DNA of 64,000 nucleotides from Alphaproteobacteria bacterium (GTDB lineage: Bacteria > Pseudomonadota > Alphaproteobacteria > Caulobacterales > Maricaulaceae). Each line of letters starts with the position of its first letter. Position 1 is the stretch's first letter. The notes beneath the pieces were generated by a model that was not told the DNA's origin, made no database searches, and saw nothing but the letters and a program-made list of their open reading frames with translations. Made by a program: the position numbers and the translations under genes. This document shows, in pieces, positions 1 through 64,000 of this stretch. The DNA lies in assembly GCA_016124205.1 (NCBI GenBank), contig WGOD01000003.1, positions 248,001-312,000 on the forward strand, in the 5' to 3' direction.

Positions 1-771
1 AAGGGGCTGGAGACCTACCGCTTCAACGAGGCGGCGGGCGCGGCCTATCGCTTTGTTTGGAACGTGTTCTGCGACTGGCATCTGGAATTCGCGAAGCCAC
101 TGTTCGCCGGAGACGACGAGGCGGCCAAGGCCGAGACACAGGCGACGACCGCGCACGTGCTCGAGATCGCGCTGAAAATTCTCCACCCGTTCATGCCCTT
201 CGTCACCGAGGAGCTGTGGCGGGAGACGGCGGGTGAGGGCGGCCGGGACGGCCTCCTGATCACCGCGGACTGGCCGCGCGCCGTGCGTCTGGCCGACGGC
301 GAGGCGCAGGGCGAGATGAACTGGGTGATCACGATGATCACCGAGATCCGCAAGCTGCGCGCGGAGATGAACATTCCGCCGAAGTCGAAACTGACCGCCA
401 TCGTGACCGGGGCGTCGGAGCAGACGAAGGCGCGGATCGAGCGTCAGCGTCCGCTGCTGATGCGGCTCGCCGGTCTTGAGGCCATTTCCGCCGGAGACAC
501 GATCCCGGAGGGGTCGGCGCAAACGGTTGTCGAGGAAGCCACCGTCGCCCTGCCGCTGGAGGGCGTCATCGACTTTGGCGCGGAGAAGGCCCGGCTCGAC
601 AAGGAGATCGCGCGCGTTGCGGGCGAGATCGAACGGCTCGACCGCAAGCTCGGCAACGAGAAATTCGTCGCCAATGCGCCGCCCGAGGTCGTCGAGGGCG
701 AGAAGGACAAGCGCGCGGGCTATGCCGCCGAGAAGGATGCACTGGAAGCCGCGCGGTCGCGCCTCCCCTGA
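1..771 (+). CDS. valS: Valyl-tRNA synthetase, C-terminal part (5' truncated by window)
   Basis: Open frame from base 1 (KGLETYRFNEAAGAAYRFVWNVFCDWHLEFAKPLF...HPFMPFVTEELW) with C-terminal coiled-coil (LDKEIARVAGEIERLDRKLGNEKFVANAPPEVV) typical of ValRS. Confidence 0.95.
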   Translation, partial: KGLETYRFNEAAGAAYRFVWNVFCDWHLEFAKPLFAGDDEAAKAETQATTAHVLEIALKILHPFMPFVTEELWRETAGEGGRDGLLITADWPRAVRLADGEAQGEMNWVITMITEIRKLRAEMNIPPKSKLTAIVTGASEQTKARIERQRPLLMRLAGLEAISAGDTIPEGSAQTVVEEATVALPLEGVIDFGAEKARLDKEIARVAGEIERLDRKLGNEKFVANAPPEVVEGEKDKRAGYAAEKDALEAARSRLP

Positions 772-835
772 AGGGAGGATTGCGGCAGCGCGGTGCGTGC
801 GGTGAACTCCCCTGCAATGGACAAGGGGATTCGCC

Positions 836-1819
836 ATGACTGACGCGGCCGACCGGCTCGGTATCGATACCGAGGCGCTGTGGAATGAGCGGCTCTCGCC
901 GTTTCTGGAAGAGCGCGAGGATCAACGGAAGAAGGCGGTTCAGCGCGTCTGGATCTTCGCGCCACTGGCGGTTCTTTGTATTGTCGGCATGGTCGTCGGC
1001 ATCATCCGGTTCGACTCGCCGGTCTGGATGTTCGCCGGCTTCGGCCTGATGGTCGTCTTCGTCTATCTGGCGGCCTCGCCGATGGTGAAGCTGCACGGCG
1101 AGATCAAGGAAGGCCTGTTGACCGCGATCGCGACGGCGGCGGGCCTGGCATATTCGAAAAAGCCGGTCCAGCCGGCGCGCTTCGGCGAGTTCTGCGAGCT
1201 GGGTCTTCTGCCCAACCACAATCAGCGCAGCTTCGAGGACCATTTCGCCGGCGACCGCCATGGCGCGGCCTTCGAACTCTATGAGGCGAAGCTGGTTCAG
1301 CGCCGCAAGTCCGGCAAGAACACAACCTATACCACGGTGTTCCAGGGCGTTCTGATCCGCATCGAATTCCCGCGCACGGTCGAGGGCGTCACGGTGATCA
1401 CCCGCGACATGGGCTGGTTCAATGGTCTCGCCGGCCTCGGCCTGGCGCGCATCAACGGCAAGAAGCTGGAGCGGGTGGGGCTGGTCGATCCGAAGTTCGA
1501 GCGCATCTACGAGGTCTTCTCCACCGATCAGGTGATGAGCCGCTATCTGCTGACGCCGTCCTTCATGGAACGGCTCCTGCAGCTGGAAACCTCTCTGAAG
1601 GGCAAGCGGGCCCGGGCCGCCTTCGACGAACGCAATGGCGGCGGCGAACTCCTGATCGCGACGGAGACCGGAAACCTGTTCGAGCCGGGCTCGCTGTTCA
1701 AGCCGCTGAACGACCGCGCGCGGTTCGAAAGCCTGATCACCGAGATCGACCTGATCACCGAAATCGTCGACCTGATGGTCCGCCCCTCCACGCTGGGCGA
1801 GGGAAGCGCGGTTTCGTAG
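836..1819 (+). CDS. DUF3137-like membrane protein
   Basis: 327 aa ORF with two N-terminal TM segments; FCELGLLPNHNQRSFEDHFAGDRHGAAFELYEAKLVQRR resembles DUF3137 proteins. Confidence 0.7.
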   Translation: MTDAADRLGIDTEALWNERLSPFLEEREDQRKKAVQRVWIFAPLAVLCIVGMVVGIIRFDSPVWMFAGFGLMVVFVYLAASPMVKLHGEIKEGLLTAIATAAGLAYSKKPVQPARFGEFCELGLLPNHNQRSFEDHFAGDRHGAAFELYEAKLVQRRKSGKNTTYTTVFQGVLIRIEFPRTVEGVTVITRDMGWFNGLAGLGLARINGKKLERVGLVDPKFERIYEVFSTDQVMSRYLLTPSFMERLLQLETSLKGKRARAAFDERNGGGELLIATETGNLFEPGSLFKPLNDRARFESLITEIDLITEIVDLMVRPSTLGEGSAVS

Positions 1820-1825
1820 ATCCGC

Positions 1826-1894
1826 CGTCACTCCCGCGCAGGCGGGAGTCCAGCTGCACGACCGTTCTGGATTCCCGCCTCCGCGGGAATGACG
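1826..1894. repeat. Dispersed palindromic repeat, family B
   Basis: GTCACTCCCGCGCAGGCGGGAGTCCAGC...TTCTGGATTCCCGCCTCCGCGGGAATGAC: two nested hairpins, 'xxGGGAGTCCAG...WIPAxAGMT-type' alphaproteobacterial repeat. Confidence 0.75.
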
Positions 1895-1976
1895 CTCTGT
1901 GCCGATTGACTTTATATAAAACTTAAAACAATATGCCTCCAACGCCAAGTTATTGGCTTCAGATATGGAGCGCATC

Positions 1977-2414
1977 ATGATTGAAATTCGTCAGCCCGTT
2001 TCCGCTCTCGTTGTCAGGGGCGTCGTTCTTCTTGCCGCCGCCGGGCTGGTCGCGAAGCAGGCCGTATCCGGCGATGGATCGGCCTGGATCCTGTTGATCG
2101 CGCCGGCCTTCTACCTGTCGGCGATGTGGGCCTTGTCGGGCGTGTTCGCGCAGGTGGATCGGGGCGTCGCCTTCGGCCCTGCCATGGTGAGGGCCTTGCG
2201 CCTCGCCGGGTATGCCCTGCTCGCCGGGGCGTTCGCGGCGGTCATCCTTCAGCCCAGCCTGATCCACCTCATCGCCAACGGTTTCACGGAAATGCGCGGC
2301 GTCCGGCTCGACTGGTCGGTGGCCAATCTGATGCTCGCGCTTCTCGGCTTCACGCTGTTTCTGATCGCGCGCCGCGGCGCGGACCTCAAAGCGCGTCTCG
2401 AGGAGTTCGTCTGA
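1977..2414 (+). CDS. DUF2975-like integral membrane protein
   Basis: Multi-TM ORF; start at 1977 chosen because of GGAG 6 nt upstream; stop overlaps next ATG (ATGA). Confidence 0.65.
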   Translation: MIEIRQPVSALVVRGVVLLAAAGLVAKQAVSGDGSAWILLIAPAFYLSAMWALSGVFAQVDRGVAFGPAMVRALRLAGYALLAGAFAAVILQPSLIHLIANGFTEMRGVRLDWSVANLMLALLGFTLFLIARRGADLKARLEEFV

Positions 2415-2656
2415 TGCCGGTCAAGGTGACGCTCGACGTCCTCCTCGCGATGCGCAAGCGCAAGGCGCGTGAGGTGGCCGAGGAGATCGGCCTGTCGGAA
2501 ACCCAGCTCAGCCTTTTGCGGACCGGCAAGGTCAAGGGCATGCGCTTCGATACGCTGGCGAAGCTCTGCTACGTCCTCGAGTGCAGTCCTGCCGACATTC
2601 TGGATTATGATCGGGACGCGGCAGATCTGAACGGCGGGGAGGGTGCAGTTTCGTGA
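2414..2656 (+). CDS. XRE/Cro-type helix-turn-helix regulator (YozG-like)
   Basis: MPVKVTLDVLLAMRKRKAREVAEEIGLSETQLSLLRTGKVKGMRFDTLAKLCYVLECSPADIL; translationally coupled to DUF2975 gene. Confidence 0.85.
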   Translation: MPVKVTLDVLLAMRKRKAREVAEEIGLSETQLSLLRTGKVKGMRFDTLAKLCYVLECSPADILDYDRDAADLNGGEGAVS

Positions 2657-2672
2657 GTGCTGGGCGTTGAGA

Positions 2673-2739
2673 CATCTCCCTCATCCTGAGGTGCGACCCC
2701 GGACCTGTTCCGGGGGAGCCTCGAAGGGCGAGGGAGATG
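2673..2739. repeat. Palindromic repeat family A, AT(C/T)TCCC-type unit (A1)
   Basis: CATCTCCCTCATCCTGAGGTGC...GCCTCGAAGGGCGAGGGAGATG. Confidence 0.85.
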
Positions 2740-2778
2740 GTTGGTGCGAAGGCTATGCGGCACCATGATCGCATCTGT

Positions 2779-2862
2779 GCCCCTCGTCCTTCGAGGCCGC
2801 CCGCCCTTCGAGACGCGGCTACGCCGCTCCTCAGGACAGGGCGGCACCTCAGGATGAGGGGC
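2779..2862. repeat. Palindromic repeat family A, GCCCC-type unit with enlarged loop (A2), inverted relative to A1
   Basis: GCCCCTCGTCCTTCGAGG...CACCTCAGGATGAGGGGC. Confidence 0.85.
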
Positions 2863-2885
2863 TAAGAATCAGACGGGTAGAGCGC

Positions 2886-3677
2886 CTAGAAATCAAACGT
2901 CCCCACGACCGGCACGTGGTCGGACGCCTTTTCCTTGCCGCGCACCGGTTTGCAGATCTCGACGCCCTTCAAGGCGTCGGCGGCCTGCGGTGAGAGCAGG
3001 AGGTGGTCAATCCGGATGCCGTGATCCTTCTGCCAGGCGCCGCGCTGATAGTCCCAGAAGGTATACTGGTGGCCCTTGCCGTCAGCCTGCATGAAGGCGT
3101 CGGTGAAGCCCAGATTGAGGATTTCGCGGAAGGCGGCGCGGCTCTGCGGCAGGATCAGCGCATCGCCTTCCCAGGCGGCCGGGTCGTGCACATCGCTGTC
3201 GCGCGGGATGATGTTGTAATCGCCGGCAAGGATCAGGCGTTCCTCGTAAGCCAGCAATTCCTCGGCATGGCGTTTCAGGCGGCGCATCCAGGCGAGCTTG
3301 TAGTCGTATTTCGGACCCGGCGCAGGATTGCCGTTCGGCAGGTAGATCGAGGCGACGCGCACCGGACCGCTGTCGTGGGAGATCACGCATTCGATATAGC
3401 GGGCGTGGTCATCCGCATCGTCGCCGGGCAGGCCGCGCAGCGTTTCCTCGATCGGGAATTTCGAGAGCAGGGCGACGCCGTTATAGGTCTTCTGGCCATG
3501 CGTCTCGACATTGTAGCCGAGGTCCTCGATGGCCTCGCGCGGGAAGTCCTCGTCGACCGTCTTGATCTCCTGCAGGCAGACGACGTCGGGAGAGGACTCG
3601 CGCAGCCAGTCGGTGACGTTGGCGAGGCGCGCCTTGACCGAGTTCACATTCCAGGTGGCGATCTGCATGCGAGTCAT
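2886..3677 (-). CDS. xthA: Exodeoxyribonuclease III
   Basis: MQIATWNVNSVKARLANVTDWLRESSPDVVCLQEIKTVD...GDYNIIP...RIDHLLLSPQ: EEP/ExoIII family. Confidence 0.93.
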   Translation of the reverse strand: MTRMQIATWNVNSVKARLANVTDWLRESSPDVVCLQEIKTVDEDFPREAIEDLGYNVETHGQKTYNGVALLSKFPIEETLRGLPGDDADDHARYIECVISHDSGPVRVASIYLPNGNPAPGPKYDYKLAWMRRLKRHAEELLAYEERLILAGDYNIIPRDSDVHDPAAWEGDALILPQSRAAFREILNLGFTDAFMQADGKGHQYTFWDYQRGAWQKDHGIRIDHLLLSPQAADALKGVEICKPVRGKEKASDHVPVVGTFDF

Positions 3678-3728
3678 CCTGCGTCACTGTCAGCGCAGGG
3701 TTAGCACGACTGCCCCTGAAACCAAGCC

Positions 3729-5060
3729 TCAGACGAGGTGTCGTGAGGCGGCGCGGCGGCGGATGTCCTCGCGGGTCAGGATATGCGGAATGACCGGGTG
3801 CGGGAAATCGTCGGCAATGATCGAGCCGGTGAGATAGCGCACACCGAGCCGGATCGCGGCCGCAATGTCGGCCTCCCGGCCAATGCCGGTGAGGCAGGTC
3901 GAAGCGCGGAGCCCGGCCGCTGCCCGGAGCGCGGCGCGTTCCGGCGTCAGTTCGCGCTGCCGCTCGTCGTGCAGCCAGCGTGCGTCACCGCTGTCGAGCA
4001 CGAACATCGAGATATTGCAGCCGTTGAAGCGGTCGAACGGGGGATGCTCACCCTCGATGGAAACGATCACGCCCGGGCTGAAGGCGTGGCAGATACCGAG
4101 CGTCTCGCGGATCGTGCTTTCCGGCGTACCGGACGTGATGCCTTCGACCATCAGGCGGAAATAGCGGCGCATTTCCATCGGGATGGCGGTCAGCGCTTCG
4201 AACAGCGCGACGCGGGTCGAGCGCAGGGCCAGCGTGTGTATGCCGACCGGCAGGCACAGGGCGACGGTGCGGCCCTTTCCGAACGCCGCGCGGAAGGCGT
4301 CCATAGCCGTATGCAAGGTGAATCGGTCGAGTTCGAGATGGTCCCTGGGTTCGGTCCGGCCCCGCAGCGTCGCGCGTCCATGGAAGACCTGGCGCGTGCG
4401 CTTCTCGATCAGGCGGGGGATGACCAATTGCGTGGCCACGGCCTGCCGCGTGGAGTCCCAGACCGGCCGGTAGGCAATCGAGCGTTCGCGGCGGAAGTCG
4501 ATATCGATGACGCGCCGCGGGGCGGGCGCCTCTTCTGCTTCCGCAGACGAGGAAGCCGGTTCGGCGCCGGCTGCATCGGAAGTGGGCTGCGACCCCGACA
4601 TCATGCCGCGAAGCTGGTTTGTGTCGCAGCGGGTCGCACGCGAGCGGATGTTCAGCGAGCGCAGAATCTCGTCGCCGAGAAAGAACAGGTTCAGCTCGGT
4701 CGAGATCGCGTTGACGCGTTCCTCGGCGGCCGCGGCATCGAGGGCATCGAAGACGACAAGGAACCCTTCGTGGCACCGCACCAGCACGTCTTCATCCGCG
4801 ATGCGTTTCTCGATGAAGTGGGCGCTGACCTCGAAAATTTTCGCCTTCAGCCGCTCCCATTGTTCGCCTGCGCCCTCGCGAACCCGGTCGAGATTGATGA
4901 TCTGGAACTGTCCGAGATCGGCATGATCGCAGCCGTGCAGCTTCTGCTCCAGGCGATGCAGAATGTCGGCGGGGTTCAGCGCGAGCATGGGCGTCTTTCC
5001 GGGCCTGATCGAACTCGCCTTAAGGTGTAATTTGCGGGCGGTAACACCCGGTTCCCGCAA
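3729..5060 (-). CDS. Degenerate EAL-domain-like protein
   Basis: LDRFTLHTAM, YLTGSIIADDFPHP resemble EAL landmarks, but catalytic EALLR/ELTE/DDFGTG motifs are not recognisable. Confidence 0.5.
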   Translation of the reverse strand: MREPGVTARKLHLKASSIRPGKTPMLALNPADILHRLEQKLHGCDHADLGQFQIINLDRVREGAGEQWERLKAKIFEVSAHFIEKRIADEDVLVRCHEGFLVVFDALDAAAAEERVNAISTELNLFFLGDEILRSLNIRSRATRCDTNQLRGMMSGSQPTSDAAGAEPASSSAEAEEAPAPRRVIDIDFRRERSIAYRPVWDSTRQAVATQLVIPRLIEKRTRQVFHGRATLRGRTEPRDHLELDRFTLHTAMDAFRAAFGKGRTVALCLPVGIHTLALRSTRVALFEALTAIPMEMRRYFRLMVEGITSGTPESTIRETLGICHAFSPGVIVSIEGEHPPFDRFNGCNISMFVLDSGDARWLHDERQRELTPERAALRAAAGLRASTCLTGIGREADIAAAIRLGVRYLTGSIIADDFPHPVIPHILTREDIRRRAASRHLV

Positions 5061-5128
5061 TGCTTCGGATTTTATCGAATTCGCCGTTCGAACTGCGATC
5101 GGTATGATGACTGCCGGGAGGGGATGAG

Positions 5129-5470
5129 ATGACGGAAAGAACCCGGCCGGTCTGGCGATCCATCGCAGCGATCCTGGGGGCCATTCTCGGAGCGATTGCC
5201 AGCGCCGTCATCTGGTTGATGGCGGCCTTCGGACTGACCCTTCATGGCGAAAAGCCGGCAGGTTTCTTCGAGGCGATCGCGATTGCCTATTATGGCGGCT
5301 ATGCCGGGCCGGTTGTCATGGGGGCCTGCGCGATCGCAGCGATCATTGCGCTGGTCGCGAAATGGCGTTGGCTGGCATCCGCGGCGCTCTGGCTCGCGTT
5401 TCTCTATGTCGGGATAATCAGCGGTGCACTGCTTTATGCGCAAATCATTCTGGAAGTGGCCGGGGGCTGA
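5129..5470 (+). CDS. Small hypothetical membrane protein
   Basis: 113 aa, three hydrophobic segments. Confidence 0.6.
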   Translation: MTERTRPVWRSIAAILGAILGAIASAVIWLMAAFGLTLHGEKPAGFFEAIAIAYYGGYAGPVVMGACAIAAIIALVAKWRWLASAALWLAFLYVGIISGALLYAQIILEVAGG

Positions 5471-6142
5471 CTAGTCGCGGTGAAACACCGCGAAGTCGTC
5501 GACCGGTGCGCGTTCGCTGCGCAGGCGATTGACCGGCGCGTCCGGGTCCGGGTGGCCGAGCGCCATGCCGCAATAGACCTGCTCGTTTTCCGCCACGCCG
5601 AGCGCGGTGCCGACCGTTTTCGAATAGCGCGTCCAGGCTTCCTGCATGCAGGTGCCGAGACCGGCCTCCTCGGCGGCGAGGGCGACGGCGAGCATGAACA
5701 TGCCGAGATGCGCCCACTGGTTCGGATTCATCGCCCGCTCGATGACGAAGAAGAGGCCGACGGGCGCATCGAAGAAATCGAGATTCTTCAGGAGGTGATT
5801 GAGCCGCCCCATCTTGTCGTCGCGCGGGATGGCGAGCAGCTCGTACATCGCTTCGCCGAGGTCGTAGCGGCGGCTGCGATAGGGCTCCCACAGCTTTTCC
5901 GGATAGACCGGGAAGTCGTTCTCGTCGGCGAAGGGATCGGCGTTCAGCTTCGCCTTCACCGCGTCGATCACGCGCTGGCGCGCATCGCCGGTGACGACAT
6001 GCACCTTCCACGGCTGAAGATTGCCGCCCGAGGGCGACCAGCGCGCTGTGTCGAGGATGTCGCGGAGGGTCGTGTCATCGACCGGGCGGTCGAGGAAGGC
6101 GCGCACCGAGATGCGGGTCTTCAGAGCGTCCGTGACGTTCAT
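5471..6142 (-). CDS. Nitroreductase family protein
   Basis: MNVTDALKTRISVRAFLDRPVDDTTLRDILDTARWSPSGGNLQPWKVHVVTG; start overlaps erpA stop. Confidence 0.9.
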   Translation of the reverse strand: MNVTDALKTRISVRAFLDRPVDDTTLRDILDTARWSPSGGNLQPWKVHVVTGDARQRVIDAVKAKLNADPFADENDFPVYPEKLWEPYRSRRYDLGEAMYELLAIPRDDKMGRLNHLLKNLDFFDAPVGLFFVIERAMNPNQWAHLGMFMLAVALAAEEAGLGTCMQEAWTRYSKTVGTALGVAENEQVYCGMALGHPDPDAPVNRLRSERAPVDDFAVFHRD

Positions 6143-6474
6143 CAGATCGAGAAGCTGGTGCCGCAGCCGCACGCGGCGGTGGCATTCGGATTGTCGATCT
6201 TGAAGGCCGCGCCGATCAACTCGTCGGCGAAGTCGATCTTCGAGTTTTCGAGGAAGGGGATGGAGGCGCTGTCAATGGCGACGCGCGCGCCGTCCCGTTC
6301 GATCACGAGATCGTCGTCCGTGGTCGCGGTCTCGAGGTCGAACTTGTAGGAGAATCCGGAACAGCCGCCGCCGATGACCGAAATGCGGAGCAATTCCGCA
6401 CCGGCCTGTTTGGCGAGGATGGCGTTGATCCGCTTGGCGGCGGATTCGGTGAGTTGAATATTCGGGTCGCTCAT
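6142..6474 (-). CDS. erpA: Iron-sulfur cluster insertion protein, A-type
   Basis: MSDPNIQLTESAAKRINAILAKQ...GGGCSGFSYKFDLE...CGCGTSFSI (HesB/IscA family cysteines). Confidence 0.9.
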   Translation of the reverse strand: MSDPNIQLTESAAKRINAILAKQAGAELLRISVIGGGCSGFSYKFDLETATTDDDLVIERDGARVAIDSASIPFLENSKIDFADELIGAAFKIDNPNATAACGCGTSFSI

Positions 6475-6506
6475 CACTGGTTCCGCATTGTCTCTGCGCA
6501 CGATAT

Positions 6507-7733
6507 ATGGAGGCACATGACCCAGCCGAAAAGCCCCCGCGCATGAGCATCGGTGCCACCGACCGCAATCGTGCCCCGTATTCGAACCACCCGGCGCAGT
6601 CGCGCGGGCGGTTTCATCCGCAGAATGACAGCGCCAGCCGCAACGCGTTTCAGCGCGATCGCGACCGGATCGTGCATGCGACGGCCTTCCGGCGGCTGAA
6701 GGAAAAGACGCAGGTCTTCGTCGCGCACGAGGGCGATCACTACCGCACGCGGCTGACCCATTCCCTCGAAGTGGCGCAGATCGCGCGGACGATCGCGCGG
6801 GTGCTGAATGTCGACGAGGATTTGACCGAGGCGCTGGCATTGGCGCACGACCTCGGCCACCCGCCCTTCGGCCATGCCGGGGAGCGGGCACTGGCGCAGT
6901 GCATGACCGAGTTCGGCGGCTTCGATCACAACGCCCACACGCTGCGCGTCATCACGAAGATCGAGACCCGTTATGCCGAGTTCGAGGGGCTCAACCTGAC
7001 CTGGGAGACGCTTGAAGGCGTCGTGAAGCATAACGGCCCGCTGGTCACGAAGGAGCACGGCGAGGATGCGTTGCCCTGGGCGATCAAGGAATATCCGGAC
7101 TGGCAGGGACTGGAGCTCGACAGCTTCGCCGGGGTCGAGGCGCAGATCGCGGCGCTGGCCGACGACATCGCGTACAACAATCACGACATCGATGACGGCC
7201 TGCGTGCCGGCCTTCTGAAAATCGACGAGCTGGCCGAACTGCCGCTGGTCGGGGACGTGCTGCGCGACTGTCGCCGGCGTTATCCACAAGTCAGTGAGGG
7301 GCTGATCATCCTCGAAGCCGTGCGCGACCTGATCGGCCTGATGGTGGAGGACGTGCTGAAGGAGACGCGGTCGCGGCTTGAGACGGCGGCCCCGGAAACA
7401 GCCGAGGCGGTCCGCCGCGCGGACCAGGAAATGGTCGCCTTCTCGCCCGACATGCTGGATGCGCTGGCCGGGCTCAGACGCCATCTCTTCGCCAATATGT
7501 ACAGGCATTACAAGGTGAACCGGGCCATGGCCCAGGCCGAGCGTGTGGTCCGCGAACTGTTCCAGCTCTTCCTCGACGATCCCGGTCTCCTGCCGACGCA
7601 TTACCGGCGTCAGGCCGGGGAGCCGGGCAGCGAGAAGCAGGCACGGCTCGTCAGCGATTACATCGCCGGCATGACGGACCGGTATGCCGTGGAAGAGCAC
7701 AAGCGCCTGTTCACTGTGCAAGGGTATTTCTGA
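6507..7733 (+). CDS. dgt: Deoxyguanosinetriphosphate triphosphohydrolase-like protein
   Basis: FRRLKEKTQVFVAHEGDHYRTRLTHSLEVAQIARTIA...ALAHDLGHPPFGHAGE: HD domain. Confidence 0.93.
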   Translation: MEAHDPAEKPPRMSIGATDRNRAPYSNHPAQSRGRFHPQNDSASRNAFQRDRDRIVHATAFRRLKEKTQVFVAHEGDHYRTRLTHSLEVAQIARTIARVLNVDEDLTEALALAHDLGHPPFGHAGERALAQCMTEFGGFDHNAHTLRVITKIETRYAEFEGLNLTWETLEGVVKHNGPLVTKEHGEDALPWAIKEYPDWQGLELDSFAGVEAQIAALADDIAYNNHDIDDGLRAGLLKIDELAELPLVGDVLRDCRRRYPQVSEGLIILEAVRDLIGLMVEDVLKETRSRLETAAPETAEAVRRADQEMVAFSPDMLDALAGLRRHLFANMYRHYKVNRAMAQAERVVRELFQLFLDDPGLLPTHYRRQAGEPGSEKQARLVSDYIAGMTDRYAVEEHKRLFTVQGYF

Positions 7734-7810
7734 CCGCCGATTGAGCCTGCAATGGGTGGTATCTTTTCAACAATGTTCCCGATTCGGTTCCGGGAGCGGG
7801 GAAAGGACGT

Positions 7811-8686
7811 ATGACGGATCGCGACACAGACCGCCGTGTCGGGGCCTATGCGCCGCCGACCGATGACGACGACACGTTCGACGCGCGCGAGGATTCGCGC
7901 CGCGGACCGCTGCTGCTGACCGCGGCCTTCGCGGTCTTCGTGCTGTTTATCGGAGTGGTCTGGAGCGCCTATCGTCAGGGCATCCGCGAAGGCGGGCGCG
8001 ATGCGCCGCCGCGGATTGTCGCCGACGCCGAACCCTATCGCGAGCGCCCCGCCGATCCCGGCGGACAGGAAGCGCCCGATCAGGACCTGACCGTCTATGA
8101 TCGTCTGACCGGCGAGACGACTGAGGGCGACGGCACCGACGCCCGCGTCCGTCCCGGTCCGGAAGAGCCGATGGACAATGCCGAGCGGCCGGGCCTGCAG
8201 ATCGAAAGCGTCGATCCGGACGCCGCCGGAAGCGACCGTGTGGCGGAGACGCCCGCGCGCCAGCCGGAGATCCGTACGGAAACGCCGCCGGACACTTCGC
8301 CCGCCGACACTCCGCCCGCCGAAACGCGCGGCCCCGCGCAGATCATCCCGGACGAGACACCGGACGATCCTGTCGTTGAGACGCCTGCGGACCCAGAACC
8401 GGAATCGGTGCGCACCGCCGCGGTCTCCGTGCCCGGCGGGGAGTGGGTGGTCCAGATCGGGTCCTTCCGCACCCAGCAGGAAGCCGAAGAGGCCTGGCTC
8501 AATTTCGCGACCCGCTATTCCCAGCTGGGCAGCGGCTTCACGCCGGACATCCAGTCGACCGAGATCGAGGGGCGCGGCACCTATCACCGCCTGCGCATTT
8601 CCGCGTTTTCCAGCCGCGACAGCGCGACCGACTACTGCACCCGACTGCAGTCGGCCGGTCAGGACTGCTACGTCACACGGCGATGA
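7811..8686 (+). CDS. SPOR-domain membrane protein
   Basis: One TM, Pro/Thr/Asp-rich linker, C-terminal EWVVQIGSFRTQQEAEEAWLNFATRYSQL SPOR repeat. Confidence 0.85.
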   Translation: MTDRDTDRRVGAYAPPTDDDDTFDAREDSRRGPLLLTAAFAVFVLFIGVVWSAYRQGIREGGRDAPPRIVADAEPYRERPADPGGQEAPDQDLTVYDRLTGETTEGDGTDARVRPGPEEPMDNAERPGLQIESVDPDAAGSDRVAETPARQPEIRTETPPDTSPADTPPAETRGPAQIIPDETPDDPVVETPADPEPESVRTAAVSVPGGEWVVQIGSFRTQQEAEEAWLNFATRYSQLGSGFTPDIQSTEIEGRGTYHRLRISAFSSRDSATDYCTRLQSAGQDCYVTRR

Positions 8687-9699
8687 CGAGCGCTGCGATC
8701 TACGGCCTTGCCGGCCTCGAGCTTTCGGCCGACGAGAAGGCGTTCTTCCGGGACGCCGATCCGTGGGGCTTCATCCTGTTCGCGCGCAATGTGGACCGGC
8801 CAAAGCAGGTCTCGAAGCTGTGTGTCGCGCTGCGCGATGCCGTCGGCTGGAATGCGCCGATCTTCATCGATCAGGAAGGCGGGCGCGTTCAGCGGCTGAA
8901 GCCGCCGACCTGGCGTGCGGCACCGCCCGCCGAAGTGTTCGGTGACCTGTTCCGGAAAGACGAGGAAGCGGGGCTTGAGACCGTCCGCCTGAACCATCGC
9001 CTGATCGCGCACGAATTGATGGCGCTGGGCGTGGACGCGGACTGTGCGCCCTGTATCGACCTGCAGATCGAAGGCGCGGACGCGATCATCGGCGACCGGT
9101 CCTATTCGACCGAACCGGAGATCGTTGCCCGCCTCGGCCGTGCCGCGGTGGAAGGCCTCATGGCCGGCGGCGTTGCGCCGGTGATCAAGCATATTCCCGG
9201 GCATGGCCGCGCTGACGCCGACAGTCACCTGGCCCTGCCGCGCGTGGACACGCCGCGCGAGGTTCTTGAAACGACGGATTTCGCGCCCTTCCGCGACCTC
9301 TCCGACGCACCGATGGCGATGACCGCCCATGTCGTCTATTCCGATATCGATGCGGATGATCCGGCGACCCATTCCGAGGCGATGATCGTGGACGTCATCC
9401 GCGGTTCGATCGGATTTGACGGCCTTCTGATGAGCGACGATCTGTCGATGCAGGCCCTGTCCGGCACGCTGCCCATCCGTGCCGAACGGGCGCTGGGCGC
9501 GGGATGCGACCTCGTCCTTCACTGCAACGGCCAGATGAAGGAAATGGTCGATATCGCCCATGCCGTCCCGGCGCTGGGCGGCAAGGCGCTCGACCGGGCG
9601 AATGCCGCTTCGGACTGCCGCAATACGCCGGACGATTTCGACGCCGAAGCCGGGCTCGCCCGCCTCAACACCCTGTTGAAGATGGGGGCAAAGGCGTGA
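8683..9699 (+). CDS. nagZ: Beta-N-acetylhexosaminidase
   Basis: IFIDQEGGRVQRLKPPTWRAAPPA...VIKHIPGHGRADADSHLALPRVD: GH3 NagZ signature. Confidence 0.95.
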   Translation: MTSAAIYGLAGLELSADEKAFFRDADPWGFILFARNVDRPKQVSKLCVALRDAVGWNAPIFIDQEGGRVQRLKPPTWRAAPPAEVFGDLFRKDEEAGLETVRLNHRLIAHELMALGVDADCAPCIDLQIEGADAIIGDRSYSTEPEIVARLGRAAVEGLMAGGVAPVIKHIPGHGRADADSHLALPRVDTPREVLETTDFAPFRDLSDAPMAMTAHVVYSDIDADDPATHSEAMIVDVIRGSIGFDGLLMSDDLSMQALSGTLPIRAERALGAGCDLVLHCNGQMKEMVDIAHAVPALGGKALDRANAASDCRNTPDDFDAEAGLARLNTLLKMGAKA

Positions 9700-10502
9700 G
9701 CGAGGAATTCCAGGAAGACCTGCATTTCGAAGCCGCCGAGGACGCGGAAGCCGATGCCCTGATCGTCGATGTCGACGGGTTCGAGGGGCCGCTTCACCTG
9801 CTTCTGCATCTGGCGCGCAAGAAGAAGGTCGACCTCGCGAAGATCTCGATCCTCGAACTGGCCGAGCAGTATCTGGGCTTTGTCGCCGAGGCGCGGAAGA
9901 AGCGCTTCGACCTCGCCGCCGAATATCTCGTCATGGCGAGCTGGCTCGCCTATCTGAAATCGCGGCTGCTGCTGCCCAAGCCCGCGAAGAATGAGGACGA
10001 GCCGGAACCGGAAGCCATGGCCGCGGCGCTCGCCTTCCGCCTGCGGCGGCTTGAAGCGATGCGGCTGGCTTCGCAGGCGCTGTTCAAGCGCGATCTTCTG
10101 AAGCGCGACGTGTTCGACCGCGGCGCGCCGGAAGGCGTGCGCACGCTGCGCGCGCACAAATACCAGGCGAGCCTGCACGACCTTCTGAAGGCCTACGCCA
10201 CACGGCGGCAGGCGCGCTACCGTGCGAACTACAAGCCGAACCTTCCGAAGGTGTACGGCCTCGACAGCGCCCGCACGCGCATGGAACGCATCGTGCCGGA
10301 GCTGAAGGAGTGGCGCGAACTGGAGGACATTCTTCCGGATATGGGCGAGCTGGGCTTCGACCCGCCGCCGCGCCGTTCGGTCCTCGCCAGTTCGACGCTC
10401 GCCGTTCTGGAAGTGACCAAGGACGGCATGGCCGATCTGCGGCAGGACGGACCCTTCACGCCGATCAAGGTGCGCGGCCGGACGGAGGACAAGCCGTCGT
10501 GA
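9696..10502 (+). CDS. scpA: Segregation and condensation protein A (GTG start)
   Basis: LIVDVDGFEGPLHLLLHLARKKKVDLAKISILELAEQYL; overlaps nagZ stop. Confidence 0.93.
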   Translation: MSEEFQEDLHFEAAEDAEADALIVDVDGFEGPLHLLLHLARKKKVDLAKISILELAEQYLGFVAEARKKRFDLAAEYLVMASWLAYLKSRLLLPKPAKNEDEPEPEAMAAALAFRLRRLEAMRLASQALFKRDLLKRDVFDRGAPEGVRTLRAHKYQASLHDLLKAYATRRQARYRANYKPNLPKVYGLDSARTRMERIVPELKEWRELEDILPDMGELGFDPPPRRSVLASSTLAVLEVTKDGMADLRQDGPFTPIKVRGRTEDKPS

Positions 10503-11278
10503 CGCAGGAGAATGATCCGATCGGCGAAGCCATCGCGCGGCTTCGCGAACGCGCCGAACGACAGGGCGCTGCCGAGACCGGTTCGGACGAAGCCGGACCG
10601 CGCCTGGCCGTCGATGCGGAACGCCACCGCCTGCGTCAGCTGGAGGCGCTGCTGTTCGCCGCCGCCGAACCGCTCGACATCGAGACGCTGCAGGCCCGTC
10701 TGCCGGCGGAGGCCGAGGTGGAAAAGCTGCTCGCCGCGCTGCAGGCGGACTATGCCGAGCGCGGCGTGCGCCTCGTCGAGGTCGGCGGACGCTGGCGGTT
10801 CGAGACCGCGCCGGATCTCGCCGGCCTCCTCGAAGAGGTGAAGGAAGAGCCGCGCCGCCTGTCGGATGCCGGTCTCGAGACGCTCGCCATCATCGCCTAT
10901 CATCAGCCGGTCACCCGCGCCGAGATCGAGGAGATTCGCGGCGTCGCGGTGTCGAAGGGCACGATCGATCTGCTGTTCGAGATCGGCTGGATCCGCCTGC
11001 GCGGCCGCCGCCGCTCCCCGGGCCGGCCCGTGACCTATGGCACGACCGACGCCTTCCTCGACTATTTCGGCCTTTCCGCCATCGGCGATCTGCCAGGCGT
11101 GGCGGACCTGAAGGCCGCGGGCCTGCTCGATTCCCGCCTGCCGCCCGGCTTCGAAGTCCCCGATCCGGGTCTTGGCCTGCGCGGGGAGGGCGAGGACGAG
11201 GAACTCGACCTCGACGGCGAGGACAGCCCCGACTTCCATGTCGACTTCATGGAAGACGAGGAAGAGAAGGACGATTGA
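10499..11278 (+). CDS. scpB: Segregation and condensation protein B (GTG start)
   Basis: RLRQLEALLFAAAEPLD...LETLAIIAYHQPVTRAEIEEIRGVAVSKGTIDLLFEIGWIRLRGRRRSPGRPVTYGTTDAFLDYFGL. Confidence 0.95.
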   Translation: MTQENDPIGEAIARLRERAERQGAAETGSDEAGPRLAVDAERHRLRQLEALLFAAAEPLDIETLQARLPAEAEVEKLLAALQADYAERGVRLVEVGGRWRFETAPDLAGLLEEVKEEPRRLSDAGLETLAIIAYHQPVTRAEIEEIRGVAVSKGTIDLLFEIGWIRLRGRRRSPGRPVTYGTTDAFLDYFGLSAIGDLPGVADLKAAGLLDSRLPPGFEVPDPGLGLRGEGEDEELDLDGEDSPDFHVDFMEDEEEKDD

Positions 11279-11290
11279 TCATTTAGTGTC

Positions 11291-11340
11291 GCCCCTCATC
11301 CTGAGGTGCCGCCGTCAGGCGGCCTCGAAGGGCGAGGGGC
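11291..11340. repeat. Palindromic repeat family A, GCCCC-type unit (A3)
   Basis: GCCCCTCATCCTGAGGTGCCGCCGTCAGGCGGCCTCGAAGGGCGAGGGGC; contains the GIY-YIG stop codon. Confidence 0.9.
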
Positions 11341-11631
11341 GCCCGCACGGCGCTTCGACGCCAATTTCAGTTCAGACCAATTTTCGCTCGCCAGCGCCAT
11401 TTTCTTGCGGCGCGACCATCCCTTGATCCGCTTTTCCGCGGATATCGCGTCGATCATCAGGTCGAATTCCTGACACCACATCATAGTCACCGGCAGTCGC
11501 CCGGACGTGTAATCGCTGCCTTCACCTTGGTTGTGCTGGGCAACGCGCGCAGTCACGTCTGAACCGCGATGCGTACCGACATAGAACGAGCCGTCGGCAC
11601 ACTCGAGAAGATAGCACCAGTGTCCGCCCAT
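11296..11631 (-). CDS. GIY-YIG nuclease family protein (repeat-embedded)
   Basis: MGGHWCYLLECADGSFYVGTHRGSDVTARVAQHNQGEGSDYTSGRLPVTMMWCQEFDLMIDAISAEKRIKGWSRRKKMAL; both CDS ends lie in flanking repeats. Confidence 0.85.
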   Translation of the reverse strand: MGGHWCYLLECADGSFYVGTHRGSDVTARVAQHNQGEGSDYTSGRLPVTMMWCQEFDLMIDAISAEKRIKGWSRRKKMALASENWSELKLASKRRAGAPRPSRPPDGGTSG

Positions 11632-11682
11632 CTCCCTCGTCCTTCGAGGCTCGCTGCGCGAGCACCTCAGGATGAGGGAGAT
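11630..11682. repeat. Palindromic repeat family A, AT(C/T)TCCC-type unit (A4), inverted relative to A3
   Basis: ATCTCCCTCGTCCTTCGAGGCTCGCTGCGCGAGCACCTCAGGATGAGGGAGAT. Confidence 0.9.
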
Positions 11683-11784
11683 TTGGGGTTGCAACAATAT
11701 CGACCATCCAACTGCCCCAAGCCGTTGGACGGGGCAGGGCGCATGGTTTAAGCCTTTGCTCAACGGAATTTCACGGAGGTGAGC

Positions 11785-12033
11785 ATGGCTCCCGGCATGT
11801 GGCAGATCATTCTCGTCGTGCTCCTGGCGCTCGTCCTGTTCGGCGGCCGGGGCAAGATTTCCTCGCTGATGGGCGATGTCGCCAAAGGCATCACCAGCTT
11901 CCGCAAGGGTCTGAAGGACGAGGACAAGGCCGAGGACGAAACCGGTGAAGACCGGCCGCAATCGGTCGAGCAGAACCCGAACCGCACCGCCGAACCGACG
12001 GTACAAGAGGAAAAGTCGTCCACGCGCGGCTAG
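11785..12033 (+). CDS. tatA: Sec-independent protein translocase TatA
   Basis: [45 protein letters not shown]. Confidence 0.93.
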
Positions 12034-12042
12034 GGGTTCGCC

Positions 12043-12483
12043 ATGAATCCCGGAATCGGGATGCCCGAAATTGCAGTGCTGTTGCTGCTGGCCCTGATTG
12101 TCGTGGGTCCGGCGGAACTGCCGAAGATGATGCGCACGATCGGCCGCTTCGTGAACCAGGCGCGCTCGATGGCGAAGGATTTCCAGCGCAGTTTCGACGA
12201 GATGGGCCGCGAGGGCGAGCTGGCCGATCTGCGAAAGGAAATCGAGAATCTGAAGAGCGCGAACCCGGCCAGCGAAATCAGCGAGGAGCTGCGCAAGGCG
12301 AAGGAAGAGCTGCGCCACGCCGAGGCCATCGGGGCCAAGGAAAAGGTGGTGAAGCCGGCTGCCAATGCCGCCGGAAAGCCCGACGCCAAATTCATCGAAG
12401 ACGACGGCAACACGATCGCGCCGCCGCGCGAGAAGCCAAAGCCGGCCCAGCCGATCAAGACGGGTGCGCCGGAAGATGAGTAA
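12043..12483 (+). CDS. tatB: Sec-independent protein translocase TatB
   Basis: GMPEIAVLLLLALIVVGPAELPKMMRTIGRFVNQAR... Confidence 0.93.
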   Translation: MNPGIGMPEIAVLLLLALIVVGPAELPKMMRTIGRFVNQARSMAKDFQRSFDEMGREGELADLRKEIENLKSANPASEISEELRKAKEELRHAEAIGAKEKVVKPAANAAGKPDAKFIEDDGNTIAPPREKPKPAQPIKTGAPEDE

Positions 12484-13294
12484 GTCGAAGGCGAAGGAAT
12501 CGCCGCGCCTCGAGAACGAGGACGCGGACGACGAGGTCGAAGCCTCGCGCGCGCCCCTGATGGATCATCTGGTCGAGCTGCGCACGCGGCTGATCCGCAT
12601 CGTGGCGGCGGTGATCATCGGTTTCATCGTGTGCTTCATCTTCGCGGAGACGATCTACAACGTCCTCTTGATCCCGTTCGAGGAAGCCGCCGCGCGCATT
12701 CGCGGGGAAGATTTGCAGCTGGAGCTGATCTTCACCGCGCCGCTGGAATTCTTCTTCGCCAAGGTGAAGCTGGCCCTGTTCGGCGGACTGATCCTGGCCA
12801 TCCCGGTCTTCGCCTACGAGATATACTCCTTCGTCGCGCCGGGACTCTACAAGAATGAGAAGAAGGCGTTCGCGCCTTTCCTGATCGGTGCGCCGGCCCT
12901 GTTCGCGGCGGGCGCGGCGCTGGTCTATTTCTTCGTCCTGCCCTTCGTGATGCGCTTCGCGCTGGGGCAGGAGCAACCCGCCACCGGCGACGGCCCGTCG
13001 ATCCAGCTTCTGACCCGGGTCTCGGACTATCTCGACCTCGTCACCACGCTGATCCTTGCCTTCGGGATCAGCTTTCAGCTGCCCATCCTGCTGATGCTGC
13101 TGGCCATGGCCGGGATCGTGAATTCGAAGCAGCTGGTGAATTTCTGGAAGTTCGCTCTCGTCGGCATTTTCGGTTTCGCGGCCTTCGTGACGCCGCCCGA
13201 TCCGATCAGCCAGATCATTCTCGGCAGCGTTCTCATGACGCTCTACGGCCTCGCCATCATCGGCGTGAAATTCGTCGAGCCGAAAGACGAGTAA
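12476..13294 (+). CDS. tatC: Sec-independent protein translocase TatC
   Basis: [22 protein letters not shown]...[44 protein letters not shown]...[10 protein letters not shown]; overlaps tatB. Confidence 0.95.
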
Positions 13295-13301
13295 CTCCAG
13301 A

Positions 13302-13351
13302 GCCCCTCATCGTGAGGTGCGGCCGTCAGGCCGCCTCGAAGGGCGAGGGGC
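13302..13351. repeat. Palindromic repeat family A, GCCCC-type unit (A5)
   Basis: GCCCCTCATCGTGAGGTGCGGCCGTCAGGCCGCCTCGAAGGGCGAGGGGC, 47/50 identical to A3. Confidence 0.9.
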
Positions 13352-13357
13352 GGGGCG

Positions 13358-13422
13358 ATTTCCCTCGCCCTTCGAGGCTTCCCCGAACTGCGTTCGGGTT
13401 CGCACCTCAGGATGAGGGAAAT
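13358..13422. repeat. Palindromic repeat family A, AT(C/T)TCCC-type unit (A6), inverted relative to A5
   Basis: ATTTCCCTCGCCCTTCGAGG...GCACCTCAGGATGAGGGAAAT. Confidence 0.9.
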
Positions 13423-13515
13423 CGGTTCTGCGACGATTGCGCCGCAAGCCATGTTGCCCCTTTACCGGACCGGGGATATGCACGGGCGCGATACCGCCCG
13501 AAAGAGTCCGATCCC

Positions 13516-15030
13516 ATGCACGACATCCGCTTCATCCGCGACAATCCCGAGGCGTTCGACGCCGGTCTGAAGGCGCGCTTCCTGGCGCCACAATCGGCCG
13601 ACATCCTCGCGCTCGACGCCAAGCGCCGTGAGGCGATCACGCGCCAGCAGGAGGCCGAGCAGGGCCGCAATGCGCTGTCGAAGCAGATCGGACAGGCGAA
13701 GGCGAAGGGCGACGAGGCCGAGTTCGAGCGCCTTCGCGCCGAAGTCGACCGGTTGAAGACGGTTCTGGAAGAGGCTGGCGTTGAGGCCGCGAAGTATGAC
13801 GAGGCGCTGAACCAGCATCTCGCCGGTCTTCCGAACCTTCCTGAAGAGGGCGTTCCGGTCGGTGAAGACGAGGACGCGAATGAGGAAGTCCGGGGCTGGG
13901 GCGAGCCGCGCGAATTCTCATTCACGCCGAAGGATCATACCGATCTGGGCGAGGGCTTGGGCTGGCTCGATTTCGACGCAGCGGCGAAGATTTCCGGTGC
14001 GCGCTTCGCGGTGCTGAAGGGCGGTCTGGCGCGGCTCGAACGCGCGCTCGCGCAATTCATGCTCGACCTGCACACGAGTGAGCACGGCTATATCGAGGTC
14101 AGCCCGCCCTACATGGTGCGCGACGAGGCGATGTTCGGCACTGGTCAATTGCCGAAATTCGCCGAAGATCTCTACAAAATTTCGTTCTTCGATTTTGAGC
14201 AGATGAAACGGGACGTGACCGCTGCTGTCGATGATGCAATTTCGCCTGAGGTCGTTGACGGCGTTCTCAATAAGGCTCTTGAATTAACAAAAGAAATTCC
14301 AGTCGGCATTAATGCGAAAGAATATGCACGCGGCATTATTGAGGCGGAGTTGCAGCCTTTCAGGGAGTCGTTGAAGGATCAGTTCCGAGCAAAAAATCGG
14401 GTCGGTGAATATCAACGACCGATGTGGCTGATCCCGACAGCGGAAGTGCCGCTGACCAATCTGGTGCGCGATGCGATCCACGAGGACGGACAATTCCCGC
14501 TGCGCATGACGGCGCACACGCCGTGCTTCCGCGCCGAGGCGGGCTCGGCGGGGCGCGATACGCGCGGCCTGATCCGCCAGCACCAGTTCCACAAGGTGGA
14601 GATGGTCTCGATCACCACGCCGGAGCAGTCGGCCGACGAGCTCGACCGGATGACGGGTTGCGCGGAGGAAGTGCTGCGCCGTCTGGAGCTGCCCTACCGG
14701 GTGATGCTGCTGTCGTCGGGCGATATGGGGTTCGCCGCGAAGCGCACCTATGACATCGAGGTCTGGCTGCCGAGCCAGAACACCTACCGGGAGATCTCGT
14801 CCTGCTCGAATTGCGGGGACTTCCAGGCGCGGCGCATGAATGCGCGCTTCCGCCGCGAGGGCGAGAAGAAGCCGGACTTCCTGCACACGCTGAACGGATC
14901 GGGCGTGGCGGTCGGCCGCGCCATGCTGGCGGTCATGGAAAACCACCAGAACGACGACGGTTCGATCAACATCCCGAAGGCGCTGCAGCCCTATATGGGC
15001 GGGCTGAACAAGCTGGAGCGGGGCGCATGA
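13516..15030 (+). CDS. serS: Seryl-tRNA synthetase with in-frame insertion in catalytic domain
   Basis: [22 protein letters not shown]...[28 protein letters not shown][insert][16 protein letters not shown]...[29 protein letters not shown]. Confidence 0.95.
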
Positions 15031-15815
15031 CCGGCCCCCGCATCCTTCTGACCAATGACGACGGCATACGCGCGCGGGGCCTGCAATCGCTGGAAAAGAT
15101 CGCGCGGGCGATTTCCGACGACATCTGGATCGTCGCGCCGCACGAGGAACAGTCCGGCGCGAGCCGGGCGCTGACCCTGCACGAGCCGCTGCGCGTGCGG
15201 AAGCATGACGACCAGCGCTTCTCGATCACCGGCACGCCGACGGACTGCGTCCTGATGGGCGTTCAGGATCTGATCCCGGGCAAGCGGCCCGACCTGGTCC
15301 TGTCCGGCGTCAATCGCGGCGCCAACATCGCTGAGGATGTGACGTTTTCCGGCACGGTGGCCGGCGCGATGCAGGGCATGCAGCTGGGGATCAAGTCGAT
15401 CGCGTTTTCGCAGGCCTATGCCTGGATGGCGGACAGCCCGATCCATTGGGAGACGGCCGAAACCTTCGGGGCCCCGATCCTGAAAAAGCTGCTGGAACAG
15501 ACGTGGGGCGAGCATGTCCTCCTCAACGTCAATTTCCCGGACCGCACGCCGGAGCATGTGAAAGAAGTCGAGGTCACCCGCCAAGGCCGCCGCAACCAGG
15601 AAGTCGTCCACGCCGACAAGCGGACCGATCCGCGCGGCGTCGACTATTACTGGATCGGCTTCCGCGGCCTGCCGCAGGAGCCGGAAGAGGGCGACGACCT
15701 GCATGCGGTGATGGAAGGGCGGATCTCGATCACGCCGCTGCATGTCGACCTGACGCATATGGAAACGCATCATCGCCTGAAGGGCGTCCTCGGCGGCGCT
15801 CCGCCAAAGGAATAA
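15027..15815 (+). CDS. surE: 5'/3'-nucleotidase SurE
   Basis: [23 protein letters not shown]...[16 protein letters not shown]...[28 protein letters not shown]. Confidence 0.96.
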
Positions 15816-15817
15816 GG

Positions 15818-16459
15818 ATGCTGCCCGATCCCCGCGTCATTCAGCTGGTCATGACGCTTCGCGGCGCCGGGATTTCCGATTCCCGCGTGCTGGCGGCGAT
15901 CGAGCGCACGCCGCGCGACCTGTTCGTGCCGCAGGGTTTCGCCGATCATGCCTATGACAATCGCGCCCTGCCGATCGATTGCGGCCAGACGATCAGCCAG
16001 CCCTTCGTGGTTGCCGCGATGACACAGGCGCTGCTGGTCGATGACCGCTGCAAGGTGCTGGAGATCGGCACCGGGTCGGGATACCAGGCCGCCGTCCTCG
16101 CCCGGCTGGCCCGCCGGGTCTACACGGTGGAGCGCTATCGCACGCTGTCGAAGACGGCCGAGGCGCGCTTCGCCGAGGTGAAGCTGACCAATGTCGTGAC
16201 CAAGGTGGCGGACGGGAATGAAGGCTGGCCGGAACAGGCGCCTTTCGACCGGATCATCGTCACCGCGGCCGCGCCGGTGAAGCCGGACGCACTGCTAGGC
16301 CAGCTGAAGGTCGGCGGGATCGCCGTCGCACCCGTCGACAAGGGCGAGGGGCTGCAGGCGCTGATGCGCTACGAGCGCACCTATGAAGGCATCGAGGAAG
16401 AGGCGTTGTTCGACGTCCGCTTCGTGCCGCTGATCAAGGGCGTGGCCCGGGCGCTCTGA
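15818..16459 (+). CDS. pcm: Protein-L-isoaspartate O-methyltransferase
   Basis: ERTPRDLFVPQGFADHAYDNRALPIDCGQTISQPFVVAAMTQAL...VLEIGTGSGYQAAVLA. Confidence 0.95.
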   Translation: MLPDPRVIQLVMTLRGAGISDSRVLAAIERTPRDLFVPQGFADHAYDNRALPIDCGQTISQPFVVAAMTQALLVDDRCKVLEIGTGSGYQAAVLARLARRVYTVERYRTLSKTAEARFAEVKLTNVVTKVADGNEGWPEQAPFDRIIVTAAAPVKPDALLGQLKVGGIAVAPVDKGEGLQALMRYERTYEGIEEEALFDVRFVPLIKGVARAL

Positions 16460-16541
16460 TTTCCCCGGCGTTTCGCCTCTAAATCGCCGTAAGGGCGAAT
16501 ATCACTAACCGCCGGTTAAGGCTTGCACGCTTTCCTGTGCG

Positions 16542-17540
16542 GTGAGTGTGCCTGGAGGGTTTCCGCCGGTGGTTCGCGTGCGTGCGTTTTCGGTTCTGAT
16601 GATCGCTGCTTCGGCGGTGCTGGCGGCCTGCGCCAATACCGGGCCGCGCGAACCTGCACGCGTCGATTACCGCAGCCCGTCGGGCAGTCCGTCACCGACG
16701 GTCACGGCCGGTCCGAGCTGTGCGCCGGGCGGAACCTATACCGTCCGGAGCGGTGATACGCTGTCGCAGATTGCCGAACGCTGCCGGGTTGAGACCCGCG
16801 CGCTGGCACAGGCCAACGGGCTGAACCCGCCTTATCCGATCCGCCCGGGCCAGGAATTGCGCATGCCACAGCCGCGCCTGCACACCGTGCAGCGGGGCGA
16901 GAATCTCTACCGGATCGGTCTGCGCTACGGCATCGACTACCGGGAGATCGCGTCGATCAACAACATCTACCCGCCGTTCGAGATCGAGGTCGGGCAGGAA
17001 TTGGTGCTGCCGAACGAGGCGGCCTCGACCACGATGGCGTCGAACACGCCGCCGCGGCAAACCACGACGCCGCCCCGACAGACGACGACCACACCGCCTC
17101 GCCAGACGACCACGACGCCGCCTCCGCAGACGACGACCACCCCGCCGCCGGCCTCGACCGCTGCGGTGCGATTCCAGTGGCCGCTGGAAGGCGAGATCAT
17201 CACCGGCTTCGGCGACAATGACGGCCGCCGCAATGACGGCATCAACATCCGCGCCAACGAAGGCGATTCGGTTCGCGCCGCTGCGGCGGGCACGGTCGTC
17301 TATGCCGGCAACGAACTTCAGGGCTATGGCGAGCTGATCCTGATCCGCCACGAGGGCGGGTTCGTGACCGCCTATGCCAACAATTCCCGCCTGCGCGTTC
17401 GTGAAGGCGAAGCGGTGGAAGCGGGCCAGATCATTGCCGAGGCGGGCTCCACCGGTTCGGTGGATTCGCCGCAGCTGCATTTCGAGATCCGGCGCGGCGT
17501 GACCCCTGAAGATCCGATGCGGCATCTGCCAAGAAACTGA
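16542..17540 (+). CDS. LysM / M23-peptidase-like lipoprotein (NlpD/DipM-like)
   Basis: Lipobox-like SAVLAAC; two LysM (YTVRSGDTLSQIAERC, HTVQRGENLYRIGLRYGI); PPRQTTTT repeats; LytM-like C-terminus; position after surE-pcm. Confidence 0.88.
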   Translation: MSVPGGFPPVVRVRAFSVLMIAASAVLAACANTGPREPARVDYRSPSGSPSPTVTAGPSCAPGGTYTVRSGDTLSQIAERCRVETRALAQANGLNPPYPIRPGQELRMPQPRLHTVQRGENLYRIGLRYGIDYREIASINNIYPPFEIEVGQELVLPNEAASTTMASNTPPRQTTTPPRQTTTTPPRQTTTTPPPQTTTTPPPASTAAVRFQWPLEGEIITGFGDNDGRRNDGINIRANEGDSVRAAAAGTVVYAGNELQGYGELILIRHEGGFVTAYANNSRLRVREGEAVEAGQIIAEAGSTGSVDSPQLHFEIRRGVTPEDPMRHLPRN

Positions 17541-17542
17541 CA

Positions 17543-17566
17543 GCCCGGCCTTGTTGCAAGCCGGGC
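17543..17566. terminator. Possible hairpin terminator after LysM/M23 gene
   Basis: GCCCGGC cttgttgcaa GCCGGGC; no T-tract, so weak. Confidence 0.35.
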
Positions 17567-17625
17567 GCGCCCCGATATAGTCCCGCGACCTTTCAAAGAC
17601 CCGCTCTTTAACGCGAGGACCCCCA

Positions 17626-18045
17626 ATGTTTGAGAACATGGCCTATGTCGCCAGCGCCGCCGGCGCCGGAGCCCAAGGCGGACTGGGTTATCTGCTGATC
17701 CAGATTTTCCCGTTCATCCTGCTGTTCGGTGTCTTGTACTTCGTGATGATCCGCCCGCAGCAAAAACGGATGAAGGAACACCGGGAACTGATCGCCAGCG
17801 TGAAGCGCGGCGACCAGGTGGTCACCTCGGGTGGCCTGATCGGCAAAGTGACGAAGGTCGACGAGACTGAAGTCACGGTCGAATTCGCGAAGGACGTCCA
17901 GGTCCAGGTGGTAAAGTCGACGATCGCGGAAGTCCGCGGACGGACGACGCCGAAGCCGGCCAATGACTCGGCATCGAATGGTGACAAGCCTGCTCCGCGC
18001 ACGCGGCGCAAGGCGAAGGACAATTCCACCGTCTCCGGAAACTAG
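17626..18045 (+). CDS. yajC: Preprotein translocase subunit YajC
   Basis: FILLFGVLYFVMIRPQQKRMKEHRELIASVKRGDQVVTSGGLIGKVTKV. Confidence 0.95.
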   Translation: MFENMAYVASAAGAGAQGGLGYLLIQIFPFILLFGVLYFVMIRPQQKRMKEHRELIASVKRGDQVVTSGGLIGKVTKVDETEVTVEFAKDVQVQVVKSTIAEVRGRTTPKPANDSASNGDKPAPRTRRKAKDNSTVSGN

Positions 18046-18079
18046 ACCAGACTAGACCAGACAGGGGCCGGGGGCCGCC

Positions 18080-19738
18080 ATGCTGTATTTCTCGCCGTGG
18101 AAAATCTTCCTCATCCTTGCAGTTGTTCTGCTGGGCGTTCTGTTCTCGGTTCCGAACCTGGTTCCCGCGAATGAGCGTTTCGTAGTCCGCAACGGTGAGG
18201 TGACATCCGAGCCGGCCGGCATCTGGGCCTTCCCCCTCGTTCCGCATAACAGCGTCAATCTCGGCCTCGACCTTCGTGGCGGTGCCCACCTCGTCTTCGA
18301 GGTCGACCTTGAGGAAGTGAAGGAAGACCGGCTGGTCAACCTCGCCGAGGAGGCCAGCGTCGCGCTGCGCCAGGCCCCCGTGATCAATGTGCGCCGCCCG
18401 TCGGTCGTCGGTGACGAAGTCGTGGTCCGGGTCGCGCGCGCCGAAGACATGGACGCGGCGTGGGACCGGCTTCAGGACCTCTCGCAACCGGTCGGCAACA
18501 ATGCGCTGGCCCAGCAGGGCGGTTTCGGCGCGCAGACGGTCGCCTTCACGCGCGATGACGCCGAGCGGATCATCCGCCTGACGATCACGCCGGAAGCGCT
18601 GGACGAGATCCAGACGCGTACCGTGACGCAGTCGATCGAAGTGATCCGCCGCCGGATCGACGAGACCGGCCTGACCGAGCCGACGATCGCCCGTCAGGGC
18701 GACAACCGCGTTCTGGTCCAGGTGCCAGGCGAAGCCAATCCGCAGCGCATCATCGACCTGGTGAACACCACCGCGCGGATGACCTTCCACCTCGTGGATT
18801 CGACCGTCACGATCGATGCCAGCGGCAATGGCCGGACGCCTCCCGGTGTGGTGATCATGCCGACCGAACGGCCGGGCGAGCCCTGGCTCGCAATCCAGCG
18901 GCGCGCCATGGTCGATGGCGAAAACCTGACCAACGCGTCGGCGACGGCCCAGAATGGCCAGCCGGTGGTTCAGTTCCAGTTCGACACGGCGGGCGCCACG
19001 GCCTTCGGCCGGGCCACCAGCCAGAATGTCGGCCGCCGGTTTGCGATCGTGCTGGATGACATGATCATTTCGGCCCCGACGATCCGCAGCCCGATCCTGG
19101 GCGGTTCAGGCGTCATCGAGGGCGGCTTCACCTATGAAAGCGCCAACGACCTGGCGATCCTCCTGAATGCCGGTGCGCTGCCCGCCAGCCTGACGCCGGT
19201 CGAGCAGCGAACGGTGACCGCCGGTCTTGGTCAGGACCAGATCCGCGCCGGTACGCTGGCCGTGGTCGTCGGCTTCCTGGCCGTCATCATCTTCATGCTG
19301 GCGGCCTATGGCGTGTTCGGCGTGTTCTCGAACATCGCGCTGCTGGCCAACGTGACGCTGATCCTCGGCGCGCTTTCGGGGCTTCAGGCCTCGCTGACGC
19401 TGCCCGGTATCGCGGGCATCATCCTGACCATTGGTATGGCGGTCGATGCCAACGTGCTGATCTATGAGCGGATCCGGGAAGAGACGCGTGCCGGGCGAAG
19501 TCCGGCCAATGCGATCGAGACGGGTTATGCCCGCGCGCTCAGCGCCATTCTCGACGCCAATATCACCACCTTCATCGCCGCCGCCGTGCTGTTCATGCTC
19601 GGTGCGGGCCCGGTGCGCGGCTTCGCCGTGACGCTGGGTATCGGCATCATCACTTCGGTCTTCACCGCCTTCCTCCTGTCGCGCCTTCTGGTCGCGATGT
19701 GGTTCAAGGCGTTCAAGCCGCAGAAACTCGGATTCTAG
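18080..19738 (+). CDS. secD: Protein translocase subunit SecD
   Basis: NLGLDLRGGAHLVFEVDLE...GIAGIILTIGMAVDANVLIYERIREE. Confidence 0.96.
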   Translation: MLYFSPWKIFLILAVVLLGVLFSVPNLVPANERFVVRNGEVTSEPAGIWAFPLVPHNSVNLGLDLRGGAHLVFEVDLEEVKEDRLVNLAEEASVALRQAPVINVRRPSVVGDEVVVRVARAEDMDAAWDRLQDLSQPVGNNALAQQGGFGAQTVAFTRDDAERIIRLTITPEALDEIQTRTVTQSIEVIRRRIDETGLTEPTIARQGDNRVLVQVPGEANPQRIIDLVNTTARMTFHLVDSTVTIDASGNGRTPPGVVIMPTERPGEPWLAIQRRAMVDGENLTNASATAQNGQPVVQFQFDTAGATAFGRATSQNVGRRFAIVLDDMIISAPTIRSPILGGSGVIEGGFTYESANDLAILLNAGALPASLTPVEQRTVTAGLGQDQIRAGTLAVVVGFLAVIIFMLAAYGVFGVFSNIALLANVTLILGALSGLQASLTLPGIAGIILTIGMAVDANVLIYERIREETRAGRSPANAIETGYARALSAILDANITTFIAAAVLFMLGAGPVRGFAVTLGIGIITSVFTAFLLSRLLVAMWFKAFKPQKLGF

Positions 19739-19747
19739 GAGCGGGAC

Positions 19748-20680
19748 ATGGCCTTCGGACTTGTCAGCCTCATCCCGAACGACGCCGGTATCCCCTTCAT
19801 CCGGGGCCGTGTGATCGCCTTTGCCTTCTCGATCCTGATGATCATCGGGTCGCTGACGGCCTACGCGGTCAACGGGATCAATTTCGGCATCGATTTCACT
19901 GGCGGTATCCAGATGGAAATCGATACCGAGGGGCCGGCCGACCTTTCGCAGATCCGTGAAATCGCCGGCAGCCTCGATCTCGGTGCGGCCGACGTGCAGG
20001 GCTTCGGTGAAAACGACAAGGTGCTGATCCGCCTGCAGGCGCTGGAAGGTGAGGGGCTCGACGTCGAAGCGGCGCAGCAGCAGGCGCGCCAGACACTGCA
20101 GGCCGCGCTCGAGGAACAGATTCCCGGCGTTACCATCCTTGCTGCCGACGTGCTCGGCGCGAAGGTGTCGGGCGAACTTCAGATCGCCGGTCTGACCGCC
20201 GTTCTCGTCGCTCTGGCGCTGATGCTGATCTACATCTGGTTCCGCTTCGAATGGCAGTATTCGGTCGGTGCGGTGCTGGCCCTGGTACACGACGTGATCA
20301 TCACGATCGGCCTGTTCGCCGTGACGCAGATGGAGTTCAACCTGTCGACTGTCGCGGCGATCCTGACGATCGTCGGCTACTCGATGAACGACACCGTCGT
20401 CGTCTATGACCGGATCCGAGAGAACCTCCGGAAGTTCAAGAAGAAGGAGATCGGCGAGGTTCTGAACCTGTCGATCAACGACACGCTGTCGCGCACGATC
20501 CTGACCTCCTTCACCACGCTGGTAGCGCTGTTCGCCCTGTTCGCGATCGGCGGTCCGACGCTGCAGGGTTTCTCCGCGGCGATGATTTTCGGCATTGTGG
20601 TCGGTACGTATTCGTCGATCTTCGTGGCGGCACCGATCCTGATGATCACCAAGGTCAATCGCGACACATCCGAAGACTGA
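19748..20680 (+). CDS. secF: Protein translocase subunit SecF
   Basis: INFGIDFTGGIQMEI...ILTIVGYSMNDTVVVYDRIRENLRK. Confidence 0.96.
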   Translation: MAFGLVSLIPNDAGIPFIRGRVIAFAFSILMIIGSLTAYAVNGINFGIDFTGGIQMEIDTEGPADLSQIREIAGSLDLGAADVQGFGENDKVLIRLQALEGEGLDVEAAQQQARQTLQAALEEQIPGVTILAADVLGAKVSGELQIAGLTAVLVALALMLIYIWFRFEWQYSVGAVLALVHDVIITIGLFAVTQMEFNLSTVAAILTIVGYSMNDTVVVYDRIRENLRKFKKKEIGEVLNLSINDTLSRTILTSFTTLVALFALFAIGGPTLQGFSAAMIFGIVVGTYSSIFVAAPILMITKVNRDTSED

Positions 20681-20741
20681 GTGTGACACTCGGTTATCGC
20701 TGCTAACATCCCTCCCTGCTGCTGAGTCGGGGAGGGATGAC

Positions 20742-21350
20742 ATGGCTGCGCTTCTTTCAAATCTTCGCAATACGGTGATCGTGTCGCTGGTGCTCGCGGC
20801 GGCGTTCTTCGTCGCCTACGGCATCACCGGCGCCTACGAATTCGGTGACGGCTTCTGGCAGGCGCTGGCGCGCTGGACCCATGTGGTCGCCGGCATCATG
20901 TGGATCGGTCTGCTCTGGTATTTCAACTTCGTGCAGATCCCGACCATGCCGAAAATTCCGGACGAGCTGAAACCGGCGATCGGCAAGCATATCGCGCCCG
21001 CGGCGCTGTTCTGGTTCCGCTGGGGCGCCGCCTTCACCGTGCTGACCGGTGTGCTCGTCGCCTTCCTGCGCGGTTATCTGGTCGAGGCGCTCAGCTTCGG
21101 CCTGCTCGCCCCGTCCTACACGCCGCACTATTCCTTCCTGGGGATCGGCATGTGGCTGGCGCTGATCATGGCGTTCAATGTCTGGTTCATCATCTGGCCG
21201 AACCAGAAGATCGCGCTGGGCCTTGTCGAGGCCGAGGCGGACGCCAAGCCGAAGGCGGCGCGGACGGCGATGCTGTTCTCGCGCACCAATACGCTTCTGT
21301 CGCTGCCGATGCTGGTGACGATGGCGGGCGCGCAGACGCTGTTCGGCTAG
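20742..21350 (+). CDS. PuuD-like (urate hydroxylase family) membrane protein
   Basis: RWTHVVAGIMWIGLLWYFNFVQIPTMPKIPDELKPAIGKHIAPAALFWFRWGA. Confidence 0.7.
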   Translation: MAALLSNLRNTVIVSLVLAAAFFVAYGITGAYEFGDGFWQALARWTHVVAGIMWIGLLWYFNFVQIPTMPKIPDELKPAIGKHIAPAALFWFRWGAAFTVLTGVLVAFLRGYLVEALSFGLLAPSYTPHYSFLGIGMWLALIMAFNVWFIIWPNQKIALGLVEAEADAKPKAARTAMLFSRTNTLLSLPMLVTMAGAQTLFG

Positions 21351-21367
21351 GCCGGCAACGCCGGAAT

Positions 21368-21404
21368 CAAAAAAACCCCTCGGCTTTCGGGCCGAGGGGT
21401 TTTT
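21368..21404. terminator. Bidirectional intrinsic terminator between convergent genes
   Basis: AAAAAACCCCTCGGCTTTCGGGCCGAGGGGTTTTT. Confidence 0.9.
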
Positions 21405-21425
21405 CATGTCCGCTGCGACTCGCGA

Positions 21426-22031
21426 TCAGACCTTTTTCAGGTTCTCCGCGGCGAAGTCCCAGTTCACCAGATGGTCGAGATAGGCCGCGATGAAATCGGG
21501 GCGCTTGTTCTGGTAATCCAGGTAATAGGCGTGCTCCCACACGTCGAGCGTCAGGATCGGCGTCACGCCGGCTTCCGTCAGCGGGGTGTGGGCGTTCGGC
21601 GTCTTGCGGACTTCCAGCTTGCCGCCCTTGGCCACGAGCCAGGCCCAGCCCGAACCGAACTGGCCGGCCGCGGCGTCAGAGAAAGCCTTGCGGAAGCCGT
21701 CATATCCGCCTTCGAAGCAGCTCTCGATGCGGTCGGCGATCTCGCCAGACGGCTTGCCGCCGCCCTTCGGCGTCATCGAATTCCAGAAGAAGGTGTGGTT
21801 CCAGACCTGCGCCGCATTGTTGAATACGCCCGATTTCGACGGATCGCCTTCGGTTGCCTGGATGATCTCCTCAAGCGACTTGTCCGCCAGATCGGTGCCT
21901 TCGATCGCAGCGTTGAGCTTGTCGACATAGGCCGCATGGTGCTTTCCGTAGTGGAAATCGAAGGTCTGCGCCGACATATGCGGCTCGAGGGCGTCTTTCG
22001 CGTAAGGCAGGTCGGGGAGTTTGAAAGCCAT
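21426..22031 (-). CDS. sodB: Superoxide dismutase (Fe/Mn)
   Basis: LPYAKDALEPHMSAQTFDFHYGKHHAAYVDKLNA...DVWEHAYYLDYQNKRPDFI. Confidence 0.95.
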   Translation of the reverse strand: MAFKLPDLPYAKDALEPHMSAQTFDFHYGKHHAAYVDKLNAAIEGTDLADKSLEEIIQATEGDPSKSGVFNNAAQVWNHTFFWNSMTPKGGGKPSGEIADRIESCFEGGYDGFRKAFSDAAAGQFGSGWAWLVAKGGKLEVRKTPNAHTPLTEAGVTPILTLDVWEHAYYLDYQNKRPDFIAAYLDHLVNWDFAAENLKKV

Positions 22032-22105
22032 GTCGAACAGTCTCCGTTGTCCGGTTTTCTTCGGTTATCAACGCGGGCCGAACCGCCCGCGTCCTGGCAG
22101 GCGAT

Positions 22106-22963
22106 ATGGGGTCGCGTACATCTGTGTCCAGTGAAGACAACGCATCCGACGGTAATGAGTTTCGCGTCAGTGACGGCGAACTGGCCGCACTTTTTGCGCC
22201 GGAGCCCGCCCGCGCGGCATTAATCGGGCTCTATCGCTGGCATGAAGAGATCGCAGCCCTGCCGCTGCGGATCAACGAACCGATGATCGGCGCGATGCGG
22301 ATCGAGTGGCACCGCGAGGCGGTCGAGGCCCTCTTTGCCGACCCTGCCGTGGTGCGGCGCAATCCGGTCGTCGAAGGTCTCTCCCTGGCCGTGCATCATG
22401 CTGGCGGACCGCAACGGGAGGAGTTGAACGCCATTCTCGATGCGCACGGCGCGGACTTCGAGGGACGTCACTTTGCGACCCTCGCAGACGTTTCGGACCA
22501 TGCCACCGCCACCGACGGCAGGATCGCGCGGATCGCGGCGCGCATGCTGGATCCGGGAAACCACCACCCGGGCGCGGCGTCAGCGGGCGCGGCCTGCGGC
22601 ACCGTCCGCCTGCTGCGGCAATTCCCCGTACGCGCCGGACGTCAATTGGCCGTCCTGCCGGAAGATGCGCTGGGCGGGGCCGGATTGAATGCGGCGCGTC
22701 TGGCGAGCGGCCGTGAAGCGGATGCGGCGCGCGCGGCGCTGGAGCCCGTCTATCTTGCGGCGCGCGAAGCCCTCATTGCCGCCCGGGCCGATGTGCGCGG
22801 CCTGCCGGTCGCCCAGTTTCCGGCCGTCCTGCCGGCGGCGCTCGCGGCACAGTCGCTGAAGCATCTGCGCCGACAGTCGGATCCGTATCGTCCGGCGGGC
22901 GAGCCGGGCCCCCTGGCGCGGCAGGTTCGCCTTATCCGGGCCAGCCTGACCGGGCGGATCTGA
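22106..22963 (+). CDS. Squalene/phytoene synthase-family protein
   Basis: RAALIGLYRWHEEIAALPLRINEPMIGAMRIEWHREAVEAL... Confidence 0.7.
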   Translation: MGSRTSVSSEDNASDGNEFRVSDGELAALFAPEPARAALIGLYRWHEEIAALPLRINEPMIGAMRIEWHREAVEALFADPAVVRRNPVVEGLSLAVHHAGGPQREELNAILDAHGADFEGRHFATLADVSDHATATDGRIARIAARMLDPGNHHPGAASAGAACGTVRLLRQFPVRAGRQLAVLPEDALGGAGLNAARLASGREADAARAALEPVYLAAREALIAARADVRGLPVAQFPAVLPAALAAQSLKHLRRQSDPYRPAGEPGPLARQVRLIRASLTGRI

Positions 22964-23039
22964 CGTCTCAACTTCGACGCGTGGAACGATTTCCGTTCGC
23001 CTGCCGTTACGGTTTCGTGACACCGGCACGAAGGCGATC

Positions 23040-23279
23040 GTGATGGATTTTTCTTCGCGAGACTCAGTTATGGGACCGTTGTTCGGCGAGGCTGGCGAGC
23101 CCGATCCGCCGCCCTTTCCGGAAAAACCGGTGCCCGACGAGCCGACGGTTCAACCGCCGAAGCCGGCCCCGGACATCCTGCCGCCGAAGGACCCGCCAGG
23201 CCGCAATCCGGGCCGCGAGGTCGACTATCCCAGCCCGGACCTGCCGAAACGTCCGGAAGTCATCCCGCCGGCCAATTGA
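23040..23279 (+). CDS. Proline-rich hypothetical protein
   Basis: 79 aa ORF, about one third Pro; ends directly against trmFO. Confidence 0.4.
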   Translation: MMDFSSRDSVMGPLFGEAGEPDPPPFPEKPVPDEPTVQPPKPAPDILPPKDPPGRNPGREVDYPSPDLPKRPEVIPPAN

Positions 23280-24674
23280 TCATTCGGCTGCGAGGCGGTC
23301 GGCCCCGAGCCAGGCCTGAAGATCGCTGAGGGCGCGCGCCGACATGGCGCGTTTCCGGGCCACGGACTTGTCCTTGCCGCGCAGGCGCTTGCCGTCCTCC
23401 GTCTTCAACGAAATCTCGATATCCGGGAAGAGGCCGAAATTCACATTCATCGGCTGGAAAGTGGCCTTGCCCGACAGGTGGCCGCCCGTGACATGCTCGA
23501 TCAGGGCGCCGAAAGCGGTCGTGCCCGGTGGTGCCGACAGCGTTTCGCCCTTCCGCTCGGCAGCGGCCAGACGGCCGGCCATCAGGCCCATCGCCGCCGA
23601 TTCCACATAACCTTCCACGCCCGTCACCTGACCGGCAAAGCGCCAGGCCGGATTGGCCTTCAGGCGCAGCTGCTTGTCGAGCAGGCGCGGCGAGTTGATG
23701 AAGGTGTTGCGGTGAATGCCGCCGAGGCGGGCGAATTCCGCATTCTCCAGCCCCGGGATCATCCGGAAAATCTCGCTCTGCGCGCCGTATTTCAGCTTGG
23801 TCTGGAAGCCGACCATGTTGAACAGCGTGCCGAGCGCATTGTCCTGGCGCAGCTGAACGACGGCCCAGGGCTTCACGTCCGGATTGTGCTTGTTGGTCAG
23901 GCCGCGCGGCTTCATCGGACCGTGACGCAGCGTCTCGCGGCCGCGCTCCGCCATCACCTCGATCGGCAGGCAGGCCTCGAAATAGGGCGTATCCTTTTCC
24001 CAGTCCTTGAACTCGGTCTTGGGGGCTTCCATCAGCGCGTCGATGAAGGCCTCGTACTGGGCCTTGTCCATCGGGCAGTTGATGTAGGCGGCCTTGTCGG
24101 CCTCGGTCTCGCCCTTGTCGTAGCGCGACTGCATCCACGCCACGTCCATGTCGATGCTCTCGCGGTGGATGATCGGCGCGATGGCGTCGAAGAAGGCGAG
24201 GCTGTCTTCCCCCGTCAGGTCGAGGATCGCCTTCGACAGGGCCGGCGAGGTGAGGGGACCGGTGGCGATGATGACGCTGTCCCATTCCGCGGGCGGCAGT
24301 CCGGCGACCTCGCCGCGTTCGATCGTGACCTTCGGGTGGTTCTTCAGCGTTTCGGTCACCGCATCGGAGAAGGCCACGCGGTCGACGGCGAGCGCGCCGC
24401 CGGCCGGCACCTGATGCCGGTCGCCCATCGCCATGATGATCGAATTGCAGCGCCGCATTTCCTCGTGCAGCAGTCCGACGGCATTGGTCTCCGCGTCGTC
24501 GGAGCGGAAGGAATTCGAGCAGACGAGTTCGGCGAGACCGTCGGTCAGGTGGGCCTCGGTGCCGCGCACCGGGCGCATCTCGTGGATCACGACGGGCAGG
24601 CCGGCCTCGGCGATCTGCCAGGCGGCCTCGGAGCCGGCCATGCCGCCTCCAACGATATGAATGGGCTGTGTCAT
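23280..24674 (-). CDS. trmFO: Methylenetetrahydrofolate-tRNA-(uracil-5-)-methyltransferase
   Basis: [31 protein letters not shown]...[12 protein letters not shown]...[15 protein letters not shown]. Confidence 0.95.
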
Positions 24675-24806
24675 GGGGCGCGATATACGCGCGACACCCT
24701 TCCGCGTGAAGGGGAGGGTGACGGTTCCACGCCGTCATACCGGCTTCACTTGCGTTTCCAACCGCTTGCAACGCATGATGGTCTCCGGTTCAGGGGAGTG
24801 GTGTTC

Positions 24807-25670
24807 ATGGTTCGCGGTTTGCTGATTTCGGCCTGTCTTCTGGCAGCGCCTGTCACGTCGGTCTGGGCGCAGGCCCCCGATCAGGTTGCATCGATCGATG
24901 CGGCCATAGCCGAGGCGGACCGCCAGGCCGATCGGCGGCGCTGGAACAATGCCGAAGAGGCGCTGCGCGGCGCGCGGGCGACCTACCAGGCGCTGGGCGG
25001 CGATTACCCGTTGATCGAAGCGCGGATCGAGACGGCCTGGTCGGACTACTACCGGGACCGGGAGCATTGGAATGATGCGGTGGCGCACGCCGCGCTTGCC
25101 TTCGAACTGACCCAGGAGGGCGGCGGCGAGGCCGAGGCGCTCGGCAATGCCGCCTACGACCTCGGCTATGTCGCCTATCGCAGCGGCGCCAACCGGCAGG
25201 CCGAACGCGCCTTCCAGTTTGCTGTGGAGCAATACCGCACGGCTCTGCCGACGGAGTCCTCGCGCCGCTGGCGCGCCAATGGCTGGCTCGAGCTCGCGCG
25301 CTCGGCGATCATTCTTTACCGCGGCGACGTCAACGAGGACGCGCAACAGCTGAACAACTACCGCTTCCTCAACATGACGGCGGTGGCGGATCCGGACCTC
25401 GCCGGCTGGCTGCCGCTCGATGGATGGGCCGAACGCATGTCGATCGGCATTCCCTATACCGCCCATGTCAACGAGATCGACGGCTTCGTCGTCCTGCGCC
25501 TGCAATTCCGCGAGGACGGCCGCCCGACCAATCTGGAGATCGTGTCGAGCTATCCCGGCGATGTGTTCGACGATTCCGTCCTGACCGGCGTGGGCAATGG
25601 CCGGGCCGACATGTCGGTTGCCGTTCCCGGCACGACCTATGCCGTAGTCGTCACCTTCGTTCAGGAGTAG
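24807..25670 (+). CDS. Secreted TPR-like protein with TonB-C-like tail
   Basis: Signal peptide, TPR-like helices, C-term FVVLRLQFREDGRPTNLEIVSSYPGDVFDDSV. Confidence 0.6.
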   Translation: MVRGLLISACLLAAPVTSVWAQAPDQVASIDAAIAEADRQADRRRWNNAEEALRGARATYQALGGDYPLIEARIETAWSDYYRDREHWNDAVAHAALAFELTQEGGGEAEALGNAAYDLGYVAYRSGANRQAERAFQFAVEQYRTALPTESSRRWRANGWLELARSAIILYRGDVNEDAQQLNNYRFLNMTAVADPDLAGWLPLDGWAERMSIGIPYTAHVNEIDGFVVLRLQFREDGRPTNLEIVSSYPGDVFDDSVLTGVGNGRADMSVAVPGTTYAVVVTFVQE

Positions 25671-25674
25671 CGCG

Positions 25675-26823
25675 ATGAAACTGGTCGCCGCCGCATGTCT
25701 CGCTCTCGCTCTGGCAGCGCCAGTTGCCGCTCAAGGTCTGCCGGCCAGCGTGTCGGAACCCTATCGGGCTTATCAAACCGCCATGGAAGCGGGAGATGAC
25801 GCCGCCGCGCTCGATCCGGCCTACCGCGCCTGGCAAGCGGCCGAAGCCGCCGGCGTCGATGCGGAGACCACCGGTCTGCTGGCTGACAACTACGCTGCGC
25901 TCGCCAGCGCGGCCGGGCAGCACGAACAGGCCGCCGCTGCCTTCGCCCGATCCGCGGAAATCCTCGCCGATACCGAGGGCGGGACGTTGCTGACGGCCCA
26001 GACGTGGAGGCTGTCCGCCGAGCAGTATTTCAGGGGAGACGACGAAAATCTGGCGCGCCGGATGGCGGACCGGGCGCTCGCCATCCTGCAGCGTCTGCCC
26101 GCAACGCGCGAAGCCGCCGCGGAACGATACAGGACCGAAACCGTCCTCGCATACGCCGAGTATGAGCGTGGCCGGATTCGCCAGACGGCGCCTCATGCGC
26201 GCAACGCACTCGACGCGCTTGGTCTTGTCGGCCCGATCTCCAACATGGATACGGCCAACATGGCCTTCTTTGCCGGGATTGGTGCCGCCATCGATTACGA
26301 AAGTCCGGACAGCGCCTTTTACTTTACGCTCGCGAGCTACATGTACGCCGCCGCCGGCGCGGACGTCGATACGCGCAGGGTGGCTGAAGCCTGGGCGCGC
26401 TATGGGCGATCGGAACTTGATGAGGATGAGCGCATCACGTTGTTCAGACGGCTGCGCGAAACCGAATATCGCCCGCCCGAATGCGAGAATCCCGATGATT
26501 GCGATCTCACCGTCGGGGAAGGCCTGAATTTTCCACCCGAGGCCGAAGTTGTTGATGCCTCGCCAATTTCCAGACGCGAGCCGCGATATCCCCTCGACAT
26601 GGCGCAGCGGGGTTTGCAAGGGGTCGCTCTGGTCATGTTCTCGGTCGATGAGGATGGACGTCCGTTCGATATCGAAGCGATCTATTCAGTGCCGCACCCC
26701 GACTTCGGCGAAGTGTCGGTCGAGGCGGTCGAGCGCTGGCGATACACACCGCTTCTGGTCGATGGTGAGCCGACCCCGCGGGAAGGAATCGTCACCCAAT
26801 TCATCTTCCAGCTGCACGACTAG
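25675..26823 (+). CDS. TonB-family C-terminal domain protein (secreted)
   Basis: EPRYPLDMAQRGLQGVALVMFSVDEDGRPFDIEAIYSVPHPDFGEVSVEAVERWRYTP. Confidence 0.8.
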   Translation: MKLVAAACLALALAAPVAAQGLPASVSEPYRAYQTAMEAGDDAAALDPAYRAWQAAEAAGVDAETTGLLADNYAALASAAGQHEQAAAAFARSAEILADTEGGTLLTAQTWRLSAEQYFRGDDENLARRMADRALAILQRLPATREAAAERYRTETVLAYAEYERGRIRQTAPHARNALDALGLVGPISNMDTANMAFFAGIGAAIDYESPDSAFYFTLASYMYAAAGADVDTRRVAEAWARYGRSELDEDERITLFRRLRETEYRPPECENPDDCDLTVGEGLNFPPEAEVVDASPISRREPRYPLDMAQRGLQGVALVMFSVDEDGRPFDIEAIYSVPHPDFGEVSVEAVERWRYTPLLVDGEPTPREGIVTQFIFQLHD

Positions 26824-26832
26824 GCGCGCGCC

Positions 26833-27654
26833 ATGTCCATCATTGCTGCACTCGTATCGACCGTCCAAGTGATGTCGGCTTGCGATGGGCAAGTCCGTGA
26901 GATCGAAGCGGCATTTACCGCCAACGATCGCGAAGCCGCGCAGGCGCTGCGCGATGAAATGCCTGACACCTGCAGCAGTGATCCTCGTATGATCGCTCTC
27001 GATGCGCAGTCGGCGTGGTTCAATGCAGATTTCGAACTGGCCAGCGTACGCGCTGGCGAAGCGGTCGAAGCCTGGGTCGATGCGCAATGCGCGTGGACGC
27101 GCGACACGGCGCGCCTCGCCTTCATCGCCGGCTTTTCGCATTTCGCCACCGAGACTTATGGCCTGGACCGATACTATCTCTGGGTCGCAAACCGTATCGA
27201 TGGGGAGGTCGGCGGTCTCAGCCGGGACGCCCGAGCCGTGGCAGAACATTACTCCGCTTTCGTCGGCGCAGGTCCCGGGCAGGATCATCTCATGCTCGAC
27301 AGTCCCTATCTCGACCCGATGCGAGCGGCAGCGTCACAATGTGACCAGTTCCCGCAAATCCGGCTGCGCAGTTCGTCGGCGCCGCAAGACCGTCTGGTGA
27401 CGGTGTTGGAGCTCCGCGCGAACGGGGCGGGCCGAATCTCGCGTGTCATCGAGCACTACTCCCACCCCAGGCCGGCGGGGGACGCGCTGCTCGACTCCAT
27501 TCGTGGCCGTATGGGGTATCGGGATCGAATAACGTCCTGGAATGTCTATCACCTCGATCCCTGCGCGGATCGGCTGACGACCTTCGACCGCGAGCCGGTC
27601 TGCCTGCCGGGATTTCAGCCGGAAGACGCCGACCCGGAGAATACGGACGACTGA
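26833..27654 (+). CDS. Secreted hypothetical protein, degenerate paralogue of preceding TonB-C-like genes
   Basis: Third in tandem; LVTVLELRANGAGRISRVIEHYSHPRPAGDALLDSI resembles degraded TonB-C. Confidence 0.55.
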   Translation: MSIIAALVSTVQVMSACDGQVREIEAAFTANDREAAQALRDEMPDTCSSDPRMIALDAQSAWFNADFELASVRAGEAVEAWVDAQCAWTRDTARLAFIAGFSHFATETYGLDRYYLWVANRIDGEVGGLSRDARAVAEHYSAFVGAGPGQDHLMLDSPYLDPMRAAASQCDQFPQIRLRSSSAPQDRLVTVLELRANGAGRISRVIEHYSHPRPAGDALLDSIRGRMGYRDRITSWNVYHLDPCADRLTTFDREPVCLPGFQPEDADPENTDD

Positions 27655-27703
27655 CGTCTTCGCCGCATTGCCGTGACCGGCAGGCCGGGCTATCTCGGCG
27701 CGC

Positions 27704-28549
27704 ATGATGCAGACCCTCCTGTTCACTCTGGCCGTCTGGCGCGGCGCGCTGACGCGGCTTCCCGGCCTGATACTGACCGGCGGCGTCGTCCTTGTGCCTG
27801 CGGCGCTGGCGGCGGTGCCCTTCGCCCTGACCGGACACAGTTTCGGACCGGACGCGGCTAATCCATGGCTTGCCTGGTTCGGCTGGCTGGCCGTGCTGAC
27901 CGCGCTGATCATTCCGGCCTTCGCCGCCCTGCTGCGGCAGGGATGGGGTATGGGTCGCCGTGAATGGTTCGGCCTCGAACTGGGTCACGACGAGCGGAAT
28001 CTGGCGGTTTCGCTGGCGCTGATCTGCGTCCTGGCCTTCACCGTGATCGGGGTGGCGCTGCTCCTGTTCGTCGCCTTCCTCGCCGCTCTGGCTCTCGCGT
28101 CGCGGGCCGCCGCCAACGCACCGGAGATTGCGGTCGAGGCGGCTGACCATGCTCCCGAGATTGGGGCCTATTTCGGCACCGCCGAATGGATCGCAGTCTG
28201 GCTTGCGGGCGCCGCCTTCGCCCTGTTCTCGATCTGGTTCGTCACGCGCCTGCTGGTCGCCTTTCCCGAAACGATCCGTCTTAAGCGGGTACAGGCCATG
28301 GCCTCGCTTGGCCTGTCGCGCGGCCGGATGTTCGGCGTCACGCTGAGCGGCGGCGTGTTCGCGCTCGCGGCGTCCGGGATCGTGTGGGCGCTGCGTCTGA
28401 TCCCCCATGGCGATGGCGTAGCCGGGATGGCTGTCTTGTTCGGGACGTGCTGGATCGGGCTGACCCTCGTCATCGCCCTTTTGACGTCCTTCCTGACGGC
28501 GCTCGACGCCGCTTTGCTCCCCGAAGAAGCGGCGGGCGAGGGAACGTAG
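27704..28549 (+). CDS. Multi-TM membrane protein (possible paralogue of 29309, 30391, 32288)
   Basis: 281 aa, six or so TM segments. Confidence 0.6.
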   Translation: MMQTLLFTLAVWRGALTRLPGLILTGGVVLVPAALAAVPFALTGHSFGPDAANPWLAWFGWLAVLTALIIPAFAALLRQGWGMGRREWFGLELGHDERNLAVSLALICVLAFTVIGVALLLFVAFLAALALASRAAANAPEIAVEAADHAPEIGAYFGTAEWIAVWLAGAAFALFSIWFVTRLLVAFPETIRLKRVQAMASLGLSRGRMFGVTLSGGVFALAASGIVWALRLIPHGDGVAGMAVLFGTCWIGLTLVIALLTSFLTALDAALLPEEAAGEGT

Positions 28550-28593
28550 CCGCGTCACCGGCGGTTATCCGTTTGCGCAGAAGCGAACGGACC

Positions 28594-29217
28594 ATGACAC
28601 AGACCGCCATAAAATCGACCCGGCCCTGCCGGCTCGCCGATCTGTTCGACCAGGCCGCAGAGGCCTGTCCGGGCGACCAGGTCGCCGTCGGGGATGTGAT
28701 GGATTCGCTGTCGCACCGATCCTACGGCCCGTTGCTCCTGCTTCCGGCGGTGATTTCGATCCTGCCCGTTGTCGGTGCGCTTCCCGGCGTGACGTGGACG
28801 ACGTCGGCGCTCTGCCTCTTCGTGTCCCTCCAGTTCCTGTTCCAGCGGCGAACGCTCTGGCTGCCGGGCGGTCTTCGAAAGCTGCACGTTTCACTGTCGA
28901 CTTTCGAGAAGGGCGTGGCGGCCGCGCGTCCCTGGCTGCGGCGGATCGATGGCTTCACCCATCCGCGGCTGCGGCTGATCCTCAAGCCGCCGGCGCCGGT
29001 CTTCATTGCGATCCTGTGCGTCGCGCTGTCGCTGGCGATGTTCGTCTATTCGCTCGTGCCGGGCGGTGTGGTGATCCCGGCTGCGGCCCTGATCCTGATC
29101 GCGATCGGCCTGACCACCCATGACGGGATCTTCGTCGTCACCGGGGCGATCGCAGGCAGTGCGGCGGTCAGCGCCACTGGCTGGCTGATTGCACGCCTGG
29201 TTTCGCATCTGGGTTGA
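28594..29217 (+). CDS. ExoD-family exopolysaccharide synthesis protein
   Basis: GDVMDSLSHRSYGPLLLLPAVISILPVVGALPGV... Confidence 0.8.
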   Translation: MTQTAIKSTRPCRLADLFDQAAEACPGDQVAVGDVMDSLSHRSYGPLLLLPAVISILPVVGALPGVTWTTSALCLFVSLQFLFQRRTLWLPGGLRKLHVSLSTFEKGVAAARPWLRRIDGFTHPRLRLILKPPAPVFIAILCVALSLAMFVYSLVPGGVVIPAAALILIAIGLTTHDGIFVVTGAIAGSAAVSATGWLIARLVSHLG

Positions 29218-29308
29218 GACGCGCCGGGACAATTTCCGTCCGATTCCCCCCTGACGCCCGCGCCCAAAGCCGTCATGATGGTTGCAAAGCAGGGTCATGG
29301 AGGGACAC

Positions 29309-30367
29309 ATGCAACCCGAAAAGCCGTACGAATTTACCGACGCCGTCTTCTATTTCTTCAAGGTGCTGTCGCGCCGGCCCGGCAAGACACTCTGGGTCGG
29401 GTTCTGGAATGCGGTCCTGTACCTCGTGTTCGCGGGCTTGTTTGTCTGGGCGCTTCTGCCCTTCTATCTCGGCATTTTCGACCTTGCCCTGACGGGACAG
29501 GAGCCGGACACGGGTCAGATCCTGTCGATGATGTCGTCGATGGCCTGGATCGGTCTCTTGACCACGTTCGGAAGCATTGTCGTGGCGCTGATGGCGCAGG
29601 GGGCCTGGCTCCGCCTGCTCGCCCGCGACGAGGTCGCCGGCGGAATTCCGCTGCGCTTCGGAAGCGACGAGTTCCGGCTGCTCGGCGTGAACATCCTCCT
29701 GATCGTCATCATTTTCGGCACCTATCTTGCCGGAGTGATCCTCGTCGGCGTGGCGATCGCGATCGGCGCGGCGGCTGATGGCGGCGCTGTCACCATCCTT
29801 GCGGTGCTGCTCGGCGTGGCGGCATTCGTTGCGGCCATCGGAGTGTTGATCTTTCTGTCGATCCGGCTGTCTGCGGCGGCGGCGCTAACGGTGCTGGACC
29901 AGAAAATCCGCATTTCCGGCGCGTGGCCGGTAACCAAGGGCATCTTCTGGTGGGTCTTCCTGACCTATCTGGTGCTGGCGCTGATCATCGCCTTCGCGTC
30001 CTCGACGATCAGTTCCTTCGTGCAGCTGATGTTTTTGCCCATGCTGGTGCCGATGTTCACGGAGTTGGGGCAGATGTCGGGGAGTGCGGATCCGGACATG
30101 GTGTTCGAACTCTTCATGTCGACCTTCACCAGCCCGGGCGTGATCGCCCTGTTCGTCGTGGCCGTCATTATCTCGGTTGTCGGGCAGATCTTCTACGAAG
30201 GCATGTGGCATTCCGTCGGAGCCTATCTCGCCCGCCGTCACCGCGATCTGGAAGGCACACCGTCCGAGCCGGCCGTTCCGGCTGCGCCCACACCCCCGCC
30301 GGCACCGGTCGCGCCTGCGGCGAACACGGGTGACGCGGGTGGCGATTCAGGGTCTTCTCCGAACTGA
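29309..30367 (+). CDS. Multi-TM membrane protein (paralogous cluster)
   Basis: GAWLRLLARDEVAGGIPLRFGSDEFRLLGVN...ALTVLDQKIRISGAWPVTKGIFWWVFL. Confidence 0.65.
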   Translation: MQPEKPYEFTDAVFYFFKVLSRRPGKTLWVGFWNAVLYLVFAGLFVWALLPFYLGIFDLALTGQEPDTGQILSMMSSMAWIGLLTTFGSIVVALMAQGAWLRLLARDEVAGGIPLRFGSDEFRLLGVNILLIVIIFGTYLAGVILVGVAIAIGAAADGGAVTILAVLLGVAAFVAAIGVLIFLSIRLSAAAALTVLDQKIRISGAWPVTKGIFWWVFLTYLVLALIIAFASSTISSFVQLMFLPMLVPMFTELGQMSGSADPDMVFELFMSTFTSPGVIALFVVAVIISVVGQIFYEGMWHSVGAYLARRHRDLEGTPSEPAVPAAPTPPPAPVAPAANTGDAGGDSGSSPN

Positions 30368-30390
30368 TCGATCGGGAGGGATTGGGGACG

Positions 30391-31299
30391 ATGATCGCAC
30401 CGAAACTCGACAGTGGCGCCGCGCTCGGATTTTTCTGGGATGTGTTCAAGGCCCGGCCAACGACCTTCATTGGCCTGAGCGTGTGGTGGCTCGCGGCCGC
30501 CGTTGTGCTCCAGGTCGGTCAGATGGCCTTCATGGGCGAGGACATCGCAGCGATGAATGCCGCGCTGCAGTCCGCTTCGGAAGGCAACATGGCCGCCTAT
30601 TTCGAAACGTCGGCGAGCTATGGGGCGAAGTTCTCGCTCTTCCTGCTGATCTCCTTCGCCGTGTTCATCCCGCTGGAAGCGGCCTGGCTGCGCCTGTTCA
30701 TGAGGGGAGAGGGCAATCCGATCTTCCCCTTCCGCATCGGTGGCGGCGAGGGCGCCTATCTTCTGACCATGATCGTGATGTTCGCGATTTTCCTCGGACT
30801 TGCGATTGCGGGCATCTTCGCCGTGGTTCTGGTCGCCATCATCTTCTCGATCATCGGGGGGCAGAGCGGGGCGTTCTTCGGCATGTTCCTGGGCTATGCC
30901 GCGCTCCTGGCTGTCGTCGCCATTTTCGGAGTGCGCATATCTCCTGCGTTCGCGCTCGCCGTGCATCGCAGGAAGTTTGCGTTCGGCGCGGCCTGGGGCG
31001 GCACGAAGGCAATGTTCTGGCCGCTGCTCGGCTCCTTCGTGATCGCCATCATCATCATGCTTGTCGCCTATATGGTCGGGATGATCGCCTTCCTGTTCAT
31101 GGGGATCGACATGGAGCAACTCGCCAGCGGCGTGATCACGCAGGACTGGCGCTCGGCCATCTTCCCCTATGCCATCTTCTATCTCGCGACCCTGATCCCG
31201 ACCTGCCTGATGCGCGGCATCGCCTGCAAGGCGGCGCTGACGATCGAGGAAGCCAATGCGGCTCCGCCCGCGCCGCAGCAAACGGTCGGAGAGGCCTGA
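30391..31299 (+). CDS. Multi-TM membrane protein (paralogous cluster)
   Basis: AAWLRLFMRGEGNPIFPFRIGGGEGAYLLT...AFALAVHRRKFAFGAAWGGTKAMFWPLL. Confidence 0.65.
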   Translation: MIAPKLDSGAALGFFWDVFKARPTTFIGLSVWWLAAAVVLQVGQMAFMGEDIAAMNAALQSASEGNMAAYFETSASYGAKFSLFLLISFAVFIPLEAAWLRLFMRGEGNPIFPFRIGGGEGAYLLTMIVMFAIFLGLAIAGIFAVVLVAIIFSIIGGQSGAFFGMFLGYAALLAVVAIFGVRISPAFALAVHRRKFAFGAAWGGTKAMFWPLLGSFVIAIIIMLVAYMVGMIAFLFMGIDMEQLASGVITQDWRSAIFPYAIFYLATLIPTCLMRGIACKAALTIEEANAAPPAPQQTVGEA

Positions 31300-31300
31300 G

Positions 31301-32227
31301 ATGAGCGCCGAGCTTTTCGCGCCACGGCGCGCGAAACACCGCCGCACCTGGACGCTGGCGGCCATACCGCTGGTCCTGGTCTTCATCGTGCTCGGGCAGA
31401 TCATCGGCGTCATACCCGGCGCGATGCTCGGCCTCGTCAGCGACGACATGTCGGGCGGCTGGGAAGAGACGGCCTATATCCTGTTCGCCGCCTTCGCGGC
31501 CGGGGCGCTGCTGCTTTTCCTGTGGGTCTGGCTGTTCGAGCGGCGCGGCCTCGGCACGCTTGGGCTCAACGGGCATTTCCTCTGGCCCTTCCTGCGCGGC
31601 TACGGGCTCGGCCTTGCCTTCCTCTGTGCGGTCGTGGGGATCATTTTCCTGATTGGCGGGTATGAACTCGAGGCGCCGGGCACGCTCAACGCCGCCGTGC
31701 TGGCGCCGCTCGGCATTCTCCTGCTCGGCTTCATCGTGCAAGGCTCGACGGAGGAAATCTTCTTTCGCGGCTGGCTGATGCAGCTTGTCACCTCGCGCCA
31801 TGGCATCCTCCTCGGCGCGCTGGTCAACTCGGTGCTGTTCGGCCTCGTGCACGCGCTCAACATTCCGTTCGGTCCGGCGCTGGCGCTCGGCCTCGTCAAC
31901 ATCGTGCTCGTCGGCCTTTTCCTCAGCCTCTACGCCGCGAAGGAGGGCACGCTGTGGGGTGTGTGCGCCTGGCATGCGGCGTGGAACTGGCTGCTCGGCA
32001 CGGGATTCGGCCTGCCGGTCTCGGGCATGGAACTTGGCGTTCCCGCGCTCGTCGCCGACCTCGCGGATCCGGGTGTGCTGCCCTGGTGGGTCACGGGCGG
32101 CGAATTCGGACCGGAAGCGAGCGTCGTATGCACCGGCGTCCTCGCCCTTGGCACGCTTGTCCTAGTGCTGCGCGGAAAGGTTCGGGATTTCGGGATGGCG
32201 GACGTAGCCCCCGGTTCTTCAGCCTGA
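31301..32227 (+). CDS. CPBP-family intramembrane glutamic endopeptidase
   Basis: QGSTEEIFFRGWLMQL...SVLFGLVHALN...CAWHAAWNWLLG: CPBP (Rce1-like) motifs. Confidence 0.88.
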   Translation: MSAELFAPRRAKHRRTWTLAAIPLVLVFIVLGQIIGVIPGAMLGLVSDDMSGGWEETAYILFAAFAAGALLLFLWVWLFERRGLGTLGLNGHFLWPFLRGYGLGLAFLCAVVGIIFLIGGYELEAPGTLNAAVLAPLGILLLGFIVQGSTEEIFFRGWLMQLVTSRHGILLGALVNSVLFGLVHALNIPFGPALALGLVNIVLVGLFLSLYAAKEGTLWGVCAWHAAWNWLLGTGFGLPVSGMELGVPALVADLADPGVLPWWVTGGEFGPEASVVCTGVLALGTLVLVLRGKVRDFGMADVAPGSSA

Positions 32228-32287
32228 TTTCCGCTTGAACCCGCCCCAGGGCGCGGCTCTACTGCTGCGTGTGTGGGGGAGGGGTGC

Positions 32288-33232
32288 ATGCCGGAGCGTT
32301 TCGAGATTCTGACGGCCGGGTTTTACCTGTTCGTGCAGGCCAAGCGGCGTCCCTTGGCCTTCGTATGGCTGGTCTTCTGGTCGATCGTGCTGTTCGCCGC
32401 ACTGTTCGGCGGGATATTCCTCGCCATCCGCCCGTTTGAAGGGCTGTCGCCGGAGAATGGTGAGGTGCCGCCGGAGGACCTCGTCTGGTTCTTCGCGGCC
32501 ATCCTGTTCGCATTGGTCGGAATGCTGGTTTTCTTTCTGGTCTTCTACACCGGGTGGAACCGGTTTCTGGTCGGCCGGAAGCTGCCCGCACTCATTCCGT
32601 TTCGTCTCGGACTGGATGAGGGCCGATCATTCGTCGTCGGCCTGGTACACATGGCCCTGTTGATGGGCGTGTACCTCCTCATGATCATCCCGTTCTTCGT
32701 TTTCATGATGCTGGTGTCGATACCGCTTTCGGCGACGGGAACCGAGCCGGGCGGCTGGGCGATGGCCGGATCGGCCATCGCTGTTTTGCTGTTCTACGGC
32801 CTCTACCTGTTCGGGTTGCTGGCGGCCGGTGTGAAGTTCGCGCCGGCCTACGCCATGACGGTGCTGGAAAAGCGGATCGTGATCTTTGACAGCTGGGAAG
32901 CCACGAAGGGGGTGTTCTGGAGCGCTTTCGTTTCGACGCTCATTCCGGTCGGGTTTTCGATCATCGCACAGATCGCGCTTCTGCTGATCCAGCTCATCGT
33001 CCAGGGCGTCATGATGCTCGCCGGATTCAATCCCGAACCGGAGACCGTCTCCGCGTCCAACGGGGCGGTGATGGTCTCGTTCGGGGTCATGATTGTGATC
33101 GGTGGGGCGATCTGGATATGCATGATGGCGATGGCGCTCGGCCCCTACGCCTATATGGCGGTCTGGCATGACCGGAACCGCCAGCATCGCGAACCGCAGA
33201 TGGCACCGTTGGAGCCACCAGCTTCGGGATAG
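32288..33232 (+). CDS. Multi-TM membrane protein (paralogous cluster)
   Basis: WNRFLVGRKLPALIPFRLGLDEGRSF...AYAMTVLEKRIVIFDSWEATKGVFWSAFV. Confidence 0.65.
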   Translation: MPERFEILTAGFYLFVQAKRRPLAFVWLVFWSIVLFAALFGGIFLAIRPFEGLSPENGEVPPEDLVWFFAAILFALVGMLVFFLVFYTGWNRFLVGRKLPALIPFRLGLDEGRSFVVGLVHMALLMGVYLLMIIPFFVFMMLVSIPLSATGTEPGGWAMAGSAIAVLLFYGLYLFGLLAAGVKFAPAYAMTVLEKRIVIFDSWEATKGVFWSAFVSTLIPVGFSIIAQIALLLIQLIVQGVMMLAGFNPEPETVSASNGAVMVSFGVMIVIGGAIWICMMAMALGPYAYMAVWHDRNRQHREPQMAPLEPPASG

Positions 33233-33236
33233 CCTG

Positions 33237-33734
33237 CTACCGCCCCGGCAGCAGGTCCTCGAGGAAGAAGGCAGACAATTCGGTGCGGCCGGTCAGGCCC
33301 GCCTTGCGGTAGAGCGCGCGGGACTGTTCGCGGACCGTGCGTTCGCTGGTGCCGCGCAGCGCCGCGATTTCCGCGTGGCTGAAACCCTTCATCAGGAACA
33401 GGCCGATCTCGGTCTCGGCCGGAGTAAAGCCCCACCGGGCGAACTGGCCGGTGATGGCCGCACCAAGGCCCTGGACGAGGGTCCGGTTCTCGTCCTGCCA
33501 GCGCAACGCCTCGGCCCGCGCGGCCGCGAGATCGGTCCGCGTGCGCTGGAAATTGACCAGCAGGGCGAAGGCACCGACGGCGGCGGAAACCAGCGCGACC
33601 GATTCCAGAACGAGATGCAGCCAGCCCACGCCCTCGCCGCCATCGGTCACCAGATCGGTGGCGATGAAGAGGGCAATGAGCGCGAACAGCACGCCCCCGG
33701 CGCGCGTCGTCCAGCGCGAACGGTCTTCCTGCAT
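33237..33734 (-). CDS. Membrane-anchored LuxR-type HTH regulator
   Basis: Two N-terminal TM segments then FTPAETEIGLFLMKGFSHAEIAALRGTSERTVREQSRALYRKAGLTGRTEL. Confidence 0.82.
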   Translation of the reverse strand: MQEDRSRWTTRAGGVLFALIALFIATDLVTDGGEGVGWLHLVLESVALVSAAVGAFALLVNFQRTRTDLAAARAEALRWQDENRTLVQGLGAAITGQFARWGFTPAETEIGLFLMKGFSHAEIAALRGTSERTVREQSRALYRKAGLTGRTELSAFFLEDLLPGR

Positions 33735-33832
33735 TGCCCATCCTCCCTCGAAGCGGCCGGTTACGTCATATGACAGATGGCGCCCGCGCGCCTGCGGCAT
33801 GACGTTCCAGCCCACCGAAATGGAGGCATGCC

Positions 33833-34540
33833 ATGAACGCATCGAACGACAATCAGGAACCGGTCGCCCCCCGCGAGATCAAGGTCTGGGACCCCGTGGT
33901 CCGGATCGGTCACTGGGTCATCGTGATCGGGGTCTTTACCGCCTATTTTTCCGGCGACGACTGGCAGGGCATTCACGTCTGGGCCGGTTATGCCGTCGCC
34001 GCCGCCGTGCTGATCCGGATCGCCTGGGGCCTGGTCGGCACGCGGCATGCCCGCTTCGCCAGCTTCGTGCGCGGACCGGGCGCTGCGGCGGGTTATGTAC
34101 GCGGGCTGGTCTCCGGCAAGGCCGAACGCCATGTCGGGCACAATCCGGCCGGCGCGGTGATGATCCTGCTTCTGCTGGCCAGCCTCGCCGGAACGACCGG
34201 CACGGGCATGGCGCTCTATGCGGTCGAGGAGGGGCGGGGTCCACTCGCGGGCATCATCGCAATGGCGCCGGAAGACGGGACGCAAGCCAGTGTGCCGTCC
34301 GAAACACCGCGCGCGGCCTATCGTGATGACGATGACGAGGAATACGGCGAGCACGGAGAGCGCGGCGAACACGAAGAGGGCGGAGAAGGCGGCGAGTGGC
34401 TTGAGGGCCTGCACAAATTCTTCGTCTATCTGACGCTGACCCTGGCCGGTCTGCATGTGATCGGCGTGATCGCGTCCAGCCTGGCGCACGGCGAGAACCT
34501 CGTCCGGTCGATGGTGACCGGCCGCAAGCGCGCCGAGTAA
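33833..34540 (+). CDS. Cytochrome b561/b6-like membrane protein
   Basis: VWDPVVRIGHWVIVIGVFTAYFSGDDWQGIHVWAGYAVAAAVLIRIAWGLVG; acidic/His-rich loop DDDDEEYGEHGERGEHEEGGEGGEW. Confidence 0.88.
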   Translation: MNASNDNQEPVAPREIKVWDPVVRIGHWVIVIGVFTAYFSGDDWQGIHVWAGYAVAAAVLIRIAWGLVGTRHARFASFVRGPGAAAGYVRGLVSGKAERHVGHNPAGAVMILLLLASLAGTTGTGMALYAVEEGRGPLAGIIAMAPEDGTQASVPSETPRAAYRDDDDEEYGEHGERGEHEEGGEGGEWLEGLHKFFVYLTLTLAGLHVIGVIASSLAHGENLVRSMVTGRKRAE

Positions 34541-34557
34541 GGCCCCGAGGTGAGGCG

Positions 34558-34575
34558 GGCCGGGCCAGTCCGGCC
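34558..34575. terminator. Possible hairpin between convergent cytochrome b and uvrA
   Basis: GGCCGG gccagt CCGGCC. Confidence 0.3.
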
Positions 34576-37500
34576 TAGGCCCGCTTCTTCTTCACCTGCC
34601 GGGCGCGGTCGCGTTCCAGCAGCGGATCGAGATAGCGGCCGGTCCAGCTGCGCTTGACCTTTGCCACGTCCTCCGGCGTGCCGACCGCGACGATCTCTCC
34701 GCCGCCATCGCCGCCCTCGGGACCGAGATCGATCAGCCAGTCGGCGGTCTTGATGACATCGAGATTATGCTCGATCACCACCACCGAATTGCCCTGTTCG
34801 ACGAGCTCGTGGAGCACTTCGAGCAGCTTCTTCACGTCCTCGAAATGCAGGCCGGTCGTGGGTTCGTCGAGGATGTAGAGCGTCTTGCCGGTCGCCCGCT
34901 TTGACAGCTCCTTCGACAGTTTCACGCGCTGCGCCTCGCCGCCCGACAGCTGGGTGGCGGGCTGGCCGATCTTCACATAGCCGAGGCCGACGCGTTCCAG
35001 CGTGACCATCTTGTCCCGGATCGAAGGGACGGCCTTGAAGAAGTCCGCGCCTTCCTCGACCGTCATGTCGAGCACGTCGGCGATAGACTTGCCCTTGAAG
35101 GTGACTTCCAGCGTCTCGCGGTTGAAGCGCTTGCCGTGGCAGACATCGCACGGGACGAAGACGTCGGGCAGGAAGTGCATCTCGATCTTCACGACGCCGT
35201 CGCCCTGGCACGCCTCGCAGCGCCCGCCCTTCACATTGAAGCTGAAGCGGCCCGGCTTGTAGCCGCGGGCCTGGGATTCCGGCAGACCGGCGAACCAGTC
35301 GCGGATCGGGGTGAAGGCGCCGGTATAGGTCGCGGGGTTGGAACGCGGCGTACGACCGATCGGCGACTGGTCGATGTCGATGATCTTGTCGAGCTGTTCG
35401 AGACCCTCGATCCGGTCGTAATGCGCCGGGACGGTCTGGGTGCCGTTCAGCTGGCGCGTCGCGGCCTTGTAGAGCGTCTCGATCGTCAGGGTCGACTTGC
35501 CGCCACCGGACACGCCGGTGATGCAGGTGAAGACGCCGAGCGGGAATTCCGCCGTCACGTCCTTCAGATTGTTGCCGGTCGCGCCGGAGACCTTGATGAC
35601 GCGCTTCTTGTCGATCGGACGGCGCGCCTTCGGCACCTCGATATTGCGCGCGCCGGACAGGTATTGCCCGGTGAGGCTTTTCGGATTGGCCGCGATCTCG
35701 TCGGGCTTGCCATGGGTGACGATCTCGCCGCCATGGACGCCGGCGGCGGGGCCGAGATCGACGACATAGTCGGCGGTGAGGATGGCTTCCTCGTCATGCT
35801 CCACGACGATGACGGTGTTGCCGAGATCGCGAAGCCCGCGCAGCGAATCCAGGAGGCGGGTGTTGTCGCGCTGGTGCAGGCCGATCGAGGGTTCGTCGAG
35901 CACGTAGAGCACGCCGGTCAGGCCCGAACCGATCTGACTGGCGAGGCGGATGCGCTGGCTTTCGCCGCCCGACAGCGTGCCGGAGGCCCGGTCGAGCGTG
36001 AGATAGTCGAGACCGACATCGACGAGGAATTTCAGGCGCTCGCGGATCTCCTTCAGGATGCGTTCCGCGATCGCCTTCTGCTTCGACGTGAAGCCCTTCT
36101 CGACGCCGCCGAACCAGTCCGCAGCGTTGCGGATGGAGAGTTCGCTGGCCTGGGAGATGTCCTGACCGGCGATCTTCACCGCCAGAGCTTCCGGGCGCAG
36201 GCGCTTGCCGTGGCAGGTCTCGCAGGGCTGGGCCGACTGGAAGCGGCCGAGATCCTCGCGCACCCAGCTGGAATCGGTCTCGCGCCAGCGGCGTTCGAGA
36301 TTCGGGATCACGCCTTCGAAGGACTTGGTGGTCTCGAAGGTGCGAAGCCCGTCTTCGTAGCGGAATTTGATCTTGTCCGACGTGCCTTGCAGCACGGTCT
36401 GGCGGAAGGCGTCCGGCAGCTCGCGCCAGGGCTTGAACATGTCGGCGCCGAAATGCTTGGCGAGCGCGTCGAGCGTCTGCTGGTAGAGTTTCGAGGTCGC
36501 CCGGTTCCACGGCGCGATGGCGCCGTCATAGAGGCTTTTCTCGCGGTCCGGGACGACGAGGTCTTCGTCGAATTTCAGCGACTGGCCGAGCCCGTCGCAG
36601 GCCGGGCAGGCGCCGAAGGGATTGTTGAACGAGAACAGGCGCGGCTCGATCTCCGGGATGGTGAAGCCGGAGACAGGGCAGGCGAAATTTTCCGAGAAGA
36701 TCAGCCGGTCGCCCTTCTCGTAACGGGACTTCTGGCCCCACTGGACGTCCGACGGCGCGGCGGCCTGTTCCGCCTCGGCATCGGGGGACAGGAAGGCGGC
36801 AGGCGCTTCCTTCATGCCGTCGGCCCCGGCCTGCGCTTCGGGCAGGTCGACCGCATCGGCGAACTCCGCCGCGGCGAGGCCGTCGGCGAGGCGCAGGGCG
36901 GCTTCGAGCGATTCCGCGAAGCGCTGCTCCATGCCTTCGCGCACGACGACGCGGTCCACGACCACGTCGATGTCGTGCTTGTATTTCTTGTCGAGCGTGG
37001 GGGCTTCTTCGAGGGGGTAGAATTCGCCGTCGACCTTCACGCGCTGGAAGCCGGCCTTCAGCCATTCGGCGAATTCCTTGCGGTATTCGCCCTTGCGGCC
37101 GCGGACGACCGGAGCCAGCAGGTAGAGGCGCGTGCCTTCCGGCAATTCCATCAGCCGGTCGACCATCAGGCTGACCGTCTGGCTCTCGATCGGCAGGCCG
37201 GTGGCGGGCGAATAGGGGATGCCGACCCGCGCCCAGAGCAGGCGCATGTAGTCGAAAATCTCGGTCACGGCCGCGCCGGACGAGCGCGGATTCTTCGAGG
37301 TCGTCTTCTGCTCGATCGAAATCGCCGGGGAGAGGCCCTCGATGGAGTCCACGTCCGGCTTCGACATCAGCTCCAGAAACTGACGCGCATAGGCCGACAG
37401 GCTTTCGACATAGCGGCGCTGACCCTCGGCGTAGATGGTGTCGAAGGCGAGGGAGGACTTGCCCGATCCCGACAGGCCGGTGAACACGATCAGCTCGTCG

Positions 37501-37580
37501 CGCGGCAGCTCGATCGAGACGTTTTTCAGATTGTGTTCGCGCGCACCCTGCACGCGGATGGATTTCAGCGGTTCGGCCAT
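34575..37580 (-). CDS. uvrA: Excinuclease ABC subunit A
   Basis: [62 protein letters not shown]... Confidence 0.98.
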
Positions 37581-37640
37581 GTGGACTTCGCTACCCCGGT
37601 GGGTTCAACTTCGCCCCGACTCGCGGGCGTTTGACCTGCG

Positions 37641-37655
37641 GAACATTATGTGAAC
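37641..37655. promoter_or_regulatory. LexA (SOS) box, alphaproteobacterial type
   Basis: GAACATTATGTGAAC = GAAC-N7-GAAC, in the uvrA/ssb divergent promoter region. Confidence 0.85.
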
Positions 37656-37708
37656 AAATATCGTGCGTCCATCCTGGAAACGCACGCGAGCATGGAGAAG
37701 ATGGGGTT

Positions 37709-38221
37709 ATGGCCGGAAGCGTCAACAAAGTCATCCTGGTGGGCAATCTGGGCGCCGACCCGGAGATCCGTTCGCTGAATTCAGGCGACAAGGTTGCCAA
37801 TATCCGCATCGCGACGTCGGAGACGTGGCGCGACAAGAATTCCGGCGAACGCCGGGAGAAAACGGAATGGCACAACGTCGTCATGTTCGACCAGAACCTC
37901 GTGAAAGTGGCGGAGAACTATCTGAAGAAGGGCTCCAAGGTTTACGTCGAGGGCCAACTGCAGACGCGCAAGTGGCAGGATCGCGACGGCAATGACCGCT
38001 ATACAACGGAAGTGGTCCTGCAACGTTTCCGCGGTGAACTGCACATGCTCGACAGCCGGGGCGGCGGCGGCGGAGGCTATGACTCCGACGACAGCTTTGG
38101 CGGCGGCGGATATTCCGGTGGCGGTGGCGGCGGTGGTGGCCGCTCCGGCGGCGGTGGAGGCGGCGGCGGTGGCCGCGAGGACTTCCGCAATGACGATCTC
38201 GACGACGAAATTCCGTTCTGA
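37709..38221 (+). CDS. ssb: Single-stranded DNA-binding protein
   Basis: [42 protein letters not shown]...DDEIPF C-terminal tip; Gly-rich linker. Confidence 0.97.
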
Positions 38222-38247
38222 TCCGAACCTGTCCGAAATTTACTGCA

Positions 38248-38275
38248 GGCGGGCCGGGCAACCGGCCCGCCTTTT
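38248..38275 (+). terminator. Intrinsic terminator after ssb
   Basis: GGCGGGCCGG gcaa CCGGCCCGCC TTTT. Confidence 0.85.
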
Positions 38276-38313
38276 GCTAGACTGAGCCCGACATATCCGA
38301 ACGGAGTTCACCC

Positions 38314-39003
38314 ATGTTGCGTCGTTTCGCCCTTGCCACTGTTGCCGCCGCCAGCCTCGCCGGACCCGCGCTCGCGCAGTCCGATGACGGCAGCCGCACG
38401 CCGGAGCTGATGCATTCGCAGATCGGCGAAAACGCCGTGAACATCATGATCGTCGGCCAGGACGCGTTCGGCGACGTCTTCATGGAGGTCGCGCTGCTGC
38501 ACGATCTGCCGCGCGAGCGCGACGCGGAAATCGCCGCGCGCATCTGGGAAGAGCGCAACAACACCGCGCCGATCTTCCTGATGGAAGCGGCGCGGCGCTA
38601 TGCGTCCTATGCCCCGGAACAGGCGCTCTATGCCTATTTCCTGGCCCGCTCGCGGATGATCTATGACGGTCAGCGCTGCGTCGATTCCACGGCGCTCGAG
38701 GCCATCGCGCTGGTCGACCAGTTTGCGCAGGAAGACATCGCGCCGCTGATGGCGGATGCGGAAATGGTCCGGGCGCAGCTGTCGGAAGTCTATTCCTCGG
38801 GTGAGACCTTCACGCACACGACCTCGCCCTGGTGGATCTGCTCGTCGGGCGACAGCGCCTTCTACGCTGCGCAGAACGGCGCGACGCTGACGCGGAACGA
38901 GTGGCTGAAACTGCCGAACCAGTGGCCGCCGATCCAGGACACGATCCGCAACAACATGCTGGCGAATATCAACGCGCTGGCGACGGCCATCGCCGAGCAG
39001 TAA
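38314..39003 (+). CDS. Secreted hypothetical protein
   Basis: Signal peptide MLRRFALATVAAASLAGPALAQ; 229 aa. Confidence 0.7.
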   Translation: MLRRFALATVAAASLAGPALAQSDDGSRTPELMHSQIGENAVNIMIVGQDAFGDVFMEVALLHDLPRERDAEIAARIWEERNNTAPIFLMEAARRYASYAPEQALYAYFLARSRMIYDGQRCVDSTALEAIALVDQFAQEDIAPLMADAEMVRAQLSEVYSSGETFTHTTSPWWICSSGDSAFYAAQNGATLTRNEWLKLPNQWPPIQDTIRNNMLANINALATAIAEQ

Positions 39004-39212
39004 GCGGACGTTGCGCGGGCCACCTCCGGGCCCGCTTTGGGGCCCGCTATCCGGCGCGGGAATCGTCTGCACACGGGCGGTCTCCCGCGTTTGCCCCACA
39101 TGCCCCGAATTGCTAGAAACGACGCCAGAACAGCGCCGCGCGATTCTGCTTGCGGCGCTCCCGTTTCAGGGCCGGATTTGCGATCCGGCCGCGACCCGGC
39201 AAGAGGGCTTCC

Positions 39213-42008
<2,796 letters not shown>

Positions 42009-42088
42009 ACGCCCGACCGCCTTGCCGGTTTGCGCCGAGTGCGGCTAGGGTCCGCACCGGCCGGATGCCAGCCTGAAGGAGGCCCGAC

Positions 42089-42580
42089 ATGCCCCGCCGC
42101 GTCGCGCTCTACCCGGGCACGTTCGACCCGCTGACCAATGGTCATCTCGACATCATGAAGCGGGCCGTGAAGCTGGTCGATCACCTGGTGATCGGCGTTG
42201 CCATCAATGAGGGCAAGGGACCGCTCTTCTCGCTGGAAGAACGCGTCGCCATGACCGAGGCCGAGGCGGCGCGCATTCCCGGCGACACGACGATCGAGGT
42301 GAAGCCCTTTTCCTCTCTGCTGATGCATTTCGCGGAAGAGGTCGGGGCGCAGATCATCGTGCGCGGTCTGCGCGCGGTGTCGGACTTCGAATACGAATTC
42401 CAGATGGTCGGGATGAACCAGCGCCTCAATCCCGACATCGAAACGGTGTTCCTCATGGCCGACCCCCGCCACCAGGCGGTGGCGTCGCGCCTCGTGAAGG
42501 AAATTGCCCGCCTCGGCGGGGATACGCGGGCCTTCGTACCGCCCGCGGTGCAAGACAAGCTGATGGAGAAGTTCGCGTGA
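42089..42580 (+). CDS. coaD: Phosphopantetheine adenylyltransferase
   Basis: RVALYPGTFDPLTNGHLDIMKRAVKLVDHLVIGVA...IIVRGLRAVSDFEYEFQM. Confidence 0.95.
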   Translation: MPRRVALYPGTFDPLTNGHLDIMKRAVKLVDHLVIGVAINEGKGPLFSLEERVAMTEAEAARIPGDTTIEVKPFSSLLMHFAEEVGAQIIVRGLRAVSDFEYEFQMVGMNQRLNPDIETVFLMADPRHQAVASRLVKEIARLGGDTRAFVPPAVQDKLMEKFA

Positions 42581-43587
42581 TCAAGACACTCTGGCCGGTC
42601 AGCCTGATCGTGCTGTCCATGTCCGCAACCGCCTGCGGTTCGGAAACGACGGAAATGACGGAAGCCGAAGCGGAAAACACGTCCGCCGCGGCCGAAGCGG
42701 AGGGCAGCCCGTCCACCCGCATGGCGGCGCTGATGCAGTCGACGCCGACCTATGCGCCGATCAACGAAACCCTGCCGGATTACGATCTGCCGGATGACGC
42801 CTGGCGCACGGTCGATCAGGACAATCTGCTCTACATCGACACCGATCATGGCCGGATCATCATCGAGATGGCCCCGGAATTCGCGCCGAACCACGTCGCG
42901 CGGATGCGCGAACTGGCCGATGCGCGTTTCTATGACGGGCTCGTCTTCCACCGGGTGATCGACGGCTTCATGGCGCAAGCCGGCGGCGCGCGGACCAATC
43001 CGGCATGGTCCACCGATCTGCCGGACCTGCAGGCCGAGTTTACGACCCGCCGCGATCCGAATGCGGAGCCGGTCGTCGAGATCCAGGACCGCATGGTCAA
43101 TGACCGCTCCGATCGCCGCATCGCCAAGGCCGGTTTCTGGAACGGCTTCCCGATCGGCACCGACCCGTCGGTGCAGGCCGCGATCACCGGCGATGGCCGG
43201 GTGAATTCCTGGCTGCTGCACTGTCAGGGCGCGGCCGCGATGGCGCGGACGTCCAATCCCGACAGCGCGGGCAGCCAGTTCTACATCACCCGCGGCAATG
43301 CCGAGCATTTGAACGCGCAATACACGGTCTGGGGCCGGGTGCGCGTCGGTCAGGACGCGGTCGATGACATCAATGTCGGCACGATGGGCGAGAATCCGGG
43401 CTTCCAGCCGGATACGATCCGCCTCATTCGCGTCGGCACCGACCTGCCGGAAGAGCAACAGGTGACCGTCCAGGTCGCCGACACCAATTCGGACGCTTTT
43501 GCCGCCTGGCTGGACACGCAGCGCGCGTCCAATGGCAATCTGCCCGACATCTGTGAAATCGACATCCCTGTCCGTATCGAGGAGTAA
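42577..43587 (+). CDS. Cyclophilin-type peptidyl-prolyl isomerase, putative lipoprotein (GTG start)
   Basis: Lipobox-like MSATAC; FYDGLVFHRVIDGFMAQAGG...GSQFYIT; PpiA-like. Confidence 0.88.
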   Translation: MIKTLWPVSLIVLSMSATACGSETTEMTEAEAENTSAAAEAEGSPSTRMAALMQSTPTYAPINETLPDYDLPDDAWRTVDQDNLLYIDTDHGRIIIEMAPEFAPNHVARMRELADARFYDGLVFHRVIDGFMAQAGGARTNPAWSTDLPDLQAEFTTRRDPNAEPVVEIQDRMVNDRSDRRIAKAGFWNGFPIGTDPSVQAAITGDGRVNSWLLHCQGAAAMARTSNPDSAGSQFYITRGNAEHLNAQYTVWGRVRVGQDAVDDINVGTMGENPGFQPDTIRLIRVGTDLPEEQQVTVQVADTNSDAFAAWLDTQRASNGNLPDICEIDIPVRIEE

Positions 43588-43594
43588 GCCCAGA

Positions 43595-44047
43595 ATGGCT
43601 GATGACAACCTGATCTTCACGCTGGAAAGCGGTGACGTCACGATCAAGCTGCGCCCGGACCTGGCGCCGAAGCATGTGGCCCGCATCAAGGAGCTGGCCA
43701 ATGACGGCTTCTATGACGGCCTGACCTTTCACCGCGTGATCGACGGCTTCGTCGCGCAGGGCGGTTGCCCGGACGGCAACGGCATGGGCGGATCCGGCCA
43801 GCACATTCCGGCCGAGTTCAACGAGGGCAAGCATGTCCGTGGTGCGTGCTCGATGGCCCGTGCCAGCGATCCGAATTCGGCCGACAGCCAGTTCTTCATT
43901 TGCCTCGACGCGGTGCCCTATCTCGACCGGCAATACACGGTCTGGGGCGAGGTCGTGGACGGCATGGAACATGTCGACGCGCTGCCCAAGGGCGAGCCGC
44001 CGCGGTCGCCGGGCAAGATCGTGAAGGCCCGCACGGAAGCGGCCTGA
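43595..44047 (+). CDS. Cyclophilin-type peptidyl-prolyl isomerase
   Basis: FYDGLTFHRVIDGFVAQGGCPDGNGMGGSGQHIPAEF...DSQFFICLD. Confidence 0.93.
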   Translation: MADDNLIFTLESGDVTIKLRPDLAPKHVARIKELANDGFYDGLTFHRVIDGFVAQGGCPDGNGMGGSGQHIPAEFNEGKHVRGACSMARASDPNSADSQFFICLDAVPYLDRQYTVWGEVVDGMEHVDALPKGEPPRSPGKIVKARTEAA

Positions 44048-44051
44048 GGCG

Positions 44052-44966
44052 ATGTTCGGGTTCGGGGGGCTGATCGCGGCGATGGTGTTCCAGATGCCCG
44101 AGGGGCTCCCCGCCCATTTGCTGAGCGATCCCGTGATCGCCGGCACGCATGACTATTGCGAGGCGCCGGTACCGGAGGACGTTCTGGCGCTGGCCCGCGA
44201 GGCGCTTGAACGCGACAAGACCGACATTCATCCGCGCGAGCGGGCGGCGGCGGCGCTGGTCACAGCCGGCATGGATATCGCGGCGGCACAGCCGGAAGGC
44301 ACGACCGACTGCTACGTGCTGTTTGCCGCGGGCAGCAACCGGCTGGCCAATGCGCTGGAACCGCACGAAAACCGGCTTCGCCGTCAGTCCCGTTTTCGCG
44401 AATCCCGCGACCCGGACATTGCCCGCATCCAGGTGATGCTGCGCGATCTGTGGGTGACCGATCAGGCCGGGCGGCTGGCCTATCTCCAACTGAATACCGA
44501 AGACCGGACGGGCGAAGCCTGGTGGGCTTATCGGCGCGCGACGGCGCATGTCATCGCAAAGGACTACAACGCGACCGAGGGTCTACGTGAGGCGCTGGAG
44601 CTTTACGACTGGATCGACCGGGAGCGGTTCGGTGCGCGCACGTCGAGCCAGGCCTGGCTGATCGCGCAGCATGCCGATCACGATCCGGACTTCCAGCGCG
44701 AGGTGCTGACCCGGATGGAGCCGTATCTGGAAAGCGGCGGTGTGCGGCGGCAGGACTATGCCTATCTCTGGGACCGCGTGGCGGTGAATACCGGTCAGCT
44801 GCAACGCTATGGCACGCAGCCGATGGATGCCTGCAATGAGGACGGGACGCTGGATCTGAAACCGGTCGAGGACCCGGACAATCTCGATGCCCGCCGCGCG
44901 ACGATGAATCTCGGCCCGGCGCAGAACGATCTCGACCAGATGGCGGCGCAGCGCTGCGGCGGCTGA
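44052..44966 (+). CDS. Hypothetical protein
   Basis: 304 aa ORF in operon-like spacing with upstream cyclophilins. Confidence 0.6.
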   Translation: MFGFGGLIAAMVFQMPEGLPAHLLSDPVIAGTHDYCEAPVPEDVLALAREALERDKTDIHPRERAAAALVTAGMDIAAAQPEGTTDCYVLFAAGSNRLANALEPHENRLRRQSRFRESRDPDIARIQVMLRDLWVTDQAGRLAYLQLNTEDRTGEAWWAYRRATAHVIAKDYNATEGLREALELYDWIDRERFGARTSSQAWLIAQHADHDPDFQREVLTRMEPYLESGGVRRQDYAYLWDRVAVNTGQLQRYGTQPMDACNEDGTLDLKPVEDPDNLDARRATMNLGPAQNDLDQMAAQRCGG

Positions 44967-45974
44967 TCAGTCGTCGGTACGTTCCGGGAAAAGGATGAGC
45001 CGTGCTTCAACGGGCCGGTGGTCGCTTCCCGTATCGGGGCCGGTCTGAACACTCCAGCCCATTAGCCGCTCGCCGACGAAAACATGATCGATCCCGGTCA
45101 TCATGGTCGGGATGGGAGAAGGTGTTCCAGCGCGGTTGGCCCACAGGCTTTCCGACGGCCAGGTCGCCCTGCCGCGCGTGATGCGTTCAAGCCCGAGATC
45201 ACGCTCGAAACGCGCCAGTGCCTGCGACGGCGCAGCGGAATTGAAATCGCCCACCACGATCAGGCTGTCCTGCGCAAAGGCTTGGAGCATGAAGGCGAGC
45301 CCCTCGCGCTGCTCGTCTTGATGCGCCAACGGGTCGGGCCACGTCATGTGCACCGACACGACCGTCACTTCGCGACCGTCGCGCAGACGGATCGTCGCCC
45401 ATGACGCCGGCGGGGCGTGAAAGAAGGGCGCTTCGCCTTGTCCTTCCAGGGATCGCCACCACCACCAGTCGAGGCAACCGGATTCGACGATGGGCAGGCG
45501 CGTCACGATGACCGAAGCGTAGCGGTCGCAGTCGGCGCGGTTCGGATACGTCTCTTCGAGCAATTCGGGGACGACCCAGGCCGTGCCGAAGGCTTCCTGA
45601 AGCGCGACGATATCGCCATTCATTTCGATGATGCGCTCGGTGGCGGCCTCAGGTGTCGCATTCCGGCCCCAGAGATTGTGGGTAACCACGGTGACCGGCG
45701 TTCCTGCGGGCGGTGTCAGTGGAATATCCGTCAACGAAACAACGGTTTCTGGCAGTCCGGGCGCCGCGATCAGCAAAGCCAATAACGGAGCGCCCCAACG
45801 CTGGCGTTTCCTGCCGAAGATCACGACGGCCAGCGCGGCGAGAATGGCAGCCAATGTCAGCGGGGCCCAGAACTGGCGGAACAGATCGGCGTAATTCCAG
45901 ACCGGCGCGAGCCACATCAGGGCGGCGAGCACGCCGAGGCCGAGCGTTGCCGTGAAGGCGAGGAAGCTGCGCAC
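44967..45974 (-). CDS. Endonuclease/exonuclease/phosphatase-family membrane protein (GTG start)
   Basis: Two-three TM N-terminus then VTVVTHNLWGRNATPEAATERIIEMNGDIVALQE...VVGDFNSAAPS...GIDHVFVGE...SDHRPVEARL. Confidence 0.85.
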   Translation of the reverse strand: MRSFLAFTATLGLGVLAALMWLAPVWNYADLFRQFWAPLTLAAILAALAVVIFGRKRQRWGAPLLALLIAAPGLPETVVSLTDIPLTPPAGTPVTVVTHNLWGRNATPEAATERIIEMNGDIVALQEAFGTAWVVPELLEETYPNRADCDRYASVIVTRLPIVESGCLDWWWWRSLEGQGEAPFFHAPPASWATIRLRDGREVTVVSVHMTWPDPLAHQDEQREGLAFMLQAFAQDSLIVVGDFNSAAPSQALARFERDLGLERITRGRATWPSESLWANRAGTPSPIPTMMTGIDHVFVGERLMGWSVQTGPDTGSDHRPVEARLILFPERTDD

Positions 45975-46068
45975 AAACACACCCTTGCGGATAAAAACGG
46001 TGGCGGGAAAAATTACACCCGTCCTATGAACAGGATGCTGACACCGAGGCAATTTACGGGCCGCAATC

Positions 46069-47136
46069 GTGCGACTTTCTGATTTCGACTTTCACCTGCC
46101 GGACGACCGCATCGCGCTGCGTCCCGCGCGGCCACGCGATTCCGCGCGCCTTCTGCATGTCCGCGGCGACGGCAGCCTGTCCGATCACGGCGTGCGGGAA
46201 TTGCCGAAACTGCTGCGCCCCGGCGATCTTCTGGTCTGCAACGACACGCATGTCCTGCCCGCCGCGTTGACGGGCGAGCGCGAAGCCCGCGCTGAGGGCG
46301 GCGGCGGTCCCGCGAAGATCTCGGTCAATCTGCACACGCGCGACGATGCGAAGAGCTGGCGCGCCTTCGTGAAGCCGGCCAAGCGGTTGAAGGTCGGCGA
46401 CGTGATCCGCTTCGGCGCGCTTGCCGCAATGGTTCAGGCCAAGCGCGAGGGCGGCGAAGTGGTGCTGGAGTTCGACCGTGAGGGCGCAGAGCTGGACCGC
46501 GCGATCGAGGCCGCCGGGGCACCGCCGCTGCCGCCCTATATCGCCTCGAAGCGCGCGCCGGACGAACAGGACAAGGCGGACTATCAGACGCTGTTCGCGA
46601 AGCCCGACAAGACCGGTTCGGTCGCCGCACCGACGGCGGGCCTGCATTTCACCGACCGGCTTATGAAGGAACTAAAGGCTGCGGATATCGGCTTCGTCGA
46701 TGTGACCCTGCATGTCGGGGCGGGCACCTTCCTGCCGGTGAAGTCCGAAGCCATCGCCGAGCACAAGATGCATGCCGAGTGGTATGAGGTCTCCGCCGAG
46801 GCGGCGGCCGCCATTTCGCAGGCGAAGGATGAAGGCCGGCGCGTCATCCCGATCGGGACGACGGCGCTGCGCACGATCGAAAGCGCGGCGAACGAGGACG
46901 GACGGATCGGCGCGGAGGTCGGCGAGACGGCGATCTTCATCACGCCGGGCTATGAGTTCCGCATTGCCGACGCGCTGATCACCAATTTCCACCTGCCGAA
47001 ATCGACACTGATGATGCTGGTCAGCGCGATGGCCGGGCATGAGACGATCATGCGCGCCTACCGGCACGCGATCGAGGCGGAATACCGCTTCTTCTCCTAT
47101 GGCGATGCCTGCCTGATCGAGAAGGCGGGCAGGTGA
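46069..47136 (+). CDS. queA: S-adenosylmethionine:tRNA ribosyltransferase-isomerase
   Basis: [31 protein letters not shown]...[14 protein letters not shown]...[12 protein letters not shown]. Confidence 0.96.
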
Positions 47137-47179
47137 GGGCGCTTGCCTTTGCCGCGGCAATCGGGTTTCACCCCGCGTC

Positions 47180-48304
47180 ATGACCGCTTTTCCCTTCACC
47201 CTGGCCGCCACAGATGGCTTGGCGCGCACCGGCGCGATCAAAACGCCGCGCGGCGCGATCCGCACGCCCGCCTTCATGCCGGTCGGCACGGCCGGTACGG
47301 TCAAGGCGCTCTACATGGACCAGGTGAAGGAAGCCGGGGCGGACATCATCCTCGGCAACACCTATCACCTGATGCTGCGACCGGGCGCGGAGCGGGTCCA
47401 CAAGCTCGGCGGTTTGCACAAATTTTCAGGCTGGTCGGGGCCGATGCTGACCGACTCTGGCGGGTTTCAGGTCTGGTCGCTGGCCTCCCTGCGGAAGATG
47501 ACAGAGGAGGGCGTCCGCTTCTCCAGCCATATCGACGGCTCGCGGCACATGCTGACGCCGGAGCGCTCGATCGAGATCCAGGCCGATCTGCTCGGCGCGG
47601 ACATCTCGATGCAGCTCGACGAGTGCACGCCCTTCCCGTGCGAGAAGGACGAGGCGCGCGCCTCGATGGAATTGTCGCTGCGCTGGGGCAAGCGCTCGAA
47701 GGCTGCCTTCGGTGAACGCGAGGGGCAGAACCTCTTCGGCATCGTCCAGGGTAGCGTTTACGAAGACCTGCGCCGGGAAAGCGCGGAGCGCCTGATCGAG
47801 ACCGGGTTCGACGGTTATGCCGTGGGCGGGCTCGCCGTGGGTGAGGGGTTCGAGACGATGTGCAGCGTCCTCGACGCCGTCGTACCCCACCTGCCGGGCG
47901 ACCGGCCGCGCTATCTGATGGGCGTGGGCAAGCCGATCGATCTGGTCGAGGCGGTGGCGCGCGGGATCGACATGTTCGACTGCGTGATGCCGACCCGCTC
48001 GGGTCGGCATGGCCAGGCGTGGAGCGATTTCGGGCCGGTCAATCTGAAGAATGCGCGCTTTGCCGAGGATACGCGTCCGCTCGACGAGCGCGTCGATTGC
48101 CCGGCGAGCCGGGACTATTCCCGCGCCTACCTGCATCACCTGGTGCGGGCGGGTGAGTATCTCGCGGCCATGCTGCTCAGCTGGCACAACATCGCCTATT
48201 ACCAGTCGCTGATGGCGCGGATGCGCGCGGCGATTGCCGAGGGCCGGTTCGCGGATTTCCGCAAGGACTTCAACGCGCGCTGGGACAGCGGGAGTTTTGA
48301 GTGA
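47180..48304 (+). CDS. tgt: tRNA-guanine transglycosylase
   Basis: [41 protein letters not shown]...[12 protein letters not shown]...[15 protein letters not shown]. Confidence 0.97.
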
Positions 48305-48311
48305 CCTCCGG

Positions 48312-48361
48312 GTTTCCTGCGAAGGCAGGAAACCAGACCGGATCCCCGCCTGCGCAGGGAG
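48312..48361. repeat. Degenerate family B-like palindromic repeat
   Basis: TTTCCTGCGAAGGCAGGAAACCAGACCGGATCCCCGCCTGCGCAGGGA. Confidence 0.5.
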
Positions 48362-48367
48362 CCCGGA

Positions 48368-48973
48368 TCAGTTCAGCCCGTATTCCTCGAAGGCGCGGGT
48401 GAGGTAGCGTTCCTCGCAGCCGAAACCGTCAAAGAGGCCGCGCAGATAGGCGCGGCGGCTGTCGGCCATTTCTCGGCGGTCGCGGGCTTCGCGCTCGATC
48501 TCGCCGGCACGGCCGACAAAGCGGATCACCGGGCGGGCCGGGTTCAGGCCGACAATCGTCGAGTGGTAGAGATCGCGCGCGCCCGAAGCGAGGGCGCCGC
48601 CGCCGCGTTCGGTCCACATCTGCGCGCGCTCGCGCCAGTCGCGTTCGTCCTCGGTTTCGTTCTCGTGTTCCTCCGGCACATACATCCGGTCGGGGCCAAG
48701 CACGGCGGTGAGCCGGGCGATGTCGCGCGCCGTGGTCGAGCAGACGCGGCGCGAGCCTTCCCCGCCATAGGGCGTCGGGACCGTGTCATCGCCGGGATCG
48801 ACCATCACCGGGCCCGGCCGGTCACGCGGCAGCCCGATGGCGTCGGAAACGGCCGAGCGGGTTTCGCTCATGCCGATATAGGTGGCTTCGCCCGCACTCG
48901 GCCGCGAACTGGCGCACGCCGTCAGGGCGAGGGCGGTCAATACAAGGGCTGGCAGGCTTCGGATCCCGGTCAT
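48368..48973 (-). CDS. Hypothetical lipoprotein
   Basis: Lipobox-like ALTACASS; 201 aa. Confidence 0.7.
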   Translation of the reverse strand: MTGIRSLPALVLTALALTACASSRPSAGEATYIGMSETRSAVSDAIGLPRDRPGPVMVDPGDDTVPTPYGGEGSRRVCSTTARDIARLTAVLGPDRMYVPEEHENETEDERDWRERAQMWTERGGGALASGARDLYHSTIVGLNPARPVIRFVGRAGEIEREARDRREMADSRRAYLRGLFDGFGCEERYLTRAFEEYGLN

Positions 48974-49109
48974 GGTGACAAGGCTGGCGCGGCATTTCGG
49001 CAATTTTCCGGCGATGGCAGGGCCGAAGAAGGGGCCGGGAATGGGGATGGGGCGCGGCTCGCGGTTGACCGGGGAGGCGCTTCGCTATAGGCCTCCCCGT
49101 CTCCTCCGG

Positions 49110-49185
49110 GAGCCCATAGCTCAGCTGGTAGAGCAACTGACTTTTAATCAGTAGGTCCAGGGTTCGAATCCCTGTGGGCTCACCA
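49110..49185 (+). tRNA. tRNA-Lys (anticodon TTT), CCA encoded
   Basis: GAGCCCA TA GCTC AGCTGGTA GAGC A ACTGA CTTTTAA TCAGT AGGTC CAGGG TTCGAAT CCCTG TGGGCTC ACCA; all stems pair. Confidence 0.97.
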
Positions 49186-49392
49186 TTCCCAATTCAGCTT
49201 CAAGTCGCGGCGATCTGCCCCCTGCCATTCCTGCATCCGCTGGATTGCGACGGTGACGAGTTGCCGTGGCGGCGGCTCAGCGTATTCGTACAGGTGTGCG
49301 CCCGGGTGTGGTGGTGACGTTCGAGGTAACGAACCCGTACGCAAGCTAAAGTTTTTTTACGTTTCTCTCCAAACGGGCGTGAAACCCTATAG

Positions 49393-49445
49393 GCTCCCCT
49401 GTGGGAAGAGCCGGACATGTTGCCGGTTCAGAGGTACAGGGGAGC
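49393..49445 (+). promoter_or_regulatory. Leader hairpin overlapping the Shine-Dalgarno of trimeric autotransporter 1
   Basis: GCTCCCCTGT (49393-49402) perfectly pairs ACAGGGGAGC (49436-49445); inner stem AGCCGG/CCGGTT; ATG at 49451. Confidence 0.7.
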
Positions 49446-49450
49446 TTTTC

Positions 49451-52400
49451 ATGTCCAACACATCCGCGTTCGACCGGTCTGGTTCGTTCGTTTTTCGCGG
49501 GGCGCTAGCCGGTTCGCGAAACTTGCTGGCCAGCGTCAGCTTGTTGGCACTTGGTCTCGCCGCGGTTCCGGCTGCCATGGGCGATGAGGCGACAGTCACG
49601 CCTCAGGATCACGGTCTGAACGCTGCGGCCGGGCGCGATCCGTCTGGCGAATTCAGGCTGCGTCCGGTTCTGCCGATCTACGGCTGGATCTTCGAGCGCG
49701 ACGAGGACAGCGAAGCCCTGATCGTCCGCCTGCCGGTATTTGCGGCGGCTGGTGGTGATGTGTCTCGCCCGCAAGCCGGAACCGTTGGCTGTGCAGAGGG
49801 AGCGGGCTCGAGTTCCACCGAGTGTGGCGCGGGTTCCAATACGGGTACGGCGAGCTTTGCAACTGCAGTGGGTTCCAATTCGAACGCCACGGCTGACCGC
49901 ACCGCGGCCTTCGGGCGGCTGGCGGACGCGACAGGTACCGATTCAACCGCGCTGGGTCACAATGCAGATGCAACGGCCGCCAATGCGACGGCGGTCGGAC
50001 AGCAATCGATTGCCAGCGGCATCGACGCTTCGGCCTTCGGCCAAAACTCCTCGGCCTCCGGCGAAGATTCAATTGCCATTGGTCGATACAGCAACGCGAG
50101 TGCTCTTGGATCGATCGCACTAGGCAGCGATGGTGCCGACGTTGGTGTGGTGGGCGCCCAGGCATCGGGCCTCTACTCTGTGGCCGTCGGATCGGACGCA
50201 ATAGCGTCGGGTGACGGCGGGGTCGCGCTGGGATCCGGAGCCACGGCGGAGGCGGACGCGGTTTCCATCGGCCAGGGAACGGTCGCAGCAGCAGGTGGCA
50301 CGGCCGTCGGGGACGCGGCGAACGCGACCGATCAAGCAATCGCCCTGGGCGAGGGTGCGGACGCCTTGACCAGCCGCGCCATCTCCATCGGTATCGGTGC
50401 TACATCATCCGGAGCGAGCAGCGTGGCCCTGGGGTCCGATAGCGATGCAACCGCTGCGGGTGCGATCGCCATTGGCGGCGACCGCTTTGATGGTGATGCG
50501 CTGGGCGCTCAAGCGACGGCCACCGACGCCATCGCGCTCGGCGCGGATGCAACCGCATCCGGGATCGGGGCCATCGCGCTTGGGCTGAACGCCGACGCCA
50601 CCGGCGCGGATTCCCTAGCCTTCGGTTATGGCTCACGGGCCGTTTCAGACAATGCGATCGCCATCGGCGAGAACACATTGGCCAGCAACGGCCTCAGTAT
50701 CGCGATCGGTGTGAACGCCGCCGCGAGCGGTGCCCACTCAATCGCCATCACGCCGGCAGGGACGGCAACCGGAGCCCGGGCAGTAGGGCTTGGATACAGC
50801 GCCAACGCCGACGCGAACGACGCGATTGCGATCGGTAACAACGCACAGGGGACGGCGACCAACGCAATCGCGATCGGCTACAATGCCGACGGTGTCGGGA
50901 TATCTTCAGTTGCCATGGGCAATGAGGCGATGGCGACCGCAACCGACGCCGTGGCTATCGGTTCGGGGGCTGATGGTGGTGGTATTGCTTCCGTCGCGAT
51001 CGGCGACGGCGCGGATGCAGGGGCGTCGAACACCGTTGCGCTCGGCACCGGTGCCTCAGCTGGCGGGATCGACGCGCTGGCCTTTGGCCGGTCGGCAAAT
51101 GCTTCGGTGACCAACACCATCGCCCTCGGCGCACTCTCTGATGCCACCGGAGTTGGCGGCATCGCGATCGGCGGGGACGGGGCGGACGGCGATACACAGG
51201 GCGCGCTCGCCAGCGGTGTGAATTCCGTTGCGATCGGAATGGATGCGGCGGCGTCGGCCGCGAATGCGCTGGCGTTTGGTGCCGACTCGATCGGATCGGG
51301 AACGCGATCCGTCGCCGTGGGGAATCTGGCCAATGCCTCCGGCACTGATGCGTTTGCCATGGGTCCGAACGCGACCGCGTCCGGCGACTATTCCGCGGCG
51401 ATCGGATCGTATGCGATCGCGTCAGGCTATCTCTCTTCAGCGACCGGGCACCGGGCCCAGGCAGTGGGTGTCGGCAGCGTGGCGCAGGGTTATTTCGCCT
51501 ATTCCAGCGGCGAATACTCGATGGCCAACGGGACTTTGACCTACGCCACCGGCAACCGCTCGGTCGCGATTGGCGGCTGGTATGACAATGATGGCGGCGG
51601 CGACACCGATTCCGATGAGTTGACCATTGCCAGCGGTGACCGCTCGCTGGCGCTAGGTGCGATGGCGCAGGCCAATTCCGAAGCGTCTCTCGCGCTCGGC
51701 TTCGGGACGCGAGCCTCGGCGGTCAACGCGATCGCGCTCGGACGGCAGGCGCAGGCGCTGCATACCAATTCGGTCGCGATCGGACCGGGCGCGATTACCA
51801 CGGCCACCGAACAGATCATGTTCGGCAACGCCTTCTTCAACTACGCAATGCCTGGCGTGGTCTCGCCGTCCAACCAGGTCGGCAGTGCCGACTACTTCAT
51901 CGTCGCGGACTCCGCGGGCAATCTGAAGTCCTATGCCTTTTCGAATGTGATGGCCTCGGACCGCCCGGACACAGCGACTTCGGTTCGGGATGCGCAGGTC
52001 GCGGCGCTGCAGGCGCAGGTCGAGCAGATGCGGGCCGAGATGGCCGCGATCCGGGCGCAGATATTCGGTGAACCGCAGATGGAGGCCGGCAGTGTCGATG
52101 TCGTAGACAATGGCGGTGACGGCCGTCCGGGTGCCGGGGATGGCACCAATCCCGGCGCCGAAACGGGCGGCGGCGGCGGCTTCCAGAATGTCGGAGGCGG
52201 CGGCGGTTACCGCACCTCCGGCACGTCGGACACCTATCTCGCGGCGATCACTGCCAATACCGGGGCGATCACGGCGATCCAGGACGACGTCAATGCCTTG
52301 AGAACGGACCTGTCCGATCTGCAGACGACGGTCTGGAGCCAGGCCGACCAGATCGAGGTCAATCGCGATGGTGTCGCGATCGCGCTGGCGATGTCGGGCA

Positions 52401-52588
52401 TGTCCGGTCTGGAAAGTGGCGAGAATTTCTCGCTGTCGGCCAATTGGGGCTTCTACGACGATGCCCACGCCATGGCCTTCTCCGGCGCGGCCCGGATCAA
52501 CGAGCAGTTCACGCTCAATGCCGGTCTCGGCTGGGGCGCGGAAACCGGCGAAGTCGGTGCGCGCGCCGGCGTACGCTGGGGCTGGTAG
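49451..52588 (+). CDS. Trimeric autotransporter adhesin 1 (YadA-like head repeats, YadA anchor)
   Basis: Dozens of AxAIGxxAxAxG beta-roll repeats; short coiled coil; C-terminal 4-strand anchor ending GEVGARAGVRWGW. Confidence 0.9.
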   Translation: MSNTSAFDRSGSFVFRGALAGSRNLLASVSLLALGLAAVPAAMGDEATVTPQDHGLNAAAGRDPSGEFRLRPVLPIYGWIFERDEDSEALIVRLPVFAAAGGDVSRPQAGTVGCAEGAGSSSTECGAGSNTGTASFATAVGSNSNATADRTAAFGRLADATGTDSTALGHNADATAANATAVGQQSIASGIDASAFGQNSSASGEDSIAIGRYSNASALGSIALGSDGADVGVVGAQASGLYSVAVGSDAIASGDGGVALGSGATAEADAVSIGQGTVAAAGGTAVGDAANATDQAIALGEGADALTSRAISIGIGATSSGASSVALGSDSDATAAGAIAIGGDRFDGDALGAQATATDAIALGADATASGIGAIALGLNADATGADSLAFGYGSRAVSDNAIAIGENTLASNGLSIAIGVNAAASGAHSIAITPAGTATGARAVGLGYSANADANDAIAIGNNAQGTATNAIAIGYNADGVGISSVAMGNEAMATATDAVAIGSGADGGGIASVAIGDGADAGASNTVALGTGASAGGIDALAFGRSANASVTNTIALGALSDATGVGGIAIGGDGADGDTQGALASGVNSVAIGMDAAASAANALAFGADSIGSGTRSVAVGNLANASGTDAFAMGPNATASGDYSAAIGSYAIASGYLSSATGHRAQAVGVGSVAQGYFAYSSGEYSMANGTLTYATGNRSVAIGGWYDNDGGGDTDSDELTIASGDRSLALGAMAQANSEASLALGFGTRASAVNAIALGRQAQALHTNSVAIGPGAITTATEQIMFGNAFFNYAMPGVVSPSNQVGSADYFIVADSAGNLKSYAFSNVMASDRPDTATSVRDAQVAALQAQVEQMRAEMAAIRAQIFGEPQMEAGSVDVVDNGGDGRPGAGDGTNPGAETGGGGGFQNVGGGGGYRTSGTSDTYLAAITANTGAITAIQDDVNALRTDLSDLQTTVWSQADQIEVNRDGVAIALAMSGMSGLESGENFSLSANWGFYDDAHAMAFSGAARINEQFTLNAGLGWGAETGEVGARAGVRWGW

Positions 52589-52633
52589 TACTCACCGAGT
52601 CGATCTGATCAATTTTCAATCAATGTGTCATTG

Positions 52634-52665
52634 AGGGGGTTGCGAAAAAATATTCGTGACCCCCT
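52634..52665. promoter_or_regulatory. Stem-loop between the two autotransporter genes
   Basis: AGGGGGTTGCGAA aaaata TTCGTGACCCCCT. Confidence 0.6.
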
Positions 52666-52807
52666 TGAAATGTATTTGACGAATGTTTGTATGCATCCGC
52701 TTTCGCGAATCTGGAGGGATTGAGCGAAAGTAACTTGGGGTCGCCCCGCGCCGCCCCGCTTTCTTTTCCTTCCTATTGGCGCGGGATGCGCTGTAGGGAG
52801 GCTCATT

Positions 52808-55492
52808 TTGACATTCAGAACATTGACTTCGACTCTCGCGCTGGCTCTGGCAGCCGGCCTGACCGGGCCCGCCATCGCCGATACCGGCGAGGATGGCACA
52901 GTTGCGGAAAGCTATCTTTTCCGTGTCTCCGATGAAGGTCGAGACGCCAGGAATGCGGGCTATTTCGTGCGCCTGCTCCAGGACATGGATCGCGCACTGC
53001 CGAGAGTTTCGTTCGCATCACCCGGAGGTATTTCCGAGCCCGCAGATTCAACGGCATCCTGCAATGCAGGTTCTGGCAACAATACAACGGAATGCGGCGT
53101 CAACAGCGATACCGGCTTGGCCGATTTCGCGACCGCCGTCGGCAATGGCGCTGACGCGACGGCCGATCGCGCTTCGGCCTTCGGCCGGCTGTCGTCTGCC
53201 ACCGGGGCCGACTCCACAGCGATCGGGCACAATGCCTTGGCCAGTTCCGATAACACGACGGCCGTCGGACAGTTCAGCACCGCCTCCGGAAGCGATGCCA
53301 CAGCACTCGGCCAGAATGCTTCGGCAACTGGCGACGATGCGACTGCGCTCGGTCAGGACTCAAATGCCGACTTCAATCGCGCGACAGCCTTGGGTCAAAG
53401 CGCCGTCGCCGGCGATCTGGCGGCAACTGCGATTGGTCAGAACGCGAACGCGGCCGATTCCAACACGATCGCCATCGGGGTCGATACGACCGCATCGACC
53501 AGCGGTGCCATCGCGATCGGCGGCGACGGCACTGATCCGGACGGCCTTGGCGCGCAGGCCACCGCTGTGTCATCTATCGCGCTTGGCGAAGACGCGAATG
53601 GAAGCGGCGCTGCCGGGATTGCCATCGGCCGTCAGTCGGAGGTTACCGGCTCCGCCTCCATCGCGATGGGCGACGGGGCCAGCGCCACGACATCGAATAC
53701 GATCGCCATGGGTGCGGCTGCGCAGGCCACGGGCATCCAGGGCATCGCGATCGGCGAGGAATCCGAGGCCTCCGGTCCGCAAGCCGTTGCGCTCGGGGTC
53801 TTCTCAAGCGCCAATGATGACGACGCTACGGCGATCGGTGCCTTTGCCGACGCGCACGGCGTCGGTGCGACATCGCTCGGCTATGGCGCCCAGGCCCGCG
53901 GCGACGGTACGGTCGCTCTTGGCTACAACTCGGCGACCAATGCGGATGGAGCCATTCTGATCGGCGCGAATGCCGACGTGGCCAACTCCGCGACCGATGC
54001 AATCGCAATCGGCCGGCAGTCGGATTCGAACGGTGTCGGCGCGATCGCGATCGGCGGCAATGGCGGCGACAGCGGCACGGACGGTGCCCAGGCGCTCGCG
54101 AACAATGCCATCGCCCTGGGTACGGACTCGCTTGCCGATGCGGCGAATTCGATCGCCTTCGGCCGCGGATCGAGCGCGACGGCTACAGGTGCTACGGCGA
54201 TTGGCGGTGGCACGACCGCTTCCGGTACCAGCGCATTCGCAATGGGGCAGGACGCGACCGCGTCGGGTGACTACAGCCTTGCGACCGGCGCTTTTGCCAA
54301 CGCGTCGGGATATCTCGCAACGGCGACTGGCTATCAGTCGAGCTCGTCGGGCTTCGCCAGCGTGGCGCAGGGCTATTTCTCGCAAGCGAGCGGAACCTAC
54401 AGCCTGGCGAATGGCGCACTGACCTATGCGACCGGCAACCGGTCGGTCGCGATCGGCGGCTGGTACGACCTCGACGGTGAGGGCGACACGGACGGTGATG
54501 AACTGACGATCGCCAGCGGCGATCGCGCCACCGCGATCGGTGCGACCGCCCAGGCCGACGCAGAGGCCGCGCTCGCGCTCGGCCACGCCACCCGCGCCAC
54601 GGCCACGAACGCCATCGCGCTCGGCCGGCAGGCTCAGGCCAATCACCTCAATTCGGTGGCGATCGGCGCCGGGGCCATGACGACGCTGGAGACGCAGATC
54701 ATGCTCGGTAACTCGGCCTATTCCTACGCCATGCCTGGCGTGGTCTCGCCGGGCAACCAGGTCGGCAGCGCCGACTATGTCCTCGTCTCTGACACGGCCG
54801 GGAATCTGAAATCGATGGCGATGTCCAGCTTCAGTACTGACGATCCCGAGATGGCGGCAAACCGGAGCGTGGAGAACGCCCAGGTCGCCGCGCTGCGGGC
54901 TCAAGTCGAGGCGATGCGCGCCGAGATGCAGGCCATCCGCGCCGAACTCGGCGGTGCCACGGCGGCTGGCGGCGAAGTCGATGTCGCTGACCGCGGCGGG
55001 TCGGGACTGCCAGACGGCCGGGACGGGACCGGCGACGGCACCGCTCCTTCCACCGGCGGCGGCGGCGAGGTCGCTAACCGCGGCGGCGGAGGCGGTTTCC
55101 GCTATACGGGTGATCCCTATGAAGGAGCGGTCAGCGCGAACGCCGACGCGATCATGGCGAATGCCGACGGCATTCTCGCCCTTGAGGATGACGTCGCGAC
55201 ACTGAGAACGGATCTGAGCGATCTGCAGACCGACGTGTGGCGGCAGGGCGACCAGGTCGAGATCAACCGCGACGGTGTTGCCCTGGCACTGGCCATGGCC
55301 GGAACCGCAGGACTACAGAGCGGTGAGAACTTCGCTCTCTCCGCGAATTACGGCTTCTATGATGATGCCAATGCGTTGGCCTTTGCCGGTGCTGCCCGGC
55401 TGACCCAGCGAGTTTCGCTGAACGCCGGCTTCGGTTTCGGTGCCGATACCGGCGAGGTCGGCGCGCGCGCCGGCGTACGCTGGGGCTGGTAG
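52808..55492 (+). CDS. Trimeric autotransporter adhesin 2 (TTG start; paralogue of adhesin 1)
   Basis: Signal peptide, YadA head repeats, anchor ending GEVGARAGVRWGW; SD AGGGAGG 6 nt before TTG. Confidence 0.9.
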   Translation: MTFRTLTSTLALALAAGLTGPAIADTGEDGTVAESYLFRVSDEGRDARNAGYFVRLLQDMDRALPRVSFASPGGISEPADSTASCNAGSGNNTTECGVNSDTGLADFATAVGNGADATADRASAFGRLSSATGADSTAIGHNALASSDNTTAVGQFSTASGSDATALGQNASATGDDATALGQDSNADFNRATALGQSAVAGDLAATAIGQNANAADSNTIAIGVDTTASTSGAIAIGGDGTDPDGLGAQATAVSSIALGEDANGSGAAGIAIGRQSEVTGSASIAMGDGASATTSNTIAMGAAAQATGIQGIAIGEESEASGPQAVALGVFSSANDDDATAIGAFADAHGVGATSLGYGAQARGDGTVALGYNSATNADGAILIGANADVANSATDAIAIGRQSDSNGVGAIAIGGNGGDSGTDGAQALANNAIALGTDSLADAANSIAFGRGSSATATGATAIGGGTTASGTSAFAMGQDATASGDYSLATGAFANASGYLATATGYQSSSSGFASVAQGYFSQASGTYSLANGALTYATGNRSVAIGGWYDLDGEGDTDGDELTIASGDRATAIGATAQADAEAALALGHATRATATNAIALGRQAQANHLNSVAIGAGAMTTLETQIMLGNSAYSYAMPGVVSPGNQVGSADYVLVSDTAGNLKSMAMSSFSTDDPEMAANRSVENAQVAALRAQVEAMRAEMQAIRAELGGATAAGGEVDVADRGGSGLPDGRDGTGDGTAPSTGGGGEVANRGGGGGFRYTGDPYEGAVSANADAIMANADGILALEDDVATLRTDLSDLQTDVWRQGDQVEINRDGVALALAMAGTAGLQSGENFALSANYGFYDDANALAFAGAARLTQRVSLNAGFGFGADTGEVGARAGVRWGW

Positions 55493-55495
55493 AGT

Positions 55496-56671
55496 CTAGC
55501 CTTCGGGCAGGTTCTCGATGAAGAAGCGGACGGCGTTCTCGCCCATCACGGCGCGAATGTCGTCCGCGCTCATCCCGGTGCCGATCAGGGCGTCGGTGAG
55601 GGCGGCCAGTTCCGATGCGTCGAAGCGCGTCGTGACGGTGCCGTCGAAGTCGGACCCCAGGGCGACGGCCTCGACCCCGAGCGTCTCGGCCGCATAGGCG
55701 ATGGCACGGGCGACCCCCGCCGGCGTATCGTAGCAGATCACATCGGCCCAGTAGCCGATGCCGATCAGGCCACCGCGGTCGGCGATCTGCTGCAGCAACT
55801 CATCGGAGATGTTGCGGGGGGATTCGCACAAGCTCCTGATTCCCGTGTGGGAAACGATCAGCGGGGCGTCCGTCAGTTCAAGGACATCGCGAACGACGGC
55901 TTCGGACGAATGCGCCACGTCGATGATCATTCCCCGCTCGACCATCGCGGTCACCGCCTCGCGCCCGAACTCGGTCAGGCCCGCCCCGGACGTGCCGTGA
56001 AGCGACCCACCCAGCTCATTGTCGAAGAAGTGCTGCAGGCCGATGACCCGGTAGCCTTCGTCATACAGGCGCTGGATATTCGCGAGGTCGCCTTCGAGCG
56101 GATGCGCACCCTCGGTAGCCAGGATGCCGACCATGATGCCGCTGTCCGTCTCGCGCGCCTCGAGCGCGGCACTGACGTCACCGGACGTCCGGGCCACGAT
56201 GAAGCGGCCATCGGAAGCGTCGGCCAGCCGGTTCAGACGCCGGGCATGAAAGCGGGCGCGATTATAGAGTGACCCCCAGGTGTCGACAGGCCAGCGCTGG
56301 GCGATGGCGAGCAGGGTGATGTCGTCTGAATCCGCGCTGTTTTCATTGTAGTTCAGATTGGAGGGTGTCTTGGTGACGGACGCGAAAACCTGAAGGAAAA
56401 CACCGCCTTCGCGAAGGCGCGGAATGTCGGTGTGGCCCCGGTCATGCCGCCTTGCCGGGTCGCGCGCCCACAACAGCGTGTCCGCGTGAAGATCTGCGAC
56501 CGGTATCCCGGCGTGGAGCGCCCTGGCTTCATCGGAGATGGCATAGACCGGATGATCGATCACCACATTCATCTGATCGTCGACGCGGGCCGGCAGGTAA
56601 AAGAAGAAAACAGCGGCACCAAGCAGGATCGCAATGCCCGCCAGGATCAGTCCAATGCGCATCAGTTTCAT
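55496..56671 (-). CDS. Membrane dipeptidase (peptidase M19, renal dipeptidase-like)
   Basis: IPVADLHADTLLWARDP...GILATEGAHPLEGDLANIQRLYDEGYRVIGLQHFFDNELGGS...IIDVAHSS...IVSHTGIRSLC...ALGSDFDGTV. Confidence 0.9.
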   Translation of the reverse strand: MKLMRIGLILAGIAILLGAAVFFFYLPARVDDQMNVVIDHPVYAISDEARALHAGIPVADLHADTLLWARDPARRHDRGHTDIPRLREGGVFLQVFASVTKTPSNLNYNENSADSDDITLLAIAQRWPVDTWGSLYNRARFHARRLNRLADASDGRFIVARTSGDVSAALEARETDSGIMVGILATEGAHPLEGDLANIQRLYDEGYRVIGLQHFFDNELGGSLHGTSGAGLTEFGREAVTAMVERGMIIDVAHSSEAVVRDVLELTDAPLIVSHTGIRSLCESPRNISDELLQQIADRGGLIGIGYWADVICYDTPAGVARAIAYAAETLGVEAVALGSDFDGTVTTRFDASELAALTDALIGTGMSADDIRAVMGENAVRFFIENLPEG

Positions 56672-57206
56672 CGGATGCCCCCCTTGAAGACTACCGTATG
56701 CCCGGTTCACCCGACGTCGCAAGTTCTCGGGCGACGCGTGCCAAACGCTTTGTAAATCCACCGGGAATCAACGTGATGGGTGATGTGTCCGGCAGGACAC
56801 ACCTACGCGGTTTAGGTGTCCGGATGCGCGAACCGGGGCCTCGAGAAGCGGTTGATCACCGCGCTCTTCGCACGCTCCGGACGCGCGGACGATCCGCCGA
56901 GCCGGGCGAGTGTTGCTTCCCTTCTCGCGATTTGTGAGCGCAAAAGCGCATTAAAAACAGATAATTACAAGAGCCGTGTCGCGGCCGGGGCCGGCTGCCC
57001 TCGAACGCTGCGCGGCAAGGGATTGCACGGGGGCCACAATCGCGCGCCGACCTTCGCGTTCAAGCGCTTTTGGGTGGCACAAGCGTCGAATATCCTGTAC
57101 TCATTTCGGCAGAGCACCTGTGCGAGCAGGTGGTCAATGTGCCGTGGCGCAGGGTCACGGCAGCCAAAACACTCACGCGATGGGGGCTTCCGCCTCCAGA
57201 GGGGGA

Positions 57207-58310
57207 ATGATGAAGAAACGGTTTCTGACAGCGGCTGCCATCGGTCTTGCGCTGTCGGTTCCGGCCTGGACGTCGGCGGGTGCCGACGAAGGCTGGTACG
57301 TCAGCGCTTCCGTCGGTTACGGCGGCCCTGGCGATTCGGACGTCGATCTGCAAGCCAGCGGCGCCCGCGAAATCAATGGTGAATCCGATTGGCGCCAGGC
57401 TCTGGCGTTCGGTTACGACTACGCCAATGGCTGGCGTCTCGAAGCCGAAGCGGCTCACCGCTACAACGACACCGGCGCGATTGGTTCGTTCGAAGATTCT
57501 TCGAGCGATTTCCACGTCTGGTCGGCGATGCTGAACCTGTACCGCGACTTCAATCCGGACGGCTGGTACCACCCGTACCTCGGCGCCGGTGCCGGTTTCG
57601 GTCAGGTCAACGGTTCGATGACGGGCTGGACCACTGGTTCGCGTCCGGTTCCGAACGGTGGTGTTGCTGACTCGCGCTACGTCGTGTCTCGCGATGACGA
57701 TATCGGCTTCATGTGGCAGCTGATCGCTGGCGTGGGCTGGGGTCTGGGCGACAACTGGTATTTCGATACCCAGTATCGCTACTTCTCGACCCTGGACCTC
57801 GACTTCGACCCGGGTGTCGACGTCGACGCGCTGCGTGGCCACGAAGTGTGGATGGGTCTGCGGTACGTGTTTGCGGCTCCGCCGCCCCCGCCGCCGCCCC
57901 CGCCGCCGCCTCCGCCCCCGCCGCCTCCGCCGCCGCCTCCGCCGCCTCCGCCTCCGCCGCCGCCTCCGTGTGACGACGTTGGCTTCGTGGTCTACTTCGA
58001 GTGGGATCGTTCGAACCTCACCGATCAGGCCCGTGCGGTTATCAACCAGGCTGTCCAGCAGGCTTCGACCTGCGGCGTTGCCGCGGTGCAGATCGACGGT
58101 CACGCTGACCGTTCGGGTGCTGCCGCCTACAACGTCGGCCTCTCCGAGCGCCGCGCCCGCGCGGTTCGCGACGAGATGGTTCGCCTGGGCGTGCCGGCTT
58201 CCGGCATCTCCCTGCAGGCCTTCGGCGAAAGCCGCCCGGCCGTGCAGACGCCGGACGGCGTGCGTGAGCCGCTCAACCGCCGCGCTGAGGTCCTCATCGA
58301 CCTGCGCTAA
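57207..58310 (+). CDS. OmpA-like outer-membrane protein with 30-proline linker
   Basis: Signal peptide; OmpA-type beta-barrel; (Pro)30; VYFEWDRSNLTDQARAVINQ...IDGHADRSGAAAYNVGLSERRARAVRDEMVRLGV. Confidence 0.93.
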   Translation: MMKKRFLTAAAIGLALSVPAWTSAGADEGWYVSASVGYGGPGDSDVDLQASGAREINGESDWRQALAFGYDYANGWRLEAEAAHRYNDTGAIGSFEDSSSDFHVWSAMLNLYRDFNPDGWYHPYLGAGAGFGQVNGSMTGWTTGSRPVPNGGVADSRYVVSRDDDIGFMWQLIAGVGWGLGDNWYFDTQYRYFSTLDLDFDPGVDVDALRGHEVWMGLRYVFAAPPPPPPPPPPPPPPPPPPPPPPPPPPPPPPCDDVGFVVYFEWDRSNLTDQARAVINQAVQQASTCGVAAVQIDGHADRSGAAAYNVGLSERRARAVRDEMVRLGVPASGISLQAFGESRPAVQTPDGVREPLNRRAEVLIDLR

Positions 58311-58339
58311 GCGATTGATCGCTCAAGCGACGAAATGGA

Positions 58340-58371
58340 ACGGCCCGGGGTTCGCCCCGGGCCGTTTTCTT
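58340..58371 (+). terminator. Intrinsic terminator after OmpA-like gene
   Basis: ACGGCCCGGGG ttcg CCCCGGGCCGT TTTC. Confidence 0.88.
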
Positions 58372-58481
58372 TGTGCAAACGCAGCATGAAACGGTCTGGC
58401 CGCATGGCTTGACCCTGCTGCATGGCGGGCCCAAAACCCGGACAAGACCTCATTCACGTCCGGACATTCAGGAGCCGCCCC

Positions 58482-59774
58482 ATGTCGAAACCCAAGGCGT
58501 CGTATCGCAAGACCGAAATCGCCGGTCGCAAGCTGTCGCCCGAAACCATGATGATGAGCTACGGCTATTCGCCCCAGCTCTCGGAATGGTCCATCAAGGC
58601 GCCGGTCTTTCTGACGTCGACCTTCGCGTTCGAATCGGCGGAGGCCGGTGCGGCCTTCTTCCGCGTGATGGGCGGGCGCCGGCAGGAAGGCGATCCGGAA
58701 TCCGCGGGTCTCATGTATTCGCGGTTCAACAACCCGAATGTCGAAGTCCTCGAAGACCGTCTGACCCTGTTCGATCATGCCGAGGACGCGGCCGTCTTCT
58801 CCTCGGGTATGGGTGCAATTTCCACGACGCTGATGGCACTGGCGCCGGCCGGTTCGGTGGTGCTGCATTCCACGCCGCTCTATGGCGGCACCGAGACGCT
58901 GATCCGCAAGGTGATGCCGAATTACGGCATCAAGAATGTCGACTTCTTCGCAGCTGCCGAGGAAAACGAAGTCTGGGCCGCAGCGGAAGAGGCGATGAAG
59001 CTTGGCCCGGTGACGGTTATCTACACCGAGACCCCGACCAATCCGACAAACGACCTCGTCGACCTTCAGATGATCCGCAAGATCGCGAACCGGATCGGAG
59101 AGAAGCAGAACGGCACCGTCCCGGCGGTCGTCGTCGACAACACCTTCCTCGGCCCGGTCAACCAGCAGCCGATCGATCTCGGCGCTGACGTTCTGGTCTA
59201 CTCGCTGACGAAATATGTCGGCGGCCACTCCGACCTGATTGCCGGCGCGGCGATGGGCCGGTCGGATATGATGGCCAAGATCCGCTCGCTGCGGTCGTCG
59301 ATCGGTACCAATCTCGATCCGCACACGGCCTGGATGCTGATGCGTTCGCTGGAGACGGTGACGCTGCGCATGAATGCCGCGACGGAGAATGCGAAGAAGG
59401 TCGCCGAATACCTGGCCAAACACCCGAAAATCGAGAAGGTCCGCTATCTCGGCTTCCTCGAGCCGGGGTCGCGCGCCGCGGAAATCCACGCGCGTCAGTC
59501 GAAGGCCGCGGGGTCGACCTTCGCGTTCGACGTGGCGGGCGGACAGGCCGGGGCGTTCAAATTCCTCAATTCCCTTCAGGTGGTGAAGCTGGCCGTCAGC
59601 CTCGGCGGGACCGAGACGCTGATCTGCCACCCGGGTTCGACGACGCATGCCGCCGTCGATCCGGAACTTCAGGAGCGCTGCGGCTACACGCCGGGCATGG
59701 TGCGTATCTCCATCGGTATCGAGGATCCCGACGATCTGATCGCCGATATCGGCCAGGCGCTCGACCAGGTCTGA
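58482..59774 (+). CDS. Cys/Met-metabolism PLP-dependent enzyme (cystathionine gamma-synthase/methionine gamma-lyase family)
   Basis: FAFESAEAGAAFF...LMYSRFNNPNVEVLEDRL...FSSGMGAISTTL...DVLVYSLTKYVGGHSDLIAG (PLP Lys) ...GGTETLICHPGSTTHA. Confidence 0.92.
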   Translation: MSKPKASYRKTEIAGRKLSPETMMMSYGYSPQLSEWSIKAPVFLTSTFAFESAEAGAAFFRVMGGRRQEGDPESAGLMYSRFNNPNVEVLEDRLTLFDHAEDAAVFSSGMGAISTTLMALAPAGSVVLHSTPLYGGTETLIRKVMPNYGIKNVDFFAAAEENEVWAAAEEAMKLGPVTVIYTETPTNPTNDLVDLQMIRKIANRIGEKQNGTVPAVVVDNTFLGPVNQQPIDLGADVLVYSLTKYVGGHSDLIAGAAMGRSDMMAKIRSLRSSIGTNLDPHTAWMLMRSLETVTLRMNAATENAKKVAEYLAKHPKIEKVRYLGFLEPGSRAAEIHARQSKAAGSTFAFDVAGGQAGAFKFLNSLQVVKLAVSLGGTETLICHPGSTTHAAVDPELQERCGYTPGMVRISIGIEDPDDLIADIGQALDQV

Positions 59775-59810
59775 TCCGCACACCCTCCGCAGCAGCCCCC
59801 TCGCTCCATC

Positions 59811-61070
59811 ATGGCGAAACCGATCGATATTTCTCCCGATGAGAAGGCCGCGCTCGACTGGATCGACACGCGGGCCGACGGGATGGTCGCGACGCTGAAG
59901 GACTGGGTGCGCATCAATTCCGGCAGCCGCAATGCGGACGGTCTGGAGCGGATGCGCGGCGAACTGGCACGCGTCTTCGCGGAGACCGGCGGGCGCGTCG
60001 AGGCGGTCGAGCTTCCGCCAAACGAGGCGGTCGCGCCGGACGGCAGCGTCACCCAGCAGGCCTATACGCCGAGCTTTCACCTGTGCGTGCGTCCGGACGC
60101 CGAGGTGAAGATCGTTCTGACCGGCCACCACGACACCGTGTTTCCGAAGGAGGACAGCTTCCAGGACTGGAAGATGCTCGACGCGGACACGATGAACGGG
60201 CCGGGCGGCGCCGACATGAAGGGCGGCATTCTCGTCATGCTGCACGCGCTTCTGGCGCTGGAGCGCAGTCCGCATGCGGGGCGTATCGGCTATGACGTGC
60301 TGATCAGTCCGGACGAGGAGATCGGGTCGCTCGGTTCCGCCGGAAAGATCCACGAGCTCGGTTCGAAGGCGCATGTCGGCATGACCTATGAGCCGGCGCT
60401 GGCGGACGGCTCGCTCGCTGGCGGCCGCAAGGGCTCGGGCAACTGGGCGCTGAAGGTCAGCGGCAAGTCGGCTCATGCGGGGCGCGAGCATCATGTCGGG
60501 CGCAATGCGGTGATTGCCGCGGCCGAGTTCGCGACGCGCCTCGACGCGCTCAACGGTCAGCGCGAGGGCGTCACGTTCAATCTCTCCCGCATTGATGGCG
60601 GCGGACCGACGAATGTGGTTCCGGCCAGTGCCGTCGCCCGGTTCAATGTGCGCGTGAAGGATGCCGATGACGAGCAATGGGTGCTGGGCGAGATCGCGAA
60701 GCTGGAAGTGCTGACCAACCAGCGCGACGGGATCACCGCGAAGCTGCATGGCGGGTTCACCCGGCCGGCCAAGCCCATGACACCGGCCAATGCGCGCATG
60801 TTCGAGTGGACGAAAACGGCCGGTGCCGCGCTCGGTCTCGACATAAAGTGGAATGACACGGGCGGCGTCTGCGAGGGCAATAATCTCTGGGCGGCGGGCT
60901 GTCCCAATGTCGATACGCTCGGCGTGCGCGGAGCCAACATCCATTCCCATGACGAGATCGTCATTCTGCCGAGCCTGCCCGAACGGGCGCGGCTGTCGGC
61001 GCTGATGCTGATGAAGTTCGCCTCCGGCGAGTTCGATGCGCGCGAAGCGCGGTCGCTGGCCGGTTCCTGA
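59811..61070 (+). CDS. M20-family hydrolase (glutamate carboxypeptidase-like)
   Basis: IVLTGHHDTVFPKE...GGADMKGGILVMLHALLAL...SPDEEIGSLGS...GKSAHAGREHHVGRNAV. Confidence 0.88.
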   Translation: MAKPIDISPDEKAALDWIDTRADGMVATLKDWVRINSGSRNADGLERMRGELARVFAETGGRVEAVELPPNEAVAPDGSVTQQAYTPSFHLCVRPDAEVKIVLTGHHDTVFPKEDSFQDWKMLDADTMNGPGGADMKGGILVMLHALLALERSPHAGRIGYDVLISPDEEIGSLGSAGKIHELGSKAHVGMTYEPALADGSLAGGRKGSGNWALKVSGKSAHAGREHHVGRNAVIAAAEFATRLDALNGQREGVTFNLSRIDGGGPTNVVPASAVARFNVRVKDADDEQWVLGEIAKLEVLTNQRDGITAKLHGGFTRPAKPMTPANARMFEWTKTAGAALGLDIKWNDTGGVCEGNNLWAAGCPNVDTLGVRGANIHSHDEIVILPSLPERARLSALMLMKFASGEFDAREARSLAGS

Positions 61071-61081
61071 CGGAGATACGC

Positions 61082-62098
61082 ATGCTGGTAGTGCGCGCGG
61101 CGCGCCGCGACGATATCGACGCTTTCGTGGACCTGGCCGCCGGTGCGGGCACGGGCTTCACCAGTCTTGCGCTGGAACGCGACGATCTGGCCGAACGGCT
61201 GGACAAGTCAGCGACCGCCTATGAAAGCGCTGCCACCGAGCCCGGCGAGGAAGTCTACCAGCTGATGCTGGAGGACACCGAAAGCGGCAAGGTCGTCGGA
61301 TGCGCGGCGGTGAAGGCGGCCGTGGGCCTGTCGAAGCCCTATTACGATTTCAAGATCATCACGCTCGCCCAGTCGTCACGTACGGCCGGGCGCCGCTTCG
61401 ACATGGATGTGATGATCCTGGTCAACGATTTCGCGGGCTGCAGCGAGGTCGGCTCGCTCTATGTCAGCGACGCGGCGCGCGGCACCGGGGCCGGGCGGCT
61501 GATCGCGCAGACGCGCTATCTCCTGATGGCGGCGGATTATCGCCGTTTCGGGGAGCGCGTCCTGGCCGAGTTGCGCGGTGTCGTGCGCGAGGACGGGTCG
61601 TCGCCCTTCTTCGATTCGGTGACGCGGCATTTCTTCCGCATGACGTTCGACGAAGCCGACCGGATGAGCGCGGCGAGCGATAATCAGTTCATCCTCGACC
61701 TGATGCCGAAACATCCGATCTATGTGGACCTGCTGTCGCCCGAGGCGAAGAAGGTGATCGGCGTGACCCACGAGCTGGGCGTCGGTGCGCGCCGTCTGCT
61801 CGAATGGGAAGGCTTCACCTACGACCGCTATATCGACATTTTCGATGGCGGGCCGCTGATGTCCGTCCCGACGCGCCAGGCGCGTTCGGCGCGGGAAAGC
61901 CGGCAGGTCGATGTACGCGCGGCGCGTGCCTTCGACGATCCCAAGCCGGTGATCGTCACGACCGACCGGTTCAGCGACTTCCGCTCGATCCAGACACAGG
62001 CCGATGTCAGCGCCGACGGCGTGGCGCTCGGTCCGGACGATTTGCGGGCTCTCAATCTCACCGAAGGCGAAAGGGCGCGCATCTGGGTGCGCGAATAG
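61082..62098 (+). CDS. astA: Arginine N-succinyltransferase
   Basis: MLVVRAARRDDIDAFVDLAAGAGTGFTSL...VGSLYVSDAARGTGAGRLIAQTRYLLMA...LMPKHPIYVDLL. Confidence 0.93.
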   Translation: MLVVRAARRDDIDAFVDLAAGAGTGFTSLALERDDLAERLDKSATAYESAATEPGEEVYQLMLEDTESGKVVGCAAVKAAVGLSKPYYDFKIITLAQSSRTAGRRFDMDVMILVNDFAGCSEVGSLYVSDAARGTGAGRLIAQTRYLLMAADYRRFGERVLAELRGVVREDGSSPFFDSVTRHFFRMTFDEADRMSAASDNQFILDLMPKHPIYVDLLSPEAKKVIGVTHELGVGARRLLEWEGFTYDRYIDIFDGGPLMSVPTRQARSARESRQVDVRAARAFDDPKPVIVTTDRFSDFRSIQTQADVSADGVALGPDDLRALNLTEGERARIWVRE

Positions 62099-62100
62099 TC

Positions 62101-63555
62101 ATGCAAGGTCAGTGCTTTATCGACGGCGAATGGCGCGGCGGGCGCGGCGAGGTCTTCAGGTCCACGGATCCGGCGAGCGGTGAAACCGTCTGGCAGGGCG
62201 CGTCGGCCGATGCCGGCGATGTCGATGCGGCCTTCACCGCCGCGCGAAAAGCCTTTCCGGACTGGGCACAGACTTCGCTGAAGGAGCGTGTCGCCATCGT
62301 CGAACGCTTCGGCGGGCTGCTGGCCGAGAACAAGGACACGCTGGCCGAACTGATCGCGCGGGAAACCGGCAAGGTGTTGTGGGACAGCCAGGGCGAGGCT
62401 GCGGCCATGGCCGGAAAGATCGCCATCTCGGTGAAGGCTTATCACGACCGGACGGGCGAACACGCGCATGCCACCGATTTCGGCGAGGCCGTGCTGCGGC
62501 ACAAGCCGCTCGGCGTGATGTTCGTGCTCGGCCCGTACAACTTCCCGGGTCACCTGCCGAACGGGCATATCGTTCCGGCGCTGATCGCGGGCAATACGGC
62601 GGTGTTCAAACCGTCCGAACTGACCCCGGCGGTGGGCCAGCTCATGGCCTCGCTTTGGGAAAAGGCGGGCCTGCCGGCTGGTGTCCTCAACTTCGTGCCG
62701 GGCGCACGGGAGACCGGCGCGGCGGCGCTCGATCACGATCAGCTGGACGGCGTGCTGTTCACCGGGTCGCATGCGACCGGCCAGTTCATCCACCGCAAGT
62801 TCGCTGGCCGGACGGGCGTCCAGCTGGCGCTGGAAATGGGCGGCAACAATCCGCTCGTCGTATGGGATGCAGGCGATGCCGAGGCCGCAGCGCGGATCGC
62901 GGTCCATTCCGCCTACATCACGACCGGTCAGCGCTGCTCCTGCGCGCGGCGGCTGATCCTGCCCGACGGCGCGGCGGGGCAGGCGGTCATCGACGCGATC
63001 GCGGACCTGGCCGGGCGGCTGACCATCGGGGCGTGGAACGACACCGACGAGGCCTTCATGGGGCCGCTGGTTTCGGGGCATGCGGCTGGCGCGGTGCTGC
63101 AGGCGCAAGACAAGCTGATTTCCGGCGGCGCTACGGCCATCGTCCGCGCGGCGCGTCTCGACCGCGGTGAGGCCTTCGTCTCGCCCGCACTGATCGACGT
63201 GACGGGTCTCGAGACCGGGGACGATGAAGTCTTCGGCCCGATGCTGCAGGTGCGGCGGGTCGGCTCGTTCGATGACGCGATGGCCGAAGCGAACAACACG
63301 GCCTACGGCCTGTCCGCAGGGCTCGTCAGCGATGACGAGGCGTTGTGGAACCGGTTCTGGACCGAGAGCCGGGCCGGGATCGTCAACCGTAACCGGCCGA
63401 CGCCGGGCGCGGCCAGCTCGATGCCGTTCGGCGGTCCGGGTCAGTCCGGCAATCTGCGTCCGAGCGCCTATTACGCGGCTGACTATTGCGCCTACCCTGT
63501 CGCCAGCCAGAACGCGGCCAAGCCCGAGCGCATGGCCATCAAGGGTCTGAAGTGA
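62101..63555 (+). CDS. astD: N-succinylglutamate 5-semialdehyde dehydrogenase
   Basis: QCFIDGEWRGG...LGPYNFPGHLPNGHIVPALIAGNTAVFKPSELTP...LALEMGGNNPLVVWD...TTGQRCSCARRL. Confidence 0.94.
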   Translation: MQGQCFIDGEWRGGRGEVFRSTDPASGETVWQGASADAGDVDAAFTAARKAFPDWAQTSLKERVAIVERFGGLLAENKDTLAELIARETGKVLWDSQGEAAAMAGKIAISVKAYHDRTGEHAHATDFGEAVLRHKPLGVMFVLGPYNFPGHLPNGHIVPALIAGNTAVFKPSELTPAVGQLMASLWEKAGLPAGVLNFVPGARETGAAALDHDQLDGVLFTGSHATGQFIHRKFAGRTGVQLALEMGGNNPLVVWDAGDAEAAARIAVHSAYITTGQRCSCARRLILPDGAAGQAVIDAIADLAGRLTIGAWNDTDEAFMGPLVSGHAAGAVLQAQDKLISGGATAIVRAARLDRGEAFVSPALIDVTGLETGDDEVFGPMLQVRRVGSFDDAMAEANNTAYGLSAGLVSDDEALWNRFWTESRAGIVNRNRPTPGAASSMPFGGPGQSGNLRPSAYYAADYCAYPVASQNAAKPERMAIKGLK

Positions 63556-64000
63556 GCGCGGCCGAAGCCAATTTCGACGGCATCGTCGGCCCGACGCATA
63601 ATTATGGCGGGCTGTCTGAAGGCAATCTCGCGAGCGCGAAGAACCGCAATTTGACGAGTGAGCCGCGCGCCGGTGTGCTGCAGGGCCTCGCAAAGATGAA
63701 GCGTCTGCATGAGGCCGGACTGGTTCAGGGCTGGCTTCCGCCGCACGACCGTCCCTTCATTCCCTTCCTGCGGGCCGCCGGCTTTTCCGGATCGGACAAG
63801 CAAGTGCTCGAACGCGCCTGGAAGGCGACGCCGGATCTGGTGCGCAATGCCTATGCCGCCGCGCCGATGTGGGCGGCCAATGCCGCGACCGTGTCGCCGT
63901 CTGCCGAGACGGGCGACGGGCGGGTGCATTTCACGCCTGCGAATTTGCTGACGACGCTGCACCGGTCGCTGGAAGGCCCGCAGACGAAGCGTGCGCTCGA
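63552..64000 (+). CDS. astB: N-succinylarginine dihydrolase (3' truncated by window; GTG start)
   Basis: MSAAEANFDGIVGPTHNYGGLSEGNLASAKNRNLTSEPRAGVLQGLAKMKRLHEAGLVQGWLPPHDRP. Confidence 0.93.
   Translation, partial: MSAAEANFDGIVGPTHNYGGLSEGNLASAKNRNLTSEPRAGVLQGLAKMKRLHEAGLVQGWLPPHDRPFIPFLRAAGFSGSDKQVLERAWKATPDLVRNAYAAAPMWAANAATVSPSAETGDGRVHFTPANLLTTLHRSLEGPQTKRAL

Follow-up and report, generated by a model that had tools for sequence, protein, structure and literature searches.

A GIY-YIG nuclease gene bounded by inverted CGTC-superfamily REP hairpins: a candidate mobile element of Alphaproteobacteria

Introduction

What is a small nuclease gene doing between two inverted palindromic repeats, with its start and stop codons at or inside the repeats themselves? 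This question is raised by a GIY-YIG gene in a 64,000-nucleotide stretch of a Maricaulaceae genome (contig WGOD01000003.1; hereafter the window). The original prediction, made from the letters of the window, proposed by analogy with REP/RAYT systems that the GIY-YIG protein could mobilise or process the repeat family. The repeats resemble the CGTC-tagged REPs defined by Di Nocera et al. 2013 (PMC3733652), which carry an unpaired CGTC, TGTC or CCTC tag, a stem starting with AT and a short unpaired tail, mostly CCA. These REPs are found mainly in Alphaproteobacteria as inverted dimers, have Neisseria dRS3 and Rickettsia RPE repeats among their namesakes, and "apparently lack a dedicated transposase", with no associated enzyme reported (PMC3733652). 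Thermotogae, Spirochaetes, Chlorobi and Bacteroidetes are also reported to have CGTC REPs.

The GIY-YIG gene and its flanking hairpins

The element lies in the intergenic gap between two host genes, and the region has the following features:

10499..11278, (+): scpB, host gene to the left of the insertion
11291..11341, (+): A3, CCTC-tagged REP hairpin with its forward unit on the + strand; downstream end of the element, holding the stop codon
11296..11631, (-): GIY-YIG nuclease gene of clade I, 111 aa, read 11631->11296
11630..11682, (-): A4, inverted REP hairpin with its forward unit on the - strand; it forms the element's upstream end and overlaps the ATG at its edge
11779..12033, (+): tatA, host gene to the right of the insertion

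The 111-aa ORF matches Pfam PF01541 (GIY-YIG) over residues 4-77 (E 6.9e-14), and NCBIfam holds no model for it. A comparison of 18 clade I proteins showed that Y7, Y17, R29, H33 and E66 are invariant; the tyrosines of the GIY and YIG motifs and the Arg and Glu that serve as active-site residues in the GIY-YIG superfamily are present in this clade. The nearest solved structures are UPF0213 GIY-YIG proteins (PDB 1zg2, 1ywl; sequence profile E 3e-20), and, judged from this profile, the fold of the window protein is already set by its solved relatives.

A3 and A4 are inverted copies of each other, as shown by one pair of 17-nt arms with 100% identity (11293-11309/11662-11678) and a second 17-nt pair with 94% identity (11322-11338/11634-11650). 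Each folds better than 200 of 200 shuffled sequences (z -3.6 and -5.5, respectively), and the position of the gene between inverted hairpin repeats, as first described, is confirmed. The tag bases of both hairpins can pair too, so that the description of the tag as unpaired applies less strictly to clade I. Coordinates and translation likewise place the stop codon and the C-terminal tail of the protein (...RPSRPPDGGTSG) inside A3, and the ATG (11631-11629), which had been put at the edge of A4, overlaps its first two bases. The gene had further been described as fused into the repeats. The overlap is real; the REP-encoded C-terminus is not conserved among homologues. A functional REP-encoded C-terminus was rejected on this ground, and the fusion is regarded as incidental.

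Elsewhere in the window, a long coding stretch at 49899-55667 is internally repetitive, with recurring xAIALG-type motifs, and resembles the head of a YadA-type trimeric autotransporter; a CCGCCT-rich run at 57874-57974 would encode a polyproline stretch.

Nature and gene-less copies of the repeats

The flanking repeats of two GIY-YIG clades, designated clade I (that of the window protein) and clade II, agree with the published CGTC REPs in several respects. A C[GC]TC or TGTC tag is followed by an A-T stem start (clade I, C[CG]TCATCC...GGATGA; clade II, CGTCATTCCCGC..GCGGGAATCCA), and inverted pairs make up 25 of the 32 repeat clusters in the window's genome. The tails are less uniform, with CCA or CCAG at many clade II loci and variable sequences in clade I. 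Clade I itself was found almost only in Alphaproteobacteria in a GTDB scan. Clade I repeats differ from the published type in their longer stems, a 2-nt bulge and variable tails. Moreover, two GIY-YIG clades are linked to the repeats here, whereas the published description has no enzyme (PMC3733652). Stem complementarity was observed in 167 of 175 distinct units (67% expected), including 28 of the 33 units departing from CC, with the double changes CC/GG, GC/GC and GG/CC. Since the stem is kept via compensatory changes, the hairpin itself is probably under selection.

Copies of the repeat without a gene are also present in the window:

2674..2738, (+): REP of the A3/A4 family with a long apical stem, forming a +/- pair with 2779-2862
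2779..2862, (-): REP of the A3/A4 family, with what seems to be another REP-like unit (CCTTCGAGACG...CTCCTCAGGA) in its loop
13302..13352, (+): left half of an inverted REP dimer that lacks a gene and is arranged outward like the GIY-YIG element
13358..13422, (-): right half of this gene-less dimer

The second of these features is an apparent case of nesting, with a REP of a different subtype lying within the loop of another. In the whole genome (a 2.2 Mb draft), 57 half-sites were detected in 32 clusters, whereas the reversed pattern, used as a control, gave none. The outward +/- arrangement is seen in five clusters, of which one is the GIY-YIG block (368 bp) and the other four are gene-less (86, 97, 98 and 165 bp).

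Association of the repeats with small GIY-YIG genes

The generality of the flanking repeats was examined by comparing, for each small GIY-YIG gene, the 400 bp on its upstream side with the 400 bp on its downstream side and scoring their similarity (pass, score of at least 46), many of the genomes searched being drafts. In the window's own and related genomes, 38 of 49 such genes were repeat-flanked on both sides, compared with 8 of 1500 control positions in the same genomes. A named set of 80 loci from the GTDB scan (Caulobacter, Bradyrhizobium, Methylobacterium, Rhizobium, Sphingomonas, Microvirga and others) gave 63/79 GIY-YIG loci versus 0/290 control intervals at the same loci, and a Pseudomonadota-wide sample of clade II gave 21/28 versus 0/55 controls. 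The orientation of the flanks varied among the named loci, with inverted or direct REPs and one to several of them per side. The best negative control is provided by canonical UPF0213 (YhbQ-like) GIY-YIG genes from the same bacterial family, none of which was repeat-flanked (0/18; top score 29); a sequence profile (A1) gives clade I proteins at least 123 bits and UPF0213 proteins at most 83 bits. The gene-repeat association is thus beyond chance, and the flanking repeats called for by the original prediction are general in two GIY-YIG clades.

Two simpler accounts were rejected in this comparison: chance association, by the same-genome and same-locus controls, and the idea that any GIY-YIG gene attracts repeats, by the UPF0213 set. 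A related view holds that a small gene came to lie between common intergenic REPs by chance or was shuttled by ordinary REP-REP recombination. These genomes are indeed rich in REPs, and DNA lying between dispersed repeats can be moved when they undergo homologous recombination; but with control rates of only 0-0.5% and no flanked gene among the UPF0213 paralogues, this view appears very improbable.

A clade I gene was also noticed in another phylum, near a contig end of a Fimbriimonadaceae MAG (Armatimonadota; L213), where clear flanking repeats were not seen; its presence there would reflect transfer or a binning error.

Cognate pairing of protein clade and repeat type

Each clade is accompanied by its own type of repeat. 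Clade I pairs with CCTCATCCTGAGG...CCTCGAAGGATGAGG repeats and clade II with TGTCATCCCGG/CGTCATTCCCGC...GCGGGAATCCA repeats. The motif TCATNCTGAG occurs on at least one side of 18/20 clade I loci and of 1/30 clade II loci (Fisher 2e-10), and at 0.27% of background positions. Clade I repeats include two subtypes (GTGC..GCCTCGAA and GAGC..GTCTCGAA) whose distribution agrees with the protein tree, with 6 changes versus 23.8 in shuffled data (0/500 as low). Near-copies inflate this clustering, so that within-genome cases weigh more: Bradyrhizobium sp. 132 has one gene of each clade I subtype with the matching repeat at each, and the second small GIY-YIG gene in the window's genome (L002; G000:C7:579199-582420) is flanked by another repeat family. 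The pairing between gene and repeat is therefore clade-specific even inside one genome, which also counts against the chance placement of a gene between REPs, and the repeat ends that flank a GIY-YIG protein are, as predicted, its own in the sense of being cognate to its clade.

Several loci show further repeat types. At L002, the GIY-YIG gene is enclosed by a different palindromic repeat (GAAATCCCCGCGAAAGCGGGGACCTCG...), present on either side in direct orientation. At L049 (genome G023), the gene for a GIY-YIG protein that falls between clades I and II has a third repeat flavour (CGTCATCCTGAGCCGC...GCGAAGGATC) on both sides, and a clade II gene (L259, genome G280) lies between inverted copies of GTCATTGCGAGGAGCGAAGCGACGAAGCAATCCAG, which presumably resembles a repeat seen across many phyla.

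Mobility of the repeat-gene-repeat block

Evidence for movement comes from both multiple copies and empty sites. A genus-mate (G002) contains three copies of the repeat-gene-repeat block at unrelated loci, with 93-97% identity over 475-534 bp and a shared stretch extending 20-40 bp past the outer palindrome on one side. Two genomes from another family of the class (G319 and G206) provided three and one aligned copies, respectively, whose homology starts at CTTCGTCATT and ends at AATGACGAAG, i.e., at the CGTC tags; the DNA outside is mostly unrelated, with some further flank common to L260 and L261. A common block at the DNA level was not found among the paralogues in G276, G143, G146 and G147, so that recent block dispersal is seen in three genomes only.

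The insertion site of the window is empty in all six genus-mates with both flanks readable (scpB-tatA gap of 74-137 bp versus 501 bp), and one site of G319 is found among relatives in three states: occupied by the full element, occupied by REP dimers with no gene, or empty and free of REPs. A target-site duplication was not seen at the insertions. The block hence moves as a unit and is multicopy, and the occupied and empty sites that a mobilised element was expected to show between strains were both found.

Such copies bear on the suggestion that the protein is a host-serving hairpin nuclease, which would trim or repair REP cruciforms, the adjacent REPs regulating the gene and selection rather than mobility keeping the linkage. 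Strongly folding REPs that overlap the start and stop codons and the conserved catalytic residues would suit this role, which is nevertheless improbable given several similar block copies at unrelated loci, the lack of the block at orthologous sites in relatives and the patchy presence of the gene within genera.

The main rival explanation starts from the GIY-YIG domain itself, which is a classic homing-nuclease domain. A homing-like parasite, namely a free-standing GIY-YIG homing endonuclease with the REP as its target, would cut existing dimers and be copied in by gene conversion, while REPs spread otherwise. It would predict cognate specificity too, and gene-less dimers of the same +/- arrangement do exist, including those found with the gene-bearing element in the same intergenic region of different strains. 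A target consisting of the REP only is at odds with close relatives of two insertions that are empty without any REP (G001 for the window insertion; L281 and L285, with 92-93% flank identity).

Repeat abundance and the absence of a Y1 transposase

Copies of CTCATCCTGAGG were counted in 137 genomes of the family. At least 3 copies were present in 26 of 27 clade I carriers versus 21 of 110 non-carriers (medians of 15 and 0, the flanking copies themselves adding a few), and abundance remained related to gene presence when permuted within genus (p=1e-5), the clade I gene being patchy within genera. Repeat number thus tracks gene presence, and the pattern named as contrary to the original prediction (GIY-YIG genes lacking the repeats, with repeat abundance unrelated to the gene) was not found for clades I and II. 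The 21 genomes with repeats and without the gene mean that a GIY-YIG mover requires gene loss or draft gaps. Many CTCATCCTGAGG repeats were seen in five genomes in which the clade I gene was not found (G043, G044, G139, G022 and G140), for which recent gene loss or another enzyme is possible.

The Y1 transposase (PF01797) is absent from 22 of 27 clade I carriers, and was not found in the window's genome (a draft, 70% complete). RAYT therefore cannot be the general agent in these genomes, and was rejected as the mobilising agent. Homing alone does not predict that repeat number depends on gene presence, and it needs another enzyme for CGTC REPs, none being known (PMC3733652) and RAYT missing from most carriers. 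Homing into REP dimers already in place, although the leading alternative, is considered unlikely, since the REP-less empty sites and the abundance data speak against it as a complete explanation.

Proposed mechanism

The preferred reading, to which a probability of roughly 0.6 is assigned, is an autonomous element in which a GIY-YIG gene is bounded by inverted CGTC-superfamily REPs and its nuclease nicks the cognate hairpin, driving the mobility of its own gene and, in trans, that of gene-less repeats. Most likely, the nuclease would recognize its cognate REP hairpin in an extruded or single-stranded form (e.g., on the lagging strand) and would nick it near the CGTC-AT tag. Because the protein has a single nuclease domain without obvious strand-transfer chemistry, host repair must finish the move: host replication and recombination would process the break, and the tag-to-tag block would reach a new intergenic position by being copied or moved there. 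A gene-less REP dimer may be acted on in trans and likewise copied or moved. It could also be that the flanking REPs are landing sites rather than element ends. The original view of the GIY-YIG protein as a RAYT-like enzyme mobilising the repeat family is thus supported by flanks, empty sites, block copies, abundance and pairing, and its catalytic part, cutting of the repeat by this enzyme, is proposed by inference. With CGTC REPs and two GIY-YIG clades included and UPF0213 left out, the scope reached here is wider than that of the original prediction.

On a wider scale, the GIY-YIG proteins of clades I and II are probably dedicated CGTC REP mobilisers, forming a second, non-HUH class of REP-mobilising system that would extend across Proteobacteria, perhaps into other phyla, and in which each protein lineage and its hairpin would have evolved together. 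They offer a first good candidate for the mobilising enzyme that CGTC REPs have lacked, and a clade-matched nuclease makes the spread of these repeats, which are widespread in Alphaproteobacteria, directly testable at the bench. If true, the reading would imply a new design of minimal mobile element, in which a single-domain hydrolytic nuclease replaces the transposase. Many small genes so far assigned to the GIY-YIG superfamily and nothing more would then gain a possible function.

Comparison with known systems

A literature search, which misses most subscription journals and preprints (prior work may exist), found no link between GIY-YIG proteins and REPs; a Moraxella paper mentioning both has them as separate, unlinked entries in a pangenome table.

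The closest parallel is the GTAG REP/RAYT (TnpA-REP) system, including REPtrons and REPINs. In both cases, short tagged hairpins lie mostly between genes, frequently as inverted dimers; the enzyme gene has its own repeats on either side and is far outnumbered by gene-less repeats; and each enzyme is paired with a cognate repeat. The RAYT system differs in that the enzyme is an HUH Y1 transposase instead of a GIY-YIG nuclease and the tag is GTAG instead of CGTC, CCTC or TGTC (with AT following), and here the copies move as a block of gene plus ends. The Seg-type free-standing GIY-YIG homing endonucleases of phage T4 are small mobile genes that are their own main cargo, whereas the present gene lies in an intergenic region, and its hairpin ends are multicopy and occur on their own as well. 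The UPF0213/YhbQ proteins (PDB 1zg2, 1ywl) share the single-domain GIY-YIG fold by sequence profile, but have no flanking repeats, and clade I is set apart from them by its profile score. Since the defining HUH Y1 enzyme and GTAG tag of REP/RAYT are lacking and the genomic context is not that of UPF0213, this enzyme-repeat pairing is of a new kind: CGTC REPs and the GIY-YIG fold were both already known, and what is new is their pairing.
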